DNA from: Candidatus Solibacter usitatus
GTDB taxonomy: Bacteria > Acidobacteriota > Terriglobia > Bryobacterales > Bryobacteraceae
Length of the DNA: 38,930 nucleotides
NCBI GenBank assembly: GCA_016191645.1
Contig: JACPVQ010000211.1
Coordinates: 1-38,930 of the forward strand
Reading direction: 5' to 3'
The notes under the pieces were generated by a model. It saw nothing but the letters and a program-made list of their open reading frames with translations, ran no database searches and had not been told where the DNA came from. Shown here one piece after another: positions 1 to 38,930 of the stretch; position 1 is the first letter of the stretch, and each line of letters starts with the position of its first letter. Position numbers and translations under genes: made by a program.

Positions 1-149
1 GCATATCTCCTGATCTGCGTGGCGGTCTCCTGACGGACTCTGTTGGCAGTAATCGGCTTGCGGGTACGGCTGCGCAGCAGCGGATGGCCTCTCGCGAGGC
101 CTTGCGGTATCTGGAGATCCCGCCGCAGATCTGGAGATCTGCCCCACAA
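1..149. repeat. Palindromic repeat element, copy 1 (left end at window edge)
   Basis: This gene-free stretch aligns along its whole length with the element at 19873-20045. The last 41 bases (109-149) are identical to 20005-20045, and the left part is a diverged version of the same sequence. It ends in 'gcagatctggagatctgc' followed by cccacaa. In this copy the left arm is mutated, so the terminal inverted repeat is imperfect. It lies upstream of the first gene in the window. It may be a MITE-like or REP-like non-coding element; no transposase is seen here. Confidence 0.75.
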
Positions 150-175
150 CCAAGGAAAATCTTTGCGGCTTGAGT

Positions 176-235
176 AGTACATTGGGCCCCGAGGCCCGAA
201 GGGACAGGCCTGGGGACCTGCCCACAAGTACATTG
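176..235. repeat. 9-bp direct repeat flanking a 42-bp GC-rich palindromic segment
   Basis: The sequence agtacattg occurs at 176-184 and again at 227-235. Between them lie 42 bases with short hairpins (for example gggccc...gggccc-like runs) ending in acctgcccaca, which resembles the right end of the larger repeat element. The layout looks like a small insertion with a 9-bp target duplication. It lies just upstream of the AGGAGG ribosome-binding site (240-245) of the next gene. Insertion is an inference. Confidence 0.4.
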
Positions 236-250
236 TCATAGGAGGCTGCG

Positions 251-1867
251 ATGCGTTGCTTTGTTGGCTTGCTCGCCGCCTCCTTTTGTTTTGCCGGTCC
301 GGTGGAATTTGGACAGGAAGAATTGCGCAAAGCCTGCGAGGCGCGAAATTTTCCGCCGAACCGTATTCGCGTCGCCGCGGAATTGCTGCGCACTCTCAAG
401 CCCGAATCGTACGAAATTATGCCGTGGCGCGTTTCGGGCGGTGATTTACGCGGGCTGATGTATGGCTTGCTGGATGCCGCCGATCAGATCCGCGCAACCG
501 GGAAACTCACGCAGACCAAAGCGGAACCGTTCGTATCCGTCCGCGGGGTGCGTCTGGTTCTGAAAGGCGCAGACTGGCAGCGCATCGATTTCCGCGCCTA
601 CTTTCAAACACTCGCCCGGCGGCGATTCAATCGAGTTCATGTCGATCTGGAACCAATTGATCTGGAGGCTTTGAAGTCGTTATCGCGCGAGGCGTCGGAC
701 CACGCCATCGACGTGACACTCGGCGGCAACTTCAACGGTGTCTCGATTGAGGCCCTGACAAAATTGCTCACGGAAGCACGCTGGATCCGCGGTCTGGCCG
801 TGCACGATGCAACTGCGGAGATGCTGCGGAGAGTCGTCATTCCCGCGCTTAGCGATGTGGGGAGGCTTGTAACGCTGGAACTTTCCGACGGCCCTGCTTT
901 GACGGTGGCACGCGAGAGTGGAGTGGCCACACGCATTCTCACAACGATGGATAACGGCGTCGCCTATCCGGATTTGGAAACAGTCACGCCGTCCGATTTG
1001 CCTGTAATCCGCGTCGTGGCGCAGTCGAAATACACCGATCCCCAATTTGTTGCGAGCGTGGCCTACGGCTCCGCGATCGGCGAGGCATTAGGCTATGAAG
1101 TCTTCGCGCCGCTTGCCTTGGACGATGCAATCTACGCAGCGTGGGGTCTGCTGGGCTACACGCCATCGCGGAGAGTGGATGTCGATCCGGCGATTGCATG
1201 CGCGGCCCGCTTGCAGCGGCCCTCGGTTCATCCGGATCAACTGCAACGCTGCGGCGTAGTGTTGGAACGATCGGCGGGCTTTGAAAAAATGGGTCAGGCG
1301 GCAACGGTTCGATTCCGGTTGCTGTGGGCGAAACAGATGGAAGCCTACTACGAAAAGACGAAGCACGATTCCGCACTGCGCGCCGCCTACTACTCCTATC
1401 GCGCGGCCGCTCGCACCGAACCCGCGGCCCAAGCCGAAGTGGCGCGAGTCGGCAAGTTGGTTGATCAGCTTGATCCCGATGCACCCGTCACCGCGATGCC
1501 GTGGAGCGTTCCCGCCCCAAGGCCTTCCATCGTGCACAAAACGCCCGCCGCATTGCACTCGGGAAGCCCGCTGGCACTCTCCCTGGCGGTTTCGCCCAAT
1601 AACGGGATCACCTCGATCAGACTGCGGTACCGCTATGTGGGTGGAGCCGATGGATTCCGGACGCTCACTGGCGCAGCGCGGCAAGCAAGCTTCACCATTC
1701 CCGCGGAGCACCTTCCCATACCGGGGCAACTGCTCTACTACTTCGAGTTGGAATTCGAAGGTGGCGTATGGCGCGCTCCGGAAGACGATGCGCCGCTGCC
1801 GGTTTTTGTTGGCATTGTGAAACAACCTCCTCCGCCTACGGACGAAGAGGAAAAGCCGCTGCGCTAG
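251..1867 (+). CDS. Secreted glycoside-hydrolase-like protein of unknown activity
   Basis: The 538-aa protein has a short signal peptide (about residues 1-15, ending FCFAG), so it is likely exported. Residues about 50-85 (SGGDLRGLMYGLLDAADQI) resemble the small alpha/beta domain that precedes the barrel in GH20/GH67-type enzymes. The next part (RGVRLVLKGADWQRIDF...FNRVHVDLE) looks like the first strands of a TIM barrel. The C-terminus (about 430-520) looks like a beta-sandwich ending in a proline/acid-rich tail. I see no clear Asp-Glu catalytic pair, so enzyme activity is unproven. The start is supported by a strong AGGAGG at 240-245. It is followed after 54 bases by a sulfatase gene on the same strand, which suggests a shared role in carbohydrate or sulfated polymer use. 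Confidence 0.7.
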   Translation: MRCFVGLLAASFCFAGPVEFGQEELRKACEARNFPPNRIRVAAELLRTLKPESYEIMPWRVSGGDLRGLMYGLLDAADQIRATGKLTQTKAEPFVSVRGVRLVLKGADWQRIDFRAYFQTLARRRFNRVHVDLEPIDLEALKSLSREASDHAIDVTLGGNFNGVSIEALTKLLTEARWIRGLAVHDATAEMLRRVVIPALSDVGRLVTLELSDGPALTVARESGVATRILTTMDNGVAYPDLETVTPSDLPVIRVVAQSKYTDPQFVASVAYGSAIGEALGYEVFAPLALDDAIYAAWGLLGYTPSRRVDVDPAIACAARLQRPSVHPDQLQRCGVVLERSAGFEKMGQAATVRFRLLWAKQMEAYYEKTKHDSALRAAYYSYRAAARTEPAAQAEVARVGKLVDQLDPDAPVTAMPWSVPAPRPSIVHKTPAALHSGSPLALSLAVSPNNGITSIRLRYRYVGGADGFRTLTGAARQASFTIPAEHLPIPGQLLYYFELEFEGGVWRAPEDDAPLPVFVGIVKQPPPPTDEEEKPLR

Positions 1868-1921
1868 CCGTCACGGCATGGGACGACAAGTACTAATGTA
1901 GTAAGACGGAGGTTTCAAGAG

Positions 1922-3301
1922 ATGATGAATCGTAGAAGAGCCCTCGGGACAATCCTTGGCGCGGCCGCATCGATGCCCGCTCAAGCCGCACGCAAGTCCA
2001 ATATCGTTTTCATTCTGGTGGACGACTTACGCTGGAACGCTCTCGGCTATGCCGGGCATCCTTTCGTCAAGACGCCAAACATCGACCGCGTCGCTCGCGA
2101 AGGCGCAATCTTTAAGAACAATTTCGTTACCACCCCGCTGTGCTCGCCATCTCGCGCCAGTTTCCTCACCGGCCAATACGTGCGCTCGCACACGGTGAAA
2201 GGCAATGGCGACAACGCGGAACTGAGCCACAAGCTGATCACATTCCAGAAGTTGCTGCGCGATGCCGGATACGAAACGGCGCACGTTGGCAAGTGGCATA
2301 TGGGGAATGACGACACTCCGCGTCCCGGTATCGACCGTTGGGTGAGTTTTCGCGGACAGGGTCAATACAACGATCCTCCATTGAATGTCGATGGTCAGCG
2401 CATCACGCGCGAGGGTTACATCACCGATCTTCTGACGGATTACTCTGTGGAGTTCATCAAGAAGCCGCGGACGAAACCATTCTGCCTGTACCTGGCGCAC
2501 AAGGCGATTCATGGACCGTTCACTCCTGCCGCGCGTCACGCCAATCTCTTCACCGGTCAAACAATCGCGCGTACCGCGAACGCGAAGGACAGCCTGGAAG
2601 GAAAGCCGATGTTGCAGCGGGAATTGCCGCTGACCCCCGCGAAGAAGGCGAACAAGAAGAAGGGTCCCGAGGGTGGCGGCGGCGGATCAAGCGACGAATT
2701 GATTCTCAACCAGCTGCGCTGCCTTACCTCGATTGATGAAGGCGTCGGACGAATCTGGAAGGCGTTGGAGGAGATCAAGGCGCTGGACAACACGCTGTTT
2801 ATTTTTACCAGCGACAACGGATACTTCTGGAGCGAACACGGATTGGGCGACAAGCGCGCGGCCTACGAAGAATCGATTCGCATCCCGATGGCGGCCCGCT
2901 ATCCGAGGCTGATCAAAGCGGGCGGATCCATCGACGAGATGACTTTGAATATCGACATCGCTCCCACTTTCCTGGAATTGGCTGGCGCGCCCATTCCGAA
3001 AACCGTCGCCGGCAAGTCAATGCTCTCCCTCATGGGCGGCAACAAGAAGGGATGGCGGACGAGTTTCCTCTGCGAATACTACATGGAGCAGCAACAAGCC
3101 CGCGTGGCCACATGGGAGGCCGTTCGCACCGCGCGCTGGAAGTACATTCATTATCCGGAGTTGAAAAACATGGACGAACTGTACGACCTCAAGGCCGATG
3201 CCGGCGAAATGAAAAACCTGGTTGCCAATCCGGGAGCCCGCAAGGCGCTGGATACCATGCGCAAAGAACTCGACAAATATCGCAAGGAGATTCCCGCATG
3301 A
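1922..3301 (+). CDS. Sulfatase, type I formylglycine-dependent
   Basis: The 459-aa protein is an arylsulfatase-family hydrolase that should cleave sulfate esters. It starts with an Arg-rich leader (MMNRRRALGTILGAAAS) that may be a Tat-type export signal. The metal-binding aspartates are at 34-35 (LVDD), the maturation motif is C74-S-P-S-R, and the second metal site is TSDNG (D298, N299) followed by EHGLGDK. Cys74 would have to be converted to formylglycine. A Lys-rich then Gly-rich insert (about 241-257) interrupts the fold. An SD-like ggagg lies about 9 bases upstream. The stop overlaps the next sulfatase start as ATGA, so the two are translationally coupled. The substrate cannot be read from the sequence. 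Confidence 0.92.
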   Translation: MMNRRRALGTILGAAASMPAQAARKSNIVFILVDDLRWNALGYAGHPFVKTPNIDRVAREGAIFKNNFVTTPLCSPSRASFLTGQYVRSHTVKGNGDNAELSHKLITFQKLLRDAGYETAHVGKWHMGNDDTPRPGIDRWVSFRGQGQYNDPPLNVDGQRITREGYITDLLTDYSVEFIKKPRTKPFCLYLAHKAIHGPFTPAARHANLFTGQTIARTANAKDSLEGKPMLQRELPLTPAKKANKKKGPEGGGGGSSDELILNQLRCLTSIDEGVGRIWKALEEIKALDNTLFIFTSDNGYFWSEHGLGDKRAAYEESIRIPMAARYPRLIKAGGSIDEMTLNIDIAPTFLELAGAPIPKTVAGKSMLSLMGGNKKGWRTSFLCEYYMEQQQARVATWEAVRTARWKYIHYPELKNMDELYDLKADAGEMKNLVANPGARKALDTMRKELDKYRKEIPA

Positions 3302-4695
3302 GCATGAACTTGACACGTCGTGATTGGCTGCTCTCTTCATTTGGCGTAGGTGTGGGACTGGCACAGAGCCCGCGCAAATTGAATGTGCTGATGATCGCCG
3401 TTGACGACCTCAACAATCGCCTGCATTGCTACGGCGATCAGGTGGTGAAGACTCCGAACATCGACAGGCTCGCCAAACTGGGTGTTCGCTTTGATCGCTC
3501 CTATTGCAACTATCCGCTATGTAATCCTTCGCGCACGTCGCTGCTGAGCAGTCTGCGTCCCGACAAGACGAAGATTCTCAACAACAACGTCCCGCCACGC
3601 ACTTACATCAAGGACGCAGTGATGCTGCCGGAATACTTCCACAACAACGGCTACTTCACGGCGCGCGTCGGCAAGATCGCGCACGGCCGTTTTGAAGATG
3701 CCGTCAAATGGGATATTTCGGAGTTCGCCATGCGTGGAGAAGTAGACACGAAGCAGGCGAGGAAGGCGCAGAAAAAGAAGAGGGAGCGCGCCGGCGGCGG
3801 CGACGGCGAACCGGGAAAACTGACGTGGCTGCAAACGGATAACCGCGACGAACAGGAGCCGGACGGGCACACCGCCGTGCGCATCTCCGAACTGATCGAG
3901 AAGAACCGCGCCAAGCCGTTCTTCATCGCCGCCGGGTTCCACAAGCCGCACCTTCCGTGGGTCGCTCCGAAAAAGTATTTCGACATGTACAAGCCGGAAA
4001 TGATCACGCTGCCGGACACGCCCGCGGATGATCTGGACGACATTCCTCCTATCGCGCTCACTCATACGGCCGGCGAGAAGGGCATGTCGGAACTCGAGCG
4101 GAAGAAGGCGATCTGCGCCTACCACGCGGCGACAACGTTCATGGATGCGCAGGTCGGCGTGCTGCTCAACACAATGGATCGCCTGAAACTTTGGAACAAC
4201 ACCGTTGTGTTTCTGTTTGGCGATCATGGATGGCACCTCAATGAGCATCATGGCCTGTGGCGAAAGATGACAGTGTTCGAACAGGCCGCGCGCGCACCGC
4301 TCATCATGGCGGCTCCGGGCAGGCAGAAGAACGCCGCCTGTCCGCGATTAGTGGAGTGGGTGGATTTCTATCCAACCTTGGCCGAACTTTGTGGACTGCC
4401 GAAGCCAAAGGGTTTGGACGGTACCAGTTTCGTGCCTCTGCTCGACAATCCGCAGCGTCCATGGAAGAAAGCCGCCTACACGGTGGTGCAGCATGGCAGC
4501 ACGCTCGGCCGCAGTGTGCGCACGGAGAGATATCGCTACACCGAGTGGGGAACGCCTTCGGTTGCCGAGCTCTACGATCACGAAGGCGATCCGAAAGAGT
4601 ATCGCAACCTGGCGAAGGACCCCAAGCAAGCTAACGTCATTCGTCAGCTTCAGCTGCTACTAAACAATCCCGATCTCGCCAAACCCGGCGCGTAG
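3298..4695 (+). CDS. Sulfatase, iduronate-2-sulfatase-like
   Basis: The 465-aa start at 3298 is chosen because ATG overlaps the upstream stop (ATGA) and gives a Tat-like leader MSMNLTRRDWLLSSFGVG; the longer ORF in the track only reads back into the upstream gene. The motifs are VDD near residue 36, C75-N-P-S-R for formylglycine formation, and GDHGWHLNEHHGLWRK with FEQAARAPL downstream, a pattern typical of the iduronate-2-sulfatase branch. Residues 151-172 are a Lys/Arg-rich then Gly-rich insert much like that in the upstream sulfatase. The protein is probably exported and acts on a sulfated sugar or related compound. The next gene begins directly after its stop codon. Confidence 0.92.
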   Translation: MSMNLTRRDWLLSSFGVGVGLAQSPRKLNVLMIAVDDLNNRLHCYGDQVVKTPNIDRLAKLGVRFDRSYCNYPLCNPSRTSLLSSLRPDKTKILNNNVPPRTYIKDAVMLPEYFHNNGYFTARVGKIAHGRFEDAVKWDISEFAMRGEVDTKQARKAQKKKRERAGGGDGEPGKLTWLQTDNRDEQEPDGHTAVRISELIEKNRAKPFFIAAGFHKPHLPWVAPKKYFDMYKPEMITLPDTPADDLDDIPPIALTHTAGEKGMSELERKKAICAYHAATTFMDAQVGVLLNTMDRLKLWNNTVVFLFGDHGWHLNEHHGLWRKMTVFEQAARAPLIMAAPGRQKNAACPRLVEWVDFYPTLAELCGLPKPKGLDGTSFVPLLDNPQRPWKKAAYTVVQHGSTLGRSVRTERYRYTEWGTPSVAELYDHEGDPKEYRNLAKDPKQANVIRQLQLLLNNPDLAKPGA

Positions 4696-5250
4696 ATGTC
4701 CTTGTGGATCGATATTTCGACGCCGCTTGTGGAAGGCATCGCAACATGGCCGGGCGACCCCGCCTTTCGCAAGTGGCTGGCGACATCGATCGACAAAGGC
4801 GATGACGCGAATGTAACCGCGTTCTCCATGTGCGCCCACACAGGCACGCACGTCGATGCGCCCCTGCACTATTTCAATGACGGTACGGATGCGGCGGCGC
4901 TTTCGCTGGGCGCCATGATCGGCCCGGCACGAGTGCTGGAAGGCTTCCACGGCAATTGGCAGGGAGCCGAGCGCGTCTTGTTCCGCGCGGGCGTTGGTAT
5001 GCCGCTCAGCCTCGCTCAAGAGATTGCGGCCGCATCGGTCAAACTCGTAGGCATTGATGCGCTCTCGGTTGGCGACGATTCTCCCGAGGGTGCGGAGGTG
5101 CATCGAGTACTGCTGCGAGCGGGCATCGTTCTTTTGGAAGTCATCGACCTGACTCATGTCGAGCCGGGCGAGTACGAACTCATCTGCATGCCGCTGAAAC
5201 TTGCGGGCTCGGACGGTGCGCCCGCCAGAGCCGCATTGCGAAGGCTCTGA
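4696..5250 (+). CDS. Cyclase-family metal hydrolase (kynurenine formamidase-like)
   Basis: The 184-aa protein belongs to the cyclase superfamily, whose members include kynurenine formamidase KynB. The family metal-binding motif is complete: H48-T-G-T-H-V-D-A-P-L-H58, preceded by the usual WPGDP near residue 18. The end (MPLKLAGSDGAPARAAL) also matches the family. No signal peptide is seen, so it should be cytoplasmic. ATG follows the upstream TAG with no gap, so it is very likely translated with the sulfatases. The rest of the kynurenine pathway is absent here, so the substrate may be a lactone or amide other than formylkynurenine. Its stop lies 3 bases from the convergent kinase gene, leaving no room for a separate terminator. 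Confidence 0.88.
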   Translation: MSLWIDISTPLVEGIATWPGDPAFRKWLATSIDKGDDANVTAFSMCAHTGTHVDAPLHYFNDGTDAAALSLGAMIGPARVLEGFHGNWQGAERVLFRAGVGMPLSLAQEIAAASVKLVGIDALSVGDDSPEGAEVHRVLLRAGIVLLEVIDLTHVEPGEYELICMPLKLAGSDGAPARAALRRL

Positions 5251-5253
5251 GCG

Positions 5254-6531
5254 TTAGCCGAGAAGAATGCTCACGCGCAACCCGGGCGCGGCGTTCTCCG
5301 CTTGAATCGTTCCGCCGTGCACGCGCACTGCCCGCTGCGCAATGGACAATCCGAGTCCAACGCCTCCGGTAGTACGGTTGCGATGCTGCTCCACGCGAAA
5401 GAACGGGTCAAAGATGCGCGCGAGTTGTTCCTCCGGAACTCCGGGCCCGTGATCCCGCACCACAATGCGCGAACCCTTGCCGCTCTGATGCAGCGAGACT
5501 TCCACAGCGCTGCCGGGAGGCGCGTAGCGAATCGCGTTTCGCACCAGATTCTCCACCGCTCGGCGAAGCAATTCGCGGTTGCCGTTGACGGTTGCTTCGT
5601 CCACATGCACTTCCAAACGGCACCCGCGTCCTTCTGCCTCCAGGCGGCAGCTGTCCACGATTTCGCGCAGCAAATCGTGCAGAGCCACCGGGCTTAGATT
5701 AACGGGCACATCCTCAGCCTCGGCGCGGCTCACTTCCAGCAGCATGTCGACCAACTCCGCCAACCGGTCCACTTCCTTCTTGATCCGGTCCTTCGATGCC
5801 TGATCCGCCGTCGCCAGTTCCACGGCGAATCGTAGCCGGGCCAGCGGTGAGCGCAATTCATGCGAAACGTCCTGCAGTAATCGCCTTTCCGCTCCAACCA
5901 ACTGTTGGATGCGTTCCGCCATCGTGTTGAATTCGCGCTCCAGTTCTCCGATCTCGTCTCGTCTGTTTGCCGGAACTCGAAAAGCGAGATCGCCATGTCC
6001 CAGCCGCCGGGCGGCATGACTCAATGCGCGCAGTGGCCGTACCAGACGATACGCGAGCAGAGCGCTGAACAGTGCGATGGCGCCCGCGATCCACAAATAG
6101 TACGGCGTCAAAGAAAGCGGTTGAAACGCGGGAACATGTTCCACCAACCAAAGAAACCGGCCATCCGCGGAGGAATACAGAAAAACAATTGGCCCCGCCG
6201 TTTGCCACGGAAAGCGCGGCTTTCTGGCGAACGCGACCAGGTCGGAAAGGTCTTCGCCCGTCACCATGTCCTGTCCTTGCGCGCTCAGCAAGCGGCGTTC
6301 GCCGGGTAGAAAGTCGTTCATCCGGCTAAGCAGACGGCCCAAACCATCCGGGCCTTCCGATTGCAGGACGCGGATCGCTTCGTGAATCTCCCAGTCGCGC
6401 ACGCGCGACAGAGTATCCTCGCGTCCGGGCCTCTCGCGGGAAATCAGAAACGACGTCGCCAACACGCCCAGCAAGGAAAATGCCGCCGTAAGCAGCAGCC
6501 ACAGTAGGATCTTCGCGTAGAGCGAGCGCAT
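5254..6531 (-). CDS. Sensor histidine kinase, CpxA-like
   Basis: This 425-aa inner-membrane kinase has a first membrane segment at about 8-30, a periplasmic sensor of about 110 residues, a second membrane segment at about 143-165, and a HAMP linker (RPLRALSHAARRLGHGDL). The HisKA dimerisation helix carries phospho-acceptor H224 in VSHELRSPLAR. The ATPase domain shows the N box around N332 (NLVRNAIRYAP), G1 (DHGPGVP) and G2 (GVGLGLS). It starts 6 bases after the stop of the response regulator on the same strand, so the two form an operon. Together with the divergent LTxxQ protein the layout resembles CpxRA/CpxP of enterobacteria, which suggests sensing of envelope stress. The C-terminus stops soon after the last strand, which is normal. 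Confidence 0.93.
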   Translation of the reverse strand: MRSLYAKILLWLLLTAAFSLLGVLATSFLISRERPGREDTLSRVRDWEIHEAIRVLQSEGPDGLGRLLSRMNDFLPGERRLLSAQGQDMVTGEDLSDLVAFARKPRFPWQTAGPIVFLYSSADGRFLWLVEHVPAFQPLSLTPYYLWIAGAIALFSALLAYRLVRPLRALSHAARRLGHGDLAFRVPANRRDEIGELEREFNTMAERIQQLVGAERRLLQDVSHELRSPLARLRFAVELATADQASKDRIKKEVDRLAELVDMLLEVSRAEAEDVPVNLSPVALHDLLREIVDSCRLEAEGRGCRLEVHVDEATVNGNRELLRRAVENLVRNAIRYAPPGSAVEVSLHQSGKGSRIVVRDHGPGVPEEQLARIFDPFFRVEQHRNRTTGGVGLGLSIAQRAVRVHGGTIQAENAAPGLRVSILLG

Positions 6532-6537
6532 TGCGAC

Positions 6538-7233
6538 TCACTCTCCGGAAGCCGAATCCACAAGCGCAAACTGGTAGCCGGTGCCGCGAATGGTGCGGAT
6601 CAGATCGCGCTTGCTTTCCAGTTTCTTCCGCAAACGGCTGATGTGCACATCGAGCGAGCGTTCGAGCGGCGACGCCTCCCGCTGATAGAGTACCGACGCC
6701 AATTCATCGCGCGTGACCACTCTTCCCGCCGAGCGCACCAGAACATCAAGGATGTCGAATTCCGCTCCGGTCAATTCCACGGGCTGGCCATCGCACCAGA
6801 TTTCGCGGCTCGCCGGCCGCATGCGGACGCCACAGGTCTCGTACTCGTCCGGCGTCGTCGTTCCACCGCCGCTTCTGCGCAGCACCGCGCGAATCCGCGC
6901 CAGCAATTCCTCGGGGCCGAACGGCTTCGGCAGATAATCGTCCGCGCCGGCGTCAAGACCATGAATGCGATCCTGCTGGCTGGTGCGCGCGGTGAGCATG
7001 ATCACCGGCGTGCGGCTGCGTTTGCGAAACTGCGAGAGCACTTCAAAGCCGTCCAGCACGGGCATCATCACATCCAGCAGGATAATGTCGTGCTTCTCTT
7101 CGAAGGCCAGCGCCAAGCCGCGCGCCCCATCGTGCGCCATCGATATCTCCATACCGTGGCCGGTGAAGAATTCCTTCATCAACTGACACAGTTCGACATC
7201 ATCGTCAATGAGCAGAAGTCGTGGTGCGTTCAC
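6538..7233 (-). CDS. OmpR/CpxR-family response regulator
   Basis: The GTG at 7233 is taken as the start because the receiver domain begins right after it (NAPRLLLIDDD); upstream in-frame codons in the track add only sequence unrelated to the family. The 231-aa protein has a receiver domain with the acidic pair at about D10-D12, phospho-acceptor D54 (ILLDVMMP), the conserved T/S and K of the fold (LTAR, PKPF), and a C-terminal winged-helix DNA-binding domain (VELTGAEFDILDVLV to RTIRGTGYQF). It should be activated by the adjacent kinase and act as a transcription regulator. The 112-base region up to the divergent LTxxQ gene probably holds its own binding site, though I could not define one. Confidence 0.92.
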   Translation of the reverse strand: MNAPRLLLIDDDVELCQLMKEFFTGHGMEISMAHDGARGLALAFEEKHDIILLDVMMPVLDGFEVLSQFRKRSRTPVIMLTARTSQQDRIHGLDAGADDYLPKPFGPEELLARIRAVLRRSGGGTTTPDEYETCGVRMRPASREIWCDGQPVELTGAEFDILDVLVRSAGRVVTRDELASVLYQREASPLERSLDVHISRLRKKLESKRDLIRTIRGTGYQFALVDSASGE

Positions 7234-7345
7234 AATGCCATCATCGTACAAAACCCGGGGAGCGGGGCCGGTGTTAAGAATTCTTTGCAGTAAGTCTCTT
7301 GGGAAACCTATGCGCTCCGGGTATTCTGTTAGTGGGTACACTCCC

Positions 7346-7807
7346 ATGCGTATTCTGCTTCTTCTGCTCATTTCGATTTCGTTGGCCGCCCAGGACTCGA
7401 CGCGCGGCCAGAGGCGCGGAGGCCCTCCTTCCGGCGATCCGAACCGTCGAAAAGCGTTTCTCGCCGACGTGATGGCTTCGCAGCTTTCACTTTCCAAGGA
7501 GCAACGCAAGCAGCTCGAATCGATTCTCGACAAAGCCTCCGCGTCGGCAATGCCGTTGCAGGAGGAGATCATGAAGGCGCGGTCGGCAATGCGTGAAGCC
7601 GTGAAGTCGTTGAAGCCCCAGTCCACTCTCGACGTAATTCAAACTCAAATTGGCGGTTTGCATTCCAAAGTGGCGGCCGTTGAGGCGAAGACCTACGCCG
7701 AGATTCTGCAGATGCTGACGCCCGAACAAAGGCCGCAATCGGACATGGCGTTCAGCATGATCGGCATGCTGACTATTCCGCCGCGCCCCAGTTCCTCCCA
7801 CCGTTAA
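7346..7807 (+). CDS. CpxP/Spy-like periplasmic LTxxQ protein
   Basis: The start at 7346 gives a clear signal peptide (MRILLLLLISISLAAQ); the longer ORF has unrelated sequence before it. The mature part of the 153-aa protein is mostly helical and charged, with LSLSKEQRKQLESIL and LTPEQ repeats of the LTxxQ type seen in Spy and CpxP. These proteins are periplasmic chaperones or inhibitors of the CpxA sensor. The gene is divergent from the response regulator and kinase genes, the same arrangement as cpxP with cpxRA, which supports a feedback role. Heavy-metal resistance proteins of the CnrR/ZraP type are an alternative, since they share the same fold. It ends 31 bases before the next gene. Confidence 0.8.
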   Translation: MRILLLLLISISLAAQDSTRGQRRGGPPSGDPNRRKAFLADVMASQLSLSKEQRKQLESILDKASASAMPLQEEIMKARSAMREAVKSLKPQSTLDVIQTQIGGLHSKVAAVEAKTYAEILQMLTPEQRPQSDMAFSMIGMLTIPPRPSSSHR

Positions 7808-7838
7808 CCGCCGGAACCGATATACTCGTTCTGTTCCT

Positions 7839-10532
7839 ATGTCGCGCATGCGAGTTTTTCTTCCCGCGCTGATGTGTGCCGGCGCGCTCTTTTACTTCGG
7901 CCGTTCTCCCGCACAGACCGCATCATCTCCACCCGGCAACGTGTTCCGCGTGATTTTTGGAGCCTTCCGCCTGGATCCGGCGGCTCTCGACGTCGCCGTA
8001 CACTCGGAAGGTTTGGTCGCGCTGCGCGCAGGGTTGGGCGCGGCAGTGGAACAAAAGAATGGCGCGTGGCACGCAAAGTTCACAATACCCGGAAACCCTC
8101 CGCCGTTCGCAAATATGGCCCTGGGCGAAGGGGGCGCCGGGCGTTCTGTTTCACCCGTTCCGTCCTTTCTCATCGAAGTGAAAGAGAGTTTCGCGGGCAA
8201 CATCGATCTCACCACTCCCAAGGGCGTGGTCACTTTTCGTACAGCGGACGTAGGCGTGGATTCACCGAAGAAGTTCCAGGACGGACTGATTCGCGTGGAG
8301 CGAGTTCCACACACTACCGGCATTGCGTTGACGGATGCGGATGAAGATTATCCGGCATTGGCGGCCGCGTCGAACGGCGATGTGTATGCCGCATACATTT
8401 CCTATGGCGGAACGGGCGAACGCCTGATGCTGCGCAAGCTCGGGTCCGAGCCGATCCCAGTTGTTGAGGGGCTCATCGAGGCCTTCCGTCCACAAGTCGG
8501 CATCGATGCCGCCGGCCGTGTCTGGGTCGTCTGGTCTGAGCAGCGCAAAGATAACTGGGACCTTTACGCGCGCGCGTGGTACAAGAATTCGTGGTCGGAG
8601 ATTCAACGGCTCACAACCTCGCCTGGACCCGATATCTACGCATCGCTCGCCGCCGATGACCAGGGAACGTTATGGCTCGCCTGGCAAGGGGTCGCAGACG
8701 GAAAGCAGAGCGATATCTTCACGCTGACGTGCCGTGATGGGAAGTGGTCCACGCAGCCCGTGATCACGGGCGCGCATCCGGCCAACGATTGGCAACCGTC
8801 GATTGCAGCGGGACCTGGCGGCGTGTGGGTGGCGTGGGATAGCTATCGCAACGGCACTTACGACATCTATCTTGCGAAGCCCGGCGGCCAACCCGTGCGC
8901 ATCACTGGCGGCGACCGCTTCCATGCGCGGCCTTCCATCGCGGCCGACAAGCGTGGGCGCGTTTGGATTGCCTGGGAACAGGGCGGCGAGAAATGGGGTC
9001 AGGATACGGTGCAAACCAACGGCGGTCTCAACCGTGAGCGCCGCGTTCACCTCGCCGTCTATCACAACGGAAAAGTGCACGAGCCCGCGCAAATTTCACA
9101 TCCGCTGTGGGCGGGCCCGATGAGTGAGGCGCCGAAGCTTTCCTTCGATGCGCAAGGACGGCTGTGGCTCTTCTATCGTGTCAATTACGTGCAGCGCTTG
9201 TGGCAGGCCGCGGCAACGTATCTCTCCGGCAATGAATGGGCCGACCCCGTGATTCTGGATCGCAGCTTGGGCCGGCAATCGGTTCATTTCGCAACCGCGC
9301 TTGCCGGCAATCAACTGTGGGCCGCCTATTCCGGCGACGATCGCACGGAGCAGCAGTTTTTCTACGCCACGCATAACAACGTCTACGCATCTCGTATCAC
9401 GGGCTTCGGCGCGCCGGCAGTGGAGCCCGCATCCGGTGTCGAGATCACCGTGCCGCCAGCTGCTAAGCGTTCCTACTCGCGCACTTGGCCTGAACAAAAG
9501 ACTACCGTCGGCGGAAAGAGTTATACGCTCACGTGGGGCGAATTGCACCGGCATACGGACATCGATCATCACGGCCGGCCCGATGGCACGGTGGAGGACG
9601 CGTTCCGATATGCGCGCGATGCCGCCGCGCTCCATTTCTTTGCCACAACGGAACACATTGGACCAAGCTTGCAGCAGGGCATGAACCCAATGACATGGTG
9701 GCGCACGCAAAAATTCAGCGACTTGCATCGCGTGAGTGGAGTCTTCGAGCCGCTGTACGCCTATGAAAGCAGCAAGACGGGACCGCAAGGGCACCGCAAC
9801 ATCGTGTTTCCGCGCCGCGGCGGACGCCTGTTCGGAGGGATCGAAGGCCCCACGCGAAACGATCCGCGTCCGCTGTGGAAAATTTTGCGCGAGTCTGGCG
9901 CGCCCTCCATCGCCATTCCGCATCAGCTCACGGATTCCGGTGTCGATTGGAACCTGAACGATCCTGATCTAACGCCTGTGATGGAGATCTACCAATCGCG
10001 CCGCCAGAATTACGAACACGACGGCGCGCCGCAGCCGCCCGGCGTCGAGCAGCGCTGGGGCAAGCGCGCGGGATCCTGGGCGTGGGACGCGCTGGCGAAA
10101 CGTCATCGCGTCGGATTCATCGCAAGCTCAGATCACATGTCCAGCCATATGTCGTATGCGGCGGTGTATGCCGAAGATGTCTCGCGTGAAGGAATCTTTC
10201 GCGGCCTGCGCGAGCGCCACACCTATGCGGCGTCGGATAACATCATCGTCGATTTCCGGCTGGCGGCGAACGGCCGCGAGTACATGATGGGCGATGAAGC
10301 CCGCGTCGCCGGCGCTCCGCGCTTCAAGATCCAAGTGATTGGCACGGGACCCATTGATCGAATAGAAGTGATCAGCAACGGCAAGGTAGCTCATACGGAA
10401 ACACCCGGCAAAAAGCAGGTGGCGATGGAATTCTCCGGAGACGCCGCGGGCGGCGAAGCCTATTACTACCTGCGCATCCGTCAAACCGACGGCAACCTCG
10501 CTTGGTCGTCACCGATTTGGGTGATGCGCTAA
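7839..10532 (+). CDS. Exported beta-propeller protein with a C-terminal PHP-like metal site
   Basis: The 897-aa protein begins with a signal peptide (about 1-25, LMCAGALFYFGRSPAQ). Residues about 150-530 hold repeated blades with W-V-A-W/W-I-A-W signatures (VWVVWSEQ, LWLAWQG, VWVAWDS, VWIAWEQ), which suggests a beta-propeller. From about 560 a different domain starts: GELHRHTD near 567-574, TTEH near 602, PHQLTD, and SSDH near 764. This H-x-H ... H ... D-H spacing is typical of PHP-fold or DUF3604-type metal phosphoesterases. The domain pair suggests a secreted or periplasmic hydrolase that binds a ligand through the propeller. The true reaction is unknown. An alternative start is the ATG at 7848, which leaves the signal peptide intact. 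Confidence 0.75.
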   Translation: MSRMRVFLPALMCAGALFYFGRSPAQTASSPPGNVFRVIFGAFRLDPAALDVAVHSEGLVALRAGLGAAVEQKNGAWHAKFTIPGNPPPFANMALGEGGAGRSVSPVPSFLIEVKESFAGNIDLTTPKGVVTFRTADVGVDSPKKFQDGLIRVERVPHTTGIALTDADEDYPALAAASNGDVYAAYISYGGTGERLMLRKLGSEPIPVVEGLIEAFRPQVGIDAAGRVWVVWSEQRKDNWDLYARAWYKNSWSEIQRLTTSPGPDIYASLAADDQGTLWLAWQGVADGKQSDIFTLTCRDGKWSTQPVITGAHPANDWQPSIAAGPGGVWVAWDSYRNGTYDIYLAKPGGQPVRITGGDRFHARPSIAADKRGRVWIAWEQGGEKWGQDTVQTNGGLNRERRVHLAVYHNGKVHEPAQISHPLWAGPMSEAPKLSFDAQGRLWLFYRVNYVQRLWQAAATYLSGNEWADPVILDRSLGRQSVHFATALAGNQLWAAYSGDDRTEQQFFYATHNNVYASRITGFGAPAVEPASGVEITVPPAAKRSYSRTWPEQKTTVGGKSYTLTWGELHRHTDIDHHGRPDGTVEDAFRYARDAAALHFFATTEHIGPSLQQGMNPMTWWRTQKFSDLHRVSGVFEPLYAYESSKTGPQGHRNIVFPRRGGRLFGGIEGPTRNDPRPLWKILRESGAPSIAIPHQLTDSGVDWNLNDPDLTPVMEIYQSRRQNYEHDGAPQPPGVEQRWGKRAGSWAWDALAKRHRVGFIASSDHMSSHMSYAAVYAEDVSREGIFRGLRERHTYAASDNIIVDFRLAANGREYMMGDEARVAGAPRFKIQVIGTGPIDRIEVISNGKVAHTETPGKKQVAMEFSGDAAGGEAYYYLRIRQTDGNLAWSSPIWVMR

Positions 10533-10570
10533 TAACATTGTCTGTGCAGTAGAGGCCGAACGAAGATAGA

Positions 10571-13500
10571 ATGTCGGGCATGCGAGTCATGCTGCGAATC
10601 ATTCTGGGCGTCCTGGCCGCCACCGCTCTACATGCACAAAGTTCGGCAACGGCAATCCAGGGATTGGTGAAGGACTCATCCGGCGCTGTGGTGCCCGGAG
10701 CGCTGGTTACCGCAACTCACACCGGCACCAATCAAATCTATCGCTCCACAACTACGGGCGACGGCTATTATCAAATCCCCTTGCTGCCCGTCGGCACATT
10801 CGACGTGGACGTTTCTTTTTCCGGTTTCAAGAAATCGGTGCAGCGGGGACTGCTACTGCAGGTCGACGAAAAGATTCGCGTGGACTTCACACTCGAACCC
10901 GGCGCGGTGTCTGAATCCGTTACGGTGCAGGCCAGCGGCACGCTTGTGGACACTTCGGGGGCAACGCTTAAACAGGTGATCGATTCGCACCGCATGACGG
11001 AGCTTCCGCTGAACGGCCGCAGCATGCTGGAACTGCAACTGCTCTCGCCCGGCGTGGTAAGCGACCCCACTACGGGAGGCGGGCTGCAATCGCCAACCAC
11101 GGGTTTCTCGGTGAATGGCGGCCGCGCCAGTACGGTCAACTATCTTCTGGATGGCGGCGACAACAACGATTATTTCTTCAACACCGCCTCGAACTTTCCC
11201 ATTCCCGACGCCGTCCAGGAGTTCAGCATGTCGTTGAACAACTTTACGGCGGAACAGGGCAAATCTTCGGGCGGCGTGGTGAATGTGATCACAAGGTCAG
11301 GCACGAATGTCTATCACGGCGGCCTGTTTGAGTTTCTTCGCAACGATGCGCTCAATACAAGAAACTTTTTCTCGGCGAGCGTGCCGAAGCTGCGTCAGAA
11401 TCAATTCGGCGGCGTGTTCGGAGGTCCGCTGTCCATTCCAAAACTCTACGCGGGCAAAGACCGTACATTCTTCTTTCTTTCCTATCAAGCTACTCGGATC
11501 CGATCCGGGCTGACACAATCGAACATCTTCGTTCCCACGGCGCTAGAGCGGAATGGCGACTATGCGGCGTCAACTCAGAAGCCCACAGACCCGAACAATC
11601 GCCAGGCATTTCCCGGCAGCGTAATTCCCGCCTCGCGTCTGGACCCGATTGCAAAGACCTTCATCGAGCGCTTTGTCCCGCTGCCCAATCTTCCCGGCGG
11701 CCAGTACAGCTTTAATAACGACGGGTCCACCGATGTCGATCAAGGGTTGCTGCGGATTGATCACTCCTTCTCGAACTCGCACAAGTTCTACGCGCGCAGC
11801 TTCACGCAGCATGAGCGCCGCGCCGATGGCGGCGGGCTGCCGGAGTTCCGCAACTGGCAGGACTTTCGGTCCTGGAACGCGTCCGCCGGCGATTCGCTCA
11901 TTCTGCGTCCCACGTTGGTCAACTCGTTTTCTATCACGATGAATCGAACGCAAGCGCAGGCCGGCCCCGTTGTGTCTCTTCGCTGGCGCGACCTGGGCGT
12001 GAATGTCCCCATCGCCGGCCCCGTGACCGACCCGACCAATAGCAACCTCACCGTGAGCAACGCGTTTCAAATGTCCACGCGCAACGCCATCTATCTTCCG
12101 CGAACAGTGGTGCATCTGAGCGAGTCGCTCAGCTATACGAGCGGGAGCCACTTCTGGAAGTTTGGATTTGAAGGGCGCGGCGTCGCCGAGATTCGCCGCG
12201 TCAACGGCAACATCGATGGCAACTTCACTTTCTCCGGTCAATTTTCGGGGGTGCCGGTCGCCGATTTTCAACTTGGCCGCCCCTCGCGTTACGTGCAATC
12301 GGCTAACACCTCCGAAGGGTTGCCGCGGCAATATCAGATCGCCTGGTTTGTGCAGGATGACTGGAAAATAACACCCCGTTTGACACTGAACATAGGACTC
12401 CGCCTGGAACCATTTCTACCCATCGTCGATCAGCACGATCAGCGTCCGGCGTTTCGCCCGGGTCAAAAGTCTACGCAGTTTCCCAACGCGCCCGCGGGAC
12501 TGGTGTATGCGGGCGATACCGGTATCGATCGCGGCATTGTGTCAGGTCAGTGGAATCACTTTGCTCCACGCTTTGGATTCGCCTACGATCCGTTTGGTCG
12601 CGGCAAGACCAGCATTCGCGGCGCGTATGGAATCTTCTGGGACATGCCGGGCGACCAGTACAACTACGGCTTCGGGAACCCGCCGTTTGTGGTCACCTAT
12701 ACCGTGAACGCACCGGCGAGTTTTCGCGATCCCTATGCGGGCCAACCTACGCCGGTCATTCCGTATCTGCCACCTCGCTCCGCCGCGGAGCGCGGCGCGA
12801 CGCAGTTTGCACGGCCCGTGCCAGTGGCTTCCCTCGATGCTGGATTTACGAACTCCTACATGCAGCAGTTCAACTTCAGCGTTGAGCACGAGATCGCATC
12901 GAACATGAAACTCACCGTTGCGTATGCGGGCGCGAAGGGAACCCACCTCGCCGTAGTGCACGAGCTGAATGCCGCGCGCTTCAACGCGGCGGCGACAGTT
13001 GCGAACACCGATACGCGCCGCCCGTTCGCCCCCGATTTTCAAAGTGTGACGGAATTGCGGCCCGCCGCCACCAGTATCTACAACGCATTGCAGGCAACGG
13101 TGAACCGTCGTTTTGCGCGGGGCTTCACCTTGCTTGCCAGCTACAGTTGGGCTAAGGGGATCGACACGACATCCATCAACACGCCCGCATCCAGCGGCTT
13201 TCAGAATCCGAATGATCTACGTTCGGACCGCGGCCCCTCGGACACCGACATCACGCATAGCGTGACTGCTTCTTCCATTTGGGAGATTCCCTGGTTTCGC
13301 CACCAAGCGCCGCTCCTTCGCGGCATGCTTGCGGGATGGCAACTGGCGGGAATCACGCGGCTCCGGTCCGGATTGCCATTCTCGGTGACCAGTGGACGCG
13401 ACAACTCTCTTACCGCCATTGGCCGCGATCGCCCGAATGTCCAGGCGGCCACGGCGCTGCCCGGAGACCGTTCCCGCTCGGACACGATCAACGAGTATTT

Positions 13501-13780
13501 CAATCGAGCCGCGTTTGTTCAAAACCCCAACGGGACCTTCGGCGTCGTGGGGCGCAACACGATGCGCGGCCCCGGGGCATCTATCGTCGACGTGAGCCTG
13601 GCGAAGAACTTCCGGCTGGGCGAATCGCTGCGGCTCACGTACCGCGCCGAGGCTTTCAACGCGTTCAACAACGTCAACTTTGGAAACCCGGCGGCCAGTC
13701 TTCTTGCGCCCAACTTCGCGCGGCTCACGTCGGCATCCGGTTCGCGTGTTTGGCAGATGGCGCTCAAGATGAATTGGTAA
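10571..13780 (+). CDS. Oar-like TonB-dependent outer-membrane receptor with carboxypeptidase-regulatory domain
   Basis: The 1069-aa protein has a signal peptide (MRVMLRIILGVLAATALHAQ) and then a carboxypeptidase-regulatory-like beta domain (about 30-110: IQGLVKDSSGAVVPGALV...GYYQIPLLPVGTF). A TonB plug follows (LPLNGRSMLELQLLSPGVV; VNGGRASTVNYLLDGGDNND), then a long beta-barrel. The last residue is Trp (MALKMNW), as usual for outer-membrane barrel signals. Such proteins are expanded in Solibacter-like Acidobacteriota and are thought to import or bind large substrates. It lies 38 bases after the propeller/PHP gene in the same direction, so the two may form a surface binding and processing unit. 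Several ATG codons occur at the start; the first is used but 10580 is equally good. Confidence 0.9.
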   Translation: MSGMRVMLRIILGVLAATALHAQSSATAIQGLVKDSSGAVVPGALVTATHTGTNQIYRSTTTGDGYYQIPLLPVGTFDVDVSFSGFKKSVQRGLLLQVDEKIRVDFTLEPGAVSESVTVQASGTLVDTSGATLKQVIDSHRMTELPLNGRSMLELQLLSPGVVSDPTTGGGLQSPTTGFSVNGGRASTVNYLLDGGDNNDYFFNTASNFPIPDAVQEFSMSLNNFTAEQGKSSGGVVNVITRSGTNVYHGGLFEFLRNDALNTRNFFSASVPKLRQNQFGGVFGGPLSIPKLYAGKDRTFFFLSYQATRIRSGLTQSNIFVPTALERNGDYAASTQKPTDPNNRQAFPGSVIPASRLDPIAKTFIERFVPLPNLPGGQYSFNNDGSTDVDQGLLRIDHSFSNSHKFYARSFTQHERRADGGGLPEFRNWQDFRSWNASAGDSLILRPTLVNSFSITMNRTQAQAGPVVSLRWRDLGVNVPIAGPVTDPTNSNLTVSNAFQMSTRNAIYLPRTVVHLSESLSYTSGSHFWKFGFEGRGVAEIRRVNGNIDGNFTFSGQFSGVPVADFQLGRPSRYVQSANTSEGLPRQYQIAWFVQDDWKITPRLTLNIGLRLEPFLPIVDQHDQRPAFRPGQKSTQFPNAPAGLVYAGDTGIDRGIVSGQWNHFAPRFGFAYDPFGRGKTSIRGAYGIFWDMPGDQYNYGFGNPPFVVTYTVNAPASFRDPYAGQPTPVIPYLPPRSAAERGATQFARPVPVASLDAGFTNSYMQQFNFSVEHEIASNMKLTVAYAGAKGTHLAVVHELNAARFNAAATVANTDTRRPFAPDFQSVTELRPAATSIYNALQATVNRRFARGFTLLASYSWAKGIDTTSINTPASSGFQNPNDLRSDRGPSDTDITHSVTASSIWEIPWFRHQAPLLRGMLAGWQLAGITRLRSGLPFSVTSGRDNSLTAIGRDRPNVQAATALPGDRSRSDTINEYFNRAAFVQNPNGTFGVVGRNTMRGPGASIVDVSLAKNFRLGESLRLTYRAEAFNAFNNVNFGNPAASLLAPNFARLTSASGSRVWQMALKMNW

Positions 13781-13786
13781 CGCGGA

Positions 13787-14092
13787 GTGGGAAGGAAATC
13801 AACTCGCCAACAAATTCTGAAGGACGCCTGGATCGGCGATGCGGTGTTGTGCCTCTACGCGCGGCGCAGAATTCTACGCGATGACGGAGGCATTGATGGA
13901 CCCAAGGTCCAGCGCATGACCTCGAACCAGTTTCTCTCCATTATTGGAGAGCCGAGCGAAACCGAGGCTGAGATCGGCCGTATCTTCGAACGAGACGGGC
14001 TGGAAGCAGCGTACCGTTGGATTGAAGAACATCTCATCCCCGTCTTTGAACGTCAGGAAGCAAAAAGAAACGGTGCTAAGACAAAAACTTGA
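13787..14092 (+). CDS. Small RNase III-fold protein (Mini-III-like)
   Basis: The 101-aa protein starts at GTG 13787, 6 bases after the receptor stop. DAWIGDAVLCLYARRRIL resembles the first catalytic helix of Mini-ribonuclease III (IGDAV), and the later ETEAEIGRIFERDGLEAAYRWIEEHLIP resembles the second catalytic helix of RNase III (EALIGAIYLDGG). The Asp of IGDAV and a Glu at the EALIG position, the two key catalytic residues of the family, both seem present. The stretch between them is shorter than in the standard enzymes, so it may be a minimal or inactive version. Its 3' end overlaps the convergent gene by 17 bases. The family assignment is by eye and moderate. Confidence 0.6.
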   Translation: MGRKSTRQQILKDAWIGDAVLCLYARRRILRDDGGIDGPKVQRMTSNQFLSIIGEPSETEAEIGRIFERDGLEAAYRWIEEHLIPVFERQEAKRNGAKTKT

Positions 14093-14861
14093 AAAAGCCC
14101 TTTTTGGGTTTCACCTCAGGCAACCCTAACTGCGCGCGGAACGGAGCGGCCTCCTCCGGCGTTAACGGCTTGGACACTTTCACCACATGGTCCGATTCGC
14201 GAATGCGGCAGCACACGTCCACGCAATGCCAGCAGCGCACCATGTGAAATTCGTAGTCGCGTTTTTGTGCCCACGTAATGCGGCCGTCGAGCATGTCGAT
14301 ATAGGCCTTCGATAGCAGGCATTTCTCACCGCGCGCCGCCCTTGCAAGGTTGCAGAGCCCGTGGCCGTTGGTTGTAAGCAGGCCGCGTTTCCAGGAATCG
14401 AGTTTCCCGCGAAGAGCTTCCTCCGCGCGTTCCCGCGCCTTCCCGATGGTCGACGCTTCCAGGTTCATCATCAACGCGGTCTCCTCCAGGCTGTACGCCA
14501 TGGTTGACAGCCATAGAAACTGGCGCTCCGTCGCGGTGAACTCTTCAAAAGCGGCAGTAAGCGTTTCCAAATCCAGATCACTGGCGGGTGCGTCTGTACC
14601 CTCCACTCCGTCGATCACTTGCAGGCGCAGTGCGGCTACCCATTCGCGGTCTGTGATCGGCGCATCCGCTCCGTACAAAGGAAGAGTCGGATCATGCAAG
14701 CGCTTCATGACCCCCGCCAGCAGCGCCTGATCGCGGCCGGGATAATAGTGGGCCAGCAAGCGCCGGATCATCGGCAGATAATACGAAATCAGGTACGACC
14801 AGCCCTCCGCCAGATTCCCGCGGCAGTCTCGCGTCATTTCACGGCAAGTGTAGATAGCCAA
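14076..14861 (-). CDS. Sigma region-4-like HTH protein with C-terminal HxxxCxxC zinc motif
   Basis: The 261-aa protein has no named family that I can assign. Residues about 98-156 (LTAAFEEFTATERQFLWLS...MMNLEASTIGKARERAEEALRG) read like sigma-70 region 4: an acidic helix, an L-x-x-x-E-R segment, then an HTH with R/A-rich recognition helix. Residues 181-218 read like a ZAS anti-sigma zinc domain: C181, then AYIDMLDG...KRDYEFH206MVRC210WHC213. The N-terminus (1-75) is helical, like region 2 but weak. A single chain carrying both a sigma-like and an anti-sigma-like part would be self-regulated. It is last in the minus-strand block, 11 bases after the dehydrogenase. Its 3' end overlaps the convergent RNase III-like gene. 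Confidence 0.65.
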   Translation of the reverse strand: MAIYTCREMTRDCRGNLAEGWSYLISYYLPMIRRLLAHYYPGRDQALLAGVMKRLHDPTLPLYGADAPITDREWVAALRLQVIDGVEGTDAPASDLDLETLTAAFEEFTATERQFLWLSTMAYSLEETALMMNLEASTIGKARERAEEALRGKLDSWKRGLLTTNGHGLCNLARAARGEKCLLSKAYIDMLDGRITWAQKRDYEFHMVRCWHCVDVCCRIRESDHVVKVSKPLTPEEAAPFRAQLGLPEVKPKKGFFKFLS

Positions 14862-14872
14862 TCGACCCTCTC

Positions 14873-16372
14873 TTACAACTCGAACTTGATTCCTTGCGCC
14901 AGCGGCAATTCACCGGACCAGTTGATGGTCACGGTTTGTCTGCGCATATATGCCTTCCAGGCATCCGACCCCGACTCGCGCCCGCCGCCCGTTTCTTTTT
15001 CGCCGCCAAACGCGCCACCAATCTCCGCGCCGCTGGTTCCGATGTTGATGTTCGCAATGCCGCAATCGCTTCCGCGCGCGCTGAGAAACGTTTCCGCCGC
15101 GGTGAGATCGTTCGTGAACATCGCCGAACTCAATCCCTGCGGAACGCTATTGTGCCATTCCATCACTTCGTCCAACTTATCGAATTCCATCAAGTAGAGA
15201 ATTGGCGCGAAGATCTCCTCTCTCACAATGGGCATGCGAGGATCCGCTCTAACAATCGCCGGCTCGACAAAACTGCCACTCGTGTTCAACCGCGCTCCAC
15301 CGTGGAGAATCTCGCCTCCCTCCGCAATGGCGCGTGCCAGGCCCTCGGACATCATCCGCACCGCCTCTTCATCGATCAGCGGCCCCATCAATGTGCCGCT
15401 GTCCAAAGGATCGCCAATGCGCACCTGACGATACGCCGCGACCAACTTTTCGGTGAAGGCAGTCGCAATCGAGCGATGCACGAACAGACGGCGAATGGAG
15501 GTGCAGCGCTGACCCGCGGTTCCCACCGCTCCAAACAGAACGGCTCGCAGCGCGAGATCGAGGTTGGCATCGGGCATCAGAATGACGCCGTTGTTACCGC
15601 CGAGTTCCAACAGCGTTCGACCCAATCGCGCGGCGACAACTTGCGCCACGCGTTTGCCCATGCGGCAGGAGCCGGTGGCGCTGATCAGCGGCACGCGAGG
15701 GTCGGCGATCATGCGCTCACCCACCGTATCATCGCGTCCGATGACGAGTTGGAACACGTCGCGCCAACCATGTAAATCTGCCACGTGCTGGACGATTTGC
15801 ATGGTTGCGATCGCGGTGAGCGGCGTCTTCAAGGACGGCTTCCAAATCGACACATCGCCGCAAACGGCTGCGATCAAAGCGTTCCAGCCCCACACGGCTA
15901 CGGGAAAATTGAACGCGCTGATGATGCCCACAATGCCCAACGGATGCCATTGCTCATACATGCGGTGGCCGGGACGCTCACTGTGCGTCGTCATGCCGTA
16001 AAGTTGACGCGACAGGCCCGCCGCAAACGTCGCGATATCGATCATCTCCTGCACTTCGCCGCGGCCTTCAGCGAGAATCTTTCCCGTTTCCATCGATACC
16101 AGTGCGCCCAGATCGTCCTTCGCCCCGCGCAAAGCTTCGCCGATCTCGCGCACGATCTCGCCGCGCTGTGGTGCGGGCAGCATGCGCCAGCGTGCCTGAA
16201 CGCTCGCCGCCTGTTGGACGGTTTGCACGTAGTCAGCTTCTCCTGCCAGGCGCACGCGTGCAATCGCATTGCCGGTCGCAGGTTCAATCGATTCGATTTC
16301 TTCCGCTCCATGCAGGTTGACGGGCGCGATGCCCAGCCGGTCCAGAATGCCCGTTATGTTTGCGATAGCCAT
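14873..16372 (-). CDS. ALDH7-type aldehyde dehydrogenase (aminoadipate-semialdehyde dehydrogenase-like)
   Basis: The ATG at 16372 gives a 499-aa NAD(P)-dependent aldehyde dehydrogenase; the 33 residues before it in the track belong to the overlapping upstream gene. The sequence ELGGNNGVILMPDANLDL followed by GAVGTAGQRC290TS is the signature of the ALDH7 (antiquitin) group. These enzymes oxidise L-aminoadipate semialdehyde / piperideine-6-carboxylate in lysine catabolism, and also betaine aldehyde-like substrates. The catalytic Cys is C290. The start overlaps the 3' end of the radical SAM gene by 19 bases, so both are in one operon. No other lysine-degradation gene is in the window, so the physiological substrate stays open. 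Confidence 0.9.
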   Translation of the reverse strand: MAIANITGILDRLGIAPVNLHGAEEIESIEPATGNAIARVRLAGEADYVQTVQQAASVQARWRMLPAPQRGEIVREIGEALRGAKDDLGALVSMETGKILAEGRGEVQEMIDIATFAAGLSRQLYGMTTHSERPGHRMYEQWHPLGIVGIISAFNFPVAVWGWNALIAAVCGDVSIWKPSLKTPLTAIATMQIVQHVADLHGWRDVFQLVIGRDDTVGERMIADPRVPLISATGSCRMGKRVAQVVAARLGRTLLELGGNNGVILMPDANLDLALRAVLFGAVGTAGQRCTSIRRLFVHRSIATAFTEKLVAAYRQVRIGDPLDSGTLMGPLIDEEAVRMMSEGLARAIAEGGEILHGGARLNTSGSFVEPAIVRADPRMPIVREEIFAPILYLMEFDKLDEVMEWHNSVPQGLSSAMFTNDLTAAETFLSARGSDCGIANINIGTSGAEIGGAFGGEKETGGGRESGSDAWKAYMRRQTVTINWSGELPLAQGIKFEL

Positions 16373-17215
16373 GCGAATGCTTCCGGGCCAAAACCAAATT
16401 GGCGGCCGCAGGCCGCTGCCCGATCTTTCATTGTCGCCAGGATGCGGTCCTGAAAGCCAGCGCGAAACCAATCCTCGTGGTGGTGATGGGCGGCGATGCG
16501 AAACGATTGCTCGCGCGTGGTAGCGCCCATGGGTTTGCGTTCGCGCAAGTGCAACGGGTCGGCAATGATCGCGTGCGGCGATGCGGCCATGGCGAGATCC
16601 AGCAGATGTCCGGCATCACAAGGCAAAATCGGCGCAAGAGTTGCGTGCGCATCAATCCCAGCACCGTTCAGCCGCGAGATCACTTCGAACCTCTCGTCCA
16701 TGGGCGCGCAATGCGGTTCATACAAACGGCGCACGGCGTCGCGATCCGTAGTCACCGAGAAACTCACACGCAGCCTCGTGCGTCTGGACAGCAGGAGCAG
16801 TTGGTCCAAATCGCGCAAAATGAGCGGGCCTCGCGTTTGCATCGTAAACACCGCCGGCGGACACGCCAACAGCGCATCGAGAATCTCTGGCATCAATCGG
16901 CGCTGCTCCTCCGCCAGTTGATAGGGGTCTACCAGAGGCGAACAATAAATGCGCTGCGAAGGCGAGAGCTGCTTTCGAAGAAGTTGCGGCGCGTTGTCCT
17001 TGAACGTTGTGAACTGCCCCCCAGCGACGCCAATCGTCCGGTTGCAGTCCGCCGTAGAGCCCCATCGTGGGAACGTAGCAATACGTGCACGCGAAGGTGC
17101 AATTGCGCGCCGGCGTTAGCGAATGTGTGAAACCGGCTTCGGCGATGAACCCCGATGTGCGCGTGAGTATCCCGCGCGATTGCTGGCCAAATATACGGAA
17201 CCGGTCCGCGCTCAC
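16354..17215 (-). pseudogene. Spore-photolyase-like radical SAM protein, frameshifted
   Basis: The gene would start at GTG 17215, which overlaps the S9 peptidase stop (GTGA). Frame one reads SGFIAEAGFTHSLTPARNC39TFAC43TYC46YVPTMGLYGG, a radical SAM CxxxCxxC cluster motif of the SPL-like family. It then runs out of register at a C-run of six (17017-17022, plus strand). The correct continuation lies in the next frame: QFTTFKDNAPQLLRKQL ... IYCSPLVDPYQ ... SFSVTTDRD. Removing one base gives an uninterrupted 286-aa protein, the expected family size. Thus it is either a true one-base disruption or a homopolymer sequencing error; the otherwise perfect conservation favours a recent or artificial event. 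The function of this family beyond an iron-sulfur/SAM radical reaction is not well defined. Confidence 0.85.
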
Positions 17216-19839
17216 GGCTCGCGTACGACGCGAAAGCCGATATAATCCGGTCGCGGCTTCGACACCGATTTCGCATCCACGGGTTGATCCGCACTGCCGC
17301 CAAGCGCTTTGCCCGTTCCATCTTTTGCCACTGCCCACTCGGCCGCGTTGCCGCCGAGATCGAACACGGGATCATCGCCTGCGCCGGAGTGCGATCCAAC
17401 GGGCTTCAGAAGCGCGCCCGGTCCCAATCCTTCGATTAACGACGACAGCCGGCGGGCATCGTCGAAGTTGACCGCGTATCCGGCCCACGCATCCAGTGTG
17501 TTGTCCAGCTTGTTCGCCGACAACATTCCGCCGGCCTCTTCCTCGGTCGGCAGGCGGTATTTCTTGCCCGTCTTCCGGCTCAGCCATTCGCAATACTCCT
17601 TCGCTTTTTCAAAGGAAACGCCAGTAGCCGGAAATGTTTGGGTACCTTGCGCCACCGCGAAGGAACCGTCGAACGCCTTAAACTGCGCGCGCGTCACTTC
17701 AAAGCGGCCCACTTCCAACGAACCACGCTCCACCATCTCCGGCGTGTCGCTCAAGCCGCGGCGCTTCAACATGGCGGAGAGAGGCGAGTTGTCGCGCAAC
17801 GCCTCGTTCGTGTCCGGCAAAGTGCGGAACAGGTACTGATCGAACCACGCAAGCTCTTCTTCCACTTTGCGGCGCTGATGAACGTATTTTCGCGGACCAT
17901 GCGCTTCGCCTGGAAATAGAATGAATCGAACATCGGTCTTTTCCAGATGCTTCAGGGCGCGATAATGCTGCCAGCCTTGTTCGGTGGGCACCTGTTTGTC
18001 CTCCGTGCCGAAGAAAATGATAGTTGGCGTACGCACTTGGTCCATGCGAAACAGCGGCGATTTCTTGATGTACAGGTCCGGATCTTCCAGCGGTGTTTTG
18101 CCGATGTAGTAATCGTCGAATGAGTGACCGAACTGGCAATTGCCCCAATCGCTGATCCAATTCACGTCGCCCGCGCCCGCGGACGCCACCTTGTACCTCG
18201 TGGTCCGTGTCGTCAATTCAATGGAGATAATGGACCCGTTCGACCACCCCATTACGCCGAGTTTGTCCGCATCGGCCAAGCCCTTGGCGATCAAGGCATC
18301 GACACCGCGCTCGACATCGAACCATTCGAACTCGTTATAGTTTCCGCCCGAAATCGATTCACCCCACTGCAGGCCGTAGTTGGAACTGCCGTGATAGTTC
18401 GGCTTCATGACAAGCGCGCCGCGCTGGGCGAAGAGTTGAACGGGATAGCCCCATCGATCGCTGAACATATCGAGATCCGCGCCGTGTGGGCCGCCGTGAA
18501 TCATCACCACAAGCGGGTACTTCTTGCCCGGCTGATAATCGTGCGGATAGTAGAGCAACCCTTCTACTTGCTCATTGCGCGCACCCTTCCACGTGATGGT
18601 TTCCGAACGCGCCAGCGGCTTTTTCTTCCATGCGGCGTTCGAATCCGTAACCTGCTTTGGCGTTTCGATTTTACTCCCGTTGAGCGTAGCGCTGAACCAT
18701 TGGTCCGGCTTACTTGCCGTCGTGTGCCGGTAGACCAATCGTGTGCCGGAAAGCTGCATCCCGAAAATGTTGGCGCTGTGTTCGCCTTCGAGAAACTCGC
18801 GCGTCCAACTGGCGCCACTTCGGCGATACCTTGCAATGCGCGGACGCACTCCGTTTGCGAGCGAAGCGATCAAACCGTCCTCGGTGACGACGTAGCCTTG
18901 CGCAAGTCCGTTCGGCCAATCGAGCGGAACCTCGCTGATCGCGCTGGTGGCGATCTCGTAATAGTAGAGCCGCTCGATGGACGCGTTGAGGTATTTCGGA
19001 TGCGTCGTATACGGTGAGGCGAAGTAGAAACCCTTGCTATCCTGCGCAAATTGAGCAAAGCGGAGGAGCAGCTTTCCGTCCGCGAAGAGCCGCCGCTCCG
19101 AGTTGTCTTTGAGATTGCGCAGGAAGCTGATCGGGCGGACCTTCTGATCCCAAACGTAGCTCAGGCTCTGATCGTGCGTGGTCACCGCCCATTCGCCGTT
19201 CGGGCTCACTATATGGTTCGAGATGCGGTCGCGGTTTTCCGTGATGCGTCGCGCCTTCTTCGATTGGACGTCGAAGCGGAACAGCCGAGTAGGCACGACA
19301 TGGCGCTCGTCTTCGACAACCTGCGAAGTATCTTTGCGCTCCTTGATCTTCTGCTCATGGAGGCTGTCGTCTTCGGAAGCGACCAGCAGGAGCGTCGTGT
19401 CGTCGATCCAGGAGAAGGAAGAAACGCCTTTATCCATGCGCGTGGCCGCCGCCGGTTCGCCGCCGCGCGTGTCGATGAGCCAGACCTGCATTCCCCCGCG
19501 CCCTCGCCCACCCGCGGCTTCCACCGGGCCCGCTGCGTCGTCCGCCTTGCGCGAACTTAGAAACGCGATGCGGCGGCCGTTGGGAGAGAATCGCGGCGAG
19601 GAGTGGTTATCCTTGCCTTGCGTGAGCGCGACCTCGTAGTCTTCCGTGAGATTGCGCAGCGCAAGGTTGGAAATGCTCTCGCCTTTCTCGCGATCCATCT
19701 TCGATTTGACGTAGACCAGGAGTTTTCCGTCTTTGGAGATCTCCATTTGCGACGCCGATTCGGCAAGTAGAAGATCGTCGACAGACCATTTGGCGCACCA
19801 CGCGCATGCGGCGATAGCGAGAATCAGAGAGTAGCGCAT
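17212..19839 (-). CDS. Exported S9 prolyl-oligopeptidase-family peptidase with C-terminal FGE-like domain
   Basis: The start at 19839 gives a signal peptide (MRYSLILAIAACAWCAK) and 875 aa; the longer ORF in the track merely reads through the upstream repeat. An N-terminal WD/PD40-type propeller (about 30-420) is followed by the alpha/beta hydrolase domain with HGGPHG, the nucleophile motif GWS533NG, Asp614 (GTEDKQVP) and His647 (GEAHGP). Residues about 700-875 form a second domain like formylglycine-generating enzyme/SUMF1 (VGRFEVTRAQFKAFD, GVSFEKAKEYCEWLS, YRLPTEEEA, GGNAAEWA, GFRVV). The paired active-site cysteines of real FGE are missing near the end, so sulfatase activation is unlikely. 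This domain may instead bind something or resemble an EgtB-type fold. It also has a Gly-rich loop. Confidence 0.88.
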   Translation of the reverse strand: MRYSLILAIAACAWCAKWSVDDLLLAESASQMEISKDGKLLVYVKSKMDREKGESISNLALRNLTEDYEVALTQGKDNHSSPRFSPNGRRIAFLSSRKADDAAGPVEAAGGRGRGGMQVWLIDTRGGEPAAATRMDKGVSSFSWIDDTTLLLVASEDDSLHEQKIKERKDTSQVVEDERHVVPTRLFRFDVQSKKARRITENRDRISNHIVSPNGEWAVTTHDQSLSYVWDQKVRPISFLRNLKDNSERRLFADGKLLLRFAQFAQDSKGFYFASPYTTHPKYLNASIERLYYYEIATSAISEVPLDWPNGLAQGYVVTEDGLIASLANGVRPRIARYRRSGASWTREFLEGEHSANIFGMQLSGTRLVYRHTTASKPDQWFSATLNGSKIETPKQVTDSNAAWKKKPLARSETITWKGARNEQVEGLLYYPHDYQPGKKYPLVVMIHGGPHGADLDMFSDRWGYPVQLFAQRGALVMKPNYHGSSNYGLQWGESISGGNYNEFEWFDVERGVDALIAKGLADADKLGVMGWSNGSIISIELTTRTTRYKVASAGAGDVNWISDWGNCQFGHSFDDYYIGKTPLEDPDLYIKKSPLFRMDQVRTPTIIFFGTEDKQVPTEQGWQHYRALKHLEKTDVRFILFPGEAHGPRKYVHQRRKVEEELAWFDQYLFRTLPDTNEALRDNSPLSAMLKRRGLSDTPEMVERGSLEVGRFEVTRAQFKAFDGSFAVAQGTQTFPATGVSFEKAKEYCEWLSRKTGKKYRLPTEEEAGGMLSANKLDNTLDAWAGYAVNFDDARRLSSLIEGLGPGALLKPVGSHSGAGDDPVFDLGGNAAEWAVAKDGTGKALGGSADQPVDAKSVSKPRPDYIGFRVVREP

Positions 19840-19872
19840 ATTAGGAACATGGTAGCTACGATTTAGGGCTGG

Positions 19873-20045
19873 TGGGGCAGATCTCCAGATCTGCGAGGCG
19901 GTCTCCAGACCGGCCCTGCCGGTACAAGACCGGCTCTGCCGGTACTCATCGTGCGCCGAACTCGGCTGCAACGCAGCCGATTGCCTCTGGCGAGGCCATG
20001 CGGGATCTGGAGATCCCGCCGCAGATCTGGAGATCTGCCCCACAA
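19873..20045. repeat. Palindromic repeat element, copy 2, with 22-bp perfect terminal inverted repeats
   Basis: The left end (19873-19894, tggggcagatctccagatct...) is the exact reverse complement of 20021-20042. Inside, a second imperfect arm (ggcggtctccagacc / ggatctggagatcccgcc) extends the fold, and ggctgc-aa-cgcagcc is a small hairpin. The last 41 bases equal the last 41 bases of copy 1. It sits between the cyclase and the S9 peptidase gene, so it may act as a transcript hairpin or terminator or carry a promoter between the two halves of this block. ORF calls across it on either strand (MGQISRSA...) are artefacts of the palindrome. No clear target duplication is seen. Confidence 0.85.
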
Positions 20046-20046
20046 G

Positions 20047-21018
20047 TTAGAAGACGGCAATCGGGTTGAGTGGTGATCCGGTGCCGCCGGGCACGGCGAT
20101 AGGCGCGGCGGTAAGCAGAAACTCGAAACGGTTTCGTTTTGCGGACTCGATGCCTACGGCTTCCAGATCGAGGTTATCGAAAATGGGAACGCCCATCGCG
20201 ATCAACGCGAGGCGATGGATGGGGTGCGAAACGTTGGGGATCCCGGAAGGCGCAAGGTCGCTTCCCGCGTCGCTGCCAATCATGGCAACGTCACGCTGTT
20301 TGAGCCACTTGGCGCAGGTGGAGTGCATGCCCGCTGCCTTATTCGAAACGTCCCAGGAGCCTTTTTCCGCGCGGCGCGCCCAGCGCCCGGTGCGGAGCAG
20401 CAGCACATCGCCCGCGCCAACGCGTATCCCGGTTTTCTTCTCCCACGCGTCGAAGTCTTCGGGATAGACGGGAGTGCCCGGTTCAAGATACGGAACGCCT
20501 TTGAGCCGCGGAATGTCCATGAGGACGGCGCGCGTGAAGATGCCTTGCTTGTAGTTCTGAATGCCAAGTTTTCCGGCCCCGCTTGCGGTCACTGCCGTCT
20601 GCGGGAATCCGTTATACATTTGCCCCTTATAGAAAATGTGGCAAAGCGAATCCATGTGCGAGTGCGCGTAACCGTGGTAAAGCACGGTGTATTGATCGAT
20701 GCTGAACTGTCCCGGATTATTGACGCCGGTCATCTTCATCTCCTGCACGAAGGGAGAACTGACGTCCGGCGCTTTGTCCTTGAGCGTATCGTGCGACATG
20801 GAAACGGAAATGCCTTCGCGCACCAGCGCGGCCGCCTGCTTGCGTTTGGCGGGCGTGATGAGGTTGATTGCGCCGAGTTGATCGTCCTTGCCCCAGCGGC
20901 CCCAATTGGAAAGCTCCTTCATCCATTGATCGATGTTGGCCTCCGTCACGGCGGGGCGTTGTTGAGCGGGAACAAACGGAAGCAGCAAGAAAAGCGGGAG
21001 CAGAATCTTCATTGTCAT
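20047..21018 (-). CDS. Exported cyclase-family metal hydrolase
   Basis: The 323-aa protein starts with a signal peptide (MTMKILLPLFLLLPFVPAQQ), unlike the cytoplasmic cyclase-family protein at 4696. The metal-site motif is present in the long-form variant HGYAHSHMDSLCHIF, followed by GDVLLLRTGRWARR and GSDAGSD. The family includes kynurenine formamidases and related amide or lactone hydrolases; the long secreted branch is mostly uncharacterised. It lies 9 bases downstream of a sulfatase in the same direction, repeating the sulfatase-then-cyclase order seen at 3298-5250. The stop is 2 bases from the inverted-repeat element. Confidence 0.87.
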   Translation of the reverse strand: MTMKILLPLFLLLPFVPAQQRPAVTEANIDQWMKELSNWGRWGKDDQLGAINLITPAKRKQAAALVREGISVSMSHDTLKDKAPDVSSPFVQEMKMTGVNNPGQFSIDQYTVLYHGYAHSHMDSLCHIFYKGQMYNGFPQTAVTASGAGKLGIQNYKQGIFTRAVLMDIPRLKGVPYLEPGTPVYPEDFDAWEKKTGIRVGAGDVLLLRTGRWARRAEKGSWDVSNKAAGMHSTCAKWLKQRDVAMIGSDAGSDLAPSGIPNVSHPIHRLALIAMGVPIFDNLDLEAVGIESAKRNRFEFLLTAAPIAVPGGTGSPLNPIAVF

Positions 21019-21027
21019 GAGTGTGTC

Positions 21028-22524
21028 CTATTGCCTGCGGCGAGGCGGCGGCGTGTAGAAATCCGGCGGGAAGTCGGCGGCATGGCTCGCTTTGGGATTG
21101 CGGCGATAAGAGACTCCGCCGCGATCCGGATAGAGAGCCATTTGCATACCGCCGGTCTTCTCCAGAATCTCGAAAAGTTTGTTGCGCATTTGCGTAACGG
21201 TTTGCTGATGCGCGGGGCTGAGAATCAGGTTCTGCATTTCAGCCGGATCTTCTTTCAAATCGTATAATTCATCGACGTCCCAGATGCCTTGATAACGGAT
21301 GAACTTGTAGCGGTCGCCGCGAAGGGCATGCATAGTGGGCGTTTGGGGAAAGTTGCGCTCCCAGAAATACTCGTAGAGCAGTTCCGTGCGCCAAGGGACC
21401 TGCTTGCCTGACGCGAGCGGTAGCCAGCTGGCGCCATCGCCGCCGCTGGGAGCCGTGACACCGGCGGCTTCGAGGAAAGTCGGCATGATATCGACATTGG
21501 CGACTACGCTCTCCAACTTCTTACCTTTGCCGAAAAGTTCCGGGCAGCGCGCCAGTAGCGGCACACGCATCGACTCTTCATAAGCGGTGCGCTTGTCGAT
21601 CAGACCGTGCTCACCGAACGCGAAGCCGTTGTCGCCCATATAGACGATCAACGTGGAATCCAGGTCGCCGCGCTCACGAAGAGCATCGAGTATGCGGCCC
21701 ATACTGTCGTCCACACCGGCCAAAGTCTCGGCGTATTGGCGATAGTAATCGGCGATGTCGAGATCGGAATGATAAGGAAATTCCATGCCATGCCAGCTGT
21801 TGCGCTGGTTCTGCACCCACATCGGACGCAGTTGCGAAGGAGCCGCCGGAGCCATCGATTTGGGAAACTTGAACTCCTTGCCTTTGTATTTTCCCTTGTG
21901 CCGCTCGGCTGGAAAGAAATCGGCATGCACGGCCTTGTGCGAAAGGTAGATGAAATAAGGCTGCTCTCGCTTCAGGCTCTTCAACCAATCGAGAGTGTAA
22001 TCGGTAAGCTCATCGGTGATGTGGCCTTTTTGAGGAACCTTCTTGCCGTCCACATTGAGACCGTTCGGCGAAGGCAGATACGTACCCTGCCCGCGAAAGC
22101 TGACCCAACGGTCGAAGCCCGGCTGCGGCGCGTCGGATTCGCCGCCCATGTGGAACTTCCCGAAGAAGCCGGTCTTGTATCCGGCTCTCTGAAGCAGCTC
22201 GGGGAAATAGCGCGTGCCTTTGGGAATCGCCGTATTGTTGTCGATGATGCCGTGTTTATGCGCGTACTTGCCGGTAAGGATGGACGCGCGGCTGGGGCTG
22301 CACAACGCGGTGGTGACGAAGGCGTTCGTGAGGTGAACGCCTTCGCGGGCCAGCGAATCCAGATGCGGGGTCTCCAGCCACTCCTGTGCTTTCATGAAAC
22401 CGAGGGCATCGTAGCGGTGATCGTCGGTGAGGATAAAGATGATATTGCGCCGCTTGCGTGTTTGCTGCTGCGCCAACGCCGCGGGCACGGCAAGAGCGGA
22501 CGGAAGAAAGTCTCTCCGGTTCAT
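21028..22524 (-). CDS. Sulfatase, type I formylglycine-dependent
   Basis: The ATG at 22524 overlaps the permease stop (ATGA) and gives a Tat-like leader (MNRRDFLPSALAVPAALA) on a 498-aa protein. The motifs are LTDD (about 33-35), C75-S-P-S-R for formylglycine, and YMGDNGFAFGEHGLIDKR for the second metal site. The C-terminal part (LYDLKEDPAEMQNL) is standard for arylsulfatases; the last 30 residues are a basic/proline-rich tail. A Lys/Gly stretch (RHKGKYKGKEFKFPK) lies near residue 220. It likely acts outside the cytoplasm on a sulfated compound, and the coupling to an APC permease upstream suggests use of its product or co-regulation. Confidence 0.92.
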   Translation of the reverse strand: MNRRDFLPSALAVPAALAQQQTRKRRNIIFILTDDHRYDALGFMKAQEWLETPHLDSLAREGVHLTNAFVTTALCSPSRASILTGKYAHKHGIIDNNTAIPKGTRYFPELLQRAGYKTGFFGKFHMGGESDAPQPGFDRWVSFRGQGTYLPSPNGLNVDGKKVPQKGHITDELTDYTLDWLKSLKREQPYFIYLSHKAVHADFFPAERHKGKYKGKEFKFPKSMAPAAPSQLRPMWVQNQRNSWHGMEFPYHSDLDIADYYRQYAETLAGVDDSMGRILDALRERGDLDSTLIVYMGDNGFAFGEHGLIDKRTAYEESMRVPLLARCPELFGKGKKLESVVANVDIMPTFLEAAGVTAPSGGDGASWLPLASGKQVPWRTELLYEYFWERNFPQTPTMHALRGDRYKFIRYQGIWDVDELYDLKEDPAEMQNLILSPAHQQTVTQMRNKLFEILEKTGGMQMALYPDRGGVSYRRNPKASHAADFPPDFYTPPPRRRQ

Positions 22525-23993
22525 GATTTCACCTGCTTCGAAAATGCATAGTAAACCGGCACGCCTACGAGAAGGATCACCAAACCTGGCCACGTGGTGG
22601 AGGTGCGGTAGACGAACAAGAGCACAAGGATGGTGGAAGCGCCAAACATGTACAGCGCAGGGATGACGGGGTACCCGAACGCCCGATACGGACGATCGGC
22701 GTCTGGGCGCGTCTTGCGCAGACGGAAGATGCCGGCGATGGTCAACACATAAAAGATAAGCGCGGCGGAGATGACGTAATCGAGCAGGTTGCCGTAGAGG
22801 TTGCCGTATTTGCCGGTAGCGGGGTCGTAGGTGCGCGGAAGAACCAGGGCAGCCGACCAGATGCCTTGCATCACGAGCCCTTTGGCGGGGACACGCTGCG
22901 CGTTGAGTTCACCCGCGCCCTGGAAGAACAGCTTGTCGCGCGCCATGGCGTAATAGGCTCGCGCGCCCGCGAGCACCAGGCCATTGGCGCAGCCGAACGT
23001 GGAGACCATGATGGCAAGGGCCATGATGGTTACGCCGAGTCCGGGGAAGATGGCGTTGAGCGTTGCCGTTGCGACGCGGTCCGCCGGCGCGTGTTGGATT
23101 GCATCAAGGGGCAGCGTAACGAAGTAGGCTACGTTCGATAGCAAATAAAGCGTAATCACAATTCCCGTGCCGAAGGCGAGCGAGAGTGGAATGTTGCGGC
23201 GCGGGTCCTTCACTTCGCCCGCCGTGAACGTGATGTTGTTCCAGGCATCGGCGGAGAAGAGCGATCCGGTTTGCACGACGCAGATGGCCGCGATGAGACC
23301 GAAGAGCGTGGTTGCGTCGAGGCCGGGGACCACCGGGTCGAAGCCGCGCGCGGTCCATGCATCGCCGAAGTTCGTGGAAACGGCGTTCGCATTCCAGCCG
23401 AGCAGCAGGCCGATGATCACGAGCGCCGCAAGCGATCCGATCTTCGCCGATGTAAAGACGTTCTGAATGAGACGGCCATATTCGAGTCCGCGCGTGTTGG
23501 TCCAAGTGAGGAGCGCGATCAACAGGAGGCCCACGAGTTGCGCCGTGGACAACGAAATCGCGTAGCCCGTGGAAAGGTGAAGCGGCGGTACGATGTAGTT
23601 CGTCTCCGAGATGGACGGCACGAGGACGCCAAGAAATCTTCCAAACCCCACCACTACGGCAGCGATGGTTCCGCTTTGAATGACGGCGAACAAAGCCCAT
23701 CCGTAAAGAAATCCGCTGAGCGGATTGAACGCCTCTCGCAAGTAGACATACTGGCCGCCCGCGCGCGGCATCATCGACGCGAGTTCTCCATAGGAGAGTG
23801 CGCCCGCCATTGTGAGAAGCCCGGTGAGGAGCCACGCCATCAACACCCAGCCAGGACTTCCTATGGTGCGCGACATATCGGCGGACACAATGAAGATGCC
23901 CGATCCGATCATGGACCCGGCCACCACCATGGTTGAATCGAATAGGCCGAGGCCGCGTTTGAATTCCGTATCGAGTGCGTGATCGTTCGCCAT
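22521..23993 (-). CDS. APC-superfamily amino acid permease
   Basis: The 490-aa protein has about 12 hydrophobic membrane segments. The first segment has the APC signature of unwound helix 1 (VVAGSMIGSGIFIVSADM), and helix 2-3 shows GALSYGELASMMPRAGGQYVYLREAF, typical of the LAT/APC amino-acid transporter branch. It should transport an amino acid or amine across the inner membrane, by antiport or proton symport. It is 27 bases after the oxidoreductase gene and overlaps the sulfatase start, so it belongs to the catabolic block. The specific substrate cannot be predicted. Confidence 0.9.
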   Translation of the reverse strand: MANDHALDTEFKRGLGLFDSTMVVAGSMIGSGIFIVSADMSRTIGSPGWVLMAWLLTGLLTMAGALSYGELASMMPRAGGQYVYLREAFNPLSGFLYGWALFAVIQSGTIAAVVVGFGRFLGVLVPSISETNYIVPPLHLSTGYAISLSTAQLVGLLLIALLTWTNTRGLEYGRLIQNVFTSAKIGSLAALVIIGLLLGWNANAVSTNFGDAWTARGFDPVVPGLDATTLFGLIAAICVVQTGSLFSADAWNNITFTAGEVKDPRRNIPLSLAFGTGIVITLYLLSNVAYFVTLPLDAIQHAPADRVATATLNAIFPGLGVTIMALAIMVSTFGCANGLVLAGARAYYAMARDKLFFQGAGELNAQRVPAKGLVMQGIWSAALVLPRTYDPATGKYGNLYGNLLDYVISAALIFYVLTIAGIFRLRKTRPDADRPYRAFGYPVIPALYMFGASTILVLLFVYRTSTTWPGLVILLVGVPVYYAFSKQVKS

Positions 23994-24020
23994 GAGGATG
24001 TTCCCAATGGTAACCGAATG

Positions 24021-25070
24021 TCAGATCTCGCCGGATGCGCGCAGCAGCGTTTCGTGCAACAGAAGCTCGTGATTGTAGGAGAAGCGCAGTGCGCTATTCG
24101 TTTGAATGGCGCGCGCGAGTTCCTGGAAGTCGCGGATGAAGCGAGGCTGGGGCGGTAGCGCAATCTGCTGCGCGCCCTTTTTGTACGGGCCCACCGCCTG
24201 CGCGAGATGTACGTGCAAGATGGGGTTCGGCTCCATGGGAGCGATGAGCATTGTGCCGCCGCTGCCAATGATTTCGAACGTGCGATGGATGCCGTTAGCC
24301 GGATCCTTAGCGGAACTGATGACAAGCGCGAGCGCCCTGGGGTATTCAAAGACGGCGAGCGTGTTGTCCTTGAGCGTGTCCTTGATGGAAGTATCGTGAC
24401 GAAGCCAGTGCCGGACGTTGCCGGGGCGGCCGAGGAGGGCAACCACTACATCGATCATGTGGCCGCCGAGTTCGAACAATGCGCCGCCGGGATAGCGCGC
24501 TTCTGTATCGCGCTGCGACTGCCCGCGATCGGAATTGATGGTGGCGCGAATCATGTAGACATCGCCGAGCCAGCCGTTCTTGACCGCTTCCTGAATCTTG
24601 ATGACGCCATCGTGGAAGCGCCAGAGATAGCCGAGTTGCAGGAGCTTGCGGCGCTCGCGGGCAAGATTGGCGAGTTCACGGAAAGGCTCCATCTTGTTGG
24701 TGGGCGGCTTTTCCAGATGAAGGTGTTTTCCCGCTTGCAGGATGCGTTTTCCCATGGGGACGGCATCTTTGACTTCGCCTTCAAAGACGATGAGGTCCAG
24801 CGACTTATCCGCGAGCATTTCCTCCACGGAGACCCAGCGGAGGTTGGCGAACAGTTTGCTGCCGCTTTGACGTTTGCGCGTATCGGCGTCGGTCTCGCAG
24901 ATGGTGACCACTTCGTAGGCGGGGTTATCGAGCATCGCCTGCAGCTTGCCGCTGAGATGGCTGTGTTGAATGCCGAGGATGCCTGTGCGGATCTTCGATG
25001 CGGCAGGCAGACGAGGGGCAAGTGTCGCGGCAGAGGCTTGAAGAAACCGGCGGCGGGGAAGTTGCATCAT
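24021..25070 (-). CDS. Gfo/Idh/MocA-family oxidoreductase
   Basis: The start at 25070 gives a 349-aa protein with a basic twin-Arg-like leader (MMQLPRRRFLQASAATLAP), so it may be exported through Tat with its cofactor. A second Met follows directly. The Rossmann-type N-terminus (IRTGILGIQHSHLSGKLQAM) lacks the usual tight GxGxxG and has instead GIQHSH, which should weaken dinucleotide binding or change it. The conserved HLEKPPTNKM corresponds to the EKP motif with the catalytic Lys of the family. The C-terminal sheet domain is normal. It leads the minus-strand block with the permease, sulfatase and cyclase, so a sugar-like substrate is plausible. Confidence 0.85.
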   Translation of the reverse strand: MMQLPRRRFLQASAATLAPRLPAASKIRTGILGIQHSHLSGKLQAMLDNPAYEVVTICETDADTRKRQSGSKLFANLRWVSVEEMLADKSLDLIVFEGEVKDAVPMGKRILQAGKHLHLEKPPTNKMEPFRELANLARERRKLLQLGYLWRFHDGVIKIQEAVKNGWLGDVYMIRATINSDRGQSQRDTEARYPGGALFELGGHMIDVVVALLGRPGNVRHWLRHDTSIKDTLKDNTLAVFEYPRALALVISSAKDPANGIHRTFEIIGSGGTMLIAPMEPNPILHVHLAQAVGPYKKGAQQIALPPQPRFIRDFQELARAIQTNSALRFSYNHELLLHETLLRASGEI

Positions 25071-25114
25071 GAGGGGTATCGTATCACTCCGGCGCTTGTT
25101 GACCCCATGGTAGA

Positions 25115-25136
25115 ATTCTAGTGGACTTTCTAGAAT
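25115..25136. promoter_or_regulatory. Candidate VapB operator (inverted repeat)
   Basis: The arms attctag (25115-25121) and ctagaat (25130-25136) form a 7-bp inverted repeat with an 8-base spacer. Each half lies in a larger palindrome (TAGAATTCTA at 25111-25120 and TTCTAGAA at 25128-25135). It is AT-rich in a GC-rich region and ends one base before the AGGAG that serves the antitoxin start, a usual place for toxin-antitoxin autoregulation. A TTGACC at 25099 could be a -35 box, but no well-spaced -10 was found. Confidence 0.6.
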
Positions 25137-25150
25137 AGGAGAAGTCAAGC

Positions 25151-25396
25151 GTGTTGAACGTAAAGGACCCGGAAGCACATCGTTTAGCTCAGGCGATCGC
25201 CAGGGAAACGGGGGAGAGCCTTACCAAGGTCGTGATCGACTCATTGCGGGAACGTCACGAAAAACTGGAGAAGCGCCGGCGCAAGGCGAGTTTGACGGAA
25301 CTCATGGCCATCGCCAAGCGGGCGTCCCGGGCGGTGAAGAGGCCCTATGTGGACCATGGCGAACTGCTGTATGACGAGTTTGGGCTGCCGAAATGA
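25151..25396 (+). CDS. vapB: VapB-type antitoxin (Rv0623-like)
   Basis: The 81-aa protein begins with GTG at 25151, with AGGAGAA 7 bases upstream; TTG at the next codon is possible. The N-terminus MLNVKDPEAHRLAQAIARETGESLTKVVIDSLRER is a ribbon-helix-helix-type dimer domain found in PSK/Rv0623-like antitoxins. The C-terminus (YVDHGELLYDEFGLPK) is the toxin-binding tail. It should neutralise the adjacent PIN toxin and repress the operon through the inverted repeat upstream. Its stop overlaps the toxin ATG (ATGA), so production is coupled. Confidence 0.92.
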   Translation: MLNVKDPEAHRLAQAIARETGESLTKVVIDSLRERHEKLEKRRRKASLTELMAIAKRASRAVKRPYVDHGELLYDEFGLPK

Positions 25397-25794
25397 TTCT
25401 CGATACGTCGGCGCTGGTGGCGATTCTGTTTGCGGAGCCGGAAGCGGAGCAGTTCTCGCGAATGATTCTTGAAGCCGATGTCTGCCGCGTAAGCGTCGTA
25501 AGTTACCTGGAACTCACTATCGTGCTGGAGCGGCAGGCTAGACCGGAGGCCGCCCGGCAAGCCGAGGCCTTTTTGCGCACTGCGAGCATCGTTGTGGAAC
25601 CGGTGACATTGCAACAAGGCGCCTTGGCGCGCCAAGCCTACTTCGACTTCGGCCGGGGACGGCATCGGGCCCGACTGAATTTCGGCGACTGTTTCGCCTA
25701 CGCGCTGGCGAGAGCGATGGACGAGCCGCTCCTATTCAAGGGTAATGATTTCCTGCGGACTGATGTGCGCGTGGCACGCGCAGAAGACCGGTGA
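25393..25794 (+). CDS. vapC: VapC-type PIN-domain ribonuclease toxin
   Basis: The 133-aa protein is a complete PIN-domain ribonuclease with the four acidic residues expected at the metal site: D4 (MILDTSALVAI), E40 (SYLELTIVLE), D99 (NFGDCFAYALA) and D119 (KGNDF). VapC toxins cleave tRNA or rRNA when the antitoxin is degraded. The start overlaps the antitoxin stop. All catalytic residues are intact, so it should be active. The target RNA cannot be predicted. The gene ends 3 bases before the convergent CDF transporter. Confidence 0.93.
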   Translation: MILDTSALVAILFAEPEAEQFSRMILEADVCRVSVVSYLELTIVLERQARPEAARQAEAFLRTASIVVEPVTLQQGALARQAYFDFGRGRHRARLNFGDCFAYALARAMDEPLLFKGNDFLRTDVRVARAEDR

Positions 25795-25797
25795 AGG

Positions 25798-26669
25798 CTA
25801 CATCTCGTGCGGTTCGACGTGGACCAAGACGCCTGCGACCCAATCCAATTCCTGCTGAATCTTATCGCGCACGGCGGAGGCGATCTGATGGGACTCGCGA
25901 ACGGTCATTGCGCCGTCCACTTCCAGGTGCAGATCGACGTGATATTGCAGTCCCGTCTTGCGCGCGAAACACTTCTCCACTCCCAAGGCTCCCGGAACGG
26001 TAAGGGCGATTTGGCGAATCTGACTGGTGACCTCGGGGGAAGGCATTGTGTCCATCAATTGCATCGTCGTTTCGTAAACCACCCGCAGGCCGATATAGAT
26101 AACGATAAAGCCGACGGCGATACCGCCGAAATGGTCGGCGCTGAGGAAGCGCGCAGGGTCGTACAAGGTGAGGCCCAAAGCGGCAAGCGCCACTGTGCCG
26201 GAGAGAATATCGACGCCATCGTTGTACGCATCGGCCATCAAGGCGCTGCTGTGGGCCTTGCGGGCGATGTTGCGTTTCACGAAAGTAAGCACGCTCTTCA
26301 GCACGATGGATGCGGCGAGAGGCCACGCAGCATACGATTGAGGCGGCGCGTGCGGTAAGAACAATCCGCGCGCCGAACCGAGTGCGATGAGCACGCCCGC
26401 GACCGCGAGGATCCATCCGACTGAGAATCCGCTCAGCGTTTCCATGCGCCCATGGCCATAAGGATGGTTCTCATCGGCAGGCCGCGAGGCTACTGTCAGT
26501 CCGAACCACACCGCGGCCGACGCAAAGACGTCACTTGCGGATTCGAATCCATCCGCGACGGCGGAGGCCGATCCTCCCAGCCATCCCGTCGCGATCTTGG
26601 CAACGGCCAGAGAACCGCTGACGAACATTCCAAGCAAAGCGACGCGGCGGGCTGTGACGGTTTGCGGCA

Positions 26670-26670
<1 letters not shown>
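25798..26670 (-). CDS. Cation diffusion facilitator (CDF) transporter with atypical metal-site residues
   Basis: The 290-aa inner-membrane protein has six hydrophobic segments and a C-terminal cytoplasmic domain ending VLVHVEPHEM. In helix 2 the binding motif is E43xxxD47 (ADGFESASD) and in helix 5 N150xxxD154 (ADAYNDGVD), where zinc transporters such as YiiP have DxxxD and HxxxD. Loss of the His suggests a metal other than zinc, for example Mn, Fe or Co; this is an inference. A cytosolic loop HPYGHGRME matches the family. The start shares one base with the typA stop (TGATG), so it is in an operon with the translational GTPase. Confidence 0.88.
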
Positions 26671-28472
<1,802 letters not shown>

Positions 28473-28556
28473 TTCAGGTGGGAACTACCATTCTCGCACG
28501 TGTGGAGGGCGCAGGGGTGAAAAAATAGTACCTTATTCGCCAGTTATGATGGGGGC

Positions 28557-29411
28557 GTGACCGACGTTGAAGCGCTCCACACCGCGGCGAGGCGGCACTG
28601 CCGGGCGCGGTACGACGAATGCTGGGAGGAGTTTCGTAACCTGGAACTCAGTCTCTCCAGACATGGAATAGGCTTTTGGAAAACGAACGAGTTTACGCCT
28701 GCGGAGCTCGGCATATATCCGCGCCTTCAAGTCCTGTGGGCAATCCTGAAAGATGTTGAGCGGCTGGACCCAAAGGATTGGGGAACGGAGGCCGGAATAC
28801 GCGAGAGTCTAAAGAATTCCGGGTGGAACGCTCGAGACGAAATGATTGACTCGCTGCCGCAGGAGCTGAGCCACGCGGCGATGCAGGAGGAGCGGATCCG
28901 GTTTATCGAATACATAGACTCACTTTCGAAACGAAGTAGGCTGAGGAGAATCGCGCCACTTCCTTTCCGCCGCCTGTTAGATGAAGGCAATGTGAGACAT
29001 CTCTGGAAGGAGATTGAGGATCGTTGGGGCTCAGCGCTTGATTGGTATCCTCGCGGAGGCGGACACCCACCACCAGGCAGAATGACTTTTGACACGGACT
29101 ACTTCGACCGGGAAAAGAGAGACGCTCTGAGGAGGATCCTCTCCGCACATGGGATCGAACGGCTTTGGGAGCTTCGGGGCGCGCTCGGTTGGGAGATTGA
29201 GTTGGACTCTTTCTTGCCGCTCGCCAAAAGGAGTGTTGGCAGTGACTTGCTCTATGATACCGGCTCGGAAGTGTGTTGGACCTGGAGCGGAAATGAATGG
29301 CTGGTCTACGTATCGCATGACCCTGCGATCACGTTAGCTGGTGAGTGGTTGGTGCAAGAGTGGACCGCGCCGGTGATTCGAGAAGCAGAACTGAAGTCCC
29401 GCGCAATCTGA
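28557..29411 (+). CDS. Unrecognised 284-aa protein
   Basis: I do not recognise this protein. It starts with GTG at 28557 and has no signal peptide or membrane segment, so it should be cytoplasmic. The first 150 residues are charged and helical (RARYDECWEEFRNLELSLSR, LQVLWAILKDVERLDPKDW). Later parts are rich in aromatic residues, and the end reads like a beta-sheet (CWTWSGNEWLVYVSHDP, GEWLVQEW). Codon use looks less GC-biased than in its neighbours. It separates typA from the aroC-def-fmt-argJ run without obvious links to either. It ends 35 bases before aroC and could share its transcript. An immunity-like or phage-derived origin is possible but not shown. Confidence 0.6.
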   Translation: MTDVEALHTAARRHCRARYDECWEEFRNLELSLSRHGIGFWKTNEFTPAELGIYPRLQVLWAILKDVERLDPKDWGTEAGIRESLKNSGWNARDEMIDSLPQELSHAAMQEERIRFIEYIDSLSKRSRLRRIAPLPFRRLLDEGNVRHLWKEIEDRWGSALDWYPRGGGHPPPGRMTFDTDYFDREKRDALRRILSAHGIERLWELRGALGWEIELDSFLPLAKRSVGSDLLYDTGSEVCWTWSGNEWLVYVSHDPAITLAGEWLVQEWTAPVIREAELKSRAI

Positions 29412-29446
29412 AGATTGCTCCACTGCTGCTAACATAAAAGGAAAGC

Positions 29447-30613
29447 ATGTTCCGTTTTGAGACCGCCGGCGAGTCGCACGGCGAATGTCTGGTGGCGACC
29501 CTTGTCGGTCTGCCCGCCGGAATTCCATTATCCCTGGCAACCATCAATCATGAACTGTGGCGCCGGCAGCAAGGCTACGGCCGCGGCGGACGAATGAAGA
29601 TTGAAACCGACACGGTGGAGATTGTGTCCGGCGTGCGCCATTCGCAGACCATCGGGTCGCCGGTGGCAATCATCATTCGCAACAAGGACTGGCAAAACTG
29701 GACCGAGGTGCTGCCTGTGGAAGGCGGCGAAGAAGAAAAGAAGAAACCGGTAACGCGCCCGCGGCCGGGACATGCCGACTTGGCGGGGTCGATCAAATAC
29801 AATTTCCACGACGCACGCTACATTCTGGAGCGGGCGAGCGCGCGGGAGACGACGGCGCGCGTAGCGGTGGGCGGAGTGGCCAAAACATTTCTACGTGAAT
29901 TTGGCGTGGAAGTATTGAGCCACGTGATCGGCGTCGGGCCCGTGCATCTGGAACGCGAAGTGACGTGGGATGAGATCGCCGCGCTTGCGAAGAAAGAAGA
30001 TGTCACGCTAGGGTGCGTGGATGCGGACGTTGAGGCCAAAATGAAAGAGGCGGTGGACCACGCCTATCGCACCGGCGATACGATTGGAGCGATCTTCGAG
30101 GTGCGCGCGCATGGAGTGCCGCCGGGTTTGGGGTCGCACATCACCTGGGATTCGCGGTTGGACGGAAAACTTGCCCAGGCAATTGTTTCGATGCAGGCCG
30201 TGAAGGGCGTTGAAGTAGGTTGCGCCGAAGAGCAGGCGACTTCCTATGGGTCGAAGGTGCAGGACACCATCCACTACAACAAGGACGAACGCAGGTTTTT
30301 TCGCGGGGCGAACAAAGCAGGCGGCCTGGAAGGCGGCATGACGAACGGCCAGGACATTTTCGTGCGTGGGTTTCTAAAACCGATTTCCACTTTGCGGCGG
30401 CCCTTGGAATCCGTCGATCTGGAGACGCGCGAGGCATCGCTTGCGGCATATGAACGCAGCGATATTTGCGTCGCTCCGGCCGCGGGAGTCATTGGAGAAG
30501 CGATGGTGGCTATCGTGTTGGCACAGGCGTTCGTGGAGAAGTTCGGCGGCGACTCGCTGGTGGAAACGCAAAGAAACTGGCGCGGATATCTGGAACAGGT
30601 GAAAGCGTACTGA
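29447..30613 (+). CDS. aroC: Chorismate synthase
   Basis: This 388-aa enzyme makes chorismate from EPSP with reduced FMN, the last step of the shikimate pathway. Signature stretches are GESHG (8-12), RRQQGYGRGGRMKIE, SGVRHSQTIGSP, ERASARETTARVA and GGLEGGMTNGQDI. The length is standard. An SD-like aaaggaaag lies just upstream of the ATG. The stop shares one base with the def start (TGATG), so aroC leads a coupled run with translation and arginine genes. Confidence 0.97.
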   Translation: MFRFETAGESHGECLVATLVGLPAGIPLSLATINHELWRRQQGYGRGGRMKIETDTVEIVSGVRHSQTIGSPVAIIIRNKDWQNWTEVLPVEGGEEEKKKPVTRPRPGHADLAGSIKYNFHDARYILERASARETTARVAVGGVAKTFLREFGVEVLSHVIGVGPVHLEREVTWDEIAALAKKEDVTLGCVDADVEAKMKEAVDHAYRTGDTIGAIFEVRAHGVPPGLGSHITWDSRLDGKLAQAIVSMQAVKGVEVGCAEEQATSYGSKVQDTIHYNKDERRFFRGANKAGGLEGGMTNGQDIFVRGFLKPISTLRRPLESVDLETREASLAAYERSDICVAPAAGVIGEAMVAIVLAQAFVEKFGGDSLVETQRNWRGYLEQVKAY

Positions 30614-31125
30614 TGAGTCTGAAGATCGTGAAGTATGGCGATCCGGTGCTGGAGCGGAAGTGTGCGCCGGTGGAGGATTTCGGCTCCGCGGAACTGAAAC
30701 AGTTCGTGGACGACATGTTTGAAACCATGTACGCGGCAAAGGGGATTGGGTTGGCCGCCCCGCAAGTCAGCGTGTCGAAACGTCTCACGGTGATCGATTG
30801 CTCGGCGGGGGAAGACGAAACACAACGCCTGGTGCTCATCAATCCGGAACTGATACAGAAAGAAGGATCGCAAACCGGTGAAGAGGGCTGTCTCAGCATT
30901 CCCGGCTTTCGTGAAGATGTGACGCGTGCGATGACGGCCGTAGTGCGCGCTCGCGACGTCGAAGGCAAAGTAGTGGAAGTTAGCGCCGAAGGACTTCTGT
31001 CGCGGGCGATGCAGCACGAGATGGATCATCTGGACGGTATTCTGTTTCTTTCGCACTTGAGCCCGTTGAAGCGCGATCTCATCCGGCGCAAGATTCGCAA
31101 GATGGTCAAAGCGGGTGAATGGTAA
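30613..31125 (+). CDS. def: Peptide deformylase
   Basis: The 170-aa metalloenzyme removes the formyl group from new proteins. The start at 30613 is chosen from the TGATG overlap with aroC and the MSLKIVKYGDPVL beginning; the longer ORF lies in aroC. All three motifs are present: G44-I-G-L-A-A-P-Q51, E91-G-C93-L-S, and Q134-H135-E136-M-D-H139, the last with the catalytic Glu and the two His metal ligands. It is followed by fmt, the enzyme that adds the formyl group, the usual def-fmt pairing. Confidence 0.97.
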   Translation: MSLKIVKYGDPVLERKCAPVEDFGSAELKQFVDDMFETMYAAKGIGLAAPQVSVSKRLTVIDCSAGEDETQRLVLINPELIQKEGSQTGEEGCLSIPGFREDVTRAMTAVVRARDVEGKVVEVSAEGLLSRAMQHEMDHLDGILFLSHLSPLKRDLIRRKIRKMVKAGEW

Positions 31126-31132
31126 ACCGGTC

Positions 31133-32062
31133 ATGCGCCTGGTCTATATGGGGACGCCTCGATTCGCAGTCCCCACGCTGGAAGCGATCCTGAAAGCAGG
31201 CCACGAGGTTGCGCTGGTTCTGACGCAGCCGGACCGGCCGAAAGGCCGCGGTCGGCAGCTTGCGGCGTCCCCTGTGAAGGAGTGCGCACTGGCACATGGC
31301 ATCCGCGTGGAACAGCCGGATCGTGTGCGGCGGCCTGAGATGGTCGATGTACTTCGCGGAGTCGCGGCGGATGCGATGGTCGTGGTGGGCTACGGGCAAT
31401 TGATTCCGCAGAGCATTCTTGATCTGCCTGCGCTGGGAATTATTAATGTGCATGCGTCGCTGCTTCCGAAATATCGGGGCGCGGGTCCCATTCAGTGGGC
31501 GATTGCGAACGGGGAGCGAACTACAGGCGTGACGACGATGCGCATCGATGCCGGTTTGGACACGGGCGACATTCTGCTGATGCGTGAAACGGAGATTGGC
31601 GAGGATGAGGACGCAATTGCGCTTGGGAACAGGCTCGCCGTGATGGGCGCGGAATTGCTAGTGGAAACGTTGGCGGGACTCGGCGACGGAAGTCTCGCGG
31701 CAACGCCGCAGGATCACGCGAGCGCGACTCTGGCGCCGATGCTCAAGAAAGAAGATGGCCGTGCCGATTGGAAGTTGCCGGCACAGCAGATTCACTGCAG
31801 GCTGCGCGGATTTCAGCCGTGGCCCGGATGCTACACCACATTTCGGGGAATGAGTTTGCACATTACTCAGGCGCGTTTGTGGCCTGGCACCGTCGCTTAC
31901 GAGCCCGGCCGCATGTGGTCGGAAGGCGGGAGCGTGTTGATCTCATGCGGCGGCGGCACCGCGCTGGAGGTGCTGGAAGTGCAACTGGCGGGCCGGAGGA
32001 GAATGGCCGTTGCTGCTTTCCTGAACGGCCAGCGATTGGTAGAGTATGAGATGTTAGCTTAG
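31133..32062 (+). CDS. fmt: Methionyl-tRNA formyltransferase
   Basis: The 309-aa enzyme formylates initiator Met-tRNA using 10-formyltetrahydrofolate. The start at 31133 (MRLVYMGTPRFAVP) fits the family; an in-frame ATG at 31115 overlaps the def stop and is the alternative. The catalytic set matches the E. coli enzyme closely: N105, H107 (NVHASLLPKYRGAGPI) and D143 (GLDTGD). The C-terminal tRNA-binding domain is complete. It completes the def-fmt module and is 11 bases before argJ. Confidence 0.96.
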   Translation: MRLVYMGTPRFAVPTLEAILKAGHEVALVLTQPDRPKGRGRQLAASPVKECALAHGIRVEQPDRVRRPEMVDVLRGVAADAMVVVGYGQLIPQSILDLPALGIINVHASLLPKYRGAGPIQWAIANGERTTGVTTMRIDAGLDTGDILLMRETEIGEDEDAIALGNRLAVMGAELLVETLAGLGDGSLAATPQDHASATLAPMLKKEDGRADWKLPAQQIHCRLRGFQPWPGCYTTFRGMSLHITQARLWPGTVAYEPGRMWSEGGSVLISCGGGTALEVLEVQLAGRRRMAVAAFLNGQRLVEYEMLA

Positions 32063-32073
32063 GAGCCGTACAC

Positions 32074-33252
32074 TTGAAACTGCCGTCGGGTTATCGATAC
32101 GCATCGCTGTACGCGGGCATTCGGAAATATCCAAAGGACGACTTGGCGTTCCTTACATCGGACGTTCCGGCCGCATGCGCGGGAGTGTTCACGCAGAACC
32201 GCGTGCAGGCTGCGCCGGTGCGCTTGTGCAAGGCGAATCTCAAGGCCGGGAATGGGATGGTCCGCGCGGTCCTGGTCAATGCGGGGAACGCGAATTGCGC
32301 CACGCGCAGCGGAGATCGCGTCGCGCTGGCCACGTGCCGCGCGGCGGCGAAAACGCTAGGCGTTCCAGCGGCTCAGGTGTTGGTGGCATCAACCGGAGTG
32401 ATCGGCGTGGAATTAGACGGGAAGTTGATCACGAAGGCGCTGCCGCAACTCGCGGCCGCACTTTCGCCGGATTCGTTTCGTGCCGTGAGCGAAGCCATCA
32501 TGACTACGGATACGCGGCCGAAAACGTCCTCCGCGGAGGTGTCGGCCGGCAATGGCGCCGTAAACATTGCGGGCATGACGAAGGGCGCCGGTATGATTAT
32601 GCCGATGATGGCAACGACGTTGGGATTCGTGATGACGGATGCCGCGATTGCCGTGGGCCGCTTGCGCGGCATGCTGCGGGAAGCGGCGGAGGAAAGCTTC
32701 AACCGGTTGTCGGTGGATGGCGACACGTCAACGAACGACACATTGCTGCTGTTGGCCAATGGGGCTTCGGGGCAGAAGATCGGCGCGCGCGATGAGGGCC
32801 ATTTCACCGATGCTTTGACTCACGTGATGCAAGACTTGGCGCGCCAGATCGCGCGCGACGGCGAGGGCGCGAAGAAGCTGATCACCATCCAGGTGAGCGG
32901 CACGCGCACGAAGGAAGATGCGGCACGAATAGCCCGCGCCATTGCAAATTCACCGCTCGTGAAGACGGCCATTGCGGGCAGCGATCCGAATTGGGGGCGC
33001 ATCCTTTCGGCCGCCGGCAACTCGGGTGTCCCGTTTGACCCCAGCAAGACCGACGTTGTGCTGCAAGGCGTTACGGTGTGCAGAGCGGGTCTTGCGGCGC
33101 GATTCTCCGAACCTGCGTTGAAGAACAAACTGGATGGAGATGAGGTAACCATCGGCGTATTCATCAATGGATCCGGTAGGGGCGAGTCACGGTTCTGGAC
33201 TTGCGATTTCACCGAAGATTACATACGAATCAATGCGAGCTACCGGACGTGA
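32074..33252 (+). CDS. argJ: Glutamate N-acetyltransferase / ornithine acetyltransferase ArgJ
   Basis: The 392-aa protein starts with TTG at 32074, backed by AGGAG at 32061-32065. It recycles the acetyl group in arginine synthesis. The conserved STGVIG (106-111) and the self-cleavage site KGAGMIMPMMAT181TLGF are present, with T181 as the nucleophile that forms the new N-terminus of the beta chain. Further motifs are NDTLLLLANGA and GSDPNWGRI. Whether it is mono- or bifunctional cannot be told. The stop overlaps the next small gene (GTGA). Confidence 0.95.
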   Translation: MKLPSGYRYASLYAGIRKYPKDDLAFLTSDVPAACAGVFTQNRVQAAPVRLCKANLKAGNGMVRAVLVNAGNANCATRSGDRVALATCRAAAKTLGVPAAQVLVASTGVIGVELDGKLITKALPQLAAALSPDSFRAVSEAIMTTDTRPKTSSAEVSAGNGAVNIAGMTKGAGMIMPMMATTLGFVMTDAAIAVGRLRGMLREAAEESFNRLSVDGDTSTNDTLLLLANGASGQKIGARDEGHFTDALTHVMQDLARQIARDGEGAKKLITIQVSGTRTKEDAARIARAIANSPLVKTAIAGSDPNWGRILSAAGNSGVPFDPSKTDVVLQGVTVCRAGLAARFSEPALKNKLDGDEVTIGVFINGSGRGESRFWTCDFTEDYIRINASYRT

Positions 33253-33656
33253 TCAACAGGCGCTTGTTTTTGCTTGCGGGCGCAGCGGCTCTGGCGGCAG
33301 GGGAGCGCGAGCAGATCGGCGCGTGGCTGGGGACCGTCGTAAGCCGGTTGCGTGAGGAGAGCGCGGCGGAATTTCTGGGCGCGTTCGAAAAGCGGCTGCG
33401 TCAAACCATCGACCGCAATGTCTGGGGCTTGGTGCGCGCGGCGGAGGTTGCCTGTAGCGTCGAGGTGGTGGAGATTAAGGCATCCGGGAGCGCGCAAGAG
33501 ATCGATGCGGATTGGTTTATGGAACTACGACCCCGCGCCGCGGCGACGGCCAACGAGGAGCGTCGCGAGCGCGTGAGTATCCGCGTGGAGAAGTCCGGCA
33601 AAACGTTGATGATTACCGGGTTTTCGAAACCGGAGCTATTCCGGCAGTTGAATTAG
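33249..33656 (+). CDS. Small exported protein of unknown function
   Basis: The 135-aa protein starts with GTG at 33249, overlapping the argJ stop (GTGA). MINRRLFLLAGAAALAAG is a likely signal peptide. The mature part has a helix (WLGTVVSRLREESAAEFLGAFEKRL), then mixed strands with alternating charged and hydrophobic residues (VACSVEVVEIKASG, DADWFMELRP, RVSIRVEKSGKTLMITGF). This helix-then-sheet pattern is like an NTF2/SnoaL-type cone fold, but the match is weak. No catalytic motif is seen. It is translationally coupled to argJ though no link to arginine synthesis is evident. Confidence 0.65.
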   Translation: MINRRLFLLAGAAALAAGEREQIGAWLGTVVSRLREESAAEFLGAFEKRLRQTIDRNVWGLVRAAEVACSVEVVEIKASGSAQEIDADWFMELRPRAAATANEERRERVSIRVEKSGKTLMITGFSKPELFRQLN

Positions 33657-33683
33657 ACTCAGTTCAAATGAGCATACAGTGTG

Positions 33684-33916
33684 ATGTCATAGAATAAAGC
33701 TCACGCTTCTCTTTGATGACTTCAGACTGGCGTTCTTGCCTCAGTACTTTTTACGCCAGATCAAAGGGTTCCATGATGAAGCACTTCGTGGAGAATGGGG
33801 CGGGTATCGATCGTCCCGGCTCGGATTACAGCACCGGGTGATCTATCGCGTGGCTTCAGATCGATCCGTGTTCCAAGTGGTTGCCGTGTCGGCATGACTA
33901 TCGGAGGGTAGGATGA
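33684..33916 (+). pseudogene. Decayed RelE/HigB-like toxin upstream of an XRE antitoxin
   Basis: Frame 1 (codons at 33661+3n) codes KLTLLFDDFRLAFLPQYF, then LRQIKGFHDEALRGEWGGYRS and LQHRVIYRV, a RelE-fold toxin core. It has no start codon in frame and ends early at TGA 33895. A beginning MS.. lies at ATG 33684 in another frame (atgtcatag), and a plausible end HDYRR lies in a third frame (catgactatcgg), whose stop at 33914-33916 would overlap the antitoxin ATG. Two small indels, each explicable as loss of one CA, would restore the whole ORF. The toxin is thus probably inactive while the antitoxin persists. The family call rests on memory of RelE-like sequences. Confidence 0.65.
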
Positions 33917-34173
33917 AACTTTTCCAGCCTGCCCGGAAGCGGATCGACGTTTCCGTTGGAGAGTCGGTTCGCATTATCAGAGAGTTGCAAGGGCTTAGCC
34001 AGAATGAATTGGCCAACCTGACGGGCATTCCTCAGGCAACCATCTCCGCCATCGAAAACAATCGCATCCGGCTCGGCGTGGAGCGCGCTAAGACTCTCGG
34101 TCAAGCCTTGCGGTGCCATCCCGCAGTTCTAGTTTTCCCAGGATGGCAAGTTGTCCGCGACCCGGCAGCCTAG
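33913..34173 (+). CDS. XRE/HigA-like antitoxin
   Basis: The 86-aa protein has an intact Cro/C1-type HTH (VRIIRELQGLSQNELANLTG, then IPQATISAIENNR) and a short C-terminal tail (AKTLGQALRCHPAVLVFPG). Such proteins bind DNA and neutralise a toxin of the RelE/HigB type. The ATG overlaps the likely original toxin stop, as usual in such pairs. With the toxin decayed it would be an orphan antitoxin or a stand-alone repressor. Its stop is 2 bases from the convergent nirD stop. Confidence 0.85.
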   Translation: MKLFQPARKRIDVSVGESVRIIRELQGLSQNELANLTGIPQATISAIENNRIRLGVERAKTLGQALRCHPAVLVFPGWQVVRDPAA

Positions 34174-34175
34174 AA

Positions 34176-34529
34176 TTACGCGGCGGCTTCTTCTTCCACG
34201 ACTTCGGCGACATTCAGGTAAACAATTCCTTCATTTACCTTGACTGCATACGACCGCACGCACGCAGAATGGCCCGCGGGTTTCGTTACATCTCCGGTGT
34301 CCACGCACACGCGCCAATTGTGGAGCGGGCACGTTACCGTTGTTCCACCGACGATGCCGTCGGCCAAAGGACCGCCGCGGTGCGGACACTTGTTTTCCAA
34401 AGCCGCGAAGCGTTCCCCCAGATTGAAAATCGCGATCTCGGTGTGTCCGACGCTCACGCTTCGTCCTTCGCGCGCCGGGATGTTCGACGCGTTGGTGATG
34501 GCGATCCAATTGCTGTTGTCATGCGTCAT
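34176..34529 (-). CDS. nirD: Nitrite reductase small subunit (Rieske-type)
   Basis: The start at 34529 overlaps the nirB stop (ATGA) and gives 117 aa beginning MTHDNSNWIAITNASNIP; the longer ORF adds nirB out-of-frame sequence. The [2Fe-2S] Rieske ligands are intact: CPHRGG and CPLHNW. It is the small subunit of the NADH-dependent assimilatory nitrite reductase, cytoplasmic. Some NirD proteins lack these ligands, so the intact set is of note. It is the last gene of the nitrate operon. Confidence 0.93.
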   Translation of the reverse strand: MTHDNSNWIAITNASNIPAREGRSVSVGHTEIAIFNLGERFAALENKCPHRGGPLADGIVGGTTVTCPLHNWRVCVDTGDVTKPAGHSACVRSYAVKVNEGIVYLNVAEVVEEEAAA

Positions 34530-36940
34530 AGGCGGGCCTCCATGGTTGCGATGGGCTCGATTTGTACAAACTGGGTGGTTCTTGGGTTGCGTCGCTCCAG
34601 CCACGCGTCGGAGGAGCGATCCTTGGATTTCTTCAGGCGATCCAGCAGCTTCGCGCGCATGTCATCCGTTGCGTAGACCGTTTCGCGCCGCACTTTTTCA
34701 ATGCCGTGGCGCTCGACGAAATCGTAGGTTCGTTCCAGGTAGTTCGCGTTTTCGCGATAGTACTGGAAGAACAACTCAGCCGCTTCCAGCGCCGCCTCCG
34801 TGGTCTCCACGGTGATGAGCAGATCCGCTTTGCGTACGCCTTTACCGGCCGCGCCGCCGACTACCACCTGCCAGCTGCCGTCCTGACCGACAAGTCCGAT
34901 GTCCTTCACCGTGGCTTCCGCGCAATTCCGCGGACAGCCGACGACGGCCATCTTCGTCTTGTGCGGAGTGTACAGATTCTCCAAACGACGTTCCAACTCG
35001 ATGCCGGTTGTGATGGAATCCTGCGTCCCAAATCGGCAGAACTGCGTGCCAACGCATGTCTTCACCATGCGCACGCCTTTCGAATAGGCCTGCCCCGACG
35101 GCATGCCGAGTTCTTCCCACACTTTGGGGAGATCCTCTTTCTTCACACCGAGCAAATCGATGCGCTGGCTGCCCGTCACCTTCACCATAGGCACGTTGTA
35201 CTTCTCGGCGACGTCGGCGATGCGGCGTAGTTCGGATGGAGTGGTCACTCCGCCGCGCATGCGCGGCACAACGGAGAACGTTCCATCGTTCTGAATATTG
35301 GCGTGGACGCGGTCGTTGATGAAACGCGCCGAGCGATCTTCCTCATGGCCGCCGCAAGTGACGACATCGACAAGATAACTGATTGCCGGTTTGCAAACCT
35401 CGCAGCCCTTTCCGTTTCCGTATATGTCCAGGACTTCCTGAACCGACTTCAACTTCTGCGTGCGAATGATCTCGCGGAGCTTGTCTTGTGCGAACGGAAC
35501 ACAATCGCATAGAACCTTGGGCTTCTCCTCCTGAAACTCCGGCGCGACGGCGCGCAGCAGCGACGTGCACAACTGAGTACAACTGCCACAACCGGTGGAA
35601 GCGCGCGTGCGCTCCTTCAATTGCGCCAAGGTGCAAACGCCTTGCTGATGGATGGCGTGAATAATATCGGCCTTGATAACGCCGGTGCAGCCGCAGACCG
35701 TTTCGTGGTCCGCCATCTGCGCGATGTCCAGCCCTTTGTCCTCCGAAGGGGGCGGCAACAGCAAGGACTGCCGCTTAGCCGACAGATTCTCGCGCGACTT
35801 CATCCATTCCACGTAGCGATGACTCGTGGAAGTATCGCCCACAAGGATGACGCCTTCCAGGACGCCATCGCGAAGAACAACCTTCTTGTAGACGCCCTGG
35901 GCGGGATCTTCGTATCGGATGGCTTCCATGCCGGGCATCGATTCATCGAACTGGCCTGCGGAGAAAACCTCCACGCCCATGATCTTCAGTTTCGCGGCGG
36001 GAGCGGAACCTTTGAACTCGGGACCGCGGCGACCCGTGATGGTTGCGGCAAGGACCTTACCTTGTTCAAAGAGCGGCGCAACCAATCCGAACAATTGCCC
36101 GTTGTGCTCCGTGCATTCGCCGACTGCGAACACATTGGGATCTGAAGTCTCCATGTAGTCGTTGACAACGATGCCGCGATTTACGGCGAGCCCGGCTTTG
36201 CGGCCCAGTTCGACATTCGGGCGAATGCCTGCCGCAATGACTACGAGATTGGCGGCCAGTTCGCTGCCATCTTGAAAACGCAATCCTTCTACGTGACCGT
36301 TACCCAAGATGGCAGTGGTCGATTTTCCGCACAGTACATCGACGCCCATCGCTTCCATCTTGCGCCGCAGGTACGTTCCGCCCGCCGCATCGAGCTGCCG
36401 TTCCATTAACGTGTCCGCAAGATGCACCACGGAGACTTTGCATCCCCGCACCTGCAGCCCGCGAGCCGCTTCCAGGCCCAGCAGCCCTCCTCCGATGACG
36501 ACGGCGTGAACATCCTCACCTGAAAGCTGGATCAACTGGCGCGTGTCTTCCAGGGTGCGAAAGACAAACACGCCGCTCTTGTCCGTACCTTCCATGCGAG
36601 GAATCAACGGGTTCGATCCTGTTGCCAGGAGCAACTTTTCGTAAGGTGTGACTTCGCCCGTGGAATCCGTTACGGTGCGCGCCACGGCATCAATGTCCGT
36701 GATACGCCGTCCGAGCTTAGTCCCGATTCCGTTCGTCTTGTACCAATCGATATCGTTCAGGACGATATCGTCGAACTCTTTTTCTCCGGCGAGAACCGAG
36801 GAGAGCATGATGCGGTTGTAGTTGACATAGGTCTCGTCTCCGAAGATGGTGATATCGAAATTGTGGTCGTGTTTGAGAATCTGCTCGACGCAGGCCACGC
36901 CGGCCATTCCATTGCCAACTACTACCAGACGTTGTTTCAT
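34526..36940 (-). CDS. nirB: NADH-dependent nitrite reductase large subunit
   Basis: The 804-aa enzyme reduces nitrite to ammonium in the cytoplasm. The start at 36940 is set by the ATGA overlap with the permease gene and by MKQRLVVVGNGMAGVACVEQ, an FAD-binding GxGxxG. Next are a second dinucleotide site (VVIGGGLLGLEAARGL), a Bfd-like [2Fe-2S] region (CGCTGVIK, about 415; TGCGSC, about 450), and the siroheme/[4Fe-4S] motifs CVGTQFC (about 626) and CPRNC (about 669). The order and size fit NirB. NirD follows directly. All key residues appear intact. Confidence 0.96.
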   Translation of the reverse strand: MKQRLVVVGNGMAGVACVEQILKHDHNFDITIFGDETYVNYNRIMLSSVLAGEKEFDDIVLNDIDWYKTNGIGTKLGRRITDIDAVARTVTDSTGEVTPYEKLLLATGSNPLIPRMEGTDKSGVFVFRTLEDTRQLIQLSGEDVHAVVIGGGLLGLEAARGLQVRGCKVSVVHLADTLMERQLDAAGGTYLRRKMEAMGVDVLCGKSTTAILGNGHVEGLRFQDGSELAANLVVIAAGIRPNVELGRKAGLAVNRGIVVNDYMETSDPNVFAVGECTEHNGQLFGLVAPLFEQGKVLAATITGRRGPEFKGSAPAAKLKIMGVEVFSAGQFDESMPGMEAIRYEDPAQGVYKKVVLRDGVLEGVILVGDTSTSHRYVEWMKSRENLSAKRQSLLLPPPSEDKGLDIAQMADHETVCGCTGVIKADIIHAIHQQGVCTLAQLKERTRASTGCGSCTQLCTSLLRAVAPEFQEEKPKVLCDCVPFAQDKLREIIRTQKLKSVQEVLDIYGNGKGCEVCKPAISYLVDVVTCGGHEEDRSARFINDRVHANIQNDGTFSVVPRMRGGVTTPSELRRIADVAEKYNVPMVKVTGSQRIDLLGVKKEDLPKVWEELGMPSGQAYSKGVRMVKTCVGTQFCRFGTQDSITTGIELERRLENLYTPHKTKMAVVGCPRNCAEATVKDIGLVGQDGSWQVVVGGAAGKGVRKADLLITVETTEAALEAAELFFQYYRENANYLERTYDFVERHGIEKVRRETVYATDDMRAKLLDRLKKSKDRSSDAWLERRNPRTTQFVQIEPIATMEARL

Positions 36941-37722
36941 GCCGCCATCTCCTCCACATTCAACGCAGCTGACTCGCGCCGCATGGATTGCCTTTCGGCC
37001 AGTTGTTGCAAACGCGCCCGCACCCAACCTTCAGCCGCGCCTGTCAAACGGTCAAGAAAGAAACCGACAATGCCGATGGCGACGATGCTCAACATCACCC
37101 GCGATTGCTGGCCTTCGAGATATGCGCGATGCATGAAGCCGCCGATGCCGTTCGCCTTGCTCATCACTTCACTCGCCACCATCACCATCCACGCGACTCC
37201 GAAGCTCACGCGATAGCCGGCGAACGTAAACGGAAGGGAGCGGATAATCCAGTTGTCCCCCTTGACGGGGCTGCGAAGGCCGGTGACGGTATTCACCACG
37301 GTCGGCCAGATGGCGCACATGGTTACCGTGAAAAGAATGGACGCCTCGGCATCATGGAACATGACAAGAGCCATCGCCATCCACGCAAGCGGCGAAATGG
37401 GACGCAGCATTTGTACCAGCGGGTCGAAGATTTTGCGCGCCGTTGCGGATCTTCCTAGAAGGAATCCCAGAGGAGTGGAGATAAGCACTGCGAGAAAAAA
37501 GCCTTTGACCACGCGGGTCAAACTGATGGCTACAAGCAATGCCAACCCCGTTTCGCCCGTGCGCGTGCCGAATGGATCGAACACGAGGCCGCTGGTTTCC
37601 GTCCACGTCTGCAGTGGAGACGGAAGATTCGGTGTCAGCGTTGCGCTCATGAGGGCCCATGCCGCGAGCGCCGACAGAAAGCCAATGCATGCCAAGGCGG
37701 CATCCGACAATCGCTTGATCAT
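36937..37722 (-). CDS. nrtB: ABC transporter permease, nitrate/taurine type (NrtB-like)
   Basis: The 261-aa membrane protein starts at 37722, overlapping the nitrate reductase stop (ATGA); it has about six membrane helices and the inner-membrane-permease loop around SFGVAWMVMVASEVMSKANGIG. The early motif LPSPLQTWTE and FGVAW...GIGGFM fit the NrtB/SsuC/TauC branch. Position between nitrate and nitrite reductase genes favours nitrate import. The substrate-binding protein and ATPase are not seen and may lie upstream beyond the window. Confidence 0.88.
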   Translation of the reverse strand: MIKRLSDAALACIGFLSALAAWALMSATLTPNLPSPLQTWTETSGLVFDPFGTRTGETGLALLVAISLTRVVKGFFLAVLISTPLGFLLGRSATARKIFDPLVQMLRPISPLAWMAMALVMFHDAEASILFTVTMCAIWPTVVNTVTGLRSPVKGDNWIIRSLPFTFAGYRVSFGVAWMVMVASEVMSKANGIGGFMHRAYLEGQQSRVMLSIVAIGIVGFFLDRLTGAAEGWVRARLQQLAERQSMRRESAALNVEEMAA

Positions 37723-38930
37723 TGGCCGGCCCTTTCCACCGCAACCGCGCACTGCTTGAAGTTGGGCTCCCGCGACACTGGGTCGAAGGCGTCTTGGGTG
37801 ATTTCATTCACGTTGGTTTCAAAAAAATGAAACGGCATAAAAACTTGTCCCGGCGCGGTGATTTCCGTGATGCGCAGTTCGACGCCCTTGACGCGTCCGC
37901 GGCGCGAAGTGATGTCGACGCTGTCATGCGGCGCCAGTCCCAGCGAGCGCGCGTCGGTGGGATTCATTTCCAGCCATGCGTTGGGCGCCATGCGTTCGAG
38001 AATGGCCACTTGCGCGGTCTTCGTGCGCGTGTGCCAGTGCTCCACGGTGCGCCCCGTGTTGAGGATGAACGGAAACTGTTTGTTCGGCTGTTCCGGAAAG
38101 GGCTGCCATGCGATGCGCCACAGCTTCGCTTTGCCGTCTTCGAATTCAAACTTGCCATCCGCATAAAGCCGGGACGTTTCTACGCCGGCCTTCCCTTCCG
38201 GATATGGCCACTGCAAGCCGCCCGACTCTTCGATCCGTTCAAAAGACATTCCGGAGTAGTCGCAAAGTCTGCCCGCGGATATGCGCTTCCACTCTTCAAA
38301 TGCGTCGCACGGAGATGTCCATTGCGGAAATAGTTCCTCGCGGCAGCCGAGTTTTTCCGCAACCGCAAGACAGATGTCGAAATCTGAGCGCGCCTCACCG
38401 GGAGGCGGAACCGCTGCATTGACCTTGCCCACGCGGCGCTCTGAATTCGTGTAAGTGCCTTCCTTTTCTCCCCAAATCGCCGCGGGCAGAACCAAGTGCG
38501 CAAGCTCCGTGGTGGGCGTGGGGTGGAAGCCATCCTGAACAACCAGAAACTCGAGATTCTCCAAGCCTTGTTTCAGCACGCCTTGATTGGGATAGGAGAC
38601 CAGCGGATTGGTGGCGATGATCCACAAAGCGCGAACCTGTTTTTTCACCGCGGCTTCGATGATGTCGGGATATGCCAAGCCGCGCGATGTGGGAATGCGC
38701 GAGGCGGAGACGGCCCAAAGCGCGGCAAGTTCCTCGCGATGGGCGGCGTTTTCGAACTTTCGATAGCCAGGCAAGCTGGATGTAAAGCCGGCCTCACGCG
38801 TACCCATTGCGTTGCATTGGCCGGTGATGGAGAATGGCGACGCTCCGGCGCGACCCAGTTGCCCCGTGAGCAACGCAAGGTTGCAGATCGCATTGACGGT
38901 CTCTGCGCCTTGCGTCGAGTGGTTGACGCC
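37719..38930 (-). CDS. nasA: Assimilatory nitrate reductase catalytic subunit (5' part missing)
   Basis: Only the last 403 residues are in the window; the frame is open to the edge (GVNHSTQGAETVNAICNLALLTGQLGRAGASPF), so the gene starts beyond 38930. This is a molybdopterin oxidoreductase: the segment CNAMGTREAGF, the NSERRVG loop, and a C-terminal molydopterin-dinucleotide-binding domain (RTVEHWHTRTKTAQV, WLEMNPTDARSLGL) are present. The TTG/ATG start in the ORF track is internal. Gene context with NirBD and a nitrate permease identifies it as the assimilatory NasA/NarB type rather than a formate dehydrogenase. Confidence 0.9.
   Translation of the reverse strand, partial: GVNHSTQGAETVNAICNLALLTGQLGRAGASPFSITGQCNAMGTREAGFTSSLPGYRKFENAAHREELAALWAVSASRIPTSRGLAYPDIIEAAVKKQVRALWIIATNPLVSYPNQGVLKQGLENLEFLVVQDGFHPTPTTELAHLVLPAAIWGEKEGTYTNSERRVGKVNAAVPPPGEARSDFDICLAVAEKLGCREELFPQWTSPCDAFEEWKRISAGRLCDYSGMSFERIEESGGLQWPYPEGKAGVETSRLYADGKFEFEDGKAKLWRIAWQPFPEQPNKQFPFILNTGRTVEHWHTRTKTAQVAILERMAPNAWLEMNPTDARSLGLAPHDSVDITSRRGRVKGVELRITEITAPGQVFMPFHFFETNVNEITQDAFDPVSREPNFKQCAVAVERAGQ

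Follow-up and report, generated by a model that had tools for sequence, protein, structure and literature searches.

Several described systems come close to the repeat reported here: REPINs (PMC3116915); REPtrons, in which REPs headed by GT(A/G)G flank a RAYT gene in inverted orientation (PMC2817692); the TIRtrons or TIRYTs and their TIR repeat families, among them those of Koribacter and other Acidobacteria (PMC3733652); and subclass 2.4 of TnpA-REP, with 'double foot' REPs and a median HUH-to-Y distance of 88 aa (PMC6006769). In other species TnpA-REP has been shown to bind and cut single-stranded REPs (PMC8266576), and RAYTs bracketed by inverted repeats have already been published, in Acidobacteria as well (PMC2817692, PMC3733652). 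Here we analysed a 38,930-nucleotide stretch of Candidatus Solibacter usitatus DNA (the window). A repeat within it is very probably a non-autonomous, REPIN/BIME-like miniature mobile element that is mobilised in trans by an HUH/Y1 RAYT (TnpA-REP). It belongs to a large, apparently undescribed family of REPIN/RAYT type, amplified in this species; we found no report of the family in the literature searched, a search outside which most subscription journals lie.

The initial annotation had described the repeat as a palindrome with perfect 22-bp terminal inverted repeats, a stem extended by an inner imperfect arm, and 41 bases at its right end identical with a copy at 1-149. The sequence bears out that the ends, GTGGGGCAGATCTCCAGATCTGC (19872-19894) and GCAGATCTGGAGATCTGCCCCAC (20021-20043), are exact reverse complements; their pairing is perfect as claimed, but over 23 bp, one base more than stated. 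The inner imperfect arm is also present (88% over 41 nt); rather than extending one stem, however, it consists of separate local hairpins (Table 1). The 41 identical bases, ATCTGGAGATCCC...CCCCACAA, are there too, as the last 41 of the copy and inside a stretch of 90% identity over 83 nt. As single-stranded DNA the window copy folds at -69.8 kcal/mol, compared with -34.8 kcal/mol (sd 2.9) for shuffled sequences (z = -12), and a covariance model of the family matches it with 155.6 bits at 19872-20044. It owes its extra length to a 20-bp direct duplication of its own. The second copy is cut off at its left because the window is a whole contig (C231); the match to a flank-module remnant lies 8 bases past it.

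Table 1. Positions of the element copies and their parts in the window
Feature	Position	Strand	Basis
Full miniature element copy, 172 bp	19872..20043	+	31-copy alignment; covariance model match
Left foot GTGGGG, GTGG-type	19872..19877	+	at nearly every left end, ~107 copies
Hairpin H1 GCAGATCTCCAGATCTGC, REP unit	19877..19894	+	both-side changes in covariation count
Hairpin H2	19895..19916	+	right arm degenerate in window copy; covariation count
20-bp direct duplication GACCGGCYCTGCCGGTAC..	19908..19947	+	sequence; absent from other aligned copies
Hairpin H3, CGGCTGC-AAC-GCAGCCG	19963..19979	+	1-3 copies in other elements
Hairpin H4 ATTGCCTC..GAGGCCAT	19980..19999	+	copy alignment, pair counts
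Hairpin H5 GCGGGATCTGGAGATCCCGC	20000..20019	+	copy alignment, pair counts, covariation
Hairpin H6, reverse complement of H1 (inverted REP)	20021..20038	+	covariation count
Right foot CCCCAC	20038..20043	+	oriented copies
Second copy, degenerate	1..148	+	covariance model match 122.9 bits
Degenerate remnant of 66-bp flank module B	149..182	+	fuzzy match to inner module part
Module D remnant, then further REP-like palindrome (BIME-like cluster)	183..224	+	judged by eye

The two copies had been taken to suggest a family of small non-coding elements, and a search of the genome (4.47 Mb in 267 contigs, fragmented and 79% complete) confirmed this with at least 150 copies, far from a repeat present only twice. 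BLAST returned 298 candidates, and all 40 of those scored were matches; a covariance model built from 31 copies matched each of the 150 candidates scored with it, almost all along the full model. Exact matches to the 16-base hairpin core CAGRTCTCCAGAYCTG number 341, divided between the strands as 172 and 169; its reversed control pattern does not occur in the genome. The copies sit in unrelated gene neighbourhoods, which argues against their being parts of one larger duplicated gene region. Among 60 genomes of relatives, 11 congeners included, none has a full copy and two have a few short arm-like matches; the absence of full copies indicates that the amplification is recent or confined to the lineage. 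Contigs C53, C82, C111, C121, C137, C231 (the window itself), C234 and others start or stop inside copies, which means in practice that the assembly breaks at the repeat, and that the true copy number is probably higher. No Rfam family matched the window above its gathering score.

Turned to one orientation, the copies share a canonical element of ~153 bp with the order GTGGGG-H1-H2-spacer-H3(1-3x)-H4-H5-H6-CCCCAC. In the consensus, H1 (GCAGATCTCCAGATCTGC) is followed by H2 (GAGGCGGTCTCCAGACCGCCTC) and ~25 variable bases, then by one to three copies of H3 (CGGCTGCnnnGCAGCCG), H4 (ATGGCCTC..GAGGCCAT), H5 (GCGGGATCTGGAGATCCCGC) and H6 (GCAGATCTGGAGATCTGC). Almost all left ends carry the foot GTGGGG, and most right ends CCCCAC. 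Under local pairing, 8 pairs are changed on both sides in 31 copies, a number reached by none of 500 shuffles. One long terminal stem, considered as the conserved unit, yields only 2 such pairs, which 298 of the 500 shuffles also reach, and was rejected. Over ~100 copies the cells changed on both sides number 31 in H1 (shuffle maximum 9), 54 in H2 (20), 11 in H5 (3) and 42 in H6 (23); pairing H1 with H6 gives 16, against a shuffle mean of 13 and maximum of 20. The inner pairs of H1 vary among AT/AT, GT/AC, AC/GT, AA/TT, AG/CT, GC/GC and TT/AA around a nearly fixed CTCCAG. The compensatory changes are thus local to each hairpin, and the long terminal stem is therefore not the conserved unit. 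According to fold computation, H1 and H6 are still able to pair with each other energetically; the local and the end-to-end paired forms may both exist, with covariation supporting only the local one.

Two Y1_Tnp genes are present in the genome. No RAYT gene was seen in the window; the associated RAYT/TnpA gene, for which a search had been proposed, lies elsewhere in the genome, inside a copy of the element. On contig C62 the order is GTGGGG-H1-H2-(RAYT gene)-H3-H4-H5-H6-CCCCAC, with all six hairpins in sequence. The gene (contig position 60-647) is placed between H2 and H3, is separated from H2 by the spacer TGCCGGAAGTGA, and has an intact ORF of 192 aa. Its product scores 83.1 bits against NCBIfam NF047646 (REP-associated tyrosine transposase; cut-off 80, exceeded by two genes of the genome) and 39.7 bits against Y1_Tnp (cut-off 23). 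The HUH motif (H111-V-H113), W149 and Y170 are invariant over 13 RAYT homologues, and H113 is 57 residues from Y170. It is the one intact cognate RAYT found, and it lies on the very end of a contig. The 153-bp repeats have these hairpins in this order too, with ~25 bp in place of the gene, and this shared order indicates that they are gene-less versions of the C62 unit. The second RAYT gene (contig C167) adjoins its own, smaller hairpin family with TTCA loops; hairpins with TTCA/TGAA loops lie next to it at L053:2047-2155, and the family occupies about a dozen loci in the genome. At L276:500-1060 (contig C66), a decayed RAYT fragment is found between hairpins of a third type, GACACTCGTGTC / GACACGAGTGTC, joined to a truncated or partial copy of the present element.

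RAYT homologues are found in 22 of the 61 genomes searched (own genome counted). They also occur in many Bryobacterales and other Acidobacteriota assemblies, and Ignavibacteria, Verrucomicrobia and others have homologues that are more distant. When bracketing was defined as an inverted repeat score of at least 15 between the gene flanks, inverted arms bracketed the gene in 60 of 86 non-redundant RAYT loci, compared with 8 of 258 mismatched flank pairs. GTGGGGC or GTAGGGC opens many of these arms, and the palindromes that come next have loops that vary by RAYT. Several distant RAYTs at L192-L206 (Ignavibacteria, Bacteroidota) have arms of a different type, GTAGCACAG...CTGTGCTAC, each a double-foot palindrome.

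To describe the insertion sites we considered 73 copies having both ends. The initial annotation had proposed looking for target duplications; none of 3 bp or more occurs in these copies (0/73), and 2-bp flank matches number 4, against 2.9 in shuffles. Such absence is expected of Y1 transposases. The base next to the foot is T in 70% of copies on the left and A in 75% on the right; modules shared between copies explain part of the bias, but A still leads (59%) in outward-read flanks without modules. When 92 copies were compared with crude ORFs, 65 lay between them (34 convergent, 30 tandem and 1 divergent) and 26 overlapped one, several of the latter because the element, with some of its frames open, lengthens the ORF at its start; the median distance to gene 3' ends is 24.5 bp. 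In the window, a mechanical ORF call of 943 aa (17212-20043) runs through the element, starting in its foot; the S9 peptidase gene it represents probably starts at 19839. The C-terminal part of this gene matches an FGE-sulfatase domain, and three sulfatase genes lie in the window (1922-3301, 3052-4695 and 21028-22593), alongside an amino-acid permease and, at 10571-13780, a large barrel protein of the outer membrane. We found no clean empty site for the window copy, since the S9 peptidase gene is not beside the cyclase gene in the relatives fetched. An outer-membrane receptor lacks its last ~30 residues at L075:1501-1654, where the element stands in their place; all of its homologues run on to a conserved C-terminus. 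This indicates insertion into a gene, with a misjoin at the repeat possible in a short-read assembly.

Three outer modules recur on the feet of the element: A (25 bp), B (66 bp) and D (~43 bp). Module B is sometimes in tandem, in arrays of about four, and D is often followed by another REP. In a sample biased to loci near the element, 47 of 63 module B starts, like all 15 module A starts, are at a REP foot, and a further B precedes 13 of the B starts. The idea that B is an independent repeat hosting insertions of the element is unsupported, as 47 of its 63 starts abut the foot. Head-to-tail arrays of B are found at L277:590-860 (C150) and on C147 and C225, and an array abuts an element foot on C150 and C51. 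By analogy, the modules resemble BIME-like clusters whose flanks are amplified alongside the element and, given their recurrence, the amplified unit may in some cases extend past the 153-bp core.

A rival reading, prompted by the perfect 23-bp terminal inverted repeats and by more than 150 copies of near-constant size, is a classical MITE that originated from a DDE insertion sequence and is recognised through those repeats as double-stranded DNA. That reading is already largely refuted and has next to no probability left: none of the 73 copies with both ends shows a target-site duplication of at least 3 bp, no covariation links the two termini, each of which is itself palindromic, and the gene found inside the same ends encodes a Y1/HUH transposase. 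Improbable too, if slightly less so, is a regulatory RNA or transcript-end element (terminator or RNA stabiliser) selected at gene 3' ends, with spread as a secondary matter. The strong avoidance of divergent intergenic regions, the closeness to 3' ends, the compensatory stem changes and the very stable fold would suit it; Rfam has no match, however, congeners lack full copies, a RAYT gene lies inside one copy, and promoter avoidance would follow just as well if harmful insertions were selected against. A like avoidance of promoters has been published for REPs (PMC3733652). It is also very unlikely that the C62 RAYT came to lie between two independent repeats by chance or false assembly. The gene is at a contig end, and repeats break the assembly, but H1-H2 upstream and H3-H4-H5-H6 downstream keep the order and orientation of one element, only a few tens of bases away from the gene, and homologous RAYTs elsewhere are bracketed in the same way (60/86). 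Counting against the mobile element are the single intact cognate RAYT found, at a contig end, the lack of a clean empty site, and the chance that in this fragmented assembly a locus taken singly, such as C62 or L075, might be a false join through a repeat.

The compensatory changes are not in themselves proof of selection, because hairpin-templated repair could make them too. Repair templated by a hairpin is a known mechanism for imperfect palindromes (quasipalindromes), and we regard it as a possible, if doubtful, source of the changes in place of selection for recognition by a transposase. The changes are confined to local hairpins with arms only ~4 bases apart, as such repair would have it; the CTCCAG/CTGGAG centre of the outer hairpins, however, is near-invariant while the stem varies, which points to loop recognition, and RAYTs of relatives each have their own loop. 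Repair of this kind competes with only one support of the mobile-element reading, not with the reading itself.

The 153-bp repeats are either internal-deletion derivatives of the gene-bearing element on C62 or descend from the same ancestor. A miniature element mobilised in trans by a RAYT would have the following cycle. Where replication exposes single-stranded DNA, the RAYT would bind the GTGG-tagged hairpin (loop TCCA) on one strand, and its tyrosine would cut beside the foot. The whole inverted doublet could then be moved or copied elsewhere with no duplication of target bases; insertions would survive mainly just downstream of genes, and local compensatory changes would keep each hairpin recognisable while its sequence drifts. 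We infer transposition from sequence, having observed neither a transposition nor an excision event.

Tentatively, the lineage might keep RAYT elements as whole transposons, with a gene-bearing unit and a miniature of one six-hairpin anatomy, and with RAYT and loop type diverging together (TCCA for one RAYT and TTCA for the other in the same genome). If so, this transposase class, generally portrayed as single-copy and domesticated, would here be seen at an undomesticated stage that links IS200/IS605-type transposons with REPINs. With this analysis, a lineage near Bryobacterales gains a large REPIN family and a probable transposase for it; for its phylum, the Acidobacteriota, the literature searched describes only scattered TIR-flanked transposases. 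The many copies, the two pairs of RAYT and loop in one genome and dozens of homologues with bracketing arms form a data set for loop recognition by RAYTs and for the question of how miniatures arise from a gene-bearing element.

As far as sequence can tell, the element has all the marks of the REPIN/RAYT kind: a RAYT gene with intact HUH and tyrosine, inverted flanking palindromes, GT(A/G)G at the palindrome foot, and a highly repeated extragenic inverted doublet. Like REPINs, it has two inverted REPs and a spacer, more than 100 extragenic copies, compensatory changes and an associated RAYT gene. Unlike in REPINs, each end has two different hairpins (H1+H2 and H5+H6), the spacer adds H3 (one to three times) and H4 to give ~153 bp in total, the foot is GTGGGG, and in one element this hairpin chain encloses the transposase. 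REPtrons share the GT(A/G)G head, the GC-rich short-loop palindrome, the inverted gene flanking and the many dispersed copies, but here the arms are compound, with two hairpins, further hairpins lie downstream of the gene, and the host belongs to the Acidobacteriota instead of the gamma-proteobacteria. TIRYTs occur in the same phylum and likewise have a Y1 transposase between inverted repeats that are also dispersed and partly self-complementary; we rejected this assignment because GGGGCAGA has C at position 5, not the A/T of the GGGGWSAS consensus. The family here also consists mainly of complete doublets, not single TIRs. Subclass 2.4 repeats end in 5' GT[AG]G and 3' C[TC]AC, comparable to GTGGGG ... 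CCCCAC, but an HUH-Y distance of 57 residues against their median of 88 does not allow the assignment, and the repeat here is a hairpin chain, not one long stem. The kind of element is already known; the family is a new and large one, with an unusually complex hairpin chain and a gene-bearing relative in the same genome.
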